Part shown: piece by piece, positions 1-64,000 of the stretch
Layout: the number at the start of each line of letters is the position of its first letter
How positions within the stretch are numbered: the first letter of the stretch is position 1
Origin: Lachnospiraceae bacterium
GTDB lineage: Bacteria; Bacillota; Clostridia; Lachnospirales; Lachnospiraceae
Length of the DNA stretch: 64,000 bases
Direction: 5' to 3'
Assembly (NCBI GenBank): GCA_015057555.1
Contig: SVEC01000004.1
Location: 1 to 64,000, forward strand
Position numbers and translations under genes: made by a program
The notes under the pieces: model-generated
The model's input: the letters and a program-made list of their open reading frames with translations, nothing else
Database searches by the model: none
Told to the model about the DNA's origin: nothing

Positions 1-562
1 TCTTTATTTCTTTCAATAAGCTTGTAAATATGTCTGTCATCATTGATACAATTTCTTCATTTGTAAAAACGGCAACCTTGGTTGCACACATTGAAGCAAT
101 TCCATGCGTATATACCCAAAGATGTTGATATAAACGTTTTGCATCTTCCTCTTGCAATCCATAAGGTTCTTTTACCGAATTTAATATCTCCTCATAATTC
201 GCATCAATTAACATAAGCGTATGCCCTATGTCTGTTGGTTCTGACTGTTCACTCATAAATAACAAATGAAATAATTTGGGTTCCTTTATAGAAAATTGAA
301 TGTATGCAAAACCAACACCTCTAAATGCAACATCTTGCTTTAGACCTTCCATTACATATCCCTTATATATTTCTTTGGCTTCTATAATTATTTCACTTTT
401 TACCTCTTCCATATTTGAAAATACAGTAAAAATTGGACATGCAGAACTTCCAAGTCTCTTTCCCAGTTCTCGAGATGTGACGGCTTCCAACCCTTGTTCG
501 CGAACAATCTGCATCGCAGCTTCTACAATTTCATTTTTGGTGAATTTCGCTTTAGGCGGCAT
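1..562 (-). CDS. TetR/AcrR family transcriptional regulator (partial, C-terminus beyond window)
   Basis: The reading frame starts at the ATG complementary to 560-562 and is open to the window edge (187 codons), so the C-terminus is missing. It begins MPPKAKFTKNEIVEAAMQI, followed by REQGLEAVTSRELGKRLG, the usual N-terminal helix-turn-helix of TetR/AcrR repressors; the rest is a helical ligand-binding and dimerisation domain. Such proteins repress their own or neighbouring transport and stress genes until a ligand binds. A strong promoter with a direct repeat lies just upstream, which suggests autoregulation. The effector and target are not visible; the target may lie left of the window. Confidence 0.85.
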   Translation of the reverse strand, partial: MPPKAKFTKNEIVEAAMQIVREQGLEAVTSRELGKRLGSSACPIFTVFSNMEEVKSEIIIEAKEIYKGYVMEGLKQDVAFRGVGFAYIQFSIKEPKLFHLLFMSEQSEPTDIGHTLMLIDANYEEILNSVKEPYGLQEEDAKRLYQHLWVYTHGIASMCATKVAVFTNEEIVSMMTDIFTSLLKEIK

Positions 563-579
563 GTTATCTCCCTTTCTAA

Positions 580-606
580 ATCATGTGTTCTATATCATGC
601 GTTCTA
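580..606 (-). promoter_or_regulatory. Direct repeat, putative TetR operator
   Basis: Two copies of TAGAAC(G/A)CATGAT on the minus strand (594-606 and 580-592) sit 14 bp apart, directly downstream of the -10. They cover the transcription start and 5' leader of the TetR gene. The position suits an autorepressor operator; binding is inferred. Confidence 0.5.
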
Positions 607-634
607 GTATAATATCATCTATTATTTTTGTCAA
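606..634 (-). promoter_or_regulatory. Sigma-A promoter of the TetR gene
   Basis: On the minus strand TTGACA (629-634) and TATACT (606-611) are separated by exactly 17 bases, close to the vegetative consensus. The TetR start codon lies 44 bases downstream of the -10. Confidence 0.8.
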
Positions 635-639
635 TTACA

Positions 640-670
640 AAAGGCAGATTACTATACGCAATCTGCCTTT
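640..670 (-). terminator. Intrinsic terminator
   Basis: A perfect 11-bp stem, AAAGGCAGATT with its complement, has a 9-base loop. It is followed on the minus strand by TTTTGT and on the plus strand by TTTTA. It closes the decayed reading frame ending at 676 and insulates the TetR promoter. Confidence 0.7.
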
Positions 671-675
671 TAATA

Positions 676-901
676 TTACCATATTTCCAAACTATCAATA
701 GCATCCACCCACGCCTGCATTTCTCCATCCAAAGCAAGCCGAGCATATTCAAGCGGCTCATCTATCGCCAATGCGTTAAGCGAATTCTGCGAACAAGGAG
801 TTGTTCTCAATCCCTCCTCAGCTATATTACAATCAATTCTCAAATGTGGTTACATCAATACTGTTTGTCTGTGAGTTATATTCTGCATATATCAATCTCA
901 T
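676..901 (-). pseudogene. Frameshifted small protein remnant, DUF6061-like
   Basis: The minus strand has an RBS-like AAGGATAGATAAG, then an ATG at 901-899 encoding MRLIYAEYNSQTNSIDVTTF, which stops after 22 codons. A second frame continues from within the same stretch: LRIDCNIAEEGLRTT..., ending in EPLEYARLALDGEMQAW and a stop at 676. Joined, the parts resemble the short DUF6061 family of gut Firmicutes mobile elements (an IDC motif, then PL-YA-L-L-G). That match is from memory and unverified. The gene looks inactivated by a small deletion. Confidence 0.45.
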
Positions 902-1190
902 CTTATCTATCCTTTCTTGTAATTGTATTAAAAGCATCTCATCCAGTTCCAACTGCCATTTTCATAAATTGTTATAAGTTGTTACCAGATTTTCTTTCCC
1001 TTATTTTTTCCCTTATGAGGGTTCGTAAACAAGGGTAGAACGATATAACACGATACAAGATGTAATGGAAAGGACACCAGTGAAAAGTTTAGTATTTTCA
1101 AGGGTTTGACGAGATTTCTATAACAAAATATAAAAGTTATTAAGTGCTATAAATCTCGTCACTTGAGAACTGAAAGTTTCACCTGTGTTG
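902..1190. other. Intergenic stretch with a long-spaced inverted repeat
   Basis: No gene is supported here. The stretch holds GACGAGATTT (1108-1117) and its perfect complement AAATCTCGTC (1151-1160), 33 bases apart. The short frames in the rest look like decayed mobile-element sequence. Confidence 0.4.
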
Positions 1191-1826
1191 CTAAATTGGC
1201 ATTTGTATATCAAGCTCCCTGCATACTTTATAAAGTAAAACTGCATCATTTAATGCATTATGCTGCTCACCCTTTATTTTAACATTTAATTGTTCAGCTA
1301 TCTTGAACAAACCTAGACTTTTTCGATAACTTTTACAATTTATCGCCTTCAGAATTGCAGGTCTTACATCAATAATTTTCTTTGCAATAATATATAAATT
1401 CTCAACTTTCTCCTTTTCTTTTCTGTTCCACTTGGCAGAATATATAATACCTAAATAATCTGCGTTACCAAATGTAAATATGTAGTCTATGGAATATCGC
1501 TTGCACATTTCATTAATATCGTGAAAAGCATTATTGCACTTCTTTCCACAGTCAACATTAGCTTGTGTGATTCCAGTAAGTTTCTCGCAATAAGTTGTAA
1601 TTGTAGTATTGTGCATAGGCTTTACAAAAGAGTAATATCTATTTTTTATATTATATTTGTCATCACATACAACAAAACCAACAGATATAATTTCCCTCTG
1701 CGAACGCTTCATACGTCCATCATCAATAAATTTTCCATTCTCTTGTTTTCCATCACAAGTCATTTCAATATCCAATAAACCATAATTCAACTCTTTCATC
1801 CCCCAATATATAAATAACCCTATCAA
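1191..1826 (-). CDS. DEDDh-family 3'-5' exonuclease-like protein
   Basis: The 211-residue protein has the layout of an RNase T/DnaQ-type exonuclease. GLLDIEMTCDG near residue 17 supplies the first D-x-E pair of the two-metal site, an internal FGNADYLG the second Asp, and HNALNDAVLLY near residue 190 the terminal H-x4-D. Such enzymes trim 3' ends of DNA or RNA; KapD/ERI-1 proteins are the nearest named relatives. Two starts are possible: a TTG at 1826 shortly after AAGGAAAT, or an ATG ten codons in that follows GGGGG with almost no spacing. It is a lone gene, and the substrate is unknown. Confidence 0.7.
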   Translation of the reverse strand: MIGLFIYWGMKELNYGLLDIEMTCDGKQENGKFIDDGRMKRSQREIISVGFVVCDDKYNIKNRYYSFVKPMHNTTITTYCEKLTGITQANVDCGKKCNNAFHDINEMCKRYSIDYIFTFGNADYLGIIYSAKWNRKEKEKVENLYIIAKKIIDVRPAILKAINCKSYRKSLGLFKIAEQLNVKIKGEQHNALNDAVLLYKVCRELDIQMPI

Positions 1827-1940
1827 ATTTCCTTCAAACGGATTCCTTCGCCAAATTAAAATTTGTATTACTAATTATAAATCCCCCACCCCTAAAAGAC
1901 AACTCCCAAAGCCAACAAATATCCCCATCACCGAAGGTGA

Positions 1941-2186
1941 TAGTGATGGTTGACCCGGTACATAGGAATATGTGCCAAATATTTAAGTATACAGATTATG
2001 AAGGGGAATAGCGCCAATACACTTTCGTACGGGCGCGACAGGGAAAAGCGAAGACGACCGTCGTAGTGTCGTCGGAGCTTTTGCCCTAGGCAGCCCGGGT
2101 ATACTGTAAAAACGCCCCCTTCATAATCGTCCAGATAAAGAAAACCCGGCACATATTCCTATGTACCGGGGATACAACCATCACTA
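1941..2186 (-). repeat. Structured palindromic element, copy 1 (after glgP)
   Basis: This 246-bp element starts 18 bases after the glgP stop, read on the minus strand. The outer inverted repeat TAGTGATGGTTG (1941-1952 with 2175-2186) is followed inward by the terminator arm and its inverted copy. The inner stem is GATTATGAAGGGG pairing with CCCCTTCATAATC (1994-2006 with 2116-2128). A central hairpin pairs GACGAC with GTCGTC (2053-2058 with 2068-2073), beside a conserved CTGCCTAGGG core. Copies 2 and 3 share the core and the architecture but have different paired sequences. There is no coding frame. The right edge abuts another small hairpin, ATCACC-GAA-GGTGAT. Confidence 0.8.
2145..2171 (-). 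terminator. glgP intrinsic terminator
   Basis: On the minus strand CCCGGTACATA pairs with TATGTGCCGGG (one G-U) around a GGAA loop, followed by TTTTCTTT. It also forms the 5' arm of structured element copy 1. Confidence 0.8.
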
Positions 2187-2204
2187 TATTTAGTTAGGTT
2201 TACC

Positions 2205-4643
2205 TTAGAGCTTAACCTCTACCTTCTCAAGCTTCCAGATCTCCTGAGCATACTGCTCGATAGTTCTGTCAGATGAGAACTTACCAGCACAAGCTGTGTT
2301 AAGCATAGCCATCTGAGCCCAAGCTGTCTTATCCTTGTAAGCCTCATTTACTCTCTTCTGAGCATCTGCATAAGAATCGAAATCCTTAAGAGTGAAGTAA
2401 ACATCCTGCTTAACAAGTGTATCGTAGAGAGGTCTGAATAAATCCTTATCCTCTGAGTAAGTACCATCAACTAACTGATCAAGTACCTTCTTAACCTTTG
2501 GATTTGAATTATAAACGTCCATTGGGTAGTAACCACCCTCACGCTCATACTTCATAACCTCCTCAGCTGAAAGACCGAAGATAAATGCGTTATCAACGCC
2601 AACCTCCTCAACGATCTCAACGTTAGCACCATCCATAGTACCAAGAGTAGGAGCACCATTTAACATGAACTTCATGTTACCAGTACCTGAAGCCTCTCTT
2701 GAAGCTGTAGAAATCTGCTCTGAAACGTCAGCTGCTGCAAAGATAATCTCTGCATTTGAAACTCTATAGTTCTCAATGAATACAACCTTAATCTTGCCCT
2801 TGATTGAAGCATCGTTATTAACTACATCAGCTACAGCGTTGATAAGCTTGATAGTAAGCTTAGCAGTCTTGTAACCAGCTGCTGCCTTAGCACCAAAGAT
2901 AAATGTAGTTGGAGTGAAATCCATATCTGGATTAGCCTTTAACTCATTGTAAAGGTGCATAATGTGAAGGATGTTAAGCTGCTGTCTCTTGTACTCGTGG
3001 AGTCTCTTAACCTGTACGTCGAAGATTGAGTTAGGGTCAACCTCGATACCGTTGTGCTCCTTAATGTACTCAGCAAGACGAACCTTGTTCTTATACTTAA
3101 TATCCATGAACTCCTTCTGTGACTTCTTCTCAGTTACGTGCTTCTTAAGCTTAGCCATCTGAGAAAGGTCAGTAATCCAACCATCACCGATCTTCTTAGT
3201 TACCCAAGAAGCGAGAAGTGGGTTACCATGGAGAAGGAATCTTCTCTGAGTAATACCATTTGTCTTATTATTAAACTGGTCTGGTCTCATCTGGTAGAAA
3301 TCCTTAAGCTCTCTCTTCTTAAGAATCTCTGTATGAAGCTGAGCAACACCATTTACAGAGTAGCTACCTGCGATTGCAAGGTGAGCCATCTTAACCTGAC
3401 CATCGTAAAGAATAGCCATATTCTTAACCTTATTCTGGTCACCTGGATAAGTGTCCTCGATAAGCTTAACGTATCTTCTATTAATCTCGTCAACGATCTG
3501 ATAGATTCTTGGAAGAAGTCTCTGGAAGAGGTCGATAGGCCACTTCTCAAGAGCCTCAGCCATAATAGTGTGGTTAGTGTAAGCACAAGTTCTGCAAGTG
3601 ATATCCCATGCCTCATCCCACTCTAAGCACTCCTCGTCAACAAGGATTCTCATAAGCTCTGCAACTGTTACAGTTGGATGTGTATCGTTAAGCTGGAATG
3701 TTACCTTGTTAGGAAGGTCTCTAATATCTGCATTTGCCTCCTTAAACTTAAGGATTGCTCTCTGGATAGAAGCTGATACGAAGAAGTACTGCTGCTTAAG
3801 TCTAAGCTCCTTACCTGAGTAGTGATTATCATTTGGATAAAGAACCTCTACAAGGTTTCTAGCAAGGTTCTGCTGCTCAACAGCCTTTTGGTAGTCACCC
3901 TTATCAAATGAATTAAGGTTGAACTCCTGAATAGCCTCAGCATCCCAAATTCTAAGTGTATTTACAACATTGTTGCCATATCCGATTACTGGAAGGTCAT
4001 ATGGTACCGCACGGATTGACTGATAGTCCTCGTGTACGAAATAGTTCTTACCATCTCTACACTCTGTACGCACATATCCACCAAACTTAACCTCTACTGC
4101 GTACTCTGGACGCCTAACCTCAAATGGGTTACCATCCTTTAACCAGTTGTCTGGCTTCTCAATCTGATATCCATCCTCGATTGCCTGCTTGAACATACCA
4201 TAACGGTATCTGATACCACAACCGTATGCTGGGTAGCCAAGTGTAGCAAGTGAATCAAGGAAACAAGCTGCAAGTCTACCAAGACCACCGTTACCAAGTG
4301 CAGCGTCTGGCTCCTGGTCCTCGATGAAGTTAAGGTCAAAGCCCATCTCATCTAAAGCTTCCTTAATCTGCTCATAGCTTGTTAAGTTAATTAAGTTATT
4401 ACCAAGTGCTCTACCCATCAAAAACTCCATTGAAAGGTAGTAAACAGTCTTAGCATTCTTCTCCTCGTACTCCTTATGAGTTGCAATCCAGCGGTCGATG
4501 ATATCATCTCTTACTGCATATGAAACTGCCTGGAATACCTGCTGTGGAGTTGCTTCATCAATAGTTTTTCTGTAAAGGTTCTTAACGTTGTTAATGACCT
4601 CTTTCTTGAAGCTCTCCTTGTCAAAGTCAGCCATCTTCTTCAT
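2205..4643 (-). CDS. glgP: Glycogen/alpha-glucan phosphorylase
   Basis: This 812-residue GT35 enzyme releases glucose-1-phosphate from alpha-1,4-glucans by phosphorolysis. The family signature EASGTGNMKFMLNGAPTLGT near residue 650 carries the lysine that binds pyridoxal phosphate. GNGGLGRLAACFLDSLATL near residue 120 and the glucan-binding QLNDTHP segment are also present. The length is normal for the family. AAGGAGGG lies a few bases upstream of the chosen ATG. It is a single-gene transcript ending at the terminator in structured element 1, with no other glycogen genes in the window. It probably serves turnover of stored glycogen or imported maltodextrins. Confidence 0.97.
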   Translation of the reverse strand: MKKMADFDKESFKKEVINNVKNLYRKTIDEATPQQVFQAVSYAVRDDIIDRWIATHKEYEEKNAKTVYYLSMEFLMGRALGNNLINLTSYEQIKEALDEMGFDLNFIEDQEPDAALGNGGLGRLAACFLDSLATLGYPAYGCGIRYRYGMFKQAIEDGYQIEKPDNWLKDGNPFEVRRPEYAVEVKFGGYVRTECRDGKNYFVHEDYQSIRAVPYDLPVIGYGNNVVNTLRIWDAEAIQEFNLNSFDKGDYQKAVEQQNLARNLVEVLYPNDNHYSGKELRLKQQYFFVSASIQRAILKFKEANADIRDLPNKVTFQLNDTHPTVTVAELMRILVDEECLEWDEAWDITCRTCAYTNHTIMAEALEKWPIDLFQRLLPRIYQIVDEINRRYVKLIEDTYPGDQNKVKNMAILYDGQVKMAHLAIAGSYSVNGVAQLHTEILKKRELKDFYQMRPDQFNNKTNGITQRRFLLHGNPLLASWVTKKIGDGWITDLSQMAKLKKHVTEKKSQKEFMDIKYKNKVRLAEYIKEHNGIEVDPNSIFDVQVKRLHEYKRQQLNILHIMHLYNELKANPDMDFTPTTFIFGAKAAAGYKTAKLTIKLINAVADVVNNDASIKGKIKVVFIENYRVSNAEIIFAAADVSEQISTASREASGTGNMKFMLNGAPTLGTMDGANVEIVEEVGVDNAFIFGLSAEEVMKYEREGGYYPMDVYNSNPKVKKVLDQLVDGTYSEDKDLFRPLYDTLVKQDVYFTLKDFDSYADAQKRVNEAYKDKTAWAQMAMLNTACAGKFSSDRTIEQYAQEIWKLEKVEVKL

Positions 4644-4885
4644 TTTGTGCCCTCCTTAATACTTTCCAACAATTCTTCTTTTGTCACGTAAATTCATTGG
4701 GGTGAATTGTTAATTTTATATTTTGTTGGAATAAACCATTGTCTAGTTTAACAAACTTTTGCACTTTATACAATGATTTAATTTATTTTCGTGGAATGTT
4801 ACCTAGAAAATAGGTTTCTGACATTTTTTTTATGTATTTTACCTATAAGTAAGTATTCACCTTGTGTAATGAAATCCGTTACATG
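4644..4885. other. glgP upstream region
   Basis: This AT-rich leader lies upstream of glgP. No promoter with a convincing -35/-10 pair could be chosen, and no gene is supported. Confidence 0.3.
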
Positions 4886-5220
4886 AAATTTTTCCTTTCT
4901 TGTTGCTGAAATTCCTGAGATTTCCAGAGGGTTTACTGGGCAGTGGTGGTGGGAATTTCTCTATATGCCCAAGGTTGCGCTCACGGTGTCATTTTTCAGA
5001 AAATTTCTGGGCAGTGGTGACAGGAATTTCTCTATATGCCCGGGATTTTGTAACTGGCTTCAATTCTCAAGAAATTTCCGGGCAGTGGCAGTAGGAATTT
5101 CTCTATATGCCCGGGGTTTTGCTCCCGTCGGCAATTCTCAGAAATTTTCCGGGCAGTGGCGGTGAGAATTTTTCTATATGCCCGAGATATTATGGCCACC
5201 GGAAGTTTTTCAGAAATTTT
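4886..5220. repeat. 71-bp tandem repeat array 1 (four diverged units)
   Basis: GGGCAGTGG begins at 4938, 5009, 5080 and 5151, an exact 71-bp period, with a partial unit before and a decayed end after. Each unit carries an imperfect hairpin whose stem pairs (C)CGGGCA with TGCCCGG, and A/T flanks that extend the pairing. Units differ at many positions but have no indels. 71 is not a multiple of three, so short frames crossing it are not genes. Array 2 at 11.6 kb belongs to the same family. Confidence 0.85.
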
Positions 5221-5327
5221 ATGACGAAAAAACTGCGCCACAGCCTTGGAATGCCATCGCGCAGCCATATTGTTCACTTTCATTTTTCATATATAACTAA
5301 GGTGTAAACTGAAATTTTTAAGTGCAT

Positions 5328-5753
5328 TCAATTCTTATTCCACGCTCTTACTCTTTCTTGAATTGTCACTTCATCATATCCAAACCAGGTTATCTCCCAT
5401 AAAACCAAAGTAGCAAATTTTTCATATCCATAAAAAAATAAACTATTATCATCAACTTTATATCCCAATGTATCTGACCATGGATTTATTTCTAATCCAT
5501 ATGTTTTATTATCTGATGTATCCAACACATAAACCCGATCAAATTCACCATCGAATATTTCATCTGATATCACTTTTTCAATTATGATTACTTTTTTATC
5601 TGATGTTTTTGCTTCCATTTCCCTAATGGACATTAGGGCATTTCTAATTGCTTTTTCTGTATGCTTGATATCCGGAGAATCATCACATAAAAACAAAAAT
5701 TCACGAACAAGCAACTCTTCATCACATTCCTTTATCACTTCGTAAAAGTACAT
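5328..5753 (-). CDS. Uncharacterised protein, DUF6557-like
   Basis: This soluble 141-residue protein has no signal peptide or membrane segment. The C-terminal half, with NPWSDTLGYKVDD and VLWEITWFGYDEVTIQERV, resembles DUF6557 proteins, which carry PWS-x2-LG and LWEMTFFGF motifs. The assignment is from memory and no function is known for that family. It ends 107 bases beyond repeat array 1 and lies 37 bases downstream of the frameshift-dependent gene at 5791-6146, so the two may be cotranscribed. Confidence 0.6.
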   Translation of the reverse strand: MYFYEVIKECDEELLVREFLFLCDDSPDIKHTEKAIRNALMSIREMEAKTSDKKVIIIEKVISDEIFDGEFDRVYVLDTSDNKTYGLEINPWSDTLGYKVDDNSLFFYGYEKFATLVLWEITWFGYDEVTIQERVRAWNKN

Positions 5754-5790
5754 TTTTCCCTCACCACCAACTTCAAATTTGCAGACAGCT

Positions 5791-6146
5791 TTAACCTCTT
5801 AAACTTTCCAATTCACTTAATGAAAGTCCTTTTACTAAAACGCTATCTTTTTTTGAATCGAGAGCATATTTTTCAATATTCTGTAATGCTGTAAAATAAT
5901 CTGCATCTCCGATAATCGTATCTTTTGTTGTACTAACAAGTACTAATTTCCATTCAGATACAATCTTACCGTCTACTCTATACTCATTCTGTGGTGTTTT
6001 AGGTAAAACTGTTTCTGTTCCCTCTGTCAATGCGATTGCACCAAAAGGCGTACCGTCTGGTTTTCCGTAAAATTTAGGGGTAGCAATATATGCGTTACTC
6101 CAATCTACTGTTTCTTTTTTCCTTTCAACTTATCAAATAGTCCCAT
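5791..6146 (-). CDS. Uncharacterised small protein expressed across an A AAA AAG slippery site, or frameshifted gene
   Basis: AAAGGAGG sits 7 bases before an ATG at 6146-6144, giving MGLFDKLKGKKKQ and then a stop. The -1 frame entered at the in-frame heptamer A AAA AAG (6120-6114) continues with ETVDWSNAYIATPKFYGKP and stays open to the stop at 5791, for about 118 residues in total. Neither frame alone makes a sensible gene: the long frame lacks a start with an RBS until internal ATG or ACG-type codons. It could be programmed -1 frameshifting, RNA polymerase slippage on A6, a true mutation or a base-call error. I do not recognise the family. Confidence 0.6.
6114..6120 (-). promoter_or_regulatory. 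Candidate -1 ribosomal slippery heptamer
   Basis: A AAA AAG lies in the zero frame (GGA AAA AAG), the same heptamer used in Escherichia coli dnaX. A -1 slip here joins the initiated 12-codon frame to the long open frame downstream. Confidence 0.45.
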
Positions 6147-6498
6147 GATCATGCCTCCTTTACAATTCCAATTTTGTTGTCATCTTCATTATACTTCATC
6201 GCCTATCGAAAAGATAGCATATTTTATGAAACTTGTCGGCTGGGAACAGCTTCTTGATGACCTCAATCTCATTATCCGGGATATTCGGGAAACCCACAAA
6301 AAAGACAGCGAGAGTGCGCCCCAGACCACCGTTGCCGATGAACTGAAAGAAAATCTGAAAGCTGTCGAAAATTTCAAAGGCAGTCGGGATGAAAAGCTGG
6401 TTGTTCTTTATTGCAAGCAGCTTGGTATCAACTATAAAAATCTGTCAGATGAAGAATTTCGCTGGATTGTGCTTTTCCTTTCTTTTTGTTCCCTTTAA
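6145..6498 (+). pseudogene. Fragment of an unrecognised mobile-element protein
   Basis: The frame is open for 117 codons. Only the part from about 6220 has protein-like composition (MKLVGWEQLLDDLNLIIRDI, then a charged helical stretch with FKGSRDEKLVVLYCKQLG). The first 25 codons overlap the upstream region of the gene on the other strand and look non-coding. No RBS precedes the internal ATG at about 6223. Composition shifts here from AT-rich host-like sequence to the GC-richer DNA of the van cluster. It is probably an insertion-truncated fragment. Confidence 0.35.
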
Positions 6499-6668
6499 TT
6501 AGCCATGAACTGCGTGGTTCACAAAACTGCCAGACCAAATTGAAAAGCCCAAACCAGTTACGCTTGCATCCTTCTTATTAAGAGCATCCTCATAACCTTC
6601 AAGCCAAGACAGTTTATAATTGTTCCTCGCTCATAATCATCAAGAGCTATGCAATACTTCTTTGACAT
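6499..6668 (-). pseudogene. Chimeric remnant: MSKKYC-type N-terminus joined to a foreign C-terminus
   Basis: AAGGAGTGAAATAT precedes an ATG at 6668-6666 encoding MSKKYCIALDDYERGTIINC, which looks like the start of a small conjugative-element protein. The frame then ends in unrelated residues. From about 6615 a different frame reads SWLEGYEDALNKKDASVTGL and continues to a stop at 6499. The two halves seem to be pieces of different genes fused by deletion. Neither family is identified. Confidence 0.45.
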
Positions 6669-6681
6669 ATATTTCACTCCT

Positions 6682-6852
6682 TCAAAAAATCCTTAAACGG
6701 TGCTTCGGTGGATACAAAGGTATCGTATGCAAAGTTTGCCCCCAATACTTGCTGCTGTCCATATTCTGAAGCACAGTGGCTGCGGACTGGAGGGACACGC
6801 TATACTCCGGGGAACAGCCGCCAAACAAAACAGCGATTTTCAATCTTTTCAT
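6682..6852 (-). pseudogene. Truncated vanG-like D-Ala--D-Ser ligase
   Basis: The ATG at 6852-6850 overlaps the vanY stop by four bases (ATGA), as in co-translated van operons. It encodes MKRLKIAVLFGGCSPEYSVS, the N-terminal strand and FGGCS-E-SV motif of D-Ala--D-Ala/D-Ser ligases of the VanG/VanC type. Homology ends at about residue 36 (MDSSKY), after which the frame is out-of-register sequence to a stop at 6682. A complete ligase has about 350 residues, so this is inactive. In the next frame the downstream DNA reads GANFAYDTFVSTEAPFKDFL, apparently the C-terminus of another protein. Confidence 0.75.
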
Positions 6853-7661
6853 TGCTCTGCCTGCCTTTCTGCCAAATATTCCTCCAAGCACAACCCTTTT
6901 TCATACATCTCTGTGGCGGCCTCAACGCCAACATACCGATAATGCCATACTTCCTCGGCAACGCCCGTGATGTCGGTTTTATCTCCAGGGTAACGGAAGA
7001 TAAAACCGTATTTGTAGCTGTTTTCTTGCAACCAGAAATAAAGATCATAGGTGGCTCCGTTGATGTCCACGGCTAAACCAATTTGATGTTCACTGTATCC
7101 GGGAACAGATACCCATTGATTTGCCAGTTCCTCCGCTTCGCTCTGGGAATTTCCCTCTTTGCGGTATCCAGCCACTTTGTCATCATAGAGCTGCTGCTGC
7201 TTTTTCTGCGTGCGGTAACCGGATACGACCATAGGCAGTTGATCCCAATTTCCTTCCTTTGCTGCTTCCAACATCTCCATGAGAGGATCATAGATGCGTT
7301 CATCTACTTTCTCACCGCCGGGCACCTCTACCAGTTTTGGCTCGTAGTTTTCGGGGATCGCGTTTTCATAGTTTACCAACACCAAGTTCCAGTCGGTGTC
7401 ATCATTTGCTGTCTGCGTGTTTTGGGGTGAGCTTTCATCCAAAAGGCCAACTTGCACATCATCAGGCCCCTGCGTTGTGGTGTCGTTTACTTGGGAATTT
7501 TCAGGCGATTCTTTATCTCCAAACAATGTGAACGCATATACACAAACAGCCACGACCAGAATGACTGTGGCAATACTTCCCCAAGGAAAGCGCCTCCGCC
7601 GCTGCTTTTGCCTCCGGCGATGACCTTCATTGGGAACAGGCAGCATTTTTTCTTCCATCAT
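6849..7661 (-). CDS. vanY: VanY-type D-Ala-D-Ala carboxypeptidase
   Basis: This 270-residue, membrane-anchored M15B peptidase removes the terminal D-alanine from peptidoglycan precursors, which lowers vancomycin binding. A basic cytoplasmic N-terminus precedes one membrane helix (about 28-47) and a low-complexity linker. The zinc ligands are SEHQIGLAVD (H192, D199) and EEVWH (H240), with catalytic E237. AAAGGAGG is spaced correctly before the ATG. It is third in the vanR-vanS-vanY-vanG' series, separated from vanS by 120 bases holding repeats and a hairpin. With the ligase broken, resistance from this locus is unlikely; a residual cell-wall role is possible. Confidence 0.92.
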   Translation of the reverse strand: MMEEKMLPVPNEGHRRRQKQRRRRFPWGSIATVILVVAVCVYAFTLFGDKESPENSQVNDTTTQGPDDVQVGLLDESSPQNTQTANDDTDWNLVLVNYENAIPENYEPKLVEVPGGEKVDERIYDPLMEMLEAAKEGNWDQLPMVVSGYRTQKKQQQLYDDKVAGYRKEGNSQSEAEELANQWVSVPGYSEHQIGLAVDINGATYDLYFWLQENSYKYGFIFRYPGDKTDITGVAEEVWHYRYVGVEAATEMYEKGLCLEEYLAERQAEQ

Positions 7662-7687
7662 ATAAAGCCTCCTTTCTGAAGGGGAAC

Positions 7688-7732
7688 AAAAGCGCCCCTG
7701 TCAGCATTTATTGTACTGAACAGCGGCGCTTG
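7688..7732 (-). terminator. Hairpin between vanS and vanY (weak terminator or attenuator)
   Basis: Minus-strand AAGCGCC pairs with GGCGCTT, with a further inner GTTCAG/CTGAC pairing, followed by TTTTGTT. It lies 27 bases upstream of the vanY start. The short T-run suggests partial termination or messenger processing. Confidence 0.45.
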
Positions 7733-7757
7733 GAACTTTAATATGAAGTTGTTTATT

Positions 7758-7778
7758 TCCTAAGAAAATCCTAAGAAA
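7758..7778 (-). promoter_or_regulatory. Tandem TTTCTTAGGA repeats, putative VanR site upstream of vanY
   Basis: Two identical 10-mers, TTTCTTAGGA on the minus strand (7769-7778 and 7758-7767), lie 11 bp apart. That is the spacing of OmpR-family half-sites. They overlap the end of vanS and could drive vanY separately. A degenerate version occurs upstream of vanR (9701-9721). Confidence 0.5.
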
Positions 7779-7781
7779 TTG

Positions 7782-8909
7782 CTAATTTGACAACGGCAAA
7801 GAGACTGTAAATGTAACCACATGATTTTTGCTGGATGCGCTGATTGCCCCGCCATGCAGCGTGACGATCTCCTTTGCTATGGCTAATCCAAGCCCTGTGC
7901 CGCCTGTATCAGAGGAACGAGACTGATCTACCCGGTAGAATTTATCGAAAAGAGACACCAATGCCTCATTTGGAATATCTTCGCCGCTGTTCTGAAACCG
8001 AATGATGACTTCATGTTCCAATTTTTCTGCGGAGATCACAATCTCGGTATGTGGGAAGCTATACGATGCGGCATTTTTCAGAATGTTGTTGAATACCCGT
8101 GCCAGCTTTTCCGGATCGGCTTCGATGGTCAAGTTCTCGTCAAGATGCAGGGTAACGGTGTTTCCCCTGGGAGCCAAAACTGGAGACAATTCATCCGATA
8201 GTTGGACCAGCATATAATAAAGGTCGATGGTTTCCTTGGACAAGGTGATTTTCTGAGATTTATATTTTGTGATCTCAAAAAATTCATTTACCATCGTCTC
8301 CAGTCGGTAGGCTTTTTCCAACGCGATATGAACCCGCGCAGCCCTCTGCTCAGGGGGCATATTCGGATCTTCCTCCAACAGATTGAGGTATCCAATTACA
8401 GATGTGAGAGGGGTCCGAATATCATGGGCCAGGTACATAACCAATTCGTCTTTCCGCTGTTCAGCAAAAGCGGTTTCCATTTTTCGTTCTGCTAAAGTTT
8501 GTTTTACAGAGTTTAGCTTCCGCTCAAATGGCAGCATTTCCGGTGACAACTGGATTTGCTTTTCATCGTCTGCCAGCAATGACTCTATCCCTTGATTGAC
8601 CTCTCTGAAATAGCCGGTAACCCACCGGAAAATTCGTACCATGAGGACTGTAAATATTAAAAGAACGGCCACAGCGAAAAAAATTTCTTTATTACCTCGA
8701 AAATGGTCACTGTAATAATAAAATGCTGCTTCATGCTTCATGTCGAATACGGTTTCCAGAATCCATACAATCAGATCGCCAATTCGCTGTTTCCAGATGA
8801 AAAGATACAGCCCCACCACCACAACGATAGAGGTAATGACATTCATGCAAACTCGTCGAATGAGTTTGGATTGAAAAGCAAAGTATTCGTCTTTTTTATC
8901 AACTTTCAA
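7782..8909 (-). CDS. vanS: VanS-type sensor histidine kinase
   Basis: This 375-residue membrane kinase senses glycopeptide-induced wall damage or drug and phosphorylates VanR. Membrane helices at about 23-40 and 77-95 flank a short outer loop, as in VanG/VanC-type sensors. The DHp domain carries AHDIRTPLTS with phosphoacceptor H162. The ATPase domain has NILKNAASYS (N-box), DKFYRVDQSRSSDTGGTG (F/G1 region) and GLGLAIAKEIV (G2). It overlaps vanR by 11 bases, so they are co-translated. Codon use is richer in G+C than that of the neighbouring host genes, in line with acquisition on a mobile element. Confidence 0.9.
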   Translation of the reverse strand: MKVDKKDEYFAFQSKLIRRVCMNVITSIVVVVGLYLFIWKQRIGDLIVWILETVFDMKHEAAFYYYSDHFRGNKEIFFAVAVLLIFTVLMVRIFRWVTGYFREVNQGIESLLADDEKQIQLSPEMLPFERKLNSVKQTLAERKMETAFAEQRKDELVMYLAHDIRTPLTSVIGYLNLLEEDPNMPPEQRAARVHIALEKAYRLETMVNEFFEITKYKSQKITLSKETIDLYYMLVQLSDELSPVLAPRGNTVTLHLDENLTIEADPEKLARVFNNILKNAASYSFPHTEIVISAEKLEHEVIIRFQNSGEDIPNEALVSLFDKFYRVDQSRSSDTGGTGLGLAIAKEIVTLHGGAISASSKNHVVTFTVSLPLSN

Positions 8910-9618
8910 TTTTATATCCTACCCCCCATATCGTCTTAATGAATCTGGGCTTGTCCATGCTATCTCCCAATTTCTCCCGCAGGTGGCGGATATGAACGGT
9001 GATGGTGTTGTTGGATTTGCTGTAATACTCGTCCTGCCAGATTTTGTGAAACAAATCTTCTGAACTGACTACATTCCCGGTATTTTCCAGAAGAATACGC
9101 AGGATCGAAAACTCCGTAGGTGTCAGCACCAAGGGCGTTTCCCCCAAAAAGCAGGTATGTGCCTTGATATTCATTGTCAAGGCACCGCAAACAAGATTAT
9201 CTTCTGATGCGGCAGACGAGGTTTCACCGGTATCAGAATGAGCAGGATTGTACTTTTGATACCGGCGAAGCTGAGACTTTACCCGTGCAATCATCTCCAG
9301 AGGGCGAAACGGCTTTGTAATGTAATCATCCGCTCCAAGAGTAAGGCCGGTAATTTTATCAGTCTCAGCATCTTTGGCTGTCAGCATGATGATGGGGTAG
9401 GTATGATGTTCCCTGATTTTCTTGCATAGAGTGAATCCATCTATGTCAGGAAGCATAATATCCAAAATTGCAAGATCAATGGGGGTTGTTTCAATGCAGT
9501 TAAGGGCTTCTTGGGCCGTATAAAATTTGAATACAGTGTAGTTTTCGTTTTTCAAATAGACTTCTATTAAATCCGCAATTTCTGTTTCGTCATCGACTAC
9601 TAATATTTTATTAGACAT
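8899..9618 (-). CDS. vanR: VanR-type OmpR-family response regulator
   Basis: This 239-residue regulator has a receiver domain with acceptor D53 (LAILDIMLPDIDG) and K102 (ITKPFRPLE), and a C-terminal winged helix (TPTEFSILRILLENTG, TVHIRHLREKLGD, WGVGYKIE). It should activate its own promoter and the vanY promoter when phosphorylated by VanS. It is first in the cluster, and the leader carries a degenerate pair of the repeat found before vanY. The assignment to the van system rests on the vanS, vanY and vanG' neighbours. Confidence 0.9.
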   Translation of the reverse strand: MSNKILVVDDETEIADLIEVYLKNENYTVFKFYTAQEALNCIETTPIDLAILDIMLPDIDGFTLCKKIREHHTYPIIMLTAKDAETDKITGLTLGADDYITKPFRPLEMIARVKSQLRRYQKYNPAHSDTGETSSAASEDNLVCGALTMNIKAHTCFLGETPLVLTPTEFSILRILLENTGNVVSSEDLFHKIWQDEYYSKSNNTITVHIRHLREKLGDSMDKPRFIKTIWGVGYKIES

Positions 9619-9700
9619 GAAGTCACTCTCCCTTCAAAGAGTATATATTATTATATTATCAAAGTCAGACACAGCACATCCTTATTATTTCATGAGAAAA

Positions 9701-9721
9701 CATTAAGATTTTCCTAATTTC
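9701..9721 (-). promoter_or_regulatory. Degenerate VanR-like half-sites upstream of vanR
   Basis: On the minus strand GAAATTAGGA and AATCTTAATG follow one another at 11-bp spacing, resembling the TTTCTTAGGA pair before vanY. An autoregulatory site is plausible but unproven. Confidence 0.35.
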
Positions 9722-10247
9722 TCACAGATTGCAATATCTTGGGGCTGAATTTTGGCAAGTTAAGAAACCCCTTGATATATTAGTCGTATCTGTTCATCTC
9801 TAAGCTATATTATATTTCGTTCTTATTTATTAAGCAATGATTCGCCTATTAAATCAGGTCCACAACCAGAACAATCATGCTTGTTTACCAGTATAATAAG
9901 GTCATTCCACAGCCGCAACCGGCACGATAAAATATTGTTGACCCATTCTTCCTATAATCTATCTCTCTTTTTTCTTCCGTCTCCGAACTTCTTCACTCAA
10001 AATACTTTCTACACACCAATTATTTTGCTCGCCTCTCGCATTTCAAAAAATCGTATATTATCTTCGTCCATAGTCACAAAGTATTCATAATTCTTATTCA
10101 TCTATATATTTATGTATTGTGGTTTCCTATAATATTTAGTGACTTTAATACTGTGACGGCTACATTACTACCATATAGGAATCCTGAGAATTAGCGCCTT
10201 AGTGGATGAACCATCCCAACATAATTTTTTGTTAATAGAAATAATAC
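9722..10247. other. Gene-poor stretch with decayed coding traces
   Basis: No intact gene. The minus strand shows protein-like pieces in successive frames: MNKNYEYFVTMDEDNIRFFE from about 10100, a FGDGRKKRE-type piece near 9970, and KHDCSGCGPDLIGESLLNK ending near 9830. They look like one gene broken by several frameshifts, of unknown family. Confidence 0.3.
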
Positions 10248-10580
10248 TTATGACATATTATTCCATTTACACCATTTTGTACAAGTATTATTATATTGGC
10301 ATATACTTTTGTTCTTTGTGCTCTGCTTACAATTGCATTTTCCTGATTTCTCTATGATGTTTACAATCCGTCCATGATTTACTGTATCTAACTGTCTATT
10401 TCCTTCCCAAAATTCACACGTTCCGCAGGTTTTATGAGAACTCCCCATTTTGGCAATACCATTATTTTGCATTGCGCCTTTATTTTTTGATGCAATCGTA
10501 GTTTTGCTCTTCAGTAAATTCAAATTTTCGCGTGCTTTCAATTTCTCCGCAAGACCAAAATTTCTCTTCCATTTTATCAC
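10248..10580 (-). CDS. Cysteine-rich small protein, possible zinc-binding
   Basis: The 110-residue frame has a lysine-rich N-terminal half and a C-terminal half with eight cysteines. It begins with CGTCEFWEGNR, a C-x2-C-x2-W pattern seen in many mobile-element and phage proteins. Further cysteines follow in GKCNCK, ICQYNNTC and WCKW, so binding of one or two metal ions is plausible. No specific family is recognised. It sits between the van island and a divergent nuclease-like gene, in AT-rich DNA unlike the van genes. The start is uncertain because no strong RBS precedes the ATG. Confidence 0.5.
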   Translation of the reverse strand: MIKWKRNFGLAEKLKARENLNLLKSKTTIASKNKGAMQNNGIAKMGSSHKTCGTCEFWEGNRQLDTVNHGRIVNIIEKSGKCNCKQSTKNKSICQYNNTCTKWCKWNNMS

Positions 10581-10794
10581 AGCATATCCAAATATTCTAC
10601 CAGCCTTTCATTATTATTTAATTCATAATTTGGCAATGCTAGCTCAAAAACATTTGACATTTGCATCCATCGTATTTATCATAAAAATTAGATTGCTAAT
10701 ATCATATTTTATTTATCTATTTTTTTAGTTTATTTATTTCAAGGGCAATCTTATTCCATTTTTACAATTTAATTCAAAGGAGGTTTTTACTACG

Positions 10795-11571
10795 ATTTAT
10801 GAACGTATGTTAGCCGAAAGTAAAAGGCTAGAAAAAGAAATTAACAAAATAAACTGGGAAATCAAGAAGTTGCCAGAGGGAAAATTGGTGTGTACCAAAA
10901 ATGATAATTCCTATAAATGGTATGTAAGTATTAACAACCAGCTCACATATATTCCCAAGAAGAAAAGGGATTACGCCCAGAAGCTGGCAATCAGAAGATA
11001 CTATGTGGCTCAATTAGAGATTCTGTCTGCTGAGCTTAGAACGGTCAAATATTATTTGCAGCACTCTTCTAAGGACTTATATGATGCAGATTCTCAGTTA
11101 CTTTCTCGACCTGGATATAGGGATTTGTTGTTGCCTTATTTTACACCTGCTGAAGATACTATGAACAAATGGATGACTGAATCCTATGAGCAAAATCCTA
11201 AGCATCCCGAGCAGCTTTCTATCAAAACCAATTCAGGAAATATGGTCAGATCCAAATCAGAAGCTTTTATTGATATGCTACTATATGCCAACAAAATCCC
11301 ATTTAGATACGAATGTGCTCTCAATTTAGGTGGCACTACATATTATCCAGATTACACTATTATGCATCCTAAAACTGGTGAGATTTTTTATTGGGAACAC
11401 TTTGGCATGATGGATGATGCTATATATGCTGGAAAAGCTTTTTCCAAGCTTCAGACATATTCTAGATATGGAATTATTCCTTCCATTAACTTGATTACCA
11501 CATATGAAACTGGGGATAATCCTCTAGATTTAGATGCTGTGCAGAAAATTATAGAGCAGTACTTCTTGTAA
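10795..11571 (+). CDS. PD-(D/E)XK nuclease-like protein
   Basis: The 254-258 residue protein has an N-terminal coiled-coil-like region (about 1-90) and a C-terminal fold resembling a restriction-type nuclease. RSKSEAFIDMLLYANKI provides the alpha-1 Glu, TTYYPDYTIMHP the catalytic PD, and GEIFYWEHFGM the E-x-H position where E-x-K is usual. The best RBS, AAAGGAGG at 10776-10783, is 11 bases from an in-frame ATT at 10795; the first ATG is at 10807, 23 bases away. Codons 1-4 would be I-Y-E-R. Substrate and role are unknown; it stands alone between accessory DNA and repeat array 2. Confidence 0.65.
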   Translation: MYERMLAESKRLEKEINKINWEIKKLPEGKLVCTKNDNSYKWYVSINNQLTYIPKKKRDYAQKLAIRRYYVAQLEILSAELRTVKYYLQHSSKDLYDADSQLLSRPGYRDLLLPYFTPAEDTMNKWMTESYEQNPKHPEQLSIKTNSGNMVRSKSEAFIDMLLYANKIPFRYECALNLGGTTYYPDYTIMHPKTGEIFYWEHFGMMDDAIYAGKAFSKLQTYSRYGIIPSINLITTYETGDNPLDLDAVQKIIEQYFL

Positions 11572-11589
11572 TTTTTACTCAGGAATCTC

Positions 11590-11996
11590 ATCCTAGGACA
11601 TATCTGGGCAGTGGTGACGGGGTTTTTCCTATATGCCCGGGATTTTACTCTCGACCCCTATTCTTAGGAAATTTCCGGGCAGTGGCGACGGGACTTCCCC
11701 TATATGCCCAGGATTTTGTCGCCGGCTTCAGTTCCCAGGAATTTTCCGGGCAGTGGTGGTTGGAATTTCCCTATATGCCCGGGATTTTGCTCCCGAGGTC
11801 AATTCCAAGGAAATTTCCGGGCAGTGGTGGTGGGAATTTTCCTATATGCCCGGGATTTCGCTCCCGAGGTCAATTCCAAGGAAATTTCTGGGCAATGGTG
11901 ACAGCGATTTTCCTATATGCCCGGGATTTTACTCAAAGCTCCAATTCCCGGGAAATTTCCGGGCAGTAGCGGTAAGTTTTTCCCCATATGCCCAAA
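11590..11996. repeat. 71-bp tandem repeat array 2 (six units)
   Basis: Unit starts (GGGCAGTGG or a close variant) fall at 11606, 11677, 11748, 11819, 11890 and 11961, exactly 71 bp apart. Within a unit, AAATTTCCGGGCA pairs imperfectly with TGCCCGGGATTTT, leaving a loop of about 23 bases that contains GGAA and TTCC. The two central units are nearly identical and the outer ones more diverged. Same family and orientation as array 1 at 4.9-5.2 kb. Confidence 0.88.
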
Positions 11997-12021
11997 TATT
12001 AAACATACTCCCTTCAAACAA

Positions 12022-12055
12022 GAAAAAAGCTACCGTGCCCTAAGGCACGGTAGCT
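12022..12055 (-). terminator. ileS intrinsic terminator
   Basis: AGCTACCGTGCC pairs perfectly with GGCACGGTAGCT around a 4-base loop, followed on the minus strand by six T residues. It lies 24 bases after the ileS stop. Confidence 0.9.
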
Positions 12056-12078
12056 GTAATTACTTCAATAGGTTTATC

Positions 12079-15000
12079 CTAGCCTACTACCTCAACACCG
12101 AGAACTACCTTCTCGCCATTGATGTTCCAATCCTTGCTTACGCCACCCATAGCGCCAACTACGAACTCATTTGCAAGAACAACTTCCTTAATCTCATCAG
12201 CATTAGCGTTCATGATTTCTGCAATCTTATCATTGCCTTCCACATAAACCTTAATTCTATCAGTTACATTGAAGTCTGCATCCTTACGCATAGTCTGAAC
12301 CTTAGAGATAATCTCTCTTACAAAGCCTTCCTCGATAAGCTCTGGAGTAAGAGTTGTATCGATAACAACTGTTGTGTAGTTATCTCCCTCAGTTACATAG
12401 CCCTCCATCTTAGCTGTCTCGATAAGTAAGTCTTCCTCGGCAAGTACAACCTCTGTACCAGCTACATCAAACTTTAATGCTCCCTCTGACTTAAGAGTAG
12501 CCATTGCCTCATTGCCATCAACATTTGCAAGGTACTCTCTGATACCGCCAAGCTGCTTACCGTACTTAGGACCTACTGTTCTAAGCTGTGGCTTGAAGCT
12601 GTATGAAGTAAAGTCTGAAAGGTCATCCTTAAAGGTTACATTCTTAATGTTAAGCTCGTCTTCGATAATCTCTACGAAGAACTCATCAAGAGCCTTTGTA
12701 GCCTTAACGAACATGTTACCCATAGGCTGACGTGACTTAATATTTGCTGTATTACGAGCTGCACGACCAAATACTACAATCTTAAGAACCTGATCCATGC
12801 TTGCCTCAAGGTCTGCATCGATGTAAGCCTCATTTGCAACAGGGAAGTCGCAAAGGTGGATTGACATAGGAGCAGTCTTGTCAAAGCGAGTTACAAGGTT
12901 CTGGTAGATATCCTCTGTCATAAATGGAATCATAGGGGCAGCTGTCTTACAAAGTGTAACAAGTGCCTCGTAAAGAGTCATGTATGCGTTAATCTTATCC
13001 TGTGGCATATCCTTAGCCCAGTAACGCTCACGACCACGTCTTACATACCAGTTACTCATATCATCTACGAAGTCTGCAAGAGCCTTAGTAGCCTCTGGAA
13101 TCTTGTATGAGCCAAGTGCCTCATCTACAGTCTTAACCATGGTGTTAAGCTTTGAGAGAAGCCACTTATCCATAACAGGAAGCTTGTCGTACTCAAGCTT
13201 ATACTCAGTTGGGTTAAACTTATCAATATTTGCATAAAGCACATAGAATGCATAGGTATTCCAAAGTGTGCCCATGAACTTTCTCTGTCCCTCAAGAACT
13301 GCGTCCTCGTGGAATCTATTTGGAAGCCATGGAGCAGAGTTACTATAGAAGTACCATCTAATAGCATCAGCGCCATACTTATTTAAAGCATCCATAGGGT
13401 CTACTGCATTTCCCTTAGACTTAGACATCTTCTGTCCGTCCTTGTCAAGCACGTGACCAAGAACGATAACGTTCTTGTAAGGTGCCTTGTCAAATAGAAG
13501 TGTTGAAATAGCCATAAGTGAGTAGAACCATCCTCTAGTCTGGTCAACTGCCTCAGAGATAAAGTCAGCTGGGAAGTTGTCATCGAAGATTTCCTTATTC
13601 TCAAATGGATAGTGCCACTGTGCAAATGGCATAGCTCCTGAGTCGAACCAGCAGTCGATAACCTCTGGCACTCTCTTCATCTCGCCCTGACAGTCAGGAC
13701 ATACAAGAGTTACATCATCAATGTATGGACGGTGAAGCTCGATTTCATCTGGGCAGTTATTGCTCATGCTCTTAAGCTCCTCAATAGAACCGATAGCATG
13801 TCTCTTACCACATGAACACTCCCAGATATTAAGTGGAGTACCCCAGTAACGGTTTCTAGAAAGTCCCCAGTCCTGAACATTCTCAAGCCAAGCTCCGAAA
13901 CGTCCCTTACCGATACCCTCAGGAATCCAATTAACAGTGTTATTATTCTTAACCAACTTATCTCTAACTGCTGTCATCTTGATGAACCAAGTATCTCTAG
14001 CGTAGTAGATAAGTGGAGTATCACATCTCCAGCAGAATGGATAGTCATGCTCAAACTTTGGAGCATCGAATAAAAGTCCATCCTTGTCAAGGTCAACTAA
14101 GATATCCTTATCTGCATCCTTAACGAACTTTCCAGCGTAAGGAGTATCCTCAGTCATCTCACCCTTGCCGTTAACCATCTGTACAAATGGAAGGTCGTAC
14201 TTTCTACCAACCTGAGCATCGTCCTCACCAAATGCTGGTGCGATATGAACGATACCAGTACCATCTGTCATAGTTACGTAATTATCACAAGTGATATAGT
14301 GACCCTTCTGTGGCTGCTTTTCAACTGCTGCCTTAGTACAAGCGAAAAGTGGCTCGTACTCCTTTCTCTCAAGGTCAGTACCCTTGTATGATTCAAGAAC
14401 CTCATAAGCCTTCTCATCATCCTTAGCTAAACCGCCAAGCACCTTGTCAAGAAGTGCCTCTGCCATATAATAAACATTTCCATCAGCTGCCTTTACCTTG
14501 CAGTAGGTCTCATCTGGATTCACACAAAGAGCAACGTTACTTGGAAGTGTCCAAGGAGTAGTTGTCCAAGCAAGGAAATATGCATCCTCACCTACCACTC
14601 TAAATCTAACAACTGCTGAACGCTCCTTAACAAGCTTATAGCCCTGTGCAACCTCATGGCTTGAAAGAGGTGTACCACAACGTGGACAGTAAGGAACAAT
14701 CTTAAAACCCTTGTATAAAAGTCCCTGATCCCAGATGTTCTTTAAAGCCCACCATTCAGACTCGATAAAGTCATTGTGATAAGTAACATATGGGTCATCC
14801 ATATCAGCCCAGAAACCAACCTTGCCAGAGAATTCCTCCCACATACCCTTGTATTTCCAAACTGATTCCTTACACTTAGTGATAAATGGATCAAGTCCGT
14901 AAGCCTCAATCTGATCCTTTCCATCTATGCCAAGAAGCTTCTCAACCTCAAGCTCTACAGGAAGACCGTGTGTATCCCAGCCCGCCTTACGTATAATCTT

Positions 15001-15237
15001 GTGGCCCTTCATAGTCTGATATCTAGGAATCATATCCTTGATAACTCTAGTAAGTACATGACCTATATGAGGTGTACCATTTGCAGTAGGAGGTCCATCA
15101 TAAAATGTATATGTTGGAAGATCCTTTTTCTCTTCAATACTCTTCTCGAAAATCTTGCTTTCCTTCCAGAAATCAAGTACCTTTTGTTCTCTCTCAACGA
15201 AGTTGAGCTTTGTAGAAACCTTTTCGTACATATTCAA
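12079..15237 (-). CDS. ileS: Isoleucyl-tRNA synthetase, type 2
   Basis: This class I synthetase of 1052 residues charges tRNA-Ile. PPTANGTPHIGHVLTR near residue 48 contains the HIGH motif and KMSKSKGNAVDP near residue 600 the KMSKS loop. A CP1 editing domain lies between them, with an anticodon-binding domain and a long C-terminal region after. The length, the GTPHIGH form and the C-terminal region without the zinc-finger arrangement of E. coli IleRS fit the eukaryote-like type 2 enzyme, a class known for low mupirocin sensitivity. The leader of about 60 nt is too short for a T-box. Confidence 0.96.
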   Translation of the reverse strand: MNMYEKVSTKLNFVEREQKVLDFWKESKIFEKSIEEKKDLPTYTFYDGPPTANGTPHIGHVLTRVIKDMIPRYQTMKGHKIIRKAGWDTHGLPVELEVEKLLGIDGKDQIEAYGLDPFITKCKESVWKYKGMWEEFSGKVGFWADMDDPYVTYHNDFIESEWWALKNIWDQGLLYKGFKIVPYCPRCGTPLSSHEVAQGYKLVKERSAVVRFRVVGEDAYFLAWTTTPWTLPSNVALCVNPDETYCKVKAADGNVYYMAEALLDKVLGGLAKDDEKAYEVLESYKGTDLERKEYEPLFACTKAAVEKQPQKGHYITCDNYVTMTDGTGIVHIAPAFGEDDAQVGRKYDLPFVQMVNGKGEMTEDTPYAGKFVKDADKDILVDLDKDGLLFDAPKFEHDYPFCWRCDTPLIYYARDTWFIKMTAVRDKLVKNNNTVNWIPEGIGKGRFGAWLENVQDWGLSRNRYWGTPLNIWECSCGKRHAIGSIEELKSMSNNCPDEIELHRPYIDDVTLVCPDCQGEMKRVPEVIDCWFDSGAMPFAQWHYPFENKEIFDDNFPADFISEAVDQTRGWFYSLMAISTLLFDKAPYKNVIVLGHVLDKDGQKMSKSKGNAVDPMDALNKYGADAIRWYFYSNSAPWLPNRFHEDAVLEGQRKFMGTLWNTYAFYVLYANIDKFNPTEYKLEYDKLPVMDKWLLSKLNTMVKTVDEALGSYKIPEATKALADFVDDMSNWYVRRGRERYWAKDMPQDKINAYMTLYEALVTLCKTAAPMIPFMTEDIYQNLVTRFDKTAPMSIHLCDFPVANEAYIDADLEASMDQVLKIVVFGRAARNTANIKSRQPMGNMFVKATKALDEFFVEIIEDELNIKNVTFKDDLSDFTSYSFKPQLRTVGPKYGKQLGGIREYLANVDGNEAMATLKSEGALKFDVAGTEVVLAEEDLLIETAKMEGYVTEGDNYTTVVIDTTLTPELIEEGFVREIISKVQTMRKDADFNVTDRIKVYVEGNDKIAEIMNANADEIKEVVLANEFVVGAMGGVSKDWNINGEKVVLGVEVVG

Positions 15238-15297
15238 AAATCCTTTCTATATATATTAAGCTATGTATTATTTTCACATATACTCCACCAAGCTATT

Positions 15298-15327
15298 AGT
15301 ATAACCTAAAACCCCTTGAAATGTCAA
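15298..15327 (-). promoter_or_regulatory. ileS promoter
   Basis: Minus-strand TTGACA (15322-15327) and TATACT (15298-15303) are separated by 18 bases, about 60 nt upstream of the start codon. Confidence 0.75.
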
Positions 15328-15371
15328 TATTACCTATGGGTTACGGGTTTTTTACTTATAAGTATTTTTTG

Positions 15372-15400
15372 TTGAAGAAAATGTAAACATAAAGTATAAT
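15372..15400 (+). promoter_or_regulatory. Promoter of the Gfo/Idh/MocA gene
   Basis: TTGAAG (15372-15377) and TATAAT (15395-15400) at 17-bp spacing, 61 bases before the ATG, which is preceded by AAAGGAGATATATT. Confidence 0.75.
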
Positions 15401-15461
15401 ATATGAGTAGCAATGAGCTTGCTAATAATTATCATTGATTTAATCATAAAGGAGATATATT

Positions 15462-16469
15462 ATGCTAGATTTTAGAGTTGGCATTATAGGTGCCGGAAAA
15501 ATCGCTGGTATTGTTGCAGATACACTTAATCAACTTAATCAGTTTGCACCTTATGCTATTGCATCAAGAGATATTGATAAGGCCAATGAATTTGGCGACA
15601 AGTATAATGTGGTGAAGAGATACGGCTCATATGAAGAGCTTGTAAATGATCCTGATGTTGATTTGGTTTACATTGCAACACCTCACTCAGAGCACGCAGC
15701 AAATGCTAAAATGTGCTTAGAAGCTGGTAAGCCGGTACTTGTTGAGAAGGCTTTTTCATATGATAGTGTATCTACAGCTGAAGTTCTCACAATGTCTGAT
15801 GAGAAAAAGATTTTCTGTGGAGAGGCTATGTGGATTCGTTTCCTTCCTATGTATAGAATGATGCTTCAGCAAATAGAACAGGGAGTTATCGGTAGAGTAA
15901 CAAATATTACTTGTACACTAGGCTATGACCTTAGAACTAAGGAACGTCTTATGAAGCCTGAGCTTGCAGGAGGTGCCCTTCTTGATTTAGGTGTTTACCC
16001 TATTAACCTGGTATCTATGATTTATGGTACTGAACCTATTTCCATATCATCAACCTGTGCTAAGCTTGAGACTGGTGTAGATGGTCAGTGTACAGTACAG
16101 ATGAGCTACAAGGGTGCAAGAAGCGCAAACTTCTTTGTATCTATGATGTACAAGCCAGATAACAACGCACGTATCTACGGAGACAAGGGATATATTGAAA
16201 TTGACAACATTAACAATCCTGAGGCCTTCCGAATATATCAAGGTGACCACAAGCTGGTATTCGAGGCTAAGAAGCCGGAGAGACAGATAAGTGGCTATGA
16301 ATTTGAGTTCCTTGCTGCAAGAGACGCAGTTATAGTAGGCGCTACGCAGTGTGGAGAAATGACCCACGAGGAAACTCTTAGAATTATGAGAATCTGCGAT
16401 GGACTCAGAAAGACCTGGGGAGTTAAGTTCCCTATGGATGTAGAGATTCCAGCCAAGGTTGAAGAGTAA
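15462..16469 (+). CDS. Gfo/Idh/MocA family NAD(P)-dependent oxidoreductase
   Basis: The 335-residue enzyme has an N-terminal Rossmann fold (VGIIGAGKIAGIVADTL) and the family EK motif in GKPVLVEKAF near residue 93. The C-terminal alpha/beta domain holds GGALLDLGVYPINL, the usual substrate-site segment. Members oxidise or reduce sugars, inositols or dihydrodiols; the closest general type is the trans-1,2-dihydrobenzene-1,2-diol dehydrogenase-like group, but the substrate cannot be read from sequence. It is monocistronic with its own promoter, and converges on the next gene at a shared terminator. Confidence 0.9.
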   Translation: MLDFRVGIIGAGKIAGIVADTLNQLNQFAPYAIASRDIDKANEFGDKYNVVKRYGSYEELVNDPDVDLVYIATPHSEHAANAKMCLEAGKPVLVEKAFSYDSVSTAEVLTMSDEKKIFCGEAMWIRFLPMYRMMLQQIEQGVIGRVTNITCTLGYDLRTKERLMKPELAGGALLDLGVYPINLVSMIYGTEPISISSTCAKLETGVDGQCTVQMSYKGARSANFFVSMMYKPDNNARIYGDKGYIEIDNINNPEAFRIYQGDHKLVFEAKKPERQISGYEFEFLAARDAVIVGATQCGEMTHEETLRIMRICDGLRKTWGVKFPMDVEIPAKVEE

Positions 16470-16471
16470 AT

Positions 16472-16497
16472 AAAAAAGGACCATTGGTCCTTTTTTA
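16472..16497. terminator. Bidirectional intrinsic terminator
   Basis: AAAAAAGGACC and GGTCCTTTTTT form a symmetric hairpin with an ATT(G) loop between convergent genes; each strand has a T-run. Confidence 0.9.
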
Positions 16498-16498
16498 T

Positions 16499-17260
16499 TT
16501 ACCCTACTTCTCCCTGAATGCGCCTTTTCACCTGACAAGTTTTATCCTTACAGGTAGCACATTGCAACACCTTATTTGACTGACTCCAAAAGCGTTCTGG
16601 GTACTTTGCGTATAATATCTCCCAGTGAATAAGTACAACTAGTGATGTAAAAAACAAGCTCCAGCTAAAGAAGTTTTTAATAAAGAGCATAGGGGTAAAC
16701 ATCATAAAGTGCCCCCAATCATATATTCTGCAGTTGACACAACATCTATTCTTCATAATAAACTTCTGGAAAGGACAGAAAAACAATATACAGATATAAT
16801 CACTTAAAAAATAAAACACTGTCAGCATAAGGAGGTCTACATCTGCAATCACCTCTGCCAGATATAAAATCCCAAATACTGCATTGAAGGAAAGCCACAG
16901 CAGCATAACCTTCCAGGCTTTTACATTTTGGTCTTGAACAAACCTAAATAGTTCCTCCCTAGAATACCCCTCAACCGAAATATAGCTTTGCTCTAAGCTT
17001 TTTTCCAAAGCCATAGTCTTTCTTTTATTGGGTATAAGATGAGATACCATCATAACCATAAATATTAACCACAGGGCATGTATAGGCGTAATACCGTAAT
17101 CAATTATTCCTAGATGAAACTCATAATTTAGTAAATATCCTAGTAATGCTCTATCCTTTAAATAAATCACCAAAAAGCCTACAAATATAACAACTCTAAA
17201 AATCAGCTTTATCCAGTATCTTTTTAGCATAGCCGTCTCTATTATTTTCTTTGGGTTCAT
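16499..17260 (-). CDS. Uncharacterised polytopic membrane protein with cysteine motifs
   Basis: This 253-residue protein has about six hydrophobic segments. Two cysteine clusters stand out: CCVNCRIYDWGHFMMF in the middle, and CATCKDKTC near the C-terminus followed by a basic tail. They may bind a metal or form a redox pair. No characterised family is recognised. It lies 13 bases downstream of aroD on the same strand and is probably cotranscribed, with no obvious functional link to shikimate synthesis. Confidence 0.7.
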   Translation of the reverse strand: MNPKKIIETAMLKRYWIKLIFRVVIFVGFLVIYLKDRALLGYLLNYEFHLGIIDYGITPIHALWLIFMVMMVSHLIPNKRKTMALEKSLEQSYISVEGYSREELFRFVQDQNVKAWKVMLLWLSFNAVFGILYLAEVIADVDLLMLTVFYFLSDYICILFFCPFQKFIMKNRCCVNCRIYDWGHFMMFTPMLFIKNFFSWSLFFTSLVVLIHWEILYAKYPERFWSQSNKVLQCATCKDKTCQVKRRIQGEVG

Positions 17261-17273
17261 AATTCTAGTCTCC

Positions 17274-18068
17274 CTAAACTGTTTTGTTGTGAATCATATC
17301 AAGCATTTCATTGAGTTCCCTTACCTGAAGCTGTCCCGGTGCAGAAACCTGTCCCACTGAGCCGAAGGTTACGGCACTTCCATATACCTCTCCTAATATT
17401 CGACTTTGTGCACCTATTTCTCCCATAGACATAGAAACTATTGGGGCTCCTGTACCCTTCATATGAGCATCCACAGTTGCAGATAAAAGCACCTCTAAAT
17501 CTTCCTTGGAATGTGGCATAACTGCTATCTTTGCCACGTCTGCCCCAAGACGTTGCATCCTAATAAGACGGTTTACTATCTCTTCCCTATCAGGTGTTTT
17601 TTCAAAGTCATGGTTAGACATTATTATCTTTACCTGATTCATTTTTGCAAGGTCTATCAAGGCGCATTTTTCTCCCACAGAAGCTAGCTCCACATCCACC
17701 ATATCAGCTAATTTATTCTCTATAACAAAGCTATTAATCTCTTCTATGGTCTTAGAATACTCCCTGTCCACACCACCTTCTCTAGGACTTCTAATAGTAA
17801 ATAGCAATACTTTATCCCCTAAGGCTTCTCTAACCTTAGCCAATATATCCTTTACTTTTTTGAAATCTTGAAGTTCATCATAGTAATCTGCTCTAAACTC
17901 TACTATATCTATTCTAGTTTCCTTAGCCTCATTTAAAATATCCTCAAGGTGTTCCATAACAAGCTGGTCATCTTCCCCCATAAGAGGTACGCAAACTAGG
18001 GGTCTTATGCCACTCTTTATTACAGTATTTCTTATAACAACCTCTTTATTTACAAATGTACCCTTCAT
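17274..18068 (-). CDS. aroD: Type I 3-dehydroquinate dehydratase
   Basis: This 264-residue class I enzyme removes water from 3-dehydroquinate in the shikimate pathway through a Schiff base. IVEFRADYYD (E57, R59, D61), SNHDFEKTP (H153) and DVAKIAVMP (K180, the imine lysine) are all present. The C-terminal SMGEIGAQSRI and GQVSAPGQ segments bind the carboxylate. Length is typical. No other aromatic-pathway gene is nearby. It heads a short operon with the cysteine-motif membrane protein. Confidence 0.95.
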   Translation of the reverse strand: MKGTFVNKEVVIRNTVIKSGIRPLVCVPLMGEDDQLVMEHLEDILNEAKETRIDIVEFRADYYDELQDFKKVKDILAKVREALGDKVLLFTIRSPREGGVDREYSKTIEEINSFVIENKLADMVDVELASVGEKCALIDLAKMNQVKIIMSNHDFEKTPDREEIVNRLIRMQRLGADVAKIAVMPHSKEDLEVLLSATVDAHMKGTGAPIVSMSMGEIGAQSRILGEVYGSAVTFGSVGQVSAPGQLQVRELNEMLDMIHNKTV

Positions 18069-18105
18069 CTATTTATAATCCTTTCACTAAACTATGCTTC
18101 TTGGG

Positions 18106-18447
18106 CTACATTGATAATGAAAATACACCTTTAATAATATCCACTATCATCATTATAAAATATACATGATATGCCACAAAGCCTATACCATAAAGCACAA
18201 GCATAAATATGTTGAAGCTTATAAGCGGCTTGTAATCTATGTGAGGATTCTTGTCCCTCTTGCCCATACTAAGGGCCAGCATAAGTACCTGTAAGCTAAC
18301 TATTCCATCAAACAATATCCACAGTAAAATCTTATATATAAATCCCCATTCAGAAGCTATCATCATATAGGCCAAATATCCCATAAGAGCTAAGCCTAAA
18401 ATTGACACAAATGTATTAACTATCGAAAACTTATTCTTTTCCTCCAT
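18106..18447 (-). CDS. Small uncharacterised membrane protein
   Basis: This 113-residue protein has about three hydrophobic helices (near 10-28, 32-52 and 70-105) and a lysine/asparagine-rich loop between the second and third. GGGAGGAGATTATT precedes the ATG. It lies 37 bases upstream of aroD on the same strand. No family is recognised. Confidence 0.65.
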   Translation of the reverse strand: MEEKNKFSIVNTFVSILGLALMGYLAYMMIASEWGFIYKILLWILFDGIVSLQVLMLALSMGKRDKNPHIDYKPLISFNIFMLVLYGIGFVAYHVYFIMMIVDIIKGVFSLSM

Positions 18448-18516
18448 AATAATCTCCTCCCAAAATATTAATTAAAATCAAATATTATAATATCACATAT
18501 ATTTCCAATAAAAAAG

Positions 18517-18549
18517 CACTCCTGCAAGATTTTTCATCCTGCAGGAGTG
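18517..18549 (-). terminator. Intrinsic terminator of the 809-residue membrane protein gene
   Basis: CACTCCTGCA and TGCAGGAGTG form a 10-bp stem, followed on the minus strand by CTTTTTTA, 19 bases after the stop at 18568. Confidence 0.85.
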
Positions 18550-18567
18550 ACTAAAATTATAACTTTA

Positions 18568-20997
18568 TTAATTGAGCACCTTATAGTACTTTGTAGAAAT
18601 AGTTTCTGCTAACATTTCCTTTGTATAGGTTACAGGCTCGTCATCATCATAAATACCTATTGAAGAACAAAGAACTACTCCATCACCTATTTCCTTTGCA
18701 AACATGTATGAAGAGAAAGTCATATCAAAAGATTTGTACTGCACATATGAATAATAAACGGTCTCCCCATCAACCTCAATAGTTTGACCTATTTCCTGTG
18801 CAAGGACATCCTCCTCTGGAACATAAATAAACTCTGCAACTTCACCTGGCGTCCAATCCTCATATAAAGAATACTCTACATAGGAATACTCCTCTGTAGC
18901 ATATGAAATATACCAATCTGAAACATAGTCAAGAGCAAAGCCATCTATACAGCCTAAAATCTCAACCTTCTTATCTACAAGCTCAGCCTCGAGAATCATA
19001 TCATCCTCAGCAGGCTCATCAGGCTCTGTTGGTTCAGCTGGCTCTGTTGGCTCTACAACTGTACTTCCAAATATATCTGAATTTGAATCTAACCATTCAT
19101 TAATAAGAGCCTCATTATCAGTAAGTATATCCTGGAAGGTTGCCTCAGTTAATGTAGTAACATCATATACTGGTAAGCTAGTGTCAATACCCTTTGCGTC
19201 ATGAGTTGATGTATCAACCTTAATCTTAGCAGCCATGCCTACCATCTTCTCATCATCTGCATATAGGTCACACTTTGAAAGCTCAACTGTGTAAGCAACA
19301 CCCTTCTTAACATCCTTAAGTCCACCTGCAAACTCTGCCTTAATAACACCTGCATCCTTAATGTCAATAGACATATTGCCATCAAATGCATTAGTATTCT
19401 TATCCATATTTGTCTTCATGTCTACAGTGACATAAGTTGTTCCATTGTATACCACATCACAGTATACATCGTAAGAATCCTTAGAATCTGATGAATTGTC
19501 AGTGGTCTTGAAGTTAACGTCTATTACTTCACCTGAAGCAAATACAGTAACCTTTCCTGAAGGAGCAGTATCTATATTCTCAGCATTGAACTTAACGCCT
19601 GCTGTCTCGCCCATTACATCAAAATTAAGTGCTCCTGATGCATTCTCATCATCAATATCTAAGCTAAAATCATATCCGATGTTTGCACCGTAAAGGCTTA
19701 ACTCATCACCACAAACAATCTTTACAATCTTATCACCCTTAACATAAACCTTAACTACAAGGTCATTCTGAATAAGGCTTGTGAAAATACCAGAATAACT
19801 ACTCATAGTTGACTGGAAGGTATCTGTATCCATACCAAGCTCAGCTAAAGCAGCTGGATTAGCAGCAGCCTCTGCAACTACTACATCCCACATATCAGTT
19901 ATAGCCTTCTTCATACTCTTCTGTGGAACAGTTATATAATATTCCTTAGCTGTAACTGTCTTGCCATTTACATCAATCTTTGCCTTGCCCTGCTTCTCAT
20001 AGGTTACACTATCCCAAAGCTCCTCAAGGATAGTAACATACTCACTGTTAATTTCTGTAGCTGCTGTTGAAGTAGCAAGATTGAAATACATATCTGCCAT
20101 ATTAAATTCCGGCATTCCCTCAAGCTGCATCGCCTGACCAAGCTCAGAATTCTCAAGAGCTTGGAAAATATTCTCATTTGGAAGTGAGAAATATCCATTA
20201 ATTAATTCTGGAACCTGGAAGTATGTGTTTGTCTCATCAACTACCATGGAAGCATTGAGGAAATCTGCTCCATTCATACTAATTGTCCAGTCAGAATTAG
20301 CAAGCTTATTTTGTACATCTATTGTCTCTGAAAAGCCAGCACCTACAGTCAACTCCTCACCTGTAGTGTTTTCAACTATCTCCATAGAAAACTCTCTAAC
20401 ACCACCTGTAGTTGCAAACTTATCTGCAATCTCCTGAGCTCCAACTATGTCCTCTGTAGTAGCATCTGCCTCAATACCAAAGGTTGCTTCAAATGCATCT
20501 AACACCACTTCTTTGTCAGTTTTAAAAAGCTTTGGAAGGAAAATAATAGCACATACTATAAGAGCTATTAAAGCGATTCCTCCACCAATAATTCCACCGA
20601 TAGCTCCCTTTGACAAAGGCTTCTTAACCTTTGGTGGCTTACCTCCACCCATTGGTGGCTGACCATATGGTTGCTGATTCACCATGCCCATCTGTGGCTG
20701 ACCGAATTGTGGCTGCTGTGGCATTCCACCCATCTGTGGCTGACCAAACTGTGGTTGCTGATTCATCCCACCCATTGGCTGGCCAAACTGTGGCTGCTGT
20801 GGCATTCCACCCATCTGTGGCTGGCCAAACTGTGGCTGCTGTGGCATTCCACCCATTGGCTGACCAAACTGTGGCTGCTGTGGTGCTCCACCCATTGGCT
20901 GACCAAACTGTGGAGCTATAGGAGTTTCCTCCTGTGCAAGCTTAAAGCCTGACTTTTCTTCTGGCATTTCATTGTTGCCATTGTTAAAATTATCCAT
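18568..20997 (-). CDS. Membrane-anchored protein with N-terminal Gln/Pro/Gly repeats and large outer domain
   Basis: The 809-residue protein begins with a cytoplasmic low-complexity region (about 25-125) built from nine or so repeats of the type QPQFGQP(Q)MGG. A membrane helix follows ([20 protein letters not shown], about 130-150). The external region of more than 600 residues contains beta-rich lipoprotein-like segments resembling LolA-type folds, a Pro/Glu spacer ([17 protein letters not shown]) and a small C-terminal domain. Sorting motifs are absent. The layout suggests a surface-facing envelope protein with a disordered cytoplasmic tail. The 322-residue protein upstream has a related tail. 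Function unknown. Confidence 0.75.
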
Positions 20998-21080
20998 CTT
21001 TATCCTCCTTTATGAAAATCCCCCGAGATATTATATAATGACTGGCGAAGCCCCCTTCACCATTCACTATTGGGAATTAA

Positions 21081-22049
21081 TTAAATATCCTTAACTGCAC
21101 TTGCTATACCAAGTCCTGAACCAATGATAAGTGCCCAAGCACCGATACCCATCATAGCAAAGAAATTAGTTGAGCAAATCATTATCCATACAAGACAAAC
21201 TAATGGGATTGCTGAGAATACAATCTTCATAGTCTTGTCCTTAGTAATAGTTGTTACAAATAATAAGATACCTGCGATGATAATTAACCAAGGTGAAAGA
21301 AGAAGTGGAATCTGACCCTTAACTGCAAGATGAGCAACACCTATAACCTCTTTAACCGGCTTCTCATCAACCTTAACATCTGTCTCATCCTCTATCTCGT
21401 CAACTATCTCATCCTCATAGTCCTCTATAAGGTCTGTAATATCACTCTTCTCAATATCTGCATCCCACTCGTCATTTGCATAGTCAACTACATTGTCAAC
21501 ACTATTGCTTATCTTTGAAAGCTCGAACATATTAAAGCCATCAGCTACACTAACCTTAACACCTTCAATCTTGTCACTATAATGAACTGATGCAAAGTTC
21601 ATAAATGGTGCAAATACAAGTAACATAGCACCGATTAATCCAAGCAAGCACCAAAGTCCAAGACCAAGCTGCTTAGATCTGTTTGCAAAATCTCCCTTCA
21701 CAGAGCCAACCTTACTCTTAAACTTATCAACTGCTGATGGACCCTGCTTTACAGGCTGACCATACTGATTGTACATCTGCTGGCCGTATGGCTGCTGTCC
21801 ATACTGTGGCTGACCATATGGCTGCTGCATCTGCTGATTATACTGTGGCTGGCCGTATGGATGCTGCATCTGTGGATTGTACTGTGGCTGGCCATATGGC
21901 TGCTGATTATACTGTGGCTGTGCCATCTGCTGCATCTGTGGGTTATACTGTGGTTGCTGCATCTGTGGCTGCGCCTCCTGCACAAAAGGCTGCTGGCTCA
22001 TATCTGCCATTTCAGTTCTATCCTGCTGTCCGTTCATGTTGTTATCCAT
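21081..22049 (-). CDS. Membrane protein with N-terminal Gln/Tyr/Pro repeats
   Basis: This 322-residue protein opens with QQ/PQYN/PYGQP repeats (about 20-100), then a basic segment and about four membrane helices (two near 135-160, others at 245-320). An outer loop between them is rich in Asp/Glu (SDITDLIEDYEDEIVDEIED). The low-complexity cytoplasmic tail resembles that of the 809-residue protein encoded 83 bases downstream, and the two are probably cotranscribed. Proline/glutamine-rich tails of this kind often mediate protein clustering; that role is inference. It starts 30 bases after buk. Confidence 0.72.
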   Translation of the reverse strand: MDNNMNGQQDRTEMADMSQQPFVQEAQPQMQQPQYNPQMQQMAQPQYNQQPYGQPQYNPQMQHPYGQPQYNQQMQQPYGQPQYGQQPYGQQMYNQYGQPVKQGPSAVDKFKSKVGSVKGDFANRSKQLGLGLWCLLGLIGAMLLVFAPFMNFASVHYSDKIEGVKVSVADGFNMFELSKISNSVDNVVDYANDEWDADIEKSDITDLIEDYEDEIVDEIEDETDVKVDEKPVKEVIGVAHLAVKGQIPLLLSPWLIIIAGILLFVTTITKDKTMKIVFSAIPLVCLVWIMICSTNFFAMMGIGAWALIIGSGLGIASAVKDI

Positions 22050-22079
22050 TATTGTACCTCCCTATAATAAAATTTCTTA

Positions 22080-23144
22080 TTAGTAAACCTTAGCTTCCTC
22101 TTCACCATTTAATACTCTAAGAGCACCCTGACAAAGAGCTAACATCTCATCCTCACCTGGGTAAACTGTAAATGGTGCGATAAAGCCAACCTTCTTCTCC
22201 ATATCCTCGATAAGACTCTTCTGATATGCAATACCACCTGTGAAGATGATTCGGTCAACCTTACCATTTAATACTGTAGCCTGAGCTCCGATATCCTTAG
22301 CAACCTGATATACAAATGCATTGTAGATAAGAGTTGCCTTCTCATCGCCCTCTTTTACTGCCTTTTCTACATCTCTTGCATCGTTAGTTCCAAGGTATGC
22401 ATTGTAGCCAGCCTTACCAACTAACTGCTTAATCATTTCCTTCTCTGTATACTTACCTGAGTAGCAAAGTCTTACAAGCTCACCTGCTGGAACAGCTCCT
22501 GCCCTCTCTGGTGAAAATGCACCGTCACCGTCAAGTGCGTTAAATACATCGATAATTCTACCGCCCTTATGAGCACCAACAGAAACACCTCCACCCATGT
22601 GAACTACGATAAGATTAAGGTCCTCATACTTGATGCCTGATTCCTTAGCATATCTTTTCGCAACTGCCTTTTGATTAAGTGCGTGGAATACACTTGTTCT
22701 AGGAAGCTCTGGATGTCCTGAAATTCTAGCCACATCATCCATCTCATCAACTACAACAGGATCAACTATGTAAGCTGGAATACCAAGCTCATCAGCCATC
22801 TCTCTAGCGATGATACCACCAAGGTTAGAAGCATGCTCCTTCTTAGCCTCCTTAAGATCCTTAATAAGTGCATCTGTACACTCATAGGTACCACTTGGAA
22901 TTGGTCTAAGGAATCCACCTCTACCAACAATAACATCTAAGGTCTTAACATCAAAGTTATTCTCCTCTAAAACTGATGCGATAACCTCCTTACGGAAGTC
23001 CTTCTGAGCTACTACTGAATCATACTTCTCGATAACCTCTGTAGCATGTCTTAAGGTCTGATCAAATACTAATGTCTCATCCTCGAACACTGCAATCTTA
23101 GTTGAAGTTGAACCAGGATTGATAATAAGTGACTTATAACCCAT
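22080..23144 (-). CDS. buk: Butyrate kinase
   Basis: This 354-residue ASKHA-fold kinase converts butyryl phosphate and ADP into butyrate and ATP, the energy-conserving last step of the kinase route of butyrate formation. [17 protein letters not shown] at the N-terminus is the phosphate-1 loop, [20 protein letters not shown] near residue 180 the central acetate/butyrate-kinase signature, and [10 protein letters not shown] the adenosine motif. It lies 42 bases downstream of ptb. A branched-chain or propionate-type acyl kinase is possible, but pairing with ptb makes butyrate the best call. Confidence 0.93.
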
Positions 23145-23186
23145 CTTTATAATCCTCCATTCTTAATATATGCTTAGAAAATATAT

Positions 23187-24104
23187 TTAGTTATTCTTAG
23201 CCATAGCCTCTGCAACGATAGCTGCAAGTGCTATAGAATTAACCTTTGTCTCAAATGAATCTGAACGTGAAGTAAGGATAACTGGAGCCTTAGTTCCTGT
23301 AAGGATACAACCATTCTTAACCTTTGCAGTATGTACAAGCACCTTATATACAAGGTTACCTGCATGGATGTCTGGGAAGAGAAGGATATCTGCATCACCA
23401 ACAATCTTTCTATCAGTAGCACCCTTATGTCTAGCTGCCTCTGGGTCGATAGCAAGGTCCATAGAAAGTGGTCCATCTACGATACAGCCTGTAATCTTGC
23501 CTTCCTCATTCATCTTAGTAAGCTCTGCTGCCTCAACTGTAGCTGGCATCTTAGGATTAACAACCTCAACTGCTGCAAGAGGAGCAACCTTAGGACACTC
23601 AATACCACAAGCCTTAGCAACCTCAACTGTATTCTCGATAATACCAACCTTATCCTCAAGAGTAGGGTATGGTATAAATGCAACATCTGTAAGGTAAATC
23701 ATCTTCTCTAAGCCCTCTACCTCAAAAACTGCAACGTGAGAAAGTGGCTTACCTGTTCTAAGACCAACCTCCTTATCAAGTACACTCTTAAGGAAGCCTT
23801 TAGTATCTAAAAGACCCTTCATATACATATCAGCCTTGCCGTCATGTACAAGCTTAACTGCAGTTAAAGCTGCCTCAGTGTTATCCTTAACATCGATAAC
23901 TTCATAGCCATCTAAGCTCATGTTAAGTGAATCTGCAACCTCCTTAATCTTGTCTGCATCACCAACTAAAATAGCGTCAGCGATATTTCTCTCCTTAGCT
24001 GCCTGTACTGCCTCAAGTACGGCATCGTCCTGTGCTACTGCAACAGCAACCTTCTTCTTAGAGCATGAAGAAATCTTTTCAAGTAATCCGTCGAAATTGT
24101 TCAT
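23187..24104 (-). CDS. ptb: Phosphate butyryltransferase
   Basis: This 305-residue enzyme of the phosphotransacetylase family converts butyryl-CoA and phosphate into butyryl phosphate for Buk. The family core is visible in MYMKGLLDTKGFLKSVLD and GKPLSHVAVFEVEG, and in the C-terminal LLFPDIHAGNLVYK and TSRSDSFETKVNSIALA. The length of about 305 fits Ptb rather than the longer Pta. With buk it gives the terminal Ptb-Buk route instead of butyryl-CoA:acetate CoA-transferase. Confidence 0.93.
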   Translation of the reverse strand: MNNFDGLLEKISSCSKKKVAVAVAQDDAVLEAVQAAKERNIADAILVGDADKIKEVADSLNMSLDGYEVIDVKDNTEAALTAVKLVHDGKADMYMKGLLDTKGFLKSVLDKEVGLRTGKPLSHVAVFEVEGLEKMIYLTDVAFIPYPTLEDKVGIIENTVEVAKACGIECPKVAPLAAVEVVNPKMPATVEAAELTKMNEEGKITGCIVDGPLSMDLAIDPEAARHKGATDRKIVGDADILLFPDIHAGNLVYKVLVHTAKVKNGCILTGTKAPVILTSRSDSFETKVNSIALAAIVAEAMAKNN

Positions 24105-24126
24105 TTGTTTTAAGTCCTTTCTACTA

Positions 24127-24396
24127 TTAATTATTCTCTCTATTGCGCTCTATCACATCAATAACTGATGAGATAATACAGAGTAATACTGCAATGGTAC
24201 CAAGCCTTCTGGCCAATCTTTTGTTAAGTAGCTTATTTTCCTTCTTTAGCTGCTTAGACACCTTCTTGGTTAGCTTCTTCTCCTTTTTCAGGGCCTTTTT
24301 CCTCTCCTTCTTTTCTACCTTGTCCTCTAAAGGCTCATCAGGCAGCTTAGGGAGCTTTGGTTCATTAACCTTTTTTGGTTGTTTGACTTTTGCCAT
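24127..24396 (-). CDS. Small lysine-rich protein with C-terminal membrane helix
   Basis: The 89 residues are strongly basic (KKERKKALKKEKKLTKKV), with one hydrophobic helix near the C-terminus (GTIAVLLCIISSVIDVI). It is first in the operon with ptb and buk, 22 bases upstream of ptb, behind a good promoter. A tail-anchored coiled coil is likely. No family is recognised and its link to butyrate formation is unknown. Confidence 0.6.
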   Translation of the reverse strand: MAKVKQPKKVNEPKLPKLPDEPLEDKVEKKERKKALKKEKKLTKKVSKQLKKENKLLNKRLARRLGTIAVLLCIISSVIDVIERNRENN

Positions 24397-24443
24397 AGCA
24401 TCACTCCTTTTGATTAGATGTAGACACAGCTACACCAATATAC

Positions 24444-24460
24444 AATCATTAAAAATGATT
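24444..24460. promoter_or_regulatory. Palindrome at the ptb-buk transcription start, possible operator
   Basis: AATCATT-AAA-AATGATT is a perfect 7-bp palindrome with a 3-base centre. It overlaps the end of the -10 and the likely start site, a usual repressor position. The regulator is unknown. Confidence 0.4.
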
Positions 24461-24487
24461 ATATCACACTAAAGTGGCATAATTCAA
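24458..24487 (-). promoter_or_regulatory. Promoter of the small basic protein-ptb-buk operon
   Basis: Minus-strand TTGAAT (24482-24487) and TATAAT (24458-24463) are separated by 18 bases. The start codon lies about 60 nt downstream. Confidence 0.65.
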
Positions 24488-24531
24488 CTGATATGGTGAA
24501 TAATAGAAGGATTTTTTGTAGGAAATTTTAC

Positions 24532-24561
24532 ATAAAAAAAGTGGCCACACTGTCGCCACTT
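24532..24561 (-). terminator. Intrinsic terminator of the two-component operon
   Basis: AAGTGGC pairs with GCCACTT, followed on the minus strand by seven T residues, just after the stop at 24566. Confidence 0.85.
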
Positions 24562-24565
24562 CTTT

Positions 24566-25024
24566 CTACTTCATCAACTCATCACTAAGCCTTATAATCT
24601 CAGGCGCCACCTTCTCCCTCTCTACGCTAAGAGTTCGATTATAAAGTGGGTATGCCACTCCTAACACCGCCATACCTATAACACCGATTACTATACCAAC
24701 TATTAATCCTACATTTCCACTCATTCCAATATAGCTTCCTATATCAGTCATAGCAAGGCTCATGCCTGTGCCCATTACAAGTGCACCAACTACACCAACT
24801 ATTATGGACAACATGGTTGCTTTATTGGTAACCTGTTGGTCTAGTTTTCTAAGCTGTTCCATCTTGTCCTCTGGGGTATCCTGTGTTGGGAGATATTTCT
24901 TCCTGATTGCTTCTACCTCCTCCTGCTGCTGAGCAGAATATGTATAGTTGAAACTCTCCTTAGATGCATTATTTTTAGTTACTGCATCATTTATAATATT
25001 CTTATCATTAACATTCATATCCAT
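24566..25024 (-). CDS. Small membrane protein, paralogue of the 121-residue protein at 27737
   Basis: The 152-residue protein has a charged N-terminal half and two hydrophobic segments. It shares LVMG(T/S)GMSL(A/V)MTDIGS, the second helix, YP(L/I)Y and the C-terminal (E)II(R/A)LSD(E/K)LM with the 27737-28102 protein, so the two are paralogues. It is last in the regulator-kinase operon, 13 bases after the 297-residue membrane protein. Function unknown; position suggests a role in the same envelope response. Confidence 0.65.
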   Translation of the reverse strand: MDMNVNDKNIINDAVTKNNASKESFNYTYSAQQQEEVEAIRKKYLPTQDTPEDKMEQLRKLDQQVTNKATMLSIIVGVVGALVMGTGMSLAMTDIGSYIGMSGNVGLIVGIVIGVIGMAVLGVAYPLYNRTLSVEREKVAPEIIRLSDELMK

Positions 25025-25037
25025 ATAATTTATTATA

Positions 25038-25931
25038 CTACTCCTTAATATTCTTTATAGTTTTAACTGATTTTACAATCATATAAATTGACATTATCAA
25101 AACTGTAATACTTATTCCTGCCCCTGTCAGCATTATGAAAAGCCTTTTATTTTCAAGGGACATATTCTGTCCAAATTCTCCAAACATAGCTGTCTCTAGG
25201 GACAACATGGAAACTAATGCCGCAAATAACTGTATTGCTCTTACTGTAGTCATAACTGGTCTATTTAGCTTTCGATATTTTACCAGAGTTACTATGGCAT
25301 GTATAGTTGTATAAAATGTATATAACGCCATAACATATATTAAAATTCCACTATATGTAAATCCCTTATCCTGATAGAGAATCATCAGCACCGCGCCAGA
25401 CAGCACTATGTTCAAGGTAAGGAGGATTCCTGAGCACAGTATATTTAGCTTTAGCTCCCTAAGCTGATTTGTACCAAAAGCATCCTTGCTAACATACTTT
25501 GCCAGTATCAATCTTACAATTACTAAAATGGTGTAATATACAGCAAGTATTACAAACCACATAGAGTCATTTTCCACATAGAAAAATATATTAAGTCCAA
25601 CATATAACAGACTTGCGCAAAGGGATAAATATAAAGACGTATGAGCCCTGAAGCTTTCTTCATTTAAAAGCTTGTATCCAACAGGATTATGGTTTATCCT
25701 GTCCTTCATATGTTTTATATAACCTGGAAGATATACGATGCAATAGGCACAAATTGTTACCAAGGTATAGAAAGACATAACATAGACCACATATGCCACT
25801 ATAGTTGCATCCATACCCTTCACAAATACACCTATTAAAGCTATGGTGCTGGCCACAGTCAGTAACACTACCACCCACACCGGTGGAAATAAAAGTCTCT
25901 TTCCAAGCTTCTTCCAATCCATCCTACACAC
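25038..25931 (-). CDS. Polytopic membrane protein of the two-component operon
   Basis: The 297 residues form about eight hydrophobic helices with short loops. The first 8 bases overlap the end of the sensor kinase gene, so translation is coupled. No transporter signature is recognised. It is probably an output or accessory protein of the two-component system. Confidence 0.65.
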   Translation of the reverse strand: MCRMDWKKLGKRLLFPPVWVVVLLTVASTIALIGVFVKGMDATIVAYVVYVMSFYTLVTICAYCIVYLPGYIKHMKDRINHNPVGYKLLNEESFRAHTSLYLSLCASLLYVGLNIFFYVENDSMWFVILAVYYTILVIVRLILAKYVSKDAFGTNQLRELKLNILCSGILLTLNIVLSGAVLMILYQDKGFTYSGILIYVMALYTFYTTIHAIVTLVKYRKLNRPVMTTVRAIQLFAALVSMLSLETAMFGEFGQNMSLENKRLFIMLTGAGISITVLIMSIYMIVKSVKTIKNIKE

Positions 25932-26997
25932 TCCTAAGTTTTACTGTAAATATACTTCCCTTACCAAGGGTACTTTCAACACTGATTTCTCCCTGTGTTA
26001 TATCCACCACTCGCTTAACTAAAGCAAGGCCTAAGCCGTTACCCTGCACAGAATGAGAAGTATCTCCCTGATAGAACTTCTCAAATATATGGGCACCCAC
26101 CTCTGGAGTCATGCCACAGCCAGTGTCCTGAATTTTAACTACTGCCTGACCTGCCTCTTCCTTAAGGCTTACTGTAATCCAACCACCTGGCTCTGTAAAT
26201 TTAAACGCGTTAGATAGCAGGTTATTCCACACTAAGCTAAGCAGCTCCTGATCTCCCTTAACCTTAACTTCATCCTGAATATCTGTCATTATTTGTATAT
26301 TATTTTGTTCCCACACATTCTCAAACTGTAGCAGGCACTCACACAGCTGCTCTCCCAAATCATACTCTGACACCTGTGGAAATATCTGCTGATTCTCCAA
26401 ACGATTAAGCTTAAGGATATTGGTCATCATGTCCGCCATACGTCTGGCACCATCAGTAACTCCCTTTGCATACTCCATGCGCTTTTCTTCAGAAAGTCCC
26501 GCTGCCTGTAGAAGTGTTCCATAATTTTGCATAACCGCAAGAGGGGTCTTCATCTCGTGGGACACATTTGCGATAAAATCAGTTCGAAGAGTTTCCACGC
26601 TTCCCAGCTCCTGAGCTAGCTTGTTGAAGCATTCGATAATTGCATCGAATTCATTGTACTGCCCCAGCTTTCCTATGGGACTTATCCTTACAGAAAAATC
26701 CCCCTGCATTATCTGCTCTGCGGCTTTAATGATTTTTCTTACAGGTACCTCTACTGTTGCTCTTCTTCTAGCTGCGTCTATGATAGTAAATATCAAACTA
26801 AGTAGTATTACATTTCCAAAAGTAAGCTTAGCCGCAACGGTAATATTTTCCGCTGTAAACTCTATACCTAAAGACCTTGACAATGTGGTTATAAACAAGG
26901 TCATACAACAGGTAATAACAAAGGCTACCATGAGAAAGAACACCAAATAATTGTTTATCAGCCTTAAAACAGACCTTACCTTACTTTCCTGCTTCAT
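25924..26997 (-). CDS. Sensor histidine kinase (OmpR-pair type)
   Basis: This 357-residue kinase has two N-terminal membrane helices with almost no outer loop (about 15-35 and 50-68), then a HAMP-like linker. The DHp domain carries VSHEMKTPLAVMQNYG (H near residue 145). The ATPase domain has NNLLSNAFKFT, DTGCGMTPEVG, EKFYQGDTSHSVQGNG and GLGLALVKRVV. The short outer loop is typical of intramembrane-sensing kinases that detect envelope stress, often through a partner; the adjacent polytopic protein could be that partner. It overlaps the response regulator by four bases (ATGA). Confidence 0.9.
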   Translation of the reverse strand: MKQESKVRSVLRLINNYLVFFLMVAFVITCCMTLFITTLSRSLGIEFTAENITVAAKLTFGNVILLSLIFTIIDAARRRATVEVPVRKIIKAAEQIMQGDFSVRISPIGKLGQYNEFDAIIECFNKLAQELGSVETLRTDFIANVSHEMKTPLAVMQNYGTLLQAAGLSEEKRMEYAKGVTDGARRMADMMTNILKLNRLENQQIFPQVSEYDLGEQLCECLLQFENVWEQNNIQIMTDIQDEVKVKGDQELLSLVWNNLLSNAFKFTEPGGWITVSLKEEAGQAVVKIQDTGCGMTPEVGAHIFEKFYQGDTSHSVQGNGLGLALVKRVVDITQGEISVESTLGKGSIFTVKLRSV

Positions 26998-27665
26998 CGT
27001 ACCACCACCTTGTAGCCTAAGCCGTGAACTGTCACTATCTCAAAATCCTCACATTTAGAAAGCTTCTGACGAAGCTTAGTCATATAAACATCAACAGCTC
27101 TAGGCGCAGTATCTGTATCTATATCCCAGAACTCGTCCATAAGCTGTGTTCTGGTAAAGGTCTTTTTAGGATAAGAAAGCAGCTTATAAAGTATGCTAAA
27201 CTCACGATTTGTAAGGTTTATTTCCTCATCATTTAGATAAGCTGTATGCTCATCTGCATCCATTACAAAGCTACCAACCTCCAGCTTCCTAGATGCAGCA
27301 ATCTTGGCACGTCTAAGAAGTGCACCTATACGAAGGAATAGCTCGTCCAGATCTATAGGCTTAACCATATAGTCATCCACACCGATTCTAAAGCCTCTCT
27401 GCTTCGATGCCATATCATCCCTGGCAGTCATAAATAGAATAGGAATCTCCTCATTAATCTCACGTACACTAGTTGCAAACTCAAAGCCATCCAGCCCTGG
27501 CATCATAATGTCAGACACAATCATATCGATTACATTATCGCAAAGCACATCATAGGCATCATTTGCATTGGTACAGCCTATGGCCTCATAGCCACTGTGA
27601 TTTAAGAAAGAGCAGACAGTTTTGTTAAGCTCCTTGTCGTCCTCTACTACTAATATTTTAAACAT
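26994..27665 (-). CDS. OmpR/PhoB-family response regulator
   Basis: The 223 residues comprise a receiver domain (acceptor D52 in IVSDIMMPGLDG, K in VDDYMVKPIDLDEL) and a C-terminal winged helix (NLTNREFSILYKLLSYP, VDVYMTKLRQKL, VHGLGYKVVV). It is first in a regulator-kinase-membrane protein-membrane protein operon that starts after a terminator. Targets unknown; its own operon and the paralogous small proteins on either side are the obvious candidates. Confidence 0.92.
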   Translation of the reverse strand: MFKILVVEDDKELNKTVCSFLNHSGYEAIGCTNANDAYDVLCDNVIDMIVSDIMMPGLDGFEFATSVREINEEIPILFMTARDDMASKQRGFRIGVDDYMVKPIDLDELFLRIGALLRRAKIAASRKLEVGSFVMDADEHTAYLNDEEINLTNREFSILYKLLSYPKKTFTRTQLMDEFWDIDTDTAPRAVDVYMTKLRQKLSKCEDFEIVTVHGLGYKVVVR

Positions 27666-27680
27666 GGGGTACCTCCGTAA

Positions 27681-27719
27681 AAAAAGATGTTACAACATTC
27701 TAGGAATATTATAACATCT
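27681..27719 (-). terminator. Terminator between small membrane protein gene and regulator operon
   Basis: Minus-strand AGATGTTA pairs with TAACATCT over a 19-base loop, followed by seven T residues. It separates the 27737-28102 gene from the regulator gene, perhaps incompletely. Confidence 0.6.
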
Positions 27720-27736
27720 AAATGTTAAAGTTTTGT

Positions 27737-28102
27737 TTACGAATTCATCAGCTTGTCACTTAATGCAATAATCTCCTCCGCATACTGCTTACGACGATTA
27801 CCAAGAATCTTCTTATATATTGGATAATTAGCTAATGCCATCACAAGTCCTACACAGCCGATTACTATGCCTGGAACAAGTCTATCCTCTATACCTATCT
27901 TTGAACCAATATCAGTCATCACAAGACTCATACCGCTTCCCATAACAAGGGCTGAAATAGTTCCGAATACATATCCAAATGTATTTGCCGGCTTCTTCAC
28001 CTTGGCATCTAGCTTTTTAAGCTCATCTAACTCTGTGTACTCCTTTTCTGTGTACTGTGTTCTAATCTTCTGTACTAAAAAATCCTGTTCATTTCTATCC
28101 AT
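27737..28102 (-). CDS. Small membrane protein, paralogue of the 152-residue protein at 24566
   Basis: This 121-residue protein has a charged N-terminal coil (about 1-40), two membrane helices (about 44-65 and 75-95) and a helical C-terminal tail. The first helix, LVMGSGMSLVMTDIGSKIGI, is almost identical to that of the paralogue, which lacks the first 30 residues' sequence in common. It lies 38 bases downstream of the 85-residue gene and upstream of the regulator operon. Confidence 0.65.
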   Translation of the reverse strand: MDRNEQDFLVQKIRTQYTEKEYTELDELKKLDAKVKKPANTFGYVFGTISALVMGSGMSLVMTDIGSKIGIEDRLVPGIVIGCVGLVMALANYPIYKKILGNRRKQYAEEIIALSDKLMNS

Positions 28103-28140
28103 GGTAGTTCTCTCCTTTTTCTATCTATTAGTTATTAAAA

Positions 28141-28398
28141 TTAATTATTTCCCTTAGCTGCATCGATTCTGGCCTGAGCCTCTGCCTTACGAGCATTAGC
28201 CTCAGCTATCTGCTTATCTCTCTGTGCCTGAAAAACCTCCTTGCGTCTGGCTGGGTCACCCATAGCCTTTGCTTCCTCCCACTGAGCCTTAGACTCAGCC
28301 TTAGCTGCTGCAAAGTTTGCCTTATCAACCTCATGCTGCGCCTTTGTGCTCTCCTTCATATCCTCAAATGCGTTCTTAAAAAATTCCTTTACTGACAT
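28141..28398 (-). CDS. Small charged helical protein
   Basis: The 85 residues are nearly all predicted helix and rich in Ala, Lys and Glu (KAQWEEAKAMGDPARRKEVF, then NARKAEAQARIDAAK). There is no signal or membrane segment. Small Ala/Glu-rich proteins of this type recur in Lachnospiraceae without known function. It probably heads the transcript that includes the 121-residue membrane protein. Confidence 0.6.
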   Translation of the reverse strand: MSVKEFFKNAFEDMKESTKAQHEVDKANFAAAKAESKAQWEEAKAMGDPARRKEVFQAQRDKQIAEANARKAEAQARIDAAKGNN

Positions 28399-28504
28399 CT
28401 CTTTTTCTCCTTTTTTGTTTTATTGATTTAGCTTATGTGCCTATAATATCCACCTGGTGTTTTCAAATGTTTTCTAAAATGTTTAAGTTTTGTTAAAATT
28501 AAAA

Positions 28505-28539
28505 AAGACTACACTTCACAATCAATGAAGTGTAGTCTT
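28505..28539 (-). terminator. Intrinsic terminator of the 42-residue protein gene
   Basis: AAGACTACACTTCA and TGAAGTGTAGTCTT form a perfect 14-bp stem, followed on the minus strand by TTTTTTA. Confidence 0.88.
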
Positions 28540-28555
28540 AAAATATCTACAAACT

Positions 28556-28684
28556 TTATTCCTCTGAATCATCATCCTTCAAATTCTTAAAGGCTGATAC
28601 AGATGTTACTGTTGCAATAGATGCAACCAAAGCTGTTATTATAGCTATACCAACTATACCACCAAAAATAATTATAAATTCCAT
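28556..28684 (-). CDS. 42-residue single-span membrane peptide
   Basis: An ATG at 28684-28682, preceded by GAGAGGTAAAGGG, opens a frame reading MEFIIIFGGIVGIAIITALV, then a second hydrophobic stretch, and ending FKNLKDDDSEE at 28556. The strong terminator 16 bases after the stop supports a real small gene. It may be a membrane microprotein or a type I toxin-like peptide; no antisense RNA is evident. Confidence 0.5.
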   Translation of the reverse strand: MEFIIIFGGIVGIAIITALVASIATVTSVSAFKNLKDDDSEE

Positions 28685-28793
28685 AACCCTTTACCTCTCT
28701 ACTATATAGTATCTCCTATCGAAGCTATTTCTTTATTTACTAAATTATAGTATATCACTTTTTATTCAATTAGAGAAGATGCTTTTGAAATCT

Positions 28794-30131
28794 TTACTCT
28801 TTTACCTTTATATAGTTTTCAGGTTTTCCAGTATAATATGCTGTAGCAAGAATTATAGTCATCAGCACCCAGCTTATAGGCTCTGTAAATGCCACACCCT
28901 TATATGCGAGAACTGGTACCAAAAACATTGCCGAAAATATCTTAACTAACATCTCTGTAACGCTAGATATAAGGGGCACAATCCTTCTTCCCATTCCCTG
29001 CAGGGTACATCTAAATACAAAGAGTGGCCCTAGGGCGTAGAAGAAAAGTACACTGATTCTTGCATACATTACTGAGGCATTCACAATATTAGGATCCGTA
29101 GTGCTGGTGACCCACTGAAATACCGGTCTTGCAAACGAATACACCAACACTATAAGCACTGTTGAAATTACAGTTACTATAACATTTGCGTGACGTACTC
29201 CCTGACGAACTCTCTCAGGCTTACCTGCACCCATATTCTGACTGACAAAGGTGGTCATAGCTATACCAAAGGTATAGACAGTAACACTCATGATATCGAA
29301 CACTCTTCTGGATGCTGTATGGGCAGTCATTATGCTGGTTCCCAAATCATTGATAGCACTCTGAAGCACAACTGTTCCCAGATGAACTATGCAGCCCATA
29401 AGACCCATAGACAATCCTGTGGTTATAAGATTAAAGTACATTCCATGGTATGGAATTAAGTCCTTTCTCTTAGGAAGTATCTCCTTATATTTTATAATCA
29501 GGTATCCTGCGCACAAAAATGCAGATATGGATTGAGCGATAATTGTTGCATAAGCAGCACCCTTAATACCCTGGTCCCAAACCTTAACAAATAGAAGATC
29601 AAGACCAATATTTGCCACCACTGCAATCATAAGACAATATAGGGAAACCTTGCTGTTTCCCACCGCTCTTAAGATATTTGAACTGCAGTTATATATGGCT
29701 GTAAGTATAATTCCCATAAGGATTATATTTACATAATCAAGGGCATCCTGCCTAATTTCTATAGGTGTTCCAAGAGCTATAAGTATATCCTCTATAAATA
29801 ATAAGGAAAGAACTGTCATAACAACTGCCACACCAAAGGTAAGAAGCATGGTTCCAGCTACATTCTTTCTAAGTCGCTCCATATCCTTGGCACCAAAGCT
29901 ATTTGCTATAGGTATGGCAAAGCCCTGGGTAAGTCCATTGATAAAGCCTATGATTAGGTTAGACACTACCACAGTTGCTCCTATAGCCGCCAGTGCATCC
30001 GGGCCCACGTACTCAGATACAATTTTTGAATCAACTAAGCTATATAATTGTTGTAATATGTACCCCAGCATCATAGGGATGGTGAACATTATAATTACCT
30101 TGGCTGGGTAACCATAGGTTAAATCTTTCAT
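28794..30131 (-). CDS. MATE-family multidrug/cation antiporter
   Basis: This 445-residue transporter has twelve membrane helices in two six-helix halves. The N-terminal TIPMMLGYILQQLYSLVDSK and FINGLTQGFAIPIANSFGA segments and the second-half FVSQNMGAGKPERVRQGVRH match the DinF/NorM-like prokaryotic branch. It would exchange Na+ or H+ for organic cations or other small molecules at the cell membrane. It stands alone, with no regulator beside it, so the substrate is open. Confidence 0.92.
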   Translation of the reverse strand: MKDLTYGYPAKVIIMFTIPMMLGYILQQLYSLVDSKIVSEYVGPDALAAIGATVVVSNLIIGFINGLTQGFAIPIANSFGAKDMERLRKNVAGTMLLTFGVAVVMTVLSLLFIEDILIALGTPIEIRQDALDYVNIILMGIILTAIYNCSSNILRAVGNSKVSLYCLMIAVVANIGLDLLFVKVWDQGIKGAAYATIIAQSISAFLCAGYLIIKYKEILPKRKDLIPYHGMYFNLITTGLSMGLMGCIVHLGTVVLQSAINDLGTSIMTAHTASRRVFDIMSVTVYTFGIAMTTFVSQNMGAGKPERVRQGVRHANVIVTVISTVLIVLVYSFARPVFQWVTSTTDPNIVNASVMYARISVLFFYALGPLFVFRCTLQGMGRRIVPLISSVTEMLVKIFSAMFLVPVLAYKGVAFTEPISWVLMTIILATAYYTGKPENYIKVKE

Positions 30132-30270
30132 TTTTTACTCCTTATATGGTATAAATCCGTCACATAAACATCTCAATTATGGCTTACATTCTATAACATT
30201 TGATAGTTCTTTGCTAGATGAAAAATCTAACATATTTTAGGAATTAATTTGAATATTTTGGATAGTTTGA

Positions 30271-30310
30271 ACAAGAAAAACATCCCGCCCACGCAAGCGA
30301 GATGTTTTTC
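30271..30310. terminator. Intrinsic terminator after the kinase gene
   Basis: AAAAACATC and GATGTTTTT, with internal GC/GC pairing, form a roughly symmetric hairpin with T-runs on both strands. It ends the maf-to-kinase operon on the minus strand. Confidence 0.7.
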
Positions 30311-30324
30311 TATATATCCGCAAT

Positions 30325-31413
30325 CTATATTATATTCAACAAATCCGGCAATATCATCATTATCATCCAGAATCCAAAAATTGCAATTCCAGCAATAATA
30401 TGACCTATAAGCTTCTTCACCACACTTTTACCTGTCATCCAGGAGTACTTATCTCTTACTCCAAGATAATTTGTAAACCAAGATATATAGGTCGCCATCA
30501 TTCCAAAGCCACAGGCTCTTCCATAAAATCCGAGAATTCCATCATAATCAAAGTCCATATAGCAGGTTACAACAAACATAAATAAATATGCAATTATAGC
30601 GATGAAACTCTTCCAAAGTTTCTTGGTTCTAAAGCCAGGCAGAGTATACTTATTCTTTTTCATCTCTGTTCTAGGAGCACGCTTATTTATAAGTCTTCCT
30701 AAATCAGTTATCATCTGACGGTCTGTTTTGTATGTCACTGGACCATTTTTAGCTATAACCTTAAGCTCCTGCCAAAGCGCACCATCAATCTCGGTTATAC
30801 TTTTAAGAACCAAGGTGTCCATACAGCCTCGAAGAGTCTGGCAGATTCTCTTAATATCCTCGCTGATATCCACCTTAAATAAATTCTTATTAGCTCTGTT
30901 AAAATCCACCAAATAAACCTTCTGCTCCTTGGTATTACCTCTTAGAGCCTCCATATTCACCAATATGTTCCTAGATGAAATGTCGCCGTGGCTTATAGGA
31001 TTTTTACCCTTGTGAAGTCTCTCAAGTATTATGCAGACCTCCCTAAATATTGCGATAAGCTCCTCAGCTGTTACTGCCTGAGACTCCATCACGCTATGTA
31101 AGGTTGGACAATTAATAAACTCCTCTATGGTGTACAGCTTATTTCCATCATCAGTAATTGTAAGTAGCTTAGGAACTCCTGGAAGCTTTTTCTCGTTGAT
31201 TTCCTCGTATCTAAGTAGCTCCTGGTACACTGCCTTATCTGTATTTAATAGCTCCTTTTTAATGTAGAGCTTACCGTCTCTAGTATCCTTTACATAGCTT
31301 ACTGTAGTGGCTAAATCTCCCTCATTCTCTGGAATTTCTGATATCTCCTCATAGAAGGATAACTCCAAATCCTCTATGCTATTTAATTGTTTAAATGTCT
31401 TGTATCTAACCAT
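30325..31413 (-). CDS. Membrane-bound eukaryotic-like protein kinase
   Basis: The 362-residue protein has an N-terminal kinase-like fold. KLYIKKELL near residue 50 carries the presumed ATP-binding lysine, HGDISSRNILVNM the catalytic loop (D replacing the HRD arrangement by HGD, with N at the metal position) and VYLVDFNRA the DFN form of DFG. HGD/DFN suggests an atypical kinase or a small-molecule/lipopolysaccharide-kinase relative. Three membrane helices occupy the C-terminal 100 residues. It is last in a tight operon with maf, an AAA+ ATPase and a PLP enzyme; the target is unknown. Confidence 0.8.
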   Translation of the reverse strand: MVRYKTFKQLNSIEDLELSFYEEISEIPENEGDLATTVSYVKDTRDGKLYIKKELLNTDKAVYQELLRYEEINEKKLPGVPKLLTITDDGNKLYTIEEFINCPTLHSVMESQAVTAEELIAIFREVCIILERLHKGKNPISHGDISSRNILVNMEALRGNTKEQKVYLVDFNRANKNLFKVDISEDIKRICQTLRGCMDTLVLKSITEIDGALWQELKVIAKNGPVTYKTDRQMITDLGRLINKRAPRTEMKKNKYTLPGFRTKKLWKSFIAIIAYLFMFVVTCYMDFDYDGILGFYGRACGFGMMATYISWFTNYLGVRDKYSWMTGKSVVKKLIGHIIAGIAIFGFWMIMMILPDLLNII

Positions 31414-31423
31414 TTTCCTTACC

Positions 31424-32779
31424 TTACAATCCTACTATTCTCTTACCGGAAGCCTTAAGCTCCATTATCTTATCCACTGCTTCCTTAGATATCTCCTCTC
31501 CTGCTGCCACTATGTAGCTTCCTGGTGGGTACACATAGATGTTATCTATTGCCACCTTTCCCACTAATTCATACAGTTGTTCTTCCGAAAATGTAGCCTC
31601 AACTGATTCCCACTTATCTAACTCCTCATCCAACAGCTTTATAGTTCTTTCAAGGTGTGCAAAGTCCTCTGGCTCATCCACATATGTAGATATAAGCACC
31701 ACATAATTCACACCACTCATCTCTATCTCTATATTACCTAACTCTCTAAGCCTTTCAGCCAACATCTCTCCTGACCAATTGCCATAAAGCACTATTCTAG
31801 TTTCATCACAGTTTGTTTTTTCTAAAAGCTTAATGTTCTTAAGCTTACTTATATTTTCTCTATAGGTCCTTAATATGTTCAAATATTCTTCATATCCATC
31901 CCTCTGCTTTATCTCCCAGGAGCCTACCACCGCCTCCTCCATAGAGCAAAGCATAGGATAGGAAGGTGATGAGCTCATAAATATCGATAAATATTTTCTA
32001 ATTCCTGTTTCAAACCTTTCATCATTTATATGAAGCACTGCGGTCTGGGTAAGCGCCGGCAAGGTCTTGTGCAAACTTTGCACCACTATGTCAGCTCCAA
32101 GTGATACCGCCGATAATGGTAGCTGAAAAATACCATCTATGAATGATAAATGTGCTCCATGAGCCTCATCCACTATAAACGGTATACCACGAGGCTTAAG
32201 CACCTTTCTGATTCCTGACACATCTGACACCACGCCCTCGTAGGTTGGGCTGGTTATAACCACAGCACATACATTCTGGTGTTGCTCCACCAATGCTTTT
32301 ATCTGATGAGCTTTAATCCCACTGTATATGTTGGATATGTAGCCTTCCTCTAGCTCCATATATTCAGGCTCCACATATATAGGCTCTAAGCCAAATAGCT
32401 TAACTCCATTGTATACTGACTTGTGACAATTTCTAGCTATTATGATTTTATTTTTACCTGCCTCTTTCCCATACTCGGCTACCGCACCTATTGCAGAGAG
32501 AATTCCTCCAGTGGAACCATTTACCATATAAAAGCTTGCGTATGAATCATAGATACGTGCTAGTTGCTGCTGAGATTTTAATATCATCTCCTCTGGATGG
32601 TGTAAATCATCTGTATCGGAAACCTCAGTTACATCACAAGACAAAAAGGCTGCCACATCTAAGCCAGCCTTCTCATCTAATTCTTTTATAAAATTCTTTC
32701 TCTTATGCCCCGGCATATGCCAAGGCTTACGGTCCATTGATAAATATTCTGCCAGACCCTCACAAATATATTTTTTCAT
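31424..32779 (-). CDS. Orn/Lys/Arg decarboxylase-family PLP enzyme
   Basis: The 451-residue fold type I PLP enzyme starts with RKPWHMPGHKRK, the family's N-terminal signature. VNGSTGGILSAIGAV, FIVDEAHGAHL and VQSLHKTLPALTQTAVLH (Schiff-base lysine near residue 230) are the core motifs. It matches the short Bacillota branch (YaaO/SpeA-like), likely decarboxylating arginine, lysine or ornithine for polyamine synthesis. The start codon overlaps the upstream AAA+ gene's stop by one base, and the kinase follows after 10 bases. The amino-acid specificity cannot be read. Confidence 0.88.
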   Translation of the reverse strand: MKKYICEGLAEYLSMDRKPWHMPGHKRKNFIKELDEKAGLDVAAFLSCDVTEVSDTDDLHHPEEMILKSQQQLARIYDSYASFYMVNGSTGGILSAIGAVAEYGKEAGKNKIIIARNCHKSVYNGVKLFGLEPIYVEPEYMELEEGYISNIYSGIKAHQIKALVEQHQNVCAVVITSPTYEGVVSDVSGIRKVLKPRGIPFIVDEAHGAHLSFIDGIFQLPLSAVSLGADIVVQSLHKTLPALTQTAVLHINDERFETGIRKYLSIFMSSSPSYPMLCSMEEAVVGSWEIKQRDGYEEYLNILRTYRENISKLKNIKLLEKTNCDETRIVLYGNWSGEMLAERLRELGNIEIEMSGVNYVVLISTYVDEPEDFAHLERTIKLLDEELDKWESVEATFSEEQLYELVGKVAIDNIYVYPPGSYIVAAGEEISKEAVDKIMELKASGKRIVGL

Positions 32780-34491
32780 TATGAAAGCACCAAATTCGCT
32801 ACATCTTCTATAGTTATGGTTGTAAGTGCATCTAAATCAAGACTTGGGCTTGTGACAAGTCTGTTAGCCTGATTGCTAATAGCATTATCCAAGTAATTTC
32901 TCACTGAACGGGCGTTACCAAAATTCTTCGGTGGCACTGCAAGAAACTGTTTAAACTTAGCTCTTATGTACTCTAAGGTCTCTGGCTCAATAGTGTAATC
33001 CAGCTTCTTAGCTCGGTTAGACATAATCTCTATTAAGTCATCTGCACTGTAATTAGGGAACTCTATGGTTCTGTTAAATCTTGAACGAAGACCAGGGTTA
33101 GCATCAAGGAAATCCTGCATCTCATTGTGATAGCCTGCAGCTATAACAATAAGGTCGTCACGGTTATCCTCCATAGCCTTATTTAAGATATCTATGGCCT
33201 CCTGACCAAAGTCACCCTCCTGCTTACCTGAGGAAAGAGCATAGGCCTCATCTATAAATAGGATTCCTCCCTTTGCCTTCTCGATAACCTCTGTAACCTT
33301 CTCTGCAGTCTGTCCCATATATCCTGCTACGAGACCAGATCTGTCAACCTCAACCAAGTGACCTTTGGATAGTATTCCCAGTCCATGATATATCTGTGAC
33401 AATATTCTGGCTACAGTAGTCTTACCGGTTCCCGGATTACCAAGAAATACAAGGTGATTATTTGTAGGTGGAACCTGAAGTCCCTTAGCCTTACGTATCT
33501 GACAAATCTTAAGAAGATTAACCAGATTATTAACCTCTCGCTTAACACTTTCCATACCAGTCAAATCATTAAGCTGTTGCATTAATTTATCCAGACTTTC
33601 CTCGTCTGATAATACATCGGATTTGCTAGGCTCTGCTACCTCATCCACCCCATTTGTCACACGAGCCTTGTTATCCTCCTTCATAGTCTTCTCATATCTC
33701 TTATCATCCTCTGTGGAGAATTTAAAGTTATCGTGAGTGGAAATATCTCTGGATACATTTTCACTGTTGCTTACCACTCTGTCAGTGCTCATCTCATCAT
33801 TATCCTGTCTTAAGGAATAACGTGCACTTCTACCTGTGTTAAGCACTCTGTCATCTCCGCCGTTATATAAATCCTCCGCATCAAAGGATACATAATCAGG
33901 CTTTTCCTGCTGAGTAATTTTACTTCCTGGCTTAAAGGCTATAGTAGGCTTAAACTCCTTCATCTTGCCCTGATACTCATCTATATAATCTGCCAGCATC
34001 ATAGTGTATGAGGAAAGAGCCTCGATTTCACCTTGACTTATGTCCTTATTACAGGCGATAAAATCATTGCCTATATAATTAAATGTAGTTACATAAAGGT
34101 CCACCAAATCATAGTATGAATTACTAATCTCTCCTGTCTCCGGACCAATATTAGACCTAACAAAGGGCTCCAGTGAAAGTGGTGGTCTGTCAAGAAAGCT
34201 TATCTCCTTAAGATTCCATCTATCTGCATAATCAGAAACAACATCCGGATACATCTGAAGACCCATTAGCTCATTTAAATACCTTATTTCCTCCTTACTT
34301 AAGCCTCCATCTGCATATGCAAGATAGATAAGAAAGTTCTTCATATCTATGCGAAATGCTTCTCCTAAAGATACCTTTCCATCCGACTTAATGTACTCAT
34401 GTAAGCCTATACTTTCTGCTCGTTTTATACAAAGGTTAAGCAAGTTCTTGCTTTGTTCCTTAACCTTAACTGCGTTAAAACCCCATTCCAT
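32779..34491 (-). CDS. CbxX/SpoVK-type AAA+ ATPase with N-terminal TerB-like domain
   Basis: The 570-residue protein has an N-terminal helical region (about 30-180) with FLIYLAYADGGLSKEEIRYL, resembling TerB/DjlA-like acidic metal-binding domains, and a disordered charged linker (about 190-310). The C-terminal AAA+ domain has Walker A GNPGTGKTTVARI near residue 350, Walker B GILFIDEAYALSS, and the GLRSRFNRTIEFPNY arginine-finger segment. CbxX/CfqX ATPases remodel protein complexes. It lies 5 bases after maf. Linkage to a kinase and a PLP enzyme suggests a stress or remodelling module; that is inference. Confidence 0.85.
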   Translation of the reverse strand: MEWGFNAVKVKEQSKNLLNLCIKRAESIGLHEYIKSDGKVSLGEAFRIDMKNFLIYLAYADGGLSKEEIRYLNELMGLQMYPDVVSDYADRWNLKEISFLDRPPLSLEPFVRSNIGPETGEISNSYYDLVDLYVTTFNYIGNDFIACNKDISQGEIEALSSYTMMLADYIDEYQGKMKEFKPTIAFKPGSKITQQEKPDYVSFDAEDLYNGGDDRVLNTGRSARYSLRQDNDEMSTDRVVSNSENVSRDISTHDNFKFSTEDDKRYEKTMKEDNKARVTNGVDEVAEPSKSDVLSDEESLDKLMQQLNDLTGMESVKREVNNLVNLLKICQIRKAKGLQVPPTNNHLVFLGNPGTGKTTVARILSQIYHGLGILSKGHLVEVDRSGLVAGYMGQTAEKVTEVIEKAKGGILFIDEAYALSSGKQEGDFGQEAIDILNKAMEDNRDDLIVIAAGYHNEMQDFLDANPGLRSRFNRTIEFPNYSADDLIEIMSNRAKKLDYTIEPETLEYIRAKFKQFLAVPPKNFGNARSVRNYLDNAISNQANRLVTSPSLDLDALTTITIEDVANLVLS

Positions 34492-34496
34492 AGTGT

Positions 34497-35108
34497 CTAC
34501 CCCTCATCTAATATCTTCTTTAACTCCTGATACAATCTTGCTACAGGAAGACCAACCACATTGTTGTAGTCACCCTTAAGCTCCTTAACAAATTTAGCTC
34601 CTACCGTAGCTTGAATTCCGTAGGCTCCGGCTTTGTCAGCCCATTCATCACCTGCATCAAGATACTGATTAATTTCTTCATCTGTAATATCATAAAATGT
34701 AACATCCGTGCATTCGTGGAAGGTGTGGATGTGAGGTTTCTTATCCTCACTCATGGTCAATACCGTTACTCCTGTGTATACCTGATGTGTCTTCCCAGAA
34801 AGCAGCTTCATCATCTCATAGGCATCTGCTCTGTCCACAGGCTTTCCAAGAATTCTATCCTCTATAGCAACGATAGTGTCTGCACCAACAACCAGAAAAT
34901 TTCTGGCCTCTACTTCTCCATACTTTTCAATTAATTTATGATACACATCCTCCGCCTTCTGACTAGATAAGCTCTCTGCAATATCTCTAGGCTTTGTGTG
35001 GGTAATCTTCTCCTCCACATCAGATGTAATTATCTGAAATTCAATACCCGCCTGAGCAAGGAGCTCCTTACGTCTTGGGGACTGGGATGCTAAAATGATT
35101 TTCTTCAT
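34497..35108 (-). CDS. maf: Maf nucleoside-triphosphate pyrophosphatase
   Basis: This 203-residue Maf-like enzyme hydrolyses non-canonical or excess NTPs (such as dTTP/UTP or modified forms) to NMPs. It carries LASQSPRRKELLAQAG at the N-terminus, the conserved SxKAEDV and VVGADTIVAIEDRILGKP motifs, and GAYGIQATVGAKFVKELKGD near the C-terminus. In Bacillus subtilis Maf affects septum formation. It is the first gene of a four-gene operon; its start follows a weak RBS (TAATTATGAAG). Confidence 0.93.
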   Translation of the reverse strand: MKKIILASQSPRRKELLAQAGIEFQIITSDVEEKITHTKPRDIAESLSSQKAEDVYHKLIEKYGEVEARNFLVVGADTIVAIEDRILGKPVDRADAYEMMKLLSGKTHQVYTGVTVLTMSEDKKPHIHTFHECTDVTFYDITDEEINQYLDAGDEWADKAGAYGIQATVGAKFVKELKGDYNNVVGLPVARLYQELKKILDEG

Positions 35109-35255
35109 AATTACCTCGCGGTTGATTTTTGTAATGAGTCAGTATAGCACCTAACTCACCATTTTAATTATAACAATATTAGTAAATATCTACAATTATA
35201 TTTTTTACATTAATAAGTCTTAAATTAATAGGTTTTTTCACATAATAAAAGAAAA

Positions 35256-35281
35256 CGGAAGCTTTATCACCAAAACTTCCG
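35256..35281 (-). terminator. Intrinsic terminator after the GHKL kinase gene
   Basis: CGGAAG and CTTCCG, extended by A/T pairs, form a hairpin followed on the minus strand by TTTTCTTTT. Confidence 0.7.
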
Positions 35282-35292
35282 CTAAATATATA

Positions 35293-36588
35293 TTATTTTA
35301 TTCCAAAGCAAAGCTTAACTACATATTCCTCTTCTTTTTCAGCATCCATCTGTCCCTCATACTTCTCAACGATTTCCTTTACATTTTGAAGTCCTATACC
35401 GTGAACATCTCCATTAGTTTTATTAACCTTAGCATCTTTATCCTCACCACAAGGATTACTAAGCTGAATATATATCATCTTGTTAACTGTCTTGACAGAA
35501 AGCTTGATGTATCTCTTAATTTCCTGGCTTTCAGATACATTTAGGTTAGCCTCTATGGCATTATCAATTATATTTGAAAATAGTATACAGGCGTCCACAT
35601 CCTCCATAAAATCAAGAGCTGTAAGATTACCCTCCATAGAAAAGTCTATACCAGCCTCCTCCATAGCTGCTGCCTTAGATTTGAGTATCATATCAAGAAT
35701 TTCGTGACCAGTAACATAAGTCTTCTTAAGTCCACCTGTTGCCGCCGATAGCTTCTCGATGTACTCATTTGCCCTGTCAAACTGACCCTTTTCAAACATC
35801 CCCTTTATAACCAGCATATGGTTGTTGAAGTCATGACGGAACTTGATTATATCAACATTATTTTCCTTGTAATCCTTAAAATAATCATACTCTGCCTGAA
35901 ACTGCTGACGCTGGTTATTAGCTACCTTCTTATAGTAGGCAGCCTTCTTTCTGTGGGCTACTGAATATATTACAGCTACATTGATAAGAATCATAACTAT
36001 AAGCCAAAATGGACTAAACAGCACGTGGTTAATCTGCCCATCTAAGTAGTTAAAGAATGCTACAACCACTGGGTAGATGATACAGATTATAGTGATAATT
36101 ATACCCTCAGCCTTTGTAAATTTGGTTGCCAAAAGCTCCTTATTAACTTTGTTCATAAGAACAATCATAATTGCAAGGAGAATATAATCCGGCAATATAG
36201 TTGACACAGTAACATCCATCTCTGGCATATGATATACGAATTTATCCAAGCCTACCAATCGCTCTACAAGCTTAAACATGCTTCCCCACTGAACGTACAT
36301 AAGAGCTGCCGGTATGGCCAAAAAGCAGTTACTAATCCTTTTTTCCTGTGACAACACAAATATGGACACCACCATAAATGCAAAAACTATTAAGGTAAGA
36401 AAGGGTAGCATACCTGGGATTATTCCTATGGCAATATTGACCACAAAATACAGTCCACCAACAAATAAAAGTATTCTATTGGTAAGCTTTATGGACGTAC
36501 CAAAGAACACTTTTAATATTAATAAAACGTTCAGCACAGCTGAAACATTTACCAGTATAATTAGTATGTTAATAATTAATTCTATCAT
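35293..36588 (-). CDS. AgrC/CitA-like GHKL sensor histidine kinase
   Basis: This 431-residue kinase has six or so membrane helices in residues 1-215, like AgrC-type quorum-sensing receptors, then a coiled linker. The phosphoacceptor box is IKFRHDFNNHMLVIKGM (near residue 255). The GHKL ATPase domain has FSNIIDNAIEANL and GIGLQNVKEIVEKYEGQM. It overlaps its LytTR regulator by four bases. AgrC relatives sense cyclic peptides, but no agrB/agrD-type gene lies nearby, so the ligand is unknown. Confidence 0.9.
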   Translation of the reverse strand: MIELIINILIILVNVSAVLNVLLILKVFFGTSIKLTNRILLFVGGLYFVVNIAIGIIPGMLPFLTLIVFAFMVVSIFVLSQEKRISNCFLAIPAALMYVQWGSMFKLVERLVGLDKFVYHMPEMDVTVSTILPDYILLAIMIVLMNKVNKELLATKFTKAEGIIITIICIIYPVVVAFFNYLDGQINHVLFSPFWLIVMILINVAVIYSVAHRKKAAYYKKVANNQRQQFQAEYDYFKDYKENNVDIIKFRHDFNNHMLVIKGMFEKGQFDRANEYIEKLSAATGGLKKTYVTGHEILDMILKSKAAAMEEAGIDFSMEGNLTALDFMEDVDACILFSNIIDNAIEANLNVSESQEIKRYIKLSVKTVNKMIYIQLSNPCGEDKDAKVNKTNGDVHGIGLQNVKEIVEKYEGQMDAEKEEEYVVKLCFGIK

Positions 36589-37310
36589 AGCAAATCCTTC
36601 TCTAGCATCTTAAGTAAATTTTCTCTATACTGAGCTTCCTTGCGTCTACTAAGTGGCAGAACCGTATCATTGCTAAGAGTAACAAAGCCCTTAGTCTGGC
36701 TCTTGTGATGATACATATTAATAAGATATTTTCTATGGATTCTGTAGAAGCCAAAATCTCCTAGAAGTTTCTCGTAATCATTTAAACTCTTGTAATCTAT
36801 GAAACGGTTATTCTCAGTATAAAGAATAGTGCATTTATCCTCTGCACTAATATACAGTATATCCTTGATATAAATCAAGTGCTCCTGCTCATTATTCCTA
36901 AGAATCAATCTCTTAACCTTGGTCTGCTCCTTGAGAAAATCCTGAACTAAACTATCTATATCTCCAAGCTTTATAGGCTTAAGGAGATATCTGTCTGCCT
37001 TGGCCTCATAGCCCTTAACTGCATACTCCACATAAGAGGTAATAAATACAAGAGTAATAGCAGGGTAAAGCTCCTTTATCTTTTTGCCCAGCTCTATACC
37101 ATCTATGTCAGGAAGCTCTATATCAACCAAAACAAAATTAGGCAAAGGCTTACTTAAAGACTTTGCTTGTGCTAATTTATCCAACAGCTCTGTGGCGGTA
37201 GTGCAAGAGCTAACCTGCACACTATGGCTTATCTCTAGCTGTTCTATAGTATTTGTAATATCCCTAATATGCTCTATGTTGTCATCACATATAGTAAAGC
37301 TAAGGTTCAT
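36585..37310 (-). CDS. AgrA/LytR-type response regulator with LytTR DNA-binding domain
   Basis: The 241-residue protein has a receiver domain (acceptor D63 in VLVDIELPDIDG) and a C-terminal LytTR domain with ILYISAEDKCTILYTEN, FYRIHRKYLINM and VLPLSRRKEAQYRENL. LytTR proteins bind pairs of about 9-bp direct repeats one or two helical turns apart. A 21-bp-spaced direct repeat lies 65-98 bases upstream of this operon, and a matching pair before the lipoprotein gene at 38394, so a small regulon is likely. Confidence 0.92.
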   Translation of the reverse strand: MNLSFTICDDNIEHIRDITNTIEQLEISHSVQVSSCTTATELLDKLAQAKSLSKPLPNFVLVDIELPDIDGIELGKKIKELYPAITLVFITSYVEYAVKGYEAKADRYLLKPIKLGDIDSLVQDFLKEQTKVKRLILRNNEQEHLIYIKDILYISAEDKCTILYTENNRFIDYKSLNDYEKLLGDFGFYRIHRKYLINMYHHKSQTKGFVTLSNDTVLPLSRRKEAQYRENLLKMLEKDLL

Positions 37311-37374
37311 ATTTCCTCTCCCTAAGCAGAATTCTACTTATACTATAATACTACATTTTTTATGATAAATAAAA

Positions 37375-37408
37375 CCCATTCATCGGATATTTAATACCAT
37401 TTGTCGAA
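37375..37408 (-). promoter_or_regulatory. Putative LytTR operator upstream of the regulator-kinase operon
   Basis: Minus-strand TTCGACAAATGGT (37396-37408) and TCCGATGAATGGG (37375-37387) are direct repeats 21 bp apart. A TATAGT -10-like hexamer follows 27 bases later. The same repeat, in opposite orientation, occurs at 38451-38484. Confidence 0.65.
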
Positions 37409-37425
37409 TTGTTTTGAATATAAAA

Positions 37426-37475
37426 AGAGCTCTGCTCTATGGATGCAAATAAACATCCTAAGGCAAAGCCCTTAA
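37426..37475 (-). terminator. Terminator after the lipoprotein gene
   Basis: Minus-strand sequence from AAGGGCTTTGCC to GCAGAGCTCTT folds into a long imperfect hairpin closed by AGGATG/CATCC, followed by TTTTTATA. Confidence 0.6.
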
Positions 37476-37488
37476 TAGCTATAACTTA

Positions 37489-38394
37489 TTACTCAACAAA
37501 TGGGTTGTTCTGTAAGCTAATCCATGTAATCACGTCCTCACAGTCTCCGTACTCCTGAAGTAACACTCTATATAATACATTATTATCATGTACGCTTTCA
37601 CTTGAAATGTCGATAAATGGCTCTGTGTACGATCCCAATCCCATTTTACTACGATCACCTGTAGTCCAATCAAAATATCCATGATTATCCACCATAGAAC
37701 CACCCCATGCATCATAGACATTCAATATATTTCTACCCAAACCAATATCCTTAGTTAAATATATTTCTGAATGAACATTATACATCTCATAGCCTGCTTC
37801 TGGATTGCCAAGCTCCTTAGGTAACGCATTCATCTTAATATGAAATGCTACAACCTGAGTATTTGTATCTGAAAGATCAACCTCCATACTTGGATCAGCA
37901 CTATTTATTACTTCTATATCAAACCACTCTGATATTTCCTGTCCTTCCACTAATCGTGAAAATTCTACCTCATATAATTTATGAGCACCATCAAAGGATT
38001 TTCTCACACCGTCCTCAGCCACATCCCAGCCAAGAGCATTTGCCTTCTCATAAAACTCGCTATATGCCATAGGAAGTTTAAACTCTACACCCTGCATATA
38101 AAAGCCCACATTCTCTGGACCAAAGTTTGCCTCTGCAGGTCCCTCTGGAACCGCATCAACTATTTCCATCACTTCTGCCTCTGTAGTAGCTTCAGTAGTA
38201 TCCTCTGCTACCTCCTCTGTAGCTTCAGTATCCTTATCCTCGTCCTTTTTGTCCTCTACTACAGCCTCAGTAGTAGTCTTTTCCTTCTTGTCATTCTTAT
38301 CACTGTCCTTCTCTTCCTTGCCACAAGCAACTAAGCTAAGACCTAAGCACATACCAAGAAGCACTAAACTAATTTTTTTCTTCATATTGGTCAT
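37489..38394 (-). CDS. Lipoprotein of unknown function
   Basis: The 301-residue protein has a type II signal peptide with lipobox LVAC (C24), then a Lys/Asp/Glu/Thr-rich spacer (about 26-75) and a globular domain of about 220 residues. It would be anchored on the outer face of the membrane. No domain is recognised. Its upstream region holds LytTR-type direct repeats at about the same distance from the -10 as in the neighbouring regulator operon, which suggests control by that system. Confidence 0.75.
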   Translation of the reverse strand: MTNMKKKISLVLLGMCLGLSLVACGKEEKDSDKNDKKEKTTTEAVVEDKKDEDKDTEATEEVAEDTTEATTEAEVMEIVDAVPEGPAEANFGPENVGFYMQGVEFKLPMAYSEFYEKANALGWDVAEDGVRKSFDGAHKLYEVEFSRLVEGQEISEWFDIEVINSADPSMEVDLSDTNTQVVAFHIKMNALPKELGNPEAGYEMYNVHSEIYLTKDIGLGRNILNVYDAWGGSMVDNHGYFDWTTGDRSKMGLGSYTEPFIDISSESVHDNNVLYRVLLQEYGDCEDVITWISLQNNPFVE

Positions 38395-38450
38395 TCTCCT
38401 TTTCGTAATAATGAGAGATTATAGCATAAGAATTATTGTATAAAAGATGC

Positions 38451-38484
38451 TTTTCGATGAATGGTTGGGATTTCTCGATAAGTG
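38451..38484 (-). promoter_or_regulatory. Putative LytTR operator upstream of the lipoprotein gene
   Basis: Plus-strand TTCGATGAATGGT (38452-38464) and CTCGATAAGTGGT (38473-38485) are direct repeats 21 bp apart. A TATAAT hexamer follows 29 bases downstream on the minus strand with no good -35, as expected for an activator-dependent promoter. Confidence 0.6.
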
Positions 38485-38522
38485 GTAAAAAAGCAAGTAC
38501 CTTATAGTACTTGCTTTTCAAG

Positions 38523-38593
38523 AGGCGCGAGCCGGATTTGAACCGGCGATAACGGTGTTGCAGACCGGGGCCTTACCACTTGGCGATCGCGCC
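38523..38593 (-). tRNA. tRNA-Cys (GCA)
   Basis: A 71-nt cloverleaf: acceptor GGCGCGA pairs with TCGCGCC, the anticodon loop CTGCAAC carries GCA, and the T-arm holds GGTTCAAATCC. CCA is not encoded. Confidence 0.95.
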
Positions 38594-38631
38594 TTATGCA
38601 ATTTATGTAGCTTCAAACCAGTTGAAGCAAG

Positions 38632-38704
38632 CTCCCCCTGTTGGACTTGAACCAACGACGCCCTGATTAACAGTCAGGTGCTCTACCGACTGAGCTAAGG
38701 AGGA
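38632..38704 (-). tRNA. tRNA-Asn (GTT)
   Basis: A 73-nt cloverleaf: acceptor TCCTCCT pairs with AGGGGGA (G-U allowed), the anticodon loop CTGTTAA carries GTT, and the T-arm is GGTTCAAGTCC. Confidence 0.95.
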
Positions 38705-38790
38705 ATATATACTGACTACCAGTCAGCAAAGTAGATTATATGTGAAACTACATTATAAGTCAACAAGTAATTTCACTAAAATCTTCCAAA

Positions 38791-38878
38791 CGGAGATGGA
38801 GGGATTTGAACCCTCGCGCCGCGCAAACGACCTACACCCTTAGCAGGGGCGCCTCTTCAGCCACTTGAGTACATCTCC
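38791..38878 (-). tRNA. tRNA-Ser (GCT)
   Basis: An 88-nt class II tRNA: acceptor GGAGATG/CATCTCC, anticodon loop CTGCTAA with GCT, a long variable arm, and G discriminator. It is first of three minus-strand tRNAs (Ser-Asn-Cys). Confidence 0.95.
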
Positions 38879-39088
38879 AAATGCCTAAACAACCTACCAA
38901 TGTATCTGGTGATATTTAGTTTTGCGCTAACACGCTTTGATATAGTATCAAATTTAAGGCCATTTGTCAATGTATTTGCTGATAATTTTTACAACTCCTA
39001 CCAATTCTATGGTGTTATTAGCCGCTACCAAACCTGCCACCCTATTATAATATGCAATTATTTAAATATTATTCAAACTTTTTTTAAA

Positions 39089-39120
39089 AACCACCTCACA
39101 ATATTATATTATGAGGTGGT
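39089..39120 (-). terminator. Intrinsic terminator of the 574-residue protein gene
   Basis: ACCACCTCA and TGAGGTGGT form the stem, followed on the minus strand by TTTTTAAAAAAAG, 35 bases after the stop. Confidence 0.75.
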
Positions 39121-39154
39121 AGTTGATTTTTTATTCAGCTAAATTAACTTTTAT

Positions 39155-40879
39155 TTACTCGTAAAACACAAGCTCATTAATTCCTGACTCGGTCTCATTG
39201 TAATAAACCTTAATTTTCATCTCCGGCTCGATGAAGATTAAAGTCTCATTATCAGCGAAATTTTGCTTATACACAGAGCCATCCTTTGCAGTAATATATA
39301 CTATGGTTTCACCTTCTACAGTAATATATCTAATCTCCTTAACTGTAATCATAGTATTTGGAGTTTCATCAGAGATAGCTACCTCATTAGATATTATTCC
39401 GTTCTCCACCATAAGCTTTCTATAACTTGCTAACGCCTCACGTTGAGTTGTGCCAGTAGCAACTACATTGTACTTCTCTACATTTACTAAAGCATACATC
39501 TTAACAAGTCCAGCATTGTCCTTAAGCACCATAATGTAGGTTGGTACACCATCAATATTTATAAGAGATGGGAAGGAAGCCTCGTAACCTAGGTTTTGAA
39601 CCTGACCTTCTGCAGACTCCATAGCTGAGTGCTCCTCAGCACCTGCAATAGTGTAATACTTGCTTTCACCAGTTCTTGAATTCATCATTACAAATCCGAT
39701 GTTTGACTGGTCACCATTTACTGATGTAACACCTGTGTAAACCCAAACATCACCATTCATAACCTTGTAGCCATAATCATCTGTTGTTACCTTACAGCCC
39801 TTATTTCCGATGATACTGTTGATAAATCCACCGGATAAGTTCCCGTACCAATTGTACTTCTGGCAAGCAAGGTCACCATCGTAAACTCTGTCTACCCACA
39901 CAGGAATCTGTCCTATCTCAAGGTACTCACTATCTCCTGTACAAGGATCAAATATTACTACACCCTTTACATCCTTTGCTCCGAAAAGACCTGCATTTGG
40001 CTGAAGCACCGGACAAACATAATAAGGTTTTCCCTCATTATCTAGCTCAAAATAATATCCATTAAATTCATAGGTTGGATAAGACATCTGAAGCTTTCTG
40101 TGAAGGTCATCACCAAAGCAGCCTGAAGGAGTATATTTAATTGGCTTCTCAAGCTTTACATATTTTGCTTCATTCTTAACAGGGTCTACAAGCACATAGC
40201 CTGGAATACCTGCTTCTCTATTATTCACCCATTTGAAAAATCCAGCATATTCTAAGGTTGCAACCTTCATAGGCTTACCATTGTAATCAATGGTACTATA
40301 GCTGTCACTTACCTCATACTGACTTACTACGTCTGACAGAGAACCTATAGCTCTCTCTCCGATAATTCTGGCACTGTCTGTATCCATAAGTGCTATATCG
40401 TTAATATTCTCACTTGGAGCAATATCTGTAGCAAAGTCACCATCCTGAATTTCTATAATAGAAGCATATGTAGACGCTCTAAACATAGCGGAAGAAGCAA
40501 TACCACCAACTATAGGAATCACTATACAAAGTCCAAGAGCAATAGCAAGCCACTTTGTAGCTCCTGTAGTACCCTCTGACTGATTTTTCTTATGACTAAG
40601 CACTAGATTACTAGCCTTAAAATCAAGGGTGCAAAGTAACACACCAGCTACAGTCATTGCAAGCCATACCCAAAAGCCTGTAGTGTGAGTATTAATGGCT
40701 GGTGTAATGAAGTAATAGAAAAGTCCTTCTAAAACAACCAGGATTATAAGTGCTATTATATTCCACTTCCCAAGACCTGCTGCCTCCCGATTTCTTTTCT
40801 TCTTCATCTTGCCGTCTACGTCATAGACAACCTTTACCTTTTTCTGTTTTTTTGGTTTTCCCTTTTTTTCTTCGTCCAT
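39155..40879 (-). CDS. Large uncharacterised membrane protein
   Basis: The 574-residue protein has a very basic cytoplasmic N-terminus (KKGKPKKQKKVKVVYD), three or four membrane helices within about 40-140, and an extracytoplasmic region of over 400 residues. The outer region has repeated beta-rich segments around GYVLVDPVKNEAKYVKL, GVVIFDPCTGDSEYLEIG and FVMMNSRTGESKYYTIAG, which look like internal repeats of one unit. No catalytic motif or known domain is recognised. Monocistronic, between the tRNA genes and fumarase. Confidence 0.75.
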   Translation of the reverse strand: MDEEKKGKPKKQKKVKVVYDVDGKMKKKRNREAAGLGKWNIIALIILVVLEGLFYYFITPAINTHTTGFWVWLAMTVAGVLLCTLDFKASNLVLSHKKNQSEGTTGATKWLAIALGLCIVIPIVGGIASSAMFRASTYASIIEIQDGDFATDIAPSENINDIALMDTDSARIIGERAIGSLSDVVSQYEVSDSYSTIDYNGKPMKVATLEYAGFFKWVNNREAGIPGYVLVDPVKNEAKYVKLEKPIKYTPSGCFGDDLHRKLQMSYPTYEFNGYYFELDNEGKPYYVCPVLQPNAGLFGAKDVKGVVIFDPCTGDSEYLEIGQIPVWVDRVYDGDLACQKYNWYGNLSGGFINSIIGNKGCKVTTDDYGYKVMNGDVWVYTGVTSVNGDQSNIGFVMMNSRTGESKYYTIAGAEEHSAMESAEGQVQNLGYEASFPSLINIDGVPTYIMVLKDNAGLVKMYALVNVEKYNVVATGTTQREALASYRKLMVENGIISNEVAISDETPNTMITVKEIRYITVEGETIVYITAKDGSVYKQNFADNETLIFIEPEMKIKVYYNETESGINELVFYE

Positions 40880-40959
40880 AATTCATTCCTCCTATATCTG
40901 TCCATCATAGATGTTTAAATTTACTAGCTGTGTTAATAATACTCTAACTGGTGACAAAA

Positions 40960-40993
40960 GAAAATACCCCAACTGCTATGTTAGGGTATTTTC
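40960..40993. terminator. Intrinsic terminator of the fumarase operon
   Basis: GAAAATACCC and GGGTATTTTC form a 10-bp stem with T-rich ends on both strands, 7 bases after the fumarase beta stop. Confidence 0.8.
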
Positions 40994-40999
40994 TTATTT

Positions 41000-41569
41000 C
41001 TATCGTGCATTTTTTGAACTGTTATATTCATCTACTGCAGTTTCATAGAGATTATTGCCCTCACTGTCTATTACAACTATGACTGGGAAATCCTCTACCT
41101 CCATCCTACGTATAGCTTCTGTACCGAGGTCATCATAGGCTATAACCTCTGACTTTTTGATGCACTTAGAAAGTAGTGCTCCAGCCCCACCCACAGCGGC
41201 AAAGTATACTGCCTTATTAGCAACTATGGCATCTATAACCGCCTGACTTCTCTTGCCCTTTCCAATCATACCAACTAAACCTTTGCTTAGGAGAAGTGGT
41301 GTATATTTGTCCATTCTGGAACTGGTGGTAGGTCCGGCAGAGCCTATAACCTGCCCCTCTTTAGCGGGGGTAGGCCCAAGATAATAGAAAATATTATCTG
41401 TTAAATCCAGAGGTAACTCCTCACCCTTATTTATACTGTCAAAAAGTCTCTTATGTGCAGCGTCTCTGGCAGAGTAAAGGGTTCCTGTGAGGTACACGTA
41501 GTCACCACTTTTTAGCTTTTCAACCTGCGCCCTTTCAAATGGCACATTTATTACTGTTTTACTGTCCAT
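41000..41569 (-). CDS. fumB: Class I (Fe-S) fumarate hydratase, beta subunit
   Basis: This beta subunit of the two-subunit iron-sulfur hydratase interconverts fumarate and malate with the alpha subunit at 43344. SGDYVYLTGTLYSARDAAHKR, YLGPTPAKEGQVIGSAGPTTSS and GLVGMIGKGKRSQAVID are the family's substrate-binding segments. GGAGGACACA places the start at MDSKTV, about five codons inside the longest frame. The first 11 bases overlap the end of the DUF4153-like gene. L(+)-tartrate dehydratase subunits are close relatives and cannot be excluded; the symbol is used only in the beta-subunit sense. Confidence 0.85.
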   Translation of the reverse strand: MDSKTVINVPFERAQVEKLKSGDYVYLTGTLYSARDAAHKRLFDSINKGEELPLDLTDNIFYYLGPTPAKEGQVIGSAGPTTSSRMDKYTPLLLSKGLVGMIGKGKRSQAVIDAIVANKAVYFAAVGGAGALLSKCIKKSEVIAYDDLGTEAIRRMEVEDFPVIVVIDSEGNNLYETAVDEYNSSKNAR

Positions 41570-43310
41570 TGTGTCCTCCGTCATTTATCAAAACATATCC
41601 TTCTAGGTCAAAATATTTAAATTCGCTACCATCAAAGCTATAGCTAAAGCTTATGCGCTCTATAACAAGACAACAGTTTGGACTAAGCTCCATATAGTAA
41701 TAGCCCATATCCGGCGACTCACTGCCCCTTTCTTCCTCTTTCTTCTTAAAATACTCCACTGTATCAGTCATATCTGCACAGACTTCCTGATTCTCGCCAA
41801 ACTTTATGGTTATATCCTTTAAGTCATCGGACATCATCTCTCCACCATCATATTCAAATTTGTACAGGTTTGTATATCCCTGTATTTTTATGCTCTCATG
41901 GGAGTTGTAATAAGTTGAAAAGGTAACGTACTCGTAATAGCTATAGTTGTACTCTGAGTATTCCTTAAGAAGTTCTTCCAAATTAAACTGCTCACCTGTG
42001 GTATATGTATCCTCTATATATTTTTCACCATATGGTGTATATTTTATCTCACTGTAGCTGCTTTCAGCTGTATAGTAATCCCCTGACTCCATAGCCTCCT
42101 CAAATCTATCTCTTTGGGAGATAAAGCAAAACTTATCCAAATTTAGCACAGGACATATGTTTACAATTATCAATATTCCCATAGCTACAAATATATAGTT
42201 TTCGTAGCCTATTTTTTTCTTAAGCAGCTTTCCTATAAGCTCCCAGGCAAGATATATAGTCTGAGCTATTATAAGCACCACCGCCAGATATCTGGACTCA
42301 GTAAATCCGTAGTCGGCTATTCGGATTCCCATACTGATAATCTCTAATATAAGCAGTGGTATATATGCGTATTTCACATGCTTAACAAATCCGGTATATT
42401 TGCTCTCTTCACCCTTCTTTAGGTCATTTTCCCTCAGGAAGCCGTAGGCCATAAACCATGCCGGCATACCAAACATAAATATATAAGCACAATATTCAAA
42501 CACCTCGTTTAATGGAAGCTGGCCCTCAACTATTATTCTCACTATGTACAAATATATGATAGCCATAGCTACATAGATTATAGGCAACCACAAAACGTTT
42601 ACAAATCCCTTTGTGAATTTTGAATTTTCTTCATCAGTGCGTGTTATGGTCATTAAAGTATAAGGAACAAATAAAAACCCTGCCAGAAGAATCATTATGT
42701 ACTCACTTATCTCCCAATAATCTATCTCAAATATAAGATTGTCAAATATAGAAAACAACATTTCTAAGGCAAGCATCAGCACAAAATACACTGCCCATAC
42801 CTTTAACAGTCCAAAGATTACTCTGGCCATGTATATATCAAAATCTATCCCGGTTTTCTTAAATATTTTATAGATAGCTAATCCACCGATGATTATCATA
42901 TATACTGCAAATAATTTCATAATATTCATCGCGGCAATATCTCTAGTGGTCATAAACTCAAATATATCAGCTACCGAATAAATATTAACATTTATCAATG
43001 TCCAGGCTATGGAAACTAAGGCATTTACTATGCTACCAAATAAAAGAGCTTTTTTATTTCTCACCCCATCTACACTTACAAATATAGTTTCCAATAACAC
43101 TGCTCCCACAGTGAAGATTAGCAGAAACACCATTGCATATTCCACTATAGTATAGCTTAAATCTTTTCTGTCATAATTATATGCGAAGCTATTATTTATA
43201 CAGCCAAATATAGATAGCACCATAGCTGATATTATTGCTATGGTATAATTTCTAAAAACCTTTTCTAAATCTATCTTCTGATTACTAAAAAATTCCTTTA
43301 TCTTACCCAT
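41559..43310 (-). CDS. DUF4153-like polytopic membrane protein
   Basis: This roughly 583-residue protein has about eleven membrane helices in its first 400 residues and a C-terminal extracytoplasmic domain of about 180 residues rich in Tyr, Glu and Ser. The membrane part resembles DUF4153/DUF4173 proteins of Firmicutes; the match is by appearance only. AAGGGGGATACAT supports the start at MGKIKEFF rather than six codons upstream. It sits between the alpha and beta subunit genes of one enzyme, overlapping the beta start, so all three are one transcript. Confidence 0.75.
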   Translation of the reverse strand: MGKIKEFFSNQKIDLEKVFRNYTIAIISAMVLSIFGCINNSFAYNYDRKDLSYTIVEYAMVFLLIFTVGAVLLETIFVSVDGVRNKKALLFGSIVNALVSIAWTLINVNIYSVADIFEFMTTRDIAAMNIMKLFAVYMIIIGGLAIYKIFKKTGIDFDIYMARVIFGLLKVWAVYFVLMLALEMLFSIFDNLIFEIDYWEISEYIMILLAGFLFVPYTLMTITRTDEENSKFTKGFVNVLWLPIIYVAMAIIYLYIVRIIVEGQLPLNEVFEYCAYIFMFGMPAWFMAYGFLRENDLKKGEESKYTGFVKHVKYAYIPLLILEIISMGIRIADYGFTESRYLAVVLIIAQTIYLAWELIGKLLKKKIGYENYIFVAMGILIIVNICPVLNLDKFCFISQRDRFEEAMESGDYYTAESSYSEIKYTPYGEKYIEDTYTTGEQFNLEELLKEYSEYNYSYYEYVTFSTYYNSHESIKIQGYTNLYKFEYDGGEMMSDDLKDITIKFGENQEVCADMTDTVEYFKKKEEERGSESPDMGYYYMELSPNCCLVIERISFSYSFDGSEFKYFDLEGYVLINDGGHNGQ

Positions 43311-43343
43311 ATGTATCCCCCTTATCATATTGTACAGGCTTTA

Positions 43344-44186
43344 TTAAATCTCTCTAGTCACATGTCTATTCACATGACAACACATATTTACCGCCAGAGG
43401 CATACCTGCGATATGTGTAGCATAGGTTTCAATATTTACTGCTAAGGCGGTAGTTTTACCACCCAAACCTCCTGGTCCGATGCCTGTAGCATTAATCATA
43501 TCAAGAAGCTCATCCTCTATTCTTGCTATGTGCTCCTTGTCTGAATGTGAATTAACATCTCTGGTAAGAGCCTTTTTCGCAAGCTTTGCAGCCAGCTCAA
43601 AATCTCCACCCAGACCTACTCCAACCACCATAGGTGGACAAGCATTAGGTCCTGCATCCTTAACAGCCTGAAGAACCGCCGCCTTTACACCCTCCTCACC
43701 ATCTGCCGGTTTAAGCATAAATACTCGGCTCATATTTTCACTTCCAAAGCCCTTAGGTGCTATGGTGATGGTAAGCTTGTCTCCAGGAACTATATCGTAG
43801 TGGATTATGGCTGGTGTATTATCATTGGTATTCACTCTAAGAAGTGGATCTGATACAACCGACTTTCTCAAGTATCCTTCAGTATAGCCTCTTCTCACAC
43901 CCTCATTTATAGCATCTGAAAGGTTCATACCTTCAATATGTAGCTCCTGTCCCACATTTACGAAGAACACTGCCATACCTGTATCCTGACAAATAGGAAT
44001 CCTATCACTTCCTGCTATCTCCATATTCTCAATAAGCTGATTCATAATCTGCTTACCAAGAACACCATCCTCATCTGCAGCTGCCTGTCTTAACCTTTCT
44101 TCCATATCAGGCGCAAGGAAAAGATTGGCAGAGATGCACATTTCTTTAACTGTTTCTATTATAATGTCTGTATTAATTGTTCTCAT
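43344..44186 (-). CDS. fumA: Class I (Fe-S) fumarate hydratase, alpha subunit
   Basis: The 280-residue alpha subunit carries the [4Fe-4S] ligands: IPICQDTGMAVFF, NACPPMVVGVGLGG and GIGPGGLGGKTTALAVN, with cysteines in each region or nearby. FGSENMSRVFMLKPADG is also typical. It forms one enzyme with the beta subunit encoded about 1.8 kb downstream on the same strand. It is first in the operon. Tartrate dehydratase is the main alternative. Likely role: the reductive branch of an incomplete TCA cycle. Confidence 0.87.
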   Translation of the reverse strand: MRTINTDIIIETVKEMCISANLFLAPDMEERLRQAAADEDGVLGKQIMNQLIENMEIAGSDRIPICQDTGMAVFFVNVGQELHIEGMNLSDAINEGVRRGYTEGYLRKSVVSDPLLRVNTNDNTPAIIHYDIVPGDKLTITIAPKGFGSENMSRVFMLKPADGEEGVKAAVLQAVKDAGPNACPPMVVGVGLGGDFELAAKLAKKALTRDVNSHSDKEHIARIEDELLDMINATGIGPGGLGGKTTALAVNIETYATHIAGMPLAVNMCCHVNRHVTREI

Positions 44187-44358
44187 TAAATTATCTAATA
44201 GCCATATTACTATGACTATTATCTCCTTATATTATTTATACGTTATAAAAATAGAATTTTATGTAAATATTATGCTACGATTTTTGAGGAATGGCAAGTG
44301 CCTAATGTTACTATTTGTGACCTTATATCTGCAATTTCTATATATCGTCGAAGGCGAT
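44187..44358. other. Upstream region of the fumarase operon
   Basis: AT-rich leader, without a convincing promoter pair or gene, between the fumarase alpha start and structured element copy 2. Confidence 0.3.
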
Positions 44359-44601
44359 GTGAAGGATGTGCCGGTACATACACTTGTGCCTTTATTTAAA
44401 GTATCAGTTTGGATAAGGGGTATTGCGATACTAAATTTTATTCCGGCCGCGACAGTGGTCGGGACTAAGCTGACCGCCTTAAGTGTCAGCGTGGACCGAC
44501 CCTAGGCAGGCCGGCTAACAAAGTATGAACGCACCCCTTATCCAAACGTGACAATAGAAAAACCTCGGCACAAGTGTATGTACCGAGGTCACATCCTTCA
44601 C
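44359..44601 (-). repeat. Structured palindromic element, copy 2
   Basis: This 243-bp element begins 3 bases after the stop of the 67-residue gene, read on the minus strand. The outer repeat GTGAAGGATGTG (44359-44370 with 44590-44601) is followed by the terminator arm and its inverted copy. The inner stem is GTTTGGATAAGGGG with CCCCTTATCCAAAC. The central hairpin pairs GCTGAC with GTCAGC around ACTTAAGGCG, beside GCCTGCCTAGGG and GTCGCGGCCGG. Stems differ in sequence from copies 1 and 3 but keep pairing; the core is conserved. Confidence 0.8.
44563..44588 (-). terminator. Intrinsic terminator of the 67-residue protein gene
   Basis: Minus-strand CCTCGGTACA pairs with TGTGCCGAGG (one U-G), then TTTTTCT. 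It is the 5' arm of structured element copy 2. Confidence 0.8.
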
Positions 44602-44604
44602 CAT

Positions 44605-44808
44605 CTAGTCATCCAGATAATCATCATCCTTCTCACCAAGAGTTCCATTTTTTGCTTTGTTAATGAAAATACTCAGTGACACAAAGAAATATGCTAATAC
44701 CAGGATAACAAATATAACTCCTAACCAGTAGATGGCATCAAAAAGCACATCTGCCAGTCCTTCAATTTTTGTTAGTCCCTCAAGACCATCTATTAATGTA
44801 TCTCCCAT
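44605..44808 (-). CDS. 67-residue single-span membrane protein
   Basis: The protein has an amphipathic N-terminus (GDTLIDGLEGLTKIEGLADV), one long hydrophobic helix (about 28-50) and an acidic C-terminal tail (GEKDDDYLDD). No family is recognised; it lacks the features of OadG-type decarboxylase subunits. It stands alone after gyrA, and its terminator is part of structured element copy 2. Confidence 0.6.
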   Translation of the reverse strand: MGDTLIDGLEGLTKIEGLADVLFDAIYWLGVIFVILVLAYFFVSLSIFINKAKNGTLGEKDDDYLDD

Positions 44809-44896
44809 ATTAATTACCTCTTTTATTTATGTCTCGGAGCTTATATTATAAGCCCCGAAACATAAAATGTAAATTGTAAATTAATCCTGTCCTTAA

Positions 44897-47494
44897 TTAC
44901 TCCTCTGTAGAGTTTTCATCATCTGTTGCCTCAATGTCATCATCTGCACCTTCTACAACGTCCTCTACATCTCCCTCTTCATTGTCCTGAGCCTCCATCT
45001 CCTGCTCTAAAGCAGTAAGTGACTCTGACTCATCAGCCGACTTCTGTCTAACCTTTGCAATACTTGCAACTGTAATATCATTTGCAAGATCCATGTTAAT
45101 AAGCTTAACACCTGTAGTAATTCTTCCAAGAGTTGAAATATCCTTACAGAGAAGTCTAATAACGATACCCTGGTTAGTGATAATCATAATCTCATTATCA
45201 TCATTTACAGCCTTAAAGCCTATAACTGGGCCTGATTTGTCAGTAATCTTATAGCACTTAACTCCCTTACCACCACGTCTCTGTGGAGTAAACTCATCAA
45301 TAAGTGTTCTCTTACCTAAGCCATTCTCAGAAACAATAAGAACTGAATCACCCTGAGTATCCATCTGCATACCGATAATCTCATCGCCATCAGCAACATT
45401 CATACCAATAACACCCATAGATGTTCTACCAGTACATCTTACATCCTTCTCATTGAAGCGGATACACATACCGTTCTTAGTGATAAGGATAATATCCTTC
45501 TTGTTGTTAGTTGATTTAACCTCTATAAGCTCATCATTTTCCTTAAGAGTAATAGCTGCAAGACCAGACTTTCTAACATTTGCATATTCAGTAATTCTAG
45601 TCTTCTTAACAATACCATTCTTAGTAGCCATAAAGAGATATCTTCCCTCATTGTACTTAAGTATTGGTATAACAGCTGTAATCTTCTCATCTGGCATAAG
45701 CTGAAGAAGGTTAACGATAGCTGTACCTCTTGCAGTTCTGCTTGACTCTGGAATCTCGTAAGCCTTAAGTCTATAAACTCTACCCTGGTTGGTAAAGAAC
45801 ATAATATAGTGGTGGGTTGTAGTCATAAATAAGTCTTCTATGAAGTCATCCTCTATGGTCTGCATACCCTTTATGCCCTTACCTCCTCTGTGCTGGCTCT
45901 TGAAGTTGTTAATAGTCATACGCTTAACATAGCCAAGCTTGGTCATGGCAATAACTATATTCTCCTTCTTAATAAGATCCTCAACAGAGATATCATCATC
46001 CATATCAATACCGATAGATGTTCTTCTATCATCACCAAACTTAGTAGCGATAATAAGAATTTCCTCCTTTATAACTCCAAGAAGCTTCTTTCTATCAGCA
46101 AGGATTGCACGAAGCTCAGCAATCTTAATCATAAGCTCCTTATACTCATTCTCAAGCTTTTCTCTCTCCAAGCCTGTAAGAGCTCTAAGTCGCATATCAA
46201 CGATAGCCTGTGCCTGAATATCTGTAAGACCAAATCTTTCCATAAGAGAAAGTTTAGCATCAGCTACAGACTTAGCTGCTCTAATTATCTTAATAACCTC
46301 ATCAATATTATCTAAGGCAATAAGTAAGCCCTCTAAAATATGAGCTCTCTCCTCAGCCTTCTTAAGGTCATACTTAGTTCTTCTTGTAACTACCTCTTCC
46401 TGATGCATCAAATAATGCTGAAGCATCTCAAGTAGGTTAAGTACCTTTGGCTCCTGATTAACAAGAGCAAGCATAATTACACCAAATGTATCCTGCATCT
46501 GAGTGTGCTTGTAAAGCTGATTTAGGATGATATTTGCATTGCAATCCTTTCTAAGCTCGATTACAATTCTCATACCCTCACGAGATGACTCATCTCTGAG
46601 GTCTGTAATACCATCTAACTTCTTCTCTTTAACAAGCTCAGCAATCTTTGCTATAAGTCTTGCCTTATTAACCATATAAGGAAGCTCAGTTACTACTATT
46701 CTCTGCTTACCATTTGGCATCGGCTCTATCTCAGAAATAGCTCTTACCTTAATCTTACCTCTACCTGTTCTATAAGCCTCATTGATACCTGAGGTTCCAA
46801 GTATCTGAGCACCTGTAGGGAAGTCAGGACCCTGAACTATCTCCATTATTTCTTCAATATCAGTTTCTCTATCTTCCTCTACCTGATTATCAATAATTTT
46901 TACTACTGCATTAATTACCTCCCTAAGATTATGAGGAGGAATATTTGTAGCCATACCTACTGCGATACCTGAGGTACCATTTACAAGCAAGTTAGGATAT
47001 CTACTTGGAAGTACTACCGGTTCCTTCTCTGTCTCATCAAAGTTTGGTACAAAATCTACAGTATCCTTATTAATATCTGCAATCATTTCCATAGAAATCT
47101 TGGAAAGTCTTGCTTCTGTGTATCGCATAGCCGCTGCACCGTCACCATCCACAGAACCGAAGTTTCCGTGGCCGTCTACAAGTGGATATCTTGTATTCCA
47201 CTCCTGAGTCAGCTTAACCATCGCCTCGTAAATAGAACTGTCACCGTGTGGGTGATATTTACCCATAGTGTCACCTACGATACGGGCACATTTTCTATGT
47301 GGCTTATCTGGGTAGTTAGAAAGCTCAACCATAGAATGAAGTATTCTTCTTTGAACCGGCTTAAGACCATCTCTTACATCTGGGAGTGCACGAGCTGCGA
47401 TAACACTCATGGCATAGTCAATATATGACTCTTCCATGGTCTTTTTCAAATCCACGTCTTGGATTTTATCAAAAATATTACTATCGTCCATCAT
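44897..47494 (-). CDS. gyrA: DNA gyrase subunit A
   Basis: The 865-residue breakage-reunion subunit of gyrase introduces negative supercoils together with GyrB. The catalytic tyrosine lies in [12 protein letters not shown] (near residue 125), and the quinolone-determining region reads [13 protein letters not shown], with Ser at the position of E. coli S83 and Glu at that of D87, both common in wild-type Firmicutes. The C-terminal half shows six beta-pinwheel blades including the GyrA box [10 protein letters not shown]. An acidic tail (about 840-865) closes the protein. It starts 10 bases after gyrB. Confidence 0.98.
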
Positions 47495-47504
47495 TTACCT
47501 CCCA

Positions 47505-49427
47505 TTAAATGTCAAGATTCTTAACGAACTTGGCATTCGCCTCTATAAATTCACGTCTTGGCTCAACCCTCTCACCCATAAGAGTATCAAAGGTAATATC
47601 TAACTCTGACTCACTTTCCTCATCTATAGACACTCTGAGAAGAACTCTTCTCTCTGGATCCATAGTAGTCTCCCAAAGCTGCTCAGCATCCATCTCTCCA
47701 AGACCTTTATAACGCTGAATCTTGTTATTCTGGTCTCTACCAACCTCATCTAATATCTTAGAAAGCTCGTCATCACTGTAAGCATACCAGGTCTTCTTAT
47801 TCTTCTCCAACTTATAAAGTGGTGGCTGTGCAAGATATACATGACCCTGTCTTATAAGGTCAGGCATAAATCTAAAGAAGAAGGTAAGCATAAGAGTTGA
47901 TATGTGAGCACCATCAACGTCCGCATCTGTCATGATAATAATCTTATCATATCTAAGCTTATCCATATTAAAGTTCTCTCTGATACCTGTACCAAAGGCA
48001 GTTATCATAGCTTTAATTTCTTCATTGCCTAAAATTCTATCAATTCTAGCCTTCTCTACATTAAGAATTTTACCTCTAAGAGGAAGGATAGCCTGTGTAG
48101 CTCTTGAACGAGCAGTCTTTGCAGAACCACCCGCAGAATCTCCCTCTACGATATAGATTTCACAATTCTTAGGATCCTTATCTGAACAATCAGCAAGCTT
48201 TCCTGGAAGTGCCCAGCTAGTCTCAAGTGAACTTTTTCTAGCCACATCTCTAGCCTTACGTGCTGCCATACGTGCTCTTTGAGCAAGCACAGCCTTTCCA
48301 ACTATAGCCTTCGCTACCTGTGGATTCTGCTCTAAGAAATAAGTAAGCTTTTCAAAAACTATACCCTCAACAGCAGTTCTAGCCTCTGCATTACCAAGCT
48401 TCTGCTTAGTCTGACCCTCAAACTGTGGATCTGGAATCTTAATACTTACTATAGCAGCAAGACCCTCTCTTAAATCATCTCCGGAGAGATTCTCCTCCTT
48501 ATCCTTAAGAAGCTTATTAGTTCTAGCATAATCATTACATACCTTAGTAAGAGCTGATCTAAAGCCTGTAAGGTGCATACCACCCTCTGGTGTTGTAATG
48601 TTATTAACAAAGCTTTGAGTATTCTCATTAAATGAATCATTATGCTGAAGTGCTACCTCAACATAAATATCATCCTTATATCCTTCACAATAAATTACCT
48701 TATCATAGAGAGTAGTTTTCTTTTTATTTAAATACTCGATAAACTCCTTGATACCACCCTCATAATGGAAGGTTGCTTTATTTTCCTTACCCTCTCTCTT
48801 ATCTTCAATATTGATTCTAAGACCCTTAGTAAGGAATGCCATCTCTCTAAATCTTCTTCTAAGTGTATCATAATCAAATATAACATCATCAAAGATTGTG
48901 TCATCTGGCATAAATGTTACCTTAGTTCCAGTCTTGTCAGACTTACCAACCTCTTTAAGCTTATAGATAACATTTCCTCTCTCATAGCGTTGTCTGTAAA
49001 CCTTTCCATCTCTTGAGATTTCTACCTCAAGCCAGTTAGAAAGAGCATTAACAACTGAAGCACCTACACCGTGAAGTCCACCAGATACCTTGTATCCTCC
49101 ACCACCGAACTTACCACCGGCATGAAGAATGGTAAATACAACCTCAACTGCAGGAATTCCAGCCTTCTCATGAATACCAGTAGGTATACCTCTACCATTA
49201 TCCACAACTGTAACTGAGTTATCTTCATTGATAGTTATATCAATCTCATTACAGAAACCAGCTAAAGCCTCATCAACTGCATTATCAACAATTTCGTAAA
49301 CCAGGTGATGTAAACCTCTGGTAGATGTGCTACCAATATACATACCAGGTCTCTTTCGTACCGCTTCTAATCCTTCAAGAATCTGAATTTGATCGGCACC
49401 ATAGTTTGATTGTTCATTACTGCCCAT
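47505..49427 (-). CDS. gyrB: DNA gyrase subunit B
   Basis: The 640-residue ATPase subunit has GHKL motifs ([40 protein letters not shown]), the transducer, and the TOPRIM domain ([26 protein letters not shown]). The C-terminal [16 protein letters not shown] signature is present. Length is that of the Gram-positive form without the extra E. coli insert. It follows recF after 28 bases in the conserved origin-proximal order. Confidence 0.98.
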
Positions 49428-49455
49428 TTATATCCTCCTTTAGACCTACAACAAG

Positions 49456-50544
49456 CTATATGGTAACCTGCTGTATCGTCCCCTTACTAACCTTGTATAC
49501 CTTATCTATGGTTAGTCTTTCTTTTATAAAATCATCATATCCTGTACATGTAATGATAGTCTGTATATCATTAATGGATGAAAGCAATGCATCTCTTCTG
49601 GATGAATCCAGCTCTGACATTACATCATCTAACAGTAATATGGGATTATCACCTGTTATTTCCTTGACCAGCTCTATCTCTGATAGCTTTAGAGAAAGTG
49701 CTGCTGTTCTTTGCTGACCCTGAGAGCCATAGGTTTTAACATCTATGTCATCAATATAAAATGACATATCATCCCTGTGAGGTCCAACCTGAGTGCTTTG
49801 ATACCTTAGGTCCTGATCCCTCTTTGCTAATAGCTCTCTAGCAAAATCTTCCTCACTAACGTTCTTATCATAAGAAACTCTAATAATTTCCTTATCATTA
49901 GTAAGCTTTTTATGTATATCAAGGATAATCTTATTTATCTTATCTATAAAATTATTCCTATCTTTTATAATTTTTATACCATATTCTACCAGCTGAGCAT
50001 CCCAAATATCTAGCATATCTATTTGGGATTTATCAAAGTAAATATTCTTAAGAAGATTATTTCTCTGATTAAGGATTTTGTTATAGCTACTAAGATTACT
50101 ATAATAAATCTTATTTAACTGACAAAGCTCCATATCCATAAAATGTCTTCTCTCCGAAGGACCATTCTTAATAATATCTAAATCCACAGGAGAAAATAAT
50201 ATAACATTTACAAGTCCCATAAGCTGGGAGGTTTTTCTAATTGGAACTCTATCGATAGCCACACCCTTGGATTTATTCTTTCTAAGGTGCATGTCTATTC
50301 TGTAATCTATATCTCGCTTATTAATTATAGCCTTTATATGACTTTCAGCAAAATCAAAATTAATAAGCTCCTTATCCTTACTGGTTCTATGAGATTTTGT
50401 AGTGGCAAGTATATATATGGCCTCTAATATATTAGTTTTACCCTGAGCATTATCGCCAAATAATATATTTATGCCATCTGAAAAGGTAATTTCATCACTT
50501 AGATAATTCCTATAATTACTAAGTGCCAAATTGTTAATAACCAT
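49456..50544 (-). CDS. recF: DNA replication/repair protein RecF
   Basis: This 362-residue SMC-like ATPase of the RecFOR pathway loads RecA at single-strand gaps. Walker A is GDNAQGKTNILEAIY, the signature motif YGSQGQQRTAALSLKL and Walker B PILLLDDVMSELD. The length is typical. It lies 25 bases downstream of yaaA, in the dnaA-dnaN-yaaA-recF-gyrB-gyrA order common in Firmicutes. Confidence 0.97.
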   Translation of the reverse strand: MVINNLALSNYRNYLSDEITFSDGINILFGDNAQGKTNILEAIYILATTKSHRTSKDKELINFDFAESHIKAIINKRDIDYRIDMHLRKNKSKGVAIDRVPIRKTSQLMGLVNVILFSPVDLDIIKNGPSERRHFMDMELCQLNKIYYSNLSSYNKILNQRNNLLKNIYFDKSQIDMLDIWDAQLVEYGIKIIKDRNNFIDKINKIILDIHKKLTNDKEIIRVSYDKNVSEEDFARELLAKRDQDLRYQSTQVGPHRDDMSFYIDDIDVKTYGSQGQQRTAALSLKLSEIELVKEITGDNPILLLDDVMSELDSSRRDALLSSINDIQTIITCTGYDDFIKERLTIDKVYKVSKGTIQQVTI

Positions 50545-50569
50545 TATTTAGCCTCTATCAAAATTATAT

Positions 50570-50785
50570 TTAAGCCTGAATACTTATGGATTCACCATCA
50601 AATTCAACATGTGCTCCATCGTAAAGCTTTCTTCCTCTTCTGGTTTCAACCTCACCGTCTACCAAAACAAGACCCTGCTGTATAAATTCCTTTGCATCAA
50701 TACCTGAATCTGCAAGACCGGTAGCCTTAAGTGCCTGACCAAGCTTTATAAATTCTTCTCCATCACGAAGCTTTAAAATATGCAT
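50570..50785 (-). CDS. yaaA: S4-domain RNA-binding protein YaaA
   Basis: The 71-residue protein is a single S4-like RNA-binding domain (LGQALKATGLADSGIDAKEF, VLVDGEVETRRGRKLYDG). It is found between dnaN and recF in many Firmicutes. A role in ribosome assembly has been suggested for B. subtilis YaaA; here it is only inferred. Confidence 0.93.
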   Translation of the reverse strand: MHILKLRDGEEFIKLGQALKATGLADSGIDAKEFIQQGLVLVDGEVETRRGRKLYDGAHVEFDGESISIQA

Positions 50786-50799
50786 AATATGCCTCCTAC

Positions 50800-51918
50800 T
50801 TAATACGCACTGGCATTAATATTTACTGGAAGAATTACATATACATATGACTCTGCCTCATCCTTAATAATACATGGTGACTTTGCATCTCTCATATACA
50901 TATATATTTCCTCATCATCTACAACACGAAGTACATCCATTAAGAATCTTGGATTAAAGCCTATGATTATATCATCACCCTTCTTATCCACATCAAGGGT
51001 TTCGTTCATATTACCATTTTGGCTATTAACCTTAAAATACATATTATTATCATCCTTGATGCTAATAACTATAGGCTTCTTATCTGATTCTCTAATAAAT
51101 ATAGATGCTCTATCAAGAGTGCTTAAAAACTCTTTATTATTAACCTTTACACTTATCTTTGAATCTATGGAAAGCATCTGGTGAATCTTAAAATACTCTC
51201 CCTCAAGTAATCTTGAAACTACTACTGTATTATCAAACTCAAACAATATATTTCTATCAGTAAAATAGATATTAACCATATCCTCTATTCCACCAGATAA
51301 AATTCTTGAAATATCATTTAGGGTCTTACCTGGAACTACTACCTTTACATTATCAGAATTACCGGCAAGCTCTATATTTCTCATAGAAATTCTGTGACCA
51401 TCAAGTGATACAACTGTAAGCTTTCCATCCTTTACCTCGAAAAGCTCACCTGTCATAAGCTTGTTATTTTCATTATCAGATATAGAGAAAATTGTCTGAT
51501 TAATAACCTGCTTTAATGTAAACTGAGAAACAGTTATACTCTTACTTTTTTCTATCTGTGGAAGTTCTGTAAATTCATCTCCTGGCTTACAAGCGAGGAA
51601 ATTAAGATCTGAACGCTCACATCTTATATTAAGCTTTGTATCTGGAGTAGACTCTAAAAGAATCTCACTATCTGGAAGCTTTCTAATATATTCGTTAAAA
51701 AGCTTCGCCTCTACTGCAATCTTTCCTATCTCTAAAACCTCACCCTCAAGGGTTGTCTCTATACCTAATTCCAAATCATTAGCTACAAGCTTTATACAAT
51801 CTGCGTAAACATCTATAAGTATACATTCAAGTATAGGCATAGTTGTCTTAGTAGAAACCGCTTTAGATACAATATTAAGTGATTTGAGCAAATTAGCTCT
51901 TGAGCATTTTATTTTCAT
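50800..51918 (-). CDS. dnaN: DNA polymerase III beta sliding clamp
   Basis: The 372-residue clamp forms a ring dimer around DNA and tethers the polymerase. Three similar domains of about 120 residues are visible, with LAGNSDNVKVVVPGKTLNDI in the second, and VYVILPVNI near the C-terminus, which corresponds to the usual terminal PMR/PVN strand. It follows dnaA after a 285-base region that holds the putative unwinding element. Confidence 0.97.
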   Translation of the reverse strand: MKIKCSRANLLKSLNIVSKAVSTKTTMPILECILIDVYADCIKLVANDLELGIETTLEGEVLEIGKIAVEAKLFNEYIRKLPDSEILLESTPDTKLNIRCERSDLNFLACKPGDEFTELPQIEKSKSITVSQFTLKQVINQTIFSISDNENNKLMTGELFEVKDGKLTVVSLDGHRISMRNIELAGNSDNVKVVVPGKTLNDISRILSGGIEDMVNIYFTDRNILFEFDNTVVVSRLLEGEYFKIHQMLSIDSKISVKVNNKEFLSTLDRASIFIRESDKKPIVISIKDDNNMYFKVNSQNGNMNETLDVDKKGDDIIIGFNPRFLMDVLRVVDDEEIYMYMRDAKSPCIIKDEAESYVYVILPVNINASAY

Positions 51919-51978
51919 GTTGTTAATAACTCCTTTCCACAGTGAAAATAAATCAAAATTGATTATTTATTTAATTAA

Positions 51979-52013
51979 TAATTAGTAGTAATAGTAGTAG
52001 GGGGTGTGGATAT
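51979..52013. promoter_or_regulatory. oriC: Putative DNA unwinding element with DnaA-trios (oriC, dnaA-dnaN part)
   Basis: TAG-TAG-TAA-TAG-TAG-TAG (51983-52000) runs into a G5 cluster and then the DnaA-box variant TGTGGATAT (52005-52013). This is the trio/GC-cluster/box order of the B. subtilis basal unwinding system, in the same gene interval. Further box variants are TTGTCCACA (52149-52157) and TTATCAACA (52193-52201). Confidence 0.65.
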
Positions 52014-52203
52014 TAAGCTAAGTATCTTAACCCCTTTATTTATATGGGTTTTAAGGGGTGATAACTTTGTATCTAACCTATAAAACCTATGTGGTAAAAA
52101 TATGGATAACTTTAGGTGATTAAAAGCTATAAAAAATATTAGTCTAAATTGTCCACATCTTAAATAACATTAATAAACATCCTAAGAACAGCTTATCAAC
52201 ATT

Positions 52204-53574
52204 TTAAGAAGGATTAAGCTTCTTGATAATGGTATCAATAGTATTCTTAAAGGCTTCGTCCTTATTGTAATTTTCTTCTACTCTCTTGCATCCGTTCATA
52301 ACAGTTGTGTGGTCACGACCTCCAACAGCATTACCCACAGACTTAAGAGATAAAACTGTATATTTTCTAAGAAGATACATAATTATCTGTCTTGCAGTGG
52401 CAATATCCTGGCTTCTCTTTTTAGATAAAATATCATTCTCAGATATACCCATATGTTCACAAACAATAGAGGTAATTCTTTCTGGAGTAATCTTAATATT
52501 AGCATCCTTGTTAATGAAATCCTTGAGAGAATCCTTAGCTGTTTCAAGAGTAACCTTTTCATTCATAAGCTTAGAATATACGGATATCTTGTTTAGAGCT
52601 CCTTCAAGCTCTCTAATGTTGTTAGTAACATTCTCAGCTATATAAACATATACATCCTCAGGAATACCTGTAAGTCTTTCTCTCTCTGCCTTATTCTTAA
52701 GTATAGCCATACGAGTTTCATAATCAGGCTCGTGGATATCTATAGGAACACCACATTCAAATCTTGATATTATTCTGGCATCAAGAGTTTTTATATCCTT
52801 AGGTGGTCTATCTGAAGAAAGTATAATTTGTTTTTTATTATCATATAAAGTATTGAAGGTATTGAAAAACTCCATCTGAGTACTGTCCTTGTCTTTAATA
52901 AACTGAACATCATCAATAAGGAGTACATCAACATTTCTATACTTTTCTCTGAAATCATTGGTAGTGTGATTCTTTATGGCATCTATAATCTCATTAGTAA
53001 AGTTTTCAGAGGTAACATATAATACATTAGCCTTATCATCATTCTGAAGTATGTAATGAGCTATGGATTGCATAAGGTGAGTCTTACCAAGTCCAGAATT
53101 ACCGTATAAGAAAAGAGGATTAAAATTATCCTGAGCAGGCATATCAGCAACTGCGAGACAGGTTGCGTGGGCATGTCTGTTACTATCACCTACTATAAAT
53201 GTTTCAAATGTGTATTTTGGATTAAGGTTACTTCTACTTATGGCATCCTGGTAGGAATCAGATAAAACTACCTCCTTAACCTTTTCCTCACTTTTAACAA
53301 AGTTTTTCTTTTCATCAATAACTATTTCTATATCAATGTTATTTAAGGTTTCTCTAATAGAAGAAAGTAAGAAAAGGTCATATTCCTTTTTACGGATAAA
53401 CTTGAGGGCATTTTCTCCAAGCTTATCATCTACATAGAAATATACAGTGTTATCCTTAACCTCAAATATATTTAGAGTCTTAATCCAAGTATTAATCATT
53501 ATTCTAGAAATATCGTATTCAGTTTCAAGAAGTGAAAGGATTTCATCCCACTTGCTTTCAATTAATTTCTTCAT
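52204..53574 (-). CDS. dnaA: Chromosomal replication initiator DnaA
   Basis: This roughly 456-residue initiator binds DnaA boxes and melts oriC. The N-terminal domain is followed by AAA+ motifs FLYGNSGLGKTHLMQSIAHY (Walker A) and VDVLLIDDVQF (Walker B), and by the C-terminal helix-turn-helix signature VGGRDHTTVMNGCKRV. GGAGGGATTAAT places the start at MKKLIESKW, 13 codons inside the longest frame. It is flanked by both parts of the origin. Confidence 0.97.
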   Translation of the reverse strand: MKKLIESKWDEILSLLETEYDISRIMINTWIKTLNIFEVKDNTVYFYVDDKLGENALKFIRKKEYDLFLLSSIRETLNNIDIEIVIDEKKNFVKSEEKVKEVVLSDSYQDAISRSNLNPKYTFETFIVGDSNRHAHATCLAVADMPAQDNFNPLFLYGNSGLGKTHLMQSIAHYILQNDDKANVLYVTSENFTNEIIDAIKNHTTNDFREKYRNVDVLLIDDVQFIKDKDSTQMEFFNTFNTLYDNKKQIILSSDRPPKDIKTLDARIISRFECGVPIDIHEPDYETRMAILKNKAERERLTGIPEDVYVYIAENVTNNIRELEGALNKISVYSKLMNEKVTLETAKDSLKDFINKDANIKITPERITSIVCEHMGISENDILSKKRSQDIATARQIIMYLLRKYTVLSLKSVGNAVGGRDHTTVMNGCKRVEENYNKDEAFKNTIDTIIKKLNPS

Positions 53575-53769
53575 ATTAATCCCTCCAAATCGCTTTAAAA
53601 AACATAAGCGCACACCTATTGATAATAATACTATAAAATTGAGATTTTTACAAGTAAATTAGGATATTTTATGAACCCTTTTATAAGGAAGAAACAGGAT
53701 TTTTTTCGAAGGTAAAAATAACAATTTATGTGTAATTCTTATGTAAAGTAAATCAACATTTATTAACAA

Positions 53770-53913
53770 TTATCAACATAAATAAAAACCCTTATTTTAA
53801 GGCTTTTTATGTGGATAATCACAGTAAAACCACCACTTATCCACAACTTAATAACATTTTGTGGATAACATTATGTTAATTCATTATGGTAAATTACTAA
53901 AAAATGTGGATAA
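53770..53913. promoter_or_regulatory. oriC: DnaA-box cluster (oriC, part upstream of dnaA)
   Basis: Four perfect TTATCCACA boxes occur at 53810-53818 (-), 53837-53845 (+), 53860-53868 (-) and 53905-53913 (-), with a TTATCAACA variant at 53770-53778 (+), in an AT-rich setting between dnaA and rpmH. With the 52.0-kb element this gives a bipartite origin like that of B. subtilis. The cluster may also autoregulate dnaA. Confidence 0.88.
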
Positions 53914-53940
53914 GTAAATGTAAAAAAGGGCATAAATAGC

Positions 53941-53969
53941 TTGACTTATAAGGGTTTTTTAAATATAAT
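53941..53969 (+). promoter_or_regulatory. rpmH promoter
   Basis: TTGACT (53941-53946) and TATAAT (53964-53969) are separated by 17 bases, 69 bases before the rpmH start. Confidence 0.8.
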
Positions 53970-54037
53970 GTGTGCTGGTGTCCTTTGATATATTATATAT
54001 CGAAGACATTAGAATTAAGAAAAGGAGGATACTTAAT

Positions 54038-54172
54038 ATGAAGATGACATTCCAGCCAAAGAAGAGACAGAGATCTAAGGTTCATGGTTTCAGAAAGAGA
54101 ATGAGCACAGCTAACGGTAGAAAGGTTTTAGCTGCAAGAAGAGCTAAGGGTAGAAAGAAATTATCAGCGTAG
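54038..54172 (+). CDS. rpmH: Ribosomal protein L34
   Basis: The 44-residue protein, [18 protein letters not shown] through [13 protein letters not shown], is a standard L34 of the large subunit. AAAGGAGG upstream selects this ATG rather than the longer frame. A small hairpin (GGTCAC/GTGACC, 54172-54191, then TTTTG) overlaps its 3' end and may attenuate transcription into rnpA. Confidence 0.97.
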
Positions 54173-54250
54173 GTCACCATAGCAAGTGACCTTTTGTTTT
54201 CGTGGTATTTTAATAATATTATGAAAGCAAATATTTAAGTGGAGAATAGT

Positions 54251-54592
54251 ATGAGAAACATTGTTACACTTAAAAATAGCAGAGAGTTCGGCAAGGTTTA
54301 TAACCAAAAGGAATCGTTTGCCAATAAATATTTAGTGATGTATCTAAGTGCCAACAACTTAGATTGCAGTAGAATTGGAATCTCTGTTAGTAAAAAAGTT
54401 GGTAATAGCGTGGTCAGGCATCGTATAACTAGACTTATAAGAGAAAGCTATAGACTTAACAAGGACAAGCTTAAATCAGGCTATGATATGGTAATCGTTG
54501 CCAGAGTGAATGCAAAGGATAAATCCTATAGGGAGATAGAAAGTGCTTTTTTACATCTAGCAAGACTTCATCATATCATAAACAGTAATTAG
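54251..54592 (+). CDS. rnpA: Ribonuclease P protein component
   Basis: The roughly 113-residue basic protein pairs with the RNase P RNA to mature tRNA 5' ends. The family signature is RIGISVSKKVGNSVVRHRIT followed by RLIRESYRLNKD. AAGTGGAGAATAGT selects the ATG at 54251 over a GTG four codons upstream. It sits in the usual rpmH-rnpA-yidD-yidC order. Confidence 0.96.
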   Translation: MRNIVTLKNSREFGKVYNQKESFANKYLVMYLSANNLDCSRIGISVSKKVGNSVVRHRITRLIRESYRLNKDKLKSGYDMVIVARVNAKDKSYREIESAFLHLARLHHIINSN

Positions 54593-54610
54593 AATTTATT
54601 GGATTAGTAT

Positions 54611-54823
54611 ATGAAAAAGATTTGTATCGGATTAATTAAGTTTTATAGAAAATATATTTCACCTCTTAAAAGACATGGAGTGTGTAAATATTATCCAACC
54701 TGTTCACAGTATGCTTTAGAGGCCTATGAAAAATACGGTTTTTTTAAGGGTACTGCTCTTTCAGTGTGGAGAATACTTAGGTGCAATCCATTTTCAAAGG
54801 GTGGTTATGATCCTGTACCATAA
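54611..54823 (+). CDS. yidD: Membrane protein insertion efficiency factor YidD
   Basis: The 70-residue protein has an amphipathic start ([12 protein letters not shown]), the cysteine-bearing [19 protein letters not shown] and the terminal [14 protein letters not shown] typical of YidD. It assists YidC-dependent membrane insertion. It lies 18 bases before yidC. Confidence 0.95.
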
Positions 54824-54841
54824 TGAGTTTGGAGGAAAAAA

Positions 54842-56098
54842 ATGTTTTTAACTCAAGCAGATGGACTAATCATGGGTCCCATTTCCAAGCTTCTTGGATT
54901 ATTGTTTAGTGGAATCTATGAATTGTCAAGTAATCTAGGTATAGTAAGTATTGGTTTATCTATCATAATATTTACTATAGTAGTTCGTATGTGTCTGCTT
55001 CCATCTATGTTCAAGCAGACAAGATCATCAAAGATTCAGCAGTTTATACAACCTGAAATCAATAAGATTAACAAAAAATATAGAAACAAAAAAGACCAGG
55101 AATCTATGATGAAGCAGCAGGCTGAGGTCAAAGAGATTCAGAGCAAGTATGGTGTTAATTTAACAGGCGGTTGTCTTGTATCTATTATTCAGATGCCAAT
55201 CTTTTTTGCTCTCTATAATGTTATTCAGAACATACCAGCATATGTTAGTAAGGTTAAGGATTTATACCTTCCTATAGCAAATGCAATTAAAAGTGATAGC
55301 ACAGCTTTTCAGAAGCTTACAGAGTACAAGGAATCAGTTAAGACATTAAATGTTATTAACTTAAATAATAGTGATACCAATACTATTATTGATGTACTTG
55401 CAAAGTTTGATAATGGCTCCTGGGAGGCATACAAGGATTTATTAGGAAATAATGGTGCAGTTGTTGATGCTATTAATAGCAACATGGGCCAGATTACAGA
55501 TGTTTACAGCTTTATAGGTGGTATTAACCTTGCTGAGGCACCTGGATTTGCTCTCACAGCAGCATTTATAATTCCTGTTCTGTCATTGGTATTCCAGTAC
55601 TTAAGTTTAAATGCAACATCTATGCAAAGTTCTGGTGATCCAACAGCAGATGCAACTATGAAGTCTATGAAGACTATGATGAAGGTGTTCCCTCTTATGA
55701 CATTCTTCGTAACTGTTAATGTTCCAGCCGGTGTTGGTTTATACTGGGCTATGGGTTCATTAATAAGCTTTGTTTCATCAAAGTCTATCCATGCATATTT
55801 CAAACATGCAGATATGGAGAAGATTGTTGAGAAGTCTAAGGAAAAGGCAGCGAAGAAGATTGAAAAGCGTAAGGCTTCCGGTAAGAAGACCTTTATGGAA
55901 AAGATGCAGGAGGCAGCTTACGGTCAGCAGGAAAATACCACTCCTTCAAGAAATAGTGTAGCAAGCACTAGCTTGAAGAATTATTCATCATCAACTATGA
56001 AGTCACAAAATAGCGGAGTTAAATATAGAGAGGGTAGTCTTGCTGCTAAGGCAAATGCTCTTCAGAAGTTTAACGATAATAACGGAGGAAAGAACTAG
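54842..56098 (+). CDS. yidC: Membrane protein insertase YidC/SpoIIIJ
   Basis: This 418-residue Gram-positive-type insertase lacks the large periplasmic domain. Five membrane helices form the core, with a positively charged hairpin (MLPSMFKQTRSSKI region) after the second. GGCLVSIIQMPIFFALYNVI and VPAGVGLYWAMGSLISF are conserved helices. A central loop of about 90 residues between helices is longer than usual. The long basic C-terminal tail probably contacts ribosomes. The stop codon overlaps the jag GTG by one base. Confidence 0.95.
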   Translation: MFLTQADGLIMGPISKLLGLLFSGIYELSSNLGIVSIGLSIIIFTIVVRMCLLPSMFKQTRSSKIQQFIQPEINKINKKYRNKKDQESMMKQQAEVKEIQSKYGVNLTGGCLVSIIQMPIFFALYNVIQNIPAYVSKVKDLYLPIANAIKSDSTAFQKLTEYKESVKTLNVINLNNSDTNTIIDVLAKFDNGSWEAYKDLLGNNGAVVDAINSNMGQITDVYSFIGGINLAEAPGFALTAAFIIPVLSLVFQYLSLNATSMQSSGDPTADATMKSMKTMMKVFPLMTFFVTVNVPAGVGLYWAMGSLISFVSSKSIHAYFKHADMEKIVEKSKEKAAKKIEKRKASGKKTFMEKMQEAAYGQQENTTPSRNSVASTSLKNYSSSTMKSQNSGVKYREGSLAAKANALQKFNDNNGGKN

Positions 56099-56724
56099 TG
56101 GAATTTAAAGAGTTCAAAGCTAAGACAGTTGAAGAGGCTCTTACAAATGCTTCTATGGAGTTAGGAGTAGCTAGTACTGAATTAGATTATGAGGTTGTTG
56201 AGAAGGGTTCATCAGGTTTCCTTGGAATCGGAGCTAAGCCTGCAGTTATTAAGGCTAAGAAGAAGGATTCCTTCCTTGATGAAATCCAGACATATCTTGA
56301 TAATCTTTTCAAGGCTATGGAGGTTGAGTCTAAGGTTACTATAGATTATGACAAGGATGAGGGCGTTATGAATATTGATGTTTCTGGTCCTGATATGGGT
56401 ATCTTAATTGGTAAGCGTGGACAGACCTTAGATGCTCTTCAGTATCTCATCAGCTTATTTGTAAATAAGAAGAGTGAGTCTTATATCAGAGTTAAGCTTG
56501 ATACTGAGAACTATCGTCAGAGAAGAAAGGATACTCTTGAGAATCTTGCAAGAAATATTGCTTTCAAGGTTAAGAGAACAAGAAGATCTTTTACATTAGA
56601 GCCAATGAATCCATATGAGAGAAGAATTATTCATTCATCTCTCCAGAATGATAAGTATGTAGCAACTAGAAGTGAGGGCGAGGAGCCATATCGTAAGGTT
56701 GTTGTATATCTTAAGAAGAATTAA
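56098..56724 (+). CDS. khpB: RNA-binding protein Jag/KhpB
   Basis: The 208-residue protein has an N-terminal Jag domain (EFKAKTVEEALTNASMELG, GSSGFLGIGAKPAVIKA), a KH domain (DMGILIGKRGQTLDALQYL) and a C-terminal R3H domain (MNPYERRIIHSSLQND). It binds RNA with KhpA and affects cell-wall and division functions in streptococci. It uses a GTG start overlapping yidC. The transcript ends at the terminator in structured element 3. Confidence 0.95.
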   Translation: MEFKEFKAKTVEEALTNASMELGVASTELDYEVVEKGSSGFLGIGAKPAVIKAKKKDSFLDEIQTYLDNLFKAMEVESKVTIDYDKDEGVMNIDVSGPDMGILIGKRGQTLDALQYLISLFVNKKSESYIRVKLDTENYRQRRKDTLENLARNIAFKVKRTRRSFTLEPMNPYERRIIHSSLQNDKYVATRSEGEEPYRKVVVYLKKN

Positions 56725-56728
56725 AGTT

Positions 56729-56976
56729 ATAGTGAAAGTTGAATCCCCGGTACAGTATTTGTGCCGGGGTTTTTTTTATGTACGATTAGAAAAGAGATGC
56801 ATATATAGTTGTTCTCCCGGTCTGTCTAGGGGATAAAGCTTCGCCGACACTTAAGACGGTCGGCTGCGCTTCACCCCTGCCGCGCCCGGTTTCAAATTTA
56901 TTGGTGCAATTCTCTTTTCTAATCTGTATATCGAAATATCCCGGCACAAATACTGTACCGGGACAACTTTCACTAT
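56729..56976 (+). repeat. Structured palindromic element, copy 3 (after jag)
   Basis: This 248-bp element starts 4 bases after the jag stop, read on the plus strand. The outer repeat ATAGTGAAAGTTG (56729-56741 with 56964-56976) is followed by the terminator arm and its inverted copy. The inner stem is GATTAGAAAAGAGA with TCTCTTTTCTAATC. The central hairpin pairs GCCGAC with GTCGGC around ACTTAAGACG, beside CTGTCTAGGGG and CCCCTGCCGCGCCCGG. A segment TAATCTGTATA before the closing arm is shared with copy 1. It lies at the junction with the inverted mnmE segment. Confidence 0.82.
56745..56777 (+). terminator. jag intrinsic terminator
   Basis: CCCCGGTACA and TGTGCCGGGG (one G-U) form the stem, followed by eight T residues. 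It is the 5' arm of structured element copy 3. Confidence 0.9.
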
Positions 56977-57065
56977 GGCCTCTGGCCATATTAATTCTTT
57001 CAGTATACAATTGACCTTGTGGCACGAAATGCAAAATAATGGCACAAATTGGACTTGATATGATG

Positions 57066-58451
57066 TTACTTTCCCATGCAAAATTCTGAAAAGATTTTGT
57101 TGACTAAGTCGTCTTCTAACTCTTCACCAATTATCTTTCCAAGGGAAGCATAGGCTGCCATAAGGTCGATGGTGAGGAAGTCTTCCCCCATCATAAGTTG
57201 GATGCTTTCAAGGACTTTGTTTAGACTTTCTCTTGTTTCATAGAGCAGAGCCTTATGTCTTTGGTTTGTGATGTATATTTCGTCGTTGTAATTTAATTCG
57301 TTGTTAAAGAACATTTCTTTTAGGAGGGTGTGTAGGTTTTCCTTGCCTGTGCCCTCCTTTGCTGATATTTCAAGGATTTTTGTATTTATGGTGTTAGTTA
57401 TCAACACTTTATCCACAACAGTTTCCAGGTCGTTTTTATTGATAAGAGATATGGTCTTTTTGTTCTTTATTTTATCCATTATATTGAAATCGTTTTCATC
57501 TAGTGTGGTGGTTCCATCAACGATATATAGGATAAGGTCTGCATCATCGATAGAGGCTATTGCCTTGTCCACTCCGATTTTCTCTACAGTATCAGATGTA
57601 GTACGGATTCCTGCGGTGTCCACTATATTTAGTGTAATACCGTCTATATTGATATATTCCTCAAGAGTGTCTCTAGTGGTACCTTCAATGTCCGTAACTA
57701 TGGCTCTCTCTTCACCTAAAAGCATGTTTAAAACAGAGGATTTTCCAGCATTTGGACGTCCTACTATGGCAGTCCTTATACCCTCTTTGATAATACGTCC
57801 GTCAGAGCTTGATTTTATTAGCTTTTCCACAGTTATCAACATGTTATCCACAACATCTTCTAATTGCTGTGGAAATTCATCTAAGGAGTAGTTTTCAGGG
57901 TCATCAAGGGCTGATTCTATATAGGCTATGTTATATAAAAGCTTCTCTCTCATATTCTTAATTAGCTTAGTTAGTTCACCTGAAAGTTGTTTAAGAGAGG
58001 ACTTTGCTGCCATATCATTTTTAGCATGAATTAAATCCATAACAGATTCTGCCTGGGACATATCTATACGTCCGTTTAAGAAGGCACGCTTCGTAAATTC
58101 TCCTGGTTCTGCAGGTCTTGCTCCAAGTCTAATAATCAAATCAAAGATTCTTTTTAATACAGTTATTCCACCATGACAGTCAAGCTCCACCACCTCCTCT
58201 GCAGTGTAGGTTCCAGGAGCACGCATAACAAGTGCAATTGCCTCGTCGTAGATTTCTCCCTCGTAGCTTATTACACCGTAAGCTGCAGTGTAGGTTTCCA
58301 TAGTAGCTATGGATTTGTTTTTATTCTTAGGGATGAAAAGCTTGTCTGCAATAGATAAGGCTTCATCACCACTTATTCTAATTATTCCAATGCCAGAATT
58401 GCCCATTCCTGTGGCAATGGCTGCGATTGTGTCTTTCATTTTTACCTCCAA
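57066..58451 (-). CDS. mnmE: tRNA modification GTPase MnmE
   Basis: The 461-residue GTPase works with MnmG to form (carboxymethyl)aminomethyl-uridine at tRNA wobble positions. It has the N-terminal folate-binding domain (DTIAAIATGMGNSGIGIIRI), the inserted G domain (GRPNAGKSSVLNMLLGE, DIEGTTRDT, DTAGIRT, NKND) and the terminal CMGK motif. TTTTGGAGGTAAAA precedes the start. It is on the minus strand although its usual neighbours jag, mnmG and rsmG are on the plus strand. It follows a fic gene by 17 bases and is probably cotranscribed with it. Confidence 0.97.
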   Translation of the reverse strand: MEVKMKDTIAAIATGMGNSGIGIIRISGDEALSIADKLFIPKNKNKSIATMETYTAAYGVISYEGEIYDEAIALVMRAPGTYTAEEVVELDCHGGITVLKRIFDLIIRLGARPAEPGEFTKRAFLNGRIDMSQAESVMDLIHAKNDMAAKSSLKQLSGELTKLIKNMREKLLYNIAYIESALDDPENYSLDEFPQQLEDVVDNMLITVEKLIKSSSDGRIIKEGIRTAIVGRPNAGKSSVLNMLLGEERAIVTDIEGTTRDTLEEYINIDGITLNIVDTAGIRTTSDTVEKIGVDKAIASIDDADLILYIVDGTTTLDENDFNIMDKIKNKKTISLINKNDLETVVDKVLITNTINTKILEISAKEGTGKENLHTLLKEMFFNNELNYNDEIYITNQRHKALLYETRESLNKVLESIQLMMGEDFLTIDLMAAYASLGKIIGEELEDDLVNKIFSEFCMGK

Positions 58452-58468
58452 AATAAAAATAGGTTAAT

Positions 58469-59407
58469 TTAAAAATTTCTCCAGCATTTATCTCGTAGAA
58501 AAGCTCTTATAATGTCTAAAGAAGCACCTTCATAATATTCCACTAGTAACTTTTTAAATTCTGGTACTTCCTTTTCGGGTATTACTAGGAATCCATTTCC
58601 TCCAGCTATTAAATAATGATTTGCAAATATTACAGAAGACCTTTTATTACCATCTTTAAATATTTGTGTTTTCATACAATACATACATAATTCAATAGCT
58701 ATGTCTATAGGTTCTTTGTCTTGATTTTTAATTTTATCAATCATTTCCATAACTACAGATTCTATTGGTAGAGGTGGTATATAGCTAGTTCCACCAATTT
58801 GTACAGGTATGCCTCGGATACGTCCTCCATCATAGAAAAATCCTTCGTTGACTAATTTTGCAATGTGACATAGCATATAGTAGTTGCTTTCACTTTGTAT
58901 TACATCTTTATCTAAAATAAATTCCCATGCGTGTTTCAAATTGAGAATCTTTTGTACATCTGTGGCAGACATACCGTTTACCTGTCCATTCTCAATGATA
59001 TCTTCTGTTTGTGGAAAGGATGTCGCTACACCTTCTAAAACAGCTTGGTCATAGATATTTGATTTCATATTTGCTCTGGCAAAATCTAAGTTTTGCAATA
59101 CCCTATTGGAAAGCTCTTTATCCTCATAACCAAGATTTAATAATTCTTTGTTAATTTGGCGAATAGATTTATTTAAATCTTTTCTTTCTCTGGCATTACG
59201 AAGTAGCAACTGGTACAAATCATCTGAATATACATCCACATAAGTAGATGTTAGTTTACCCGCTACCCTTTTTCTAATATATAAATATTTAATTCCACTT
59301 ACCTCTTTGATTTCAGGATTACCATCATAAGGCATCAGATTAAGTCTTGCTTGTATGTCTGCCTTTTGTTGTAGTAATTCTTGGATATCTGTGTAGCTTG
59401 CACCCAT
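58469..59407 (-). CDS. Fic-domain protein with altered active-site histidine
   Basis: The 312-residue protein has an N-terminal helical region and a central Fic fold. The Fic loop near residue 250 reads TQIFKDGNKRSS. The canonical H-x-F-x-(D/E)-G-N-(G/K)-R has its histidine replaced by Gln, while the phosphate-binding DGNKR is intact. Fic enzymes AMPylate or otherwise modify target proteins; loss of His may reduce activity or indicate a different reaction or a regulatory role. Four 14-bp operator-like repeats lie upstream. It separates mnmE from mnmG, whose genes are normally adjacent. Confidence 0.85.
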   Translation of the reverse strand: MGASYTDIQELLQQKADIQARLNLMPYDGNPEIKEVSGIKYLYIRKRVAGKLTSTYVDVYSDDLYQLLLRNARERKDLNKSIRQINKELLNLGYEDKELSNRVLQNLDFARANMKSNIYDQAVLEGVATSFPQTEDIIENGQVNGMSATDVQKILNLKHAWEFILDKDVIQSESNYYMLCHIAKLVNEGFFYDGGRIRGIPVQIGGTSYIPPLPIESVVMEMIDKIKNQDKEPIDIAIELCMYCMKTQIFKDGNKRSSVIFANHYLIAGGNGFLVIPEKEVPEFKKLLVEYYEGASLDIIRAFLRDKCWRNF

Positions 59408-59423
59408 ATATATAACACCTCTT

Positions 59424-59527
59424 TTTAGGGAACTTTTATGATAATTATTATAACCAAAAGTTCCCTAAATATCAATAAAAATTTAGGGAACTTTTTAATT
59501 GTATTTCGCAACTAAAAGTTCCCTAAA
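59424..59527 (-). promoter_or_regulatory. Two tandem palindromes (four TTTAGGGAACTTTT copies) upstream of fic
   Basis: The 14-mer TTTAGGGAACTTTT occurs at 59424-59437 (+), 59456-59469 (complement), 59482-59495 (+) and 59514-59527 (complement). Start-to-start distances are 32, 26 and 32 bases. The alternating orientation gives two inverted-repeat operators within 120 bases of the fic start. This suggests cooperative repression, possibly by Fic itself or an unlinked partner. Confidence 0.7.
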
Positions 59528-59679
59528 ATATCTTTATATTCTATACTGCCCTTAGATGAATATAACCTTATTAATAATAGTATAACTTTAATGAATATAA
59601 CTATATTTTTTTCATAGGTGCTCCTTTATTTTATATTTATAGTAAACATTATATCTGCATATTTATATTCGTTACCAGG
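59528..59679. other. AT-rich intergenic stretch
   Basis: Very AT-rich; no gene, terminator or further operator copy was seen between the fic operators and the small frame at 59680. Confidence 0.3.
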
Positions 59680-59946
59680 CTAAAATTCAAGTTCAACATC
59701 GGATACAGTATAATTGCCTACACCGTCTATGTTGATTATAGTTTGATATACAAGTACTAGCTCGGGTCTTTTGCTAGTAAAATTATATACATTAAGAGTA
59801 TTAAAGGATTCCTTGCTAGGTATAGACATCATTAAAAAAATGATTGAAAACAAAAATAATATTCTTGAATAATGCTTAACATATTTTCTTGATATTTCAT
59901 TCCAGTTCCAGTATTTCCACATAATTTGTACCCTTTTTTTTTCCAC
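59680..59946 (-). CDS. Possible small membrane-anchored protein
   Basis: The frame begins with GTG (or an internal ATG at MWKYWNWNEI, nine codons in), has one hydrophobic helix (ILFLFSIIFLMMSIP, about 30-45) and a short outer domain ending TIINIDGVGNYTVSDVELEF. The RBS is weak. Composition is protein-like, but no family is recognised, so it may be a remnant or a genuine small gene. Confidence 0.4.
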   Translation of the reverse strand: MEKKRVQIMWKYWNWNEISRKYVKHYSRILFLFSIIFLMMSIPSKESFNTLNVYNFTSKRPELVLVYQTIINIDGVGNYTVSDVELEF

Positions 59947-60048
59947 ATTTACTTTTAGAGTGTAAGTTAACTAACTACAAAAATAAATTAATTATAAATT
60001 GATGTATAGAATATATTATTTATACGATAATCACCCTATAATTTATGG

Positions 60049-60076
60049 TTGCAACAATGAAATTATTTGTTAAAAT
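60049..60076 (+). promoter_or_regulatory. Possible mnmG promoter
   Basis: TTGCAA (60049-60054) and TAAAAT (60071-60076) at 16-bp spacing, 38 bases before the mnmG start. A separate promoter is needed because the upstream gene is divergent. Confidence 0.5.
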
Positions 60077-60114
60077 AGAGAATAGTGATTTTTACAAAAT
60101 GAAAGGACAAGGCT

Positions 60115-62031
60115 ATGGCAGTTAATTCATACATTCAGGAAGAATTTGATATTGTAGTTGTTGGAGCAGGTCATGCTGGCTGTGAGGCAGCACTGGCTGC
60201 GGCAAGACTTGGATTTAAAACAATTTTATTTACTATAAGTATGGACAGTGTTGCTCTCATGCCTTGTAACCCAAATATTGGTGGTAGCTCCAAGGGACAC
60301 TTAGTTAGAGAGATTGATGCCTTAGGTGGAGAGATGGGTAAAAATATTGATAAGACCTACATCCAGTCTAAGATGTTAAATGTTTCTAAGGGTCCTGCAG
60401 TACATTCTCTTCGCGCCCAGGCAGATAAGGTGGAGTATACCAAGCACATGAGACTTACTCTTCAAAATACTGAAAACCTTACTTTAAGACAGGCTGAGGT
60501 TACAGAGCTTTTGTATGAGGAAGTATCACAGGAAGATAGTACTAAGAGAATTATCAGGGGAGTTAAAACCTTCTCCGGCGCAACCTACCTTGCTAAGGCA
60601 GTTGTTCTTTGTACAGGAACCTACCTTAAGGCTAGATGTATCTACGGAGATGTGGTTAATCACACTGGTCCTAATGGTCTTCAGGCGGCAAATGGTCTGT
60701 CAGATTCCATGAGTGATGCTGGAATTTTCATAAGAAGATTTAAGACTGGTACTCCTGCTCGTCTTGATAAGAAGACCATAGATTTCTCAAAGATGGAAGA
60801 GCAAAAGGGTGATGAGAGAATTGTTCCATTCTCATTTACCAACACTGAGGAGGATATTAAGAGAGACCAGATATCATGCTGGCTCACTTATACTAACGAG
60901 GAGACTCATAAGATTATCAAGGACAACATAGATCGTTCACCTTTATTCTCAGGCTTTATCGAGGGAACAGGTCCTAGATACTGTCCGTCCATAGAGGATA
61001 AGGTAATGAAGTTTCCAGACAAGAATCGCCACCAGCTTTTCATCGAGCCGGAGGGTGAATTTACAAATGAAATGTACATGGGTGGTATGTCATCTTCACT
61101 TCCGGAGGATGTTCAGTATGCTATGATTAGAACAGTTCCGGGACTTGAAAATGTTACTATTATTAGAAATGCATACGCTATCGAATACGACTGTATCAAT
61201 GCAGTTAATCTTGATGCGTCATTAGAATTTAAGAATTTCGCAGGTCTTTTTTCAGCAGGTCAGCTTAACGGTAGCTCAGGCTATGAGGAGGCTGCTGCCC
61301 AGGGACTTATGGCAGGTATCAATGCGGCTAGAAAGCTTCAAGGTAAGGAGCCTGTTGTACTTGATCGCTCACAGGCTTACATCGGAGTTCTTATAGATGA
61401 CCTTGTTACTAAGGAAACCTTTGAGCCATATAGAATGATGACTTCAAGAGCTGAGTACAGATTACTATTAAGACAGGATAATGCAGATCTAAGACTTACT
61501 GATATAGGTCACGAAATCGGTCTTATAGATGAGGATAGATATAAGGCATTTTGTACTAAGAGAAATCAGATAAATGATGAGATTGCCAGAGTCTCAGAAA
61601 TTATGGTGGGAGCTAACAAGAAGGTTCAGGAGTTCCTTGAGGCTCATAATTCAACACCTCTTAAGACTGCTGCCTCATTGGCAGAGCTTATTAGAAGACC
61701 AGAGCTTGATTATGAGAAGTTAGTAGACCTTGACCCAGATAGAGAGTTAATTGGTTTTCTCTCACCAGAGGTCATAGAGCAGATAAACATAGACATTAAG
61801 TACGAGGGATATATAACCAGACAAAAACAGCAGGTTGAACATTTTAAAAAGATGGAGAAAAAGAAAATCCCTGCTGACATAAACTATGATGATGTGTCAA
61901 ATCTTCGTAAGGAAGCAAGGCAAAAGCTTGCTCAGGTAAGACCTGCATCCTTAGGACAGGCCTCAAGAATATCAGGAGTGTCGCCGGCAGATGTATCAGT
62001 TTTAATGATATACCTGACAGCTAAGAACTAA
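60115..62031 (+). CDS. mnmG: tRNA uridine-5-carboxymethylaminomethyl modification enzyme MnmG
   Basis: The 638-residue FAD protein is the partner of MnmE. The FAD-binding [17 protein letters not shown] is at the N-terminus, followed by [21 protein letters not shown], the glycine-rich family signature [17 protein letters not shown], and the C-terminal helical domain that binds MnmE. GAAAGGACAAGGCT precedes the ATG. It is 11 bases upstream of rsmG. Confidence 0.97.
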
Positions 62032-62042
62032 TAGGAGAAAAT

Positions 62043-62756
62043 ATGGAAAGATTAAGTAAGTATGTTGAGGAGCTGACAGGAAGTCCACTATCAGAACTTC
62101 AGCTTCAGCAATTTGAAACCTACTATGACATGTTAATAGAGACCAACAAGGTTATGAACCTAACAGCCATAACTGATAGAGAAGAGGTAATTCTTAAGCA
62201 TTTTATGGACAGTGTTGCATTAGCCGGTTATTATGACATTAAGGATAAGGCTCTTAAGGTTATAGATGTGGGAACGGGAGCAGGCTTTCCAGGAATTCCT
62301 CTTAAGATAGCATTTCCTAAGCTTAAGGTTACCCTGTTTGATTCTCTTAATAAGAGAATTAAATTTCTTCAGAGTGTTATAGATGAATTAGACTTAAAGG
62401 ACTGTGAAGCCATTCATGGCAGAGCAGAGGAAGGTGGTCGCAATAAAGCTATGCGAGAAGCCTATGATTTAGTTGTATCAAGAGCAGTGGCAAATATGTC
62501 AGTTCTTGCGGAGTACACTCTTCCATTTGTTAAGGAGGGAGGATATTTTATCCCATACAAAACTCTTACTGTAGATGAAGAGCTTGATGCTGGTAAGAAA
62601 GCCATATCTATGCTGGGTGGTAAATTAGAAAAAGTAGAAAAGCTTACACTTCCTGATTCAGACATAGGAAGAAGCTTTGTATTTGTTAAAAAGATAAAAG
62701 CTACCCCAAAGGCATATCCAAGAAAAGCCGGGACAGCAAGCAAACAGCCCCTTTAA
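62043..62756 (+). CDS. rsmG: 16S rRNA m7G527 methyltransferase RsmG
   Basis: The 237-residue SAM-dependent methyltransferase has VIDVGTGAGFPGIPLKIAFP (motif I), VTLFDSLNKRIKFLQ and DLVVSRAVANMSVLAEYTLP. It methylates the 530 loop of 16S rRNA; loss gives low-level streptomycin resistance in other bacteria. The last codons and stop lie inside the stem of the transcript's terminator. Confidence 0.96.
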   Translation: MERLSKYVEELTGSPLSELQLQQFETYYDMLIETNKVMNLTAITDREEVILKHFMDSVALAGYYDIKDKALKVIDVGTGAGFPGIPLKIAFPKLKVTLFDSLNKRIKFLQSVIDELDLKDCEAIHGRAEEGGRNKAMREAYDLVVSRAVANMSVLAEYTLPFVKEGGYFIPYKTLTVDEELDAGKKAISMLGGKLEKVEKLTLPDSDIGRSFVFVKKIKATPKAYPRKAGTASKQPL

Positions 62757-62770
62757 TAAAGGGGCTGTTT
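62742..62770 (+). terminator. Terminator overlapping the rsmG stop codon
   Basis: AAACAGCCCCTTT and AAAGGGGCTGTTT form a 13-bp stem with loop AAT; the rsmG TAA (62754-62756) lies at its apex. T residues follow on the plus strand. Confidence 0.85.
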
Positions 62771-62829
62771 TACTTATGTGAGCTAATGATGCTCTATACG
62801 AAATATTGAAGTCAAAATATAAAAATATA

Positions 62830-63810
62830 TTAGGTTGCATCAGCCTCAGGGATTACTATGTCATCTCCCTTGTGACGCTTTTGTTGTCTTCTAAGTCTTA
62901 ATTCTTCCTGTCGTTGTCTTATATTTTCCAGTCCAAGCTTGTCCGTAGGAAGGACAGTCTTGATAGCAAAATATTTGAAATCTCTGTTTTGCTTAATCTT
63001 AATCTTACTTATCATAAGACCATGGTACCAGCATTTGCACACGCTAATGTATGTATTAGGAGTATGAGTGAACCATTTGATTTTCTTGGCAGCTTTTTTA
63101 CCACATTTGTAGCAACGCATAGTGGCAAGCTCCTTGTCCATCATAATATCCTTCTTATCATCAAACTCTCTGGATATATGTTCCATGTAATGCTTGTGGT
63201 AGGATATTATCTCATCTTCCTTTGCTTTAGGATTATTGTACACATCGTAGCTATATCGGTCTGTCAAATCTCTAGGATGTATCTTCGCTAGAACCTGTGC
63301 TGTATAGTAAGCGTCATTTACTGCTGAATGGAAGGGTCTGTCTATGTCTATGGATAGATTTGTAACCGCCTTTTCCAGCTTAACCACGCTTCCGTCCTTT
63401 TCCTTTAGGTCTGTATATATCTGCTGGACATTATAGAATTTTAATGGAGCTTCTAATGGCTTCATATAATAGTAATCCATATTGTTCTGTAGATAATATA
63501 AATCCATAGGACCCCAAGTACAGAAAATAAAATCCTCTGTGCCACACCATTTTATAAAGTCTCTACATACCATATCAAATGGTTTGCCAGTCTTTAAATC
63601 CTTCTCATCATAATTAAGGATGCTTCTAATATGTGGTTGCAGCTTTTTATATAGCTTAGGTCGTATTAGATTAGAGAAGCTATCTATAATATTAAATTTT
63701 GAATCCAGTTTAACTGCGCCAATCTCGATTATTTCAAAGGGCATACGAGGATTTTCTGTAAATCCTCCATAGCTTTGATTCCACTCAAGATCGAAAACTA
63801 TGTAGTTCAT
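62830..63810 (-). CDS. DEDDh 3'-5' exonuclease with C-terminal zinc-finger-like region
   Basis: The 326-residue protein starts with YIVFDLEWNQSY (D-x-E of Exo I) and has CTWGPMDLYYLQNN (second Asp) and RPFHSAVNDAYYTAQVL (H-x4-D), complete for a DnaQ/KapD-type exonuclease. The C-terminal third has MRCYKCGKKA and SVCKCWYH, four cysteines that could bind zinc, and a basic tail (RLRRQQKRHKG). It probably degrades RNA or DNA 3' ends. It is distantly related in type to the 1191-1826 protein and converges on rsmG. Confidence 0.8.
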   Translation of the reverse strand: MNYIVFDLEWNQSYGGFTENPRMPFEIIEIGAVKLDSKFNIIDSFSNLIRPKLYKKLQPHIRSILNYDEKDLKTGKPFDMVCRDFIKWCGTEDFIFCTWGPMDLYYLQNNMDYYYMKPLEAPLKFYNVQQIYTDLKEKDGSVVKLEKAVTNLSIDIDRPFHSAVNDAYYTAQVLAKIHPRDLTDRYSYDVYNNPKAKEDEIISYHKHYMEHISREFDDKKDIMMDKELATMRCYKCGKKAAKKIKWFTHTPNTYISVCKCWYHGLMISKIKIKQNRDFKYFAIKTVLPTDKLGLENIRQRQEELRLRRQQKRHKGDDIVIPEADAT

Positions 63811-63833
63811 ATTATGTACCTTAATTAAATTAT

Positions 63834-64000
63834 TTATTCCGCCCTAGATTTCATCACTCGTAAATGTGAATAGTCGTTATTTAGGTTGCCATTTCTTTCT
63901 TCTAATTCCTTGCAGATATCATTGAGAATTTCGATAGCTTCGTTCTGAGACTTAGCATTGGCAGTTGCAGTTTGAGCTATAAGTACTGCAAGACGTTCAT
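63834..64000 (-). CDS. C-terminal part of an unidentified helical protein (partial)
   Basis: The minus-strand frame enters at the window edge and ends at 63834, 24 bases before the exonuclease start. The visible 55 residues (ERLAVLIAQTATANAKSQNE through YSHLRVMKSRAE) are helical and charged. They resemble the coiled-coil tail of ZapA-like division proteins, but too little is present to assign it. Probably in one operon with the exonuclease. Confidence 0.55.
   Translation of the reverse strand, partial: ERLAVLIAQTATANAKSQNEAIEILNDICKELEERNGNLNNDYSHLRVMKSRAE

Follow-up and report, generated by a model that had tools for sequence, protein, structure and literature searches.

The 64,000-nucleotide stretch of Lachnospiraceae DNA analysed here (the window) holds three elements of 243–248 bp whose stems differ in sequence from copy to copy and still pair, which raises the question of whether these stems are kept as the fold of an RNA or as palindromic DNA. 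The original prediction had offered both readings, selected RNA structure and a palindrome-generating mechanism. All three copies are present exactly where it had placed them, at 1941–2186 and 44359–44601 on the minus strand and at 56729–56976 on the plus strand (c1, c2 and c3 below), and its description of the conserved core, of all three central stems and of the inner stems holds. The 248-nt copy is predicted to fold end to end at −127.1 kcal/mol (z = −13.2 against 200 shuffles). Each copy starts 3 to 18 bases past a stop codon, the genes ending before them being glycogen phosphorylase (c1), a 67-aa membrane-like ORF (c2) and khpB/jag (c3).

All three copies in the window belong to the long form of a larger family. 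In the orientation of the core, each runs from an outer arm through an inner stem, the asymmetric core, the second strand of the inner stem and the inverted outer arm to a small hairpin. The outer arm combines a stretch resembling TAGTGAAAGTTG with a hairpin, CCGGTACA..TGTGCCGG, and its T run; the left outer arm of the long form is a terminator-like hairpin followed by Ts. The core, CTGYCTAGGG ... CCCTGYCGCG, is conserved and asymmetric and lies around a hairpin GAC-ACTNNRACG-GTC. The small terminal hairpin of the long form (e.g. TGGCCTCTGGCCA or CACCTTCGGTG) is found just beyond the span originally described. The features of the three copies are as follows.

56729..56976, plus strand: long copy c3, between khpB/jag (56098–56724, plus) and mnmE (57066–58451, minus), neighbours by Pfam
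56745..56769, plus strand: c3 left outer arm hairpin CCCCGGTACA-GTATT-TGTGCCGGGG, then T8; terminator-like, 3' of the upstream gene
56784..56801, plus strand: c3 inner stem, left strand GATTAGAAAAGAGATGCA
56791..56914, plus strand: c3 part common to short copies (covariance model R1, 110.4 bits)
56822..56831, plus strand: c3 conserved asymmetric core, left half CTGTCTAGGG
56843..56864, plus strand: c3 apical hairpin GCCGAC-ACTTAAGACG-GTCGGC
56874..56884, plus strand: c3 conserved asymmetric core, right half CCCCTGCCGCG
56905..56924, plus strand: c3 inner stem, right strand
56940..56976, plus strand: c3 right outer arm, the inverted left hairpin including its loop; sense reading without a T run
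56974..56990, plus strand: c3 small 3' hairpin TATGGCC-TCT-GGCCATA
1941..2186, minus strand: long copy c1, 3' of glycogen phosphorylase (2205–4643, minus), neighbour by Pfam
2145..2170, minus strand: c1 terminator-like hairpin CCCGGTACATAGGAATATGTGCCGGG and TTTTCTTTAT
2004..2123, minus strand: c1 part common to short copies (covariance model, 102.6 bits)
1925..1943, minus strand: c1 small 3' hairpin CTATCACC-TTC-GGTGATGG
44359..44601, minus strand: long copy c2, 3 nt past the stop codon of the 67-aa membrane-like ORF (44605–44808, minus)
44561..44590, minus strand: c2 terminator-like hairpin GACCTCGGTACATACACTTGTGCCGAGGTT and TTTCTATTGT
44373..44390, plus strand: c2 right arm read antisense, hairpin GGTACATACACTTGTGCC and T-rich tail TTTATTTAAA; also terminator-like
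44418..44540, minus strand: c2 part common to short copies (covariance model, 90.6 bits)

The genes khpB/jag and mnmE are convergent (56098–58451), with c3 in between. Of the 14 left arms listed for long copies (e.g. 56749–56765), 13 carry a T.G wobble, as GGTACA..TGTGCC or a related form, which stands out in a family otherwise almost without wobbles.

The pattern CTGYCTAGGG-N30-60-CCCTGYCGCG had 19 exact matches in the 2.5-Mb genome to which the window belongs (the own genome), against 0 for a reversed control pattern. A covariance model, R1, was trained on 20 copies, and the further copies that the original prediction proposed to seek with such a model were indeed found, with 40 copies in the own genome scoring at least 65 bits; of the 47 model rows (E up to 1), the remaining 7 were one partial match and 6 antisense readings of loci already counted. 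Long outer arms occurred in 9 of the 40, and we take the other 31 as short copies of approximately 121 bp. The outer stem of the short copies is often like AAGGATGTGCG / CGCACATCCT, and very different outer stems are still paired (AAAGGACCAGG / CCTGGTCCTT, AAGAGGTTGCGC / GCGCAACCTCT and AAAAATGGGCG / CGCCCATTTT). With a length of 100–250 bp, dispersed intergenic positions, palindromic structure and tens of copies, the family resembles MITE- or ERIC-like elements in these respects. Incomplete copies were also seen: L083 (G000:C20:214551-214627) has no apical hairpin, L103 is another shortened copy, and L054 and L089 are left halves only, ending at CCTAG, beside full copies. The idea that half-elements are traces of an autonomous parent was dropped, two truncated left halves and one internally deleted copy being all that was seen.

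In three sister species, G008, G012 and G018, the model gave 29, 44 and 42 matches, respectively (antisense readings may be included), and two weak matches were obtained in G011. No match was found in 20 of the 24 congeners searched with the model, nor in any of 16 genomes representing the order's other families. The G011 matches (L053 and L057) have a diverged core (CTGCCTGGGG ... GGCGCG) and perhaps represent an older relative of the family. An order-wide search of 295 genomes, in which 12 candidates were scored in each genome listed, matched the own genome alone; this is a weak negative, since it recovered 12 of the own 40 copies. Two of the carriers correspond to ruminant-gut Lachnospiraceae MAGs, RGIG4033 (roe deer cecum) and RGIG6221 (sheep rectum), as judged from identical match coordinates and scores. 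Phages and plasmids searched with one short copy as query gave no match, and pattern scans of genome contigs and viral contigs returned chance matches for the most part: among the 115 stretches listed for genome contigs, all of which were also screened with a stricter regular expression, 48 were put to the model and 4 contained the element, while all 85 viral loci put to the model were negative. The family consists of long palindromic DNA repeats specific to one clade of gut Lachnospiraceae; literature searches, both general and naming Lachnospiraceae, found no description of them.

The case for a conserved RNA is usually made from covariation, which is very strong here. In an alignment that was fitted to the structure and therefore favours covariation, 94.9% of stem cells were paired, and 23 of 33 pairs were changed on both sides (457 cells). 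For four of the five measures no shuffle among 500 reached the observed value; for the fifth, further pair types, 17 did. Sliding the stem partners out of register abolished the signal. The original prediction had held that more covarying copies would support an RNA class; such copies do not discriminate, because a palindrome maintained as DNA covaries too.

The types of mispair are more informative, as G.U pairs are tolerated in RNA helices and A.C pairs are not. Across 80 copies (40 own and 40 distinct copies from relatives, excluding 2 duplicates and the 2 weak G011 matches), isolated non-Watson-Crick pairs comprised 13 G.U, 12 A.C and 32 other against 3193 Watson-Crick pairs. The stems of 15 distinct tRNAs, used as a control, held 30 G.U and 0 A.C against 304 Watson-Crick pairs (G.U:A.C, elements versus tRNAs, Fisher p = 1.2e-5), and five tRNAs of this genus held 11 G.U and 0 A.C against 107. 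A count on slightly different rows, without two unparsed copies (L071 and L081) and with the two weak G011 matches, gave 13 G.U, 11 A.C and 32 other against 3131. In the 15 own tandem copies, where transcription is in one direction, there were 1 G.U, 1 A.C and 8 other against 680 Watson-Crick pairs. One cut pointed the contrary way: the outer stems of the other 25 own (non-tandem) copies, taken as fixed-offset slices, had 5 G.U and 0 A.C against 459, and a recount of all stems of those 25 copies gave 4 G.U and 5 A.C. An unrelated family built in the same way had, in ten copies, 2 G.U, 8 A.C and 9 other against 648. The excess of G.U over A.C on the transcribed strand that marks a selected RNA was therefore absent.

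Two further observations concern the level at which pairing is kept. The terminator loop is exactly mirrored in the opposite arm in 7 of 15 long copies, compared with 2 of 182 cross-copy comparisons, and such mirroring is of no use to a terminator hairpin alone. Short copies in tandem intergenic regions did not favour the sense orientation (8 sense, 15 antisense, a tally made with rough ORF calls and counting orthologous copies of sister species). A loose count between orthologous copies, noisy in that loops were included and many of the changed positions are loop positions, gave 61 mirrored double changes and 147 one-sided ones (26 G.U, 30 A.C and 91 other), a preponderance that tells against arm copying. 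From the lack of a G.U excess, the mirrored terminator loops and the lack of a sense preference in short tandem copies, we conclude that the pairing of the arms is kept at the DNA level.

A new structured RNA class, a 3'-UTR element or small RNA held by selection on the RNA, would account for the strong covariation, for the conserved asymmetric internal loop and for the long form being placed in sense after genes. It would not lead one to expect G.U at the level of A.C, short tandem copies lying more often antisense than sense, arms that vary between copies, or mirrored terminator loops. Rfam, searched over the whole window, reported three tRNAs only; in the c3 region its sub-threshold matches were confined to the terminator end, with none to the core, and at E up to 0.5 none of six loci fell on an element. 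No element matched raiA, HEARO/OMEGA or any other Rfam family at the curated threshold. On the G.U/A.C balance, orientation and Rfam, we set the RNA class aside as quite improbable. Of the two readings first offered for the stems, the palindrome-generating mechanism fits, and selected RNA structure does not. Very strong covariation without a tRNA-like excess of G.U makes this family a warning case, for which comparing G.U with A.C is a simple control.

The position of the copies relative to genes was examined with a simple ORF caller (its calls at L092, L094 and L101, which differ from those at orthologues, are doubtful). Both neighbours could be called for 37 own copies, which lay between convergent genes in 23 cases, in tandem regions in 14 and between divergent genes in none. 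The background, taken from the 29 gaps in the window that measure 40 bp or more, was 5 convergent and 5 divergent (Fisher p = 3.7e-4; binomial p = 0.0016). Copies in relatives (n = 41) were distributed similarly, with 26 convergent, 13 tandem and 2 divergent, the last two being orthologous. The sense gene lay on the left in all 15 recognised long copies (9 own and 6 in relatives), and in all three window copies the left arm has the GC-rich hairpin and T run at a gene end by which intrinsic terminators are recognised. With its terminator-like hairpin, the long form is likely to serve as the intrinsic terminator of the upstream gene. The left end was also the one nearer to a gene by 32 to 4 in the own genome, a bias that was weaker in relatives (29 to 12) and on which we build no conclusion.

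Comparison of sites between species indicated both age and turnover. Among 43 loci from relatives, element-bearing loci matched 15 of the 40 own copies on both flanks; many copies therefore predate the sister species. At matched sites, subtype and arms were often unlike between species. One short copy (L016/L031) was nested within the apical part of another. At the L025 site, the element is present in G000 and lies in the opposite orientation, with an inverted core, in G018, while G012 has no core and carries a hairpin GGATGTGC-TT-GCACATCC with the same outer stem. This hairpin may be the original terminator or a remnant after core loss; because it has the same outer stem, an element that inserted into the loop of a terminator and a palindrome that lost its core look alike at this site. 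Template switching between inverted repeats can invert the centre, according to the available part of one report (PMC8604942). In G008, the start of an IS3/IS150-type ORF, identified by eye only, marks an IS-like insertion in the L025-site hairpin (L355, G008:C36, contig end). At the L021 site, the element is absent in G008 and G009; like the nested copy, this hints at movement, although the absence may reflect loss instead of insertion. In place of the element, G008 has an approximately 145-bp multi-hairpin element of another sequence (L379:1971-2115). Inspection by eye revealed no target-site duplication, and there was no clear case of an empty site, the sites without the core being diverged or occupied by another hairpin.

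These data bear on a second explanation, in which the elements are bidirectional intrinsic terminators: selection for termination in both directions would keep them palindromic, the core would be a conserved loop, and neither mobility nor arm copying would be involved. The placement at gene ends, mostly between convergent genes, is what such terminators would show; the three window copies open with a terminator-like hairpin, c2 has one in antisense as well, and the G012 hairpin at L025 is a simple terminator, bidirectional and sharing the outer stem. If both strands were selected for termination, G.U and A.C would be held down alike, and the scarcity of G.U at convergent sites could also arise in this way. 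However, the tandem copies, transcribed in one direction, are equally poor in G.U, and termination needs neither a conserved core nor the approximately 100 nt from the outer stem to the tip. The nested copy also speaks against it. Simple TGTGC-loop-GCACANCCTT hairpins with this stem occurred at 0–2 places per genome, in 12 of 25 genomes, and for that reason the shared outer stem is not a common pre-existing terminator. Taken together, we regard this explanation as unlikely. The related idea that the outer stem always derives from a pre-existing host terminator, suggested by the L025 site in G012, was rejected given the rarity of the simple hairpins. At the L048 site, G016 has, by eye, a different terminator and no second hairpin, which also counts against it.

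Other palindromic families occupy comparable positions in the genus. At the L048 site, a single intergenic region is occupied by the present family in G000, G012 and G018; there, G004 carries an unrelated palindrome of approximately 400 bp, G007 another palindrome made of a terminator hairpin and its inverted copy, and G015, G019, G022 and G024 other repeats, with only simple hairpins in G013, G016 and G020. The following loci represent the additional families.

L115:1240-1437 (G007) and L343–L352: G007-type family with core ...GAAATCGAAAACTCGCTTCGCTCAAACAGTTCGATTTC..., unrelated to the present family
L109:2066-2466 (G004) and L334–L342: G004-type (third) family, approximately 400 bp
L381:1342-1500 (G009): fourth core GGTACTTAGCGAGGTACTTTCGAGCTTAGTACC, first seen at the L021 site

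The G007-type family was matched in 9 of 25 genomes, reaching at least 33 matches in one genome; its arms vary from copy to copy and stay complementary. The G004-type family was found in 2 of 25 genomes only (G004 and G009). Neither of them had a match in the four main carriers of the present family, while G011 had 12 G007-type matches alongside its two weak matches to the present one. The fourth core was matched in 22 of 25 genomes, many matches being partial, with three in the own genome, both listed ones partial. In a quick tree of 22 genomes based on one gene fragment, which does not contain G011, the carriers of each family that it includes formed one clade (4, 8 and 2 genomes; SH-aLRT 99, 99 and 97). 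Palindromic families unrelated to the present one are thus found in sister clades, and at one site they occupy the very intergenic region in which the present family lies; since several unrelated families were found, palindromic repeats of several kinds are a general feature of the genus.

How the copies might have moved was considered in the light of known folded elements. REP/REPIN-like elements, moved as single-stranded hairpins by a RAYT (Y1, HUH) transposase, share with the present family the palindromic form, the intergenic location, the many copies and the conserved mismatches. The search for a mobilising protein, which covered Y1/RAYT, gave no Y1_Tnp match in the four main carriers (assemblies 82–98% complete), the domain being present in 5 of 25 genomes, all outside those four, and a REP/REPIN-like origin is highly improbable. 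Sites of the attC type, or other folded single-strand sites for a tyrosine recombinase, would likewise have a conserved extrahelical core within a palindrome of variable stem sequence, but the copies here are mostly single and dispersed rather than arranged in cassette arrays, and we give this alternative very little credence.

We consider it probable that the elements are clade-specific, non-autonomous, ERIC/MITE-like palindromic DNA repeats whose arms are kept complementary at the DNA level. A small palindromic mobile repeat would have been acquired in this clade and would then have spread, presumably by transposition, to about 40 sites dispersed between genes, chiefly at gene 3' ends. The arms, which vary from copy to copy yet remain complementary, would be kept so because one serves as template for the other, either when replication switches template or by conversion between arms at a foldback, and not through selection of an RNA fold. 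The long form would have been co-opted as a terminator, its left arm supplying the terminator-like hairpin and T run and its right arm being the inverted copy, and the conserved core is a candidate protein recognition site.

A more speculative extension, which we advance tentatively and think fairly unlikely, is that the element copies its arms as a regular step of its life cycle. Each new copy or turnover would re-synthesise one arm via the foldback, turning the host flank or host terminator into a palindrome around the core, and within one genus, core families of at least four unrelated kinds would compete for the same intergenic sites and found the terminators of neighbouring genes. The family of DNA-maintained repeats proposed above offers a natural system in which the upkeep of palindromes in a genome can be observed. 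It raises the questions of how each clade of a genus obtained its own palindromic repeat family at gene ends and of how terminators arise from palindromic repeats.

Among known systems, RUP has a recognisable parent IS, and Rickettsia palindromic elements (RPEs) are known for their location inside genes. The present elements differ from RUP in that a search covering Y1_Tnp gave no parent IS, and from RPEs in lying between genes. The resemblance to RUP, BOX and SPRITE of Streptococcus pneumoniae, described in the available part of PMC10969869 as small intergenic repeats that insert into each other, lies in the nested insertion and in the terminator-like form, which is reported there for SPRITE. 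RPEs, as far as the accessible text of two sources goes (PMC10969869, PMC2229807), include several palindromic families in one genus, as here. REP/REPIN, presented in the portions available of PMC3116915 and PMC8266576 as multicopy extragenic hairpins, are similar in that respect; the present elements are much longer, and no Y1 transposase, such as REP/REPIN have in RAYT, was found in their carriers. Quasipalindrome template-switch mutation, in which one arm is copied onto the other with simultaneous paired changes, has been proposed to create and maintain RNA hairpins (PMC8794818, available part); it is a mutation process and not an element, and in the present case its substrate would be a dispersed family of repeats.

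A likeness in size, intergenic location, copy number and stem-loop exists to ERIC/IRU and YPAL/RU-2, which the available part of PMC2229807 gives as intergenic repeats of approximately 127–168 bp, present in many copies and forming a long stem-loop on transcription; this likeness is one of description, and their hosts are enterobacteria whereas ours are Lachnospiraceae. Insofar as these partial sources describe them, ERIC, YPAL, RUP, BOX, SPRITE and RPE are known relatives in kind of the present elements. Unlike ERIC and YPAL, the elements described here combine variable yet complementary outer arms with a terminator-bearing long form, and unrelated families of sister clades occupy the same site.
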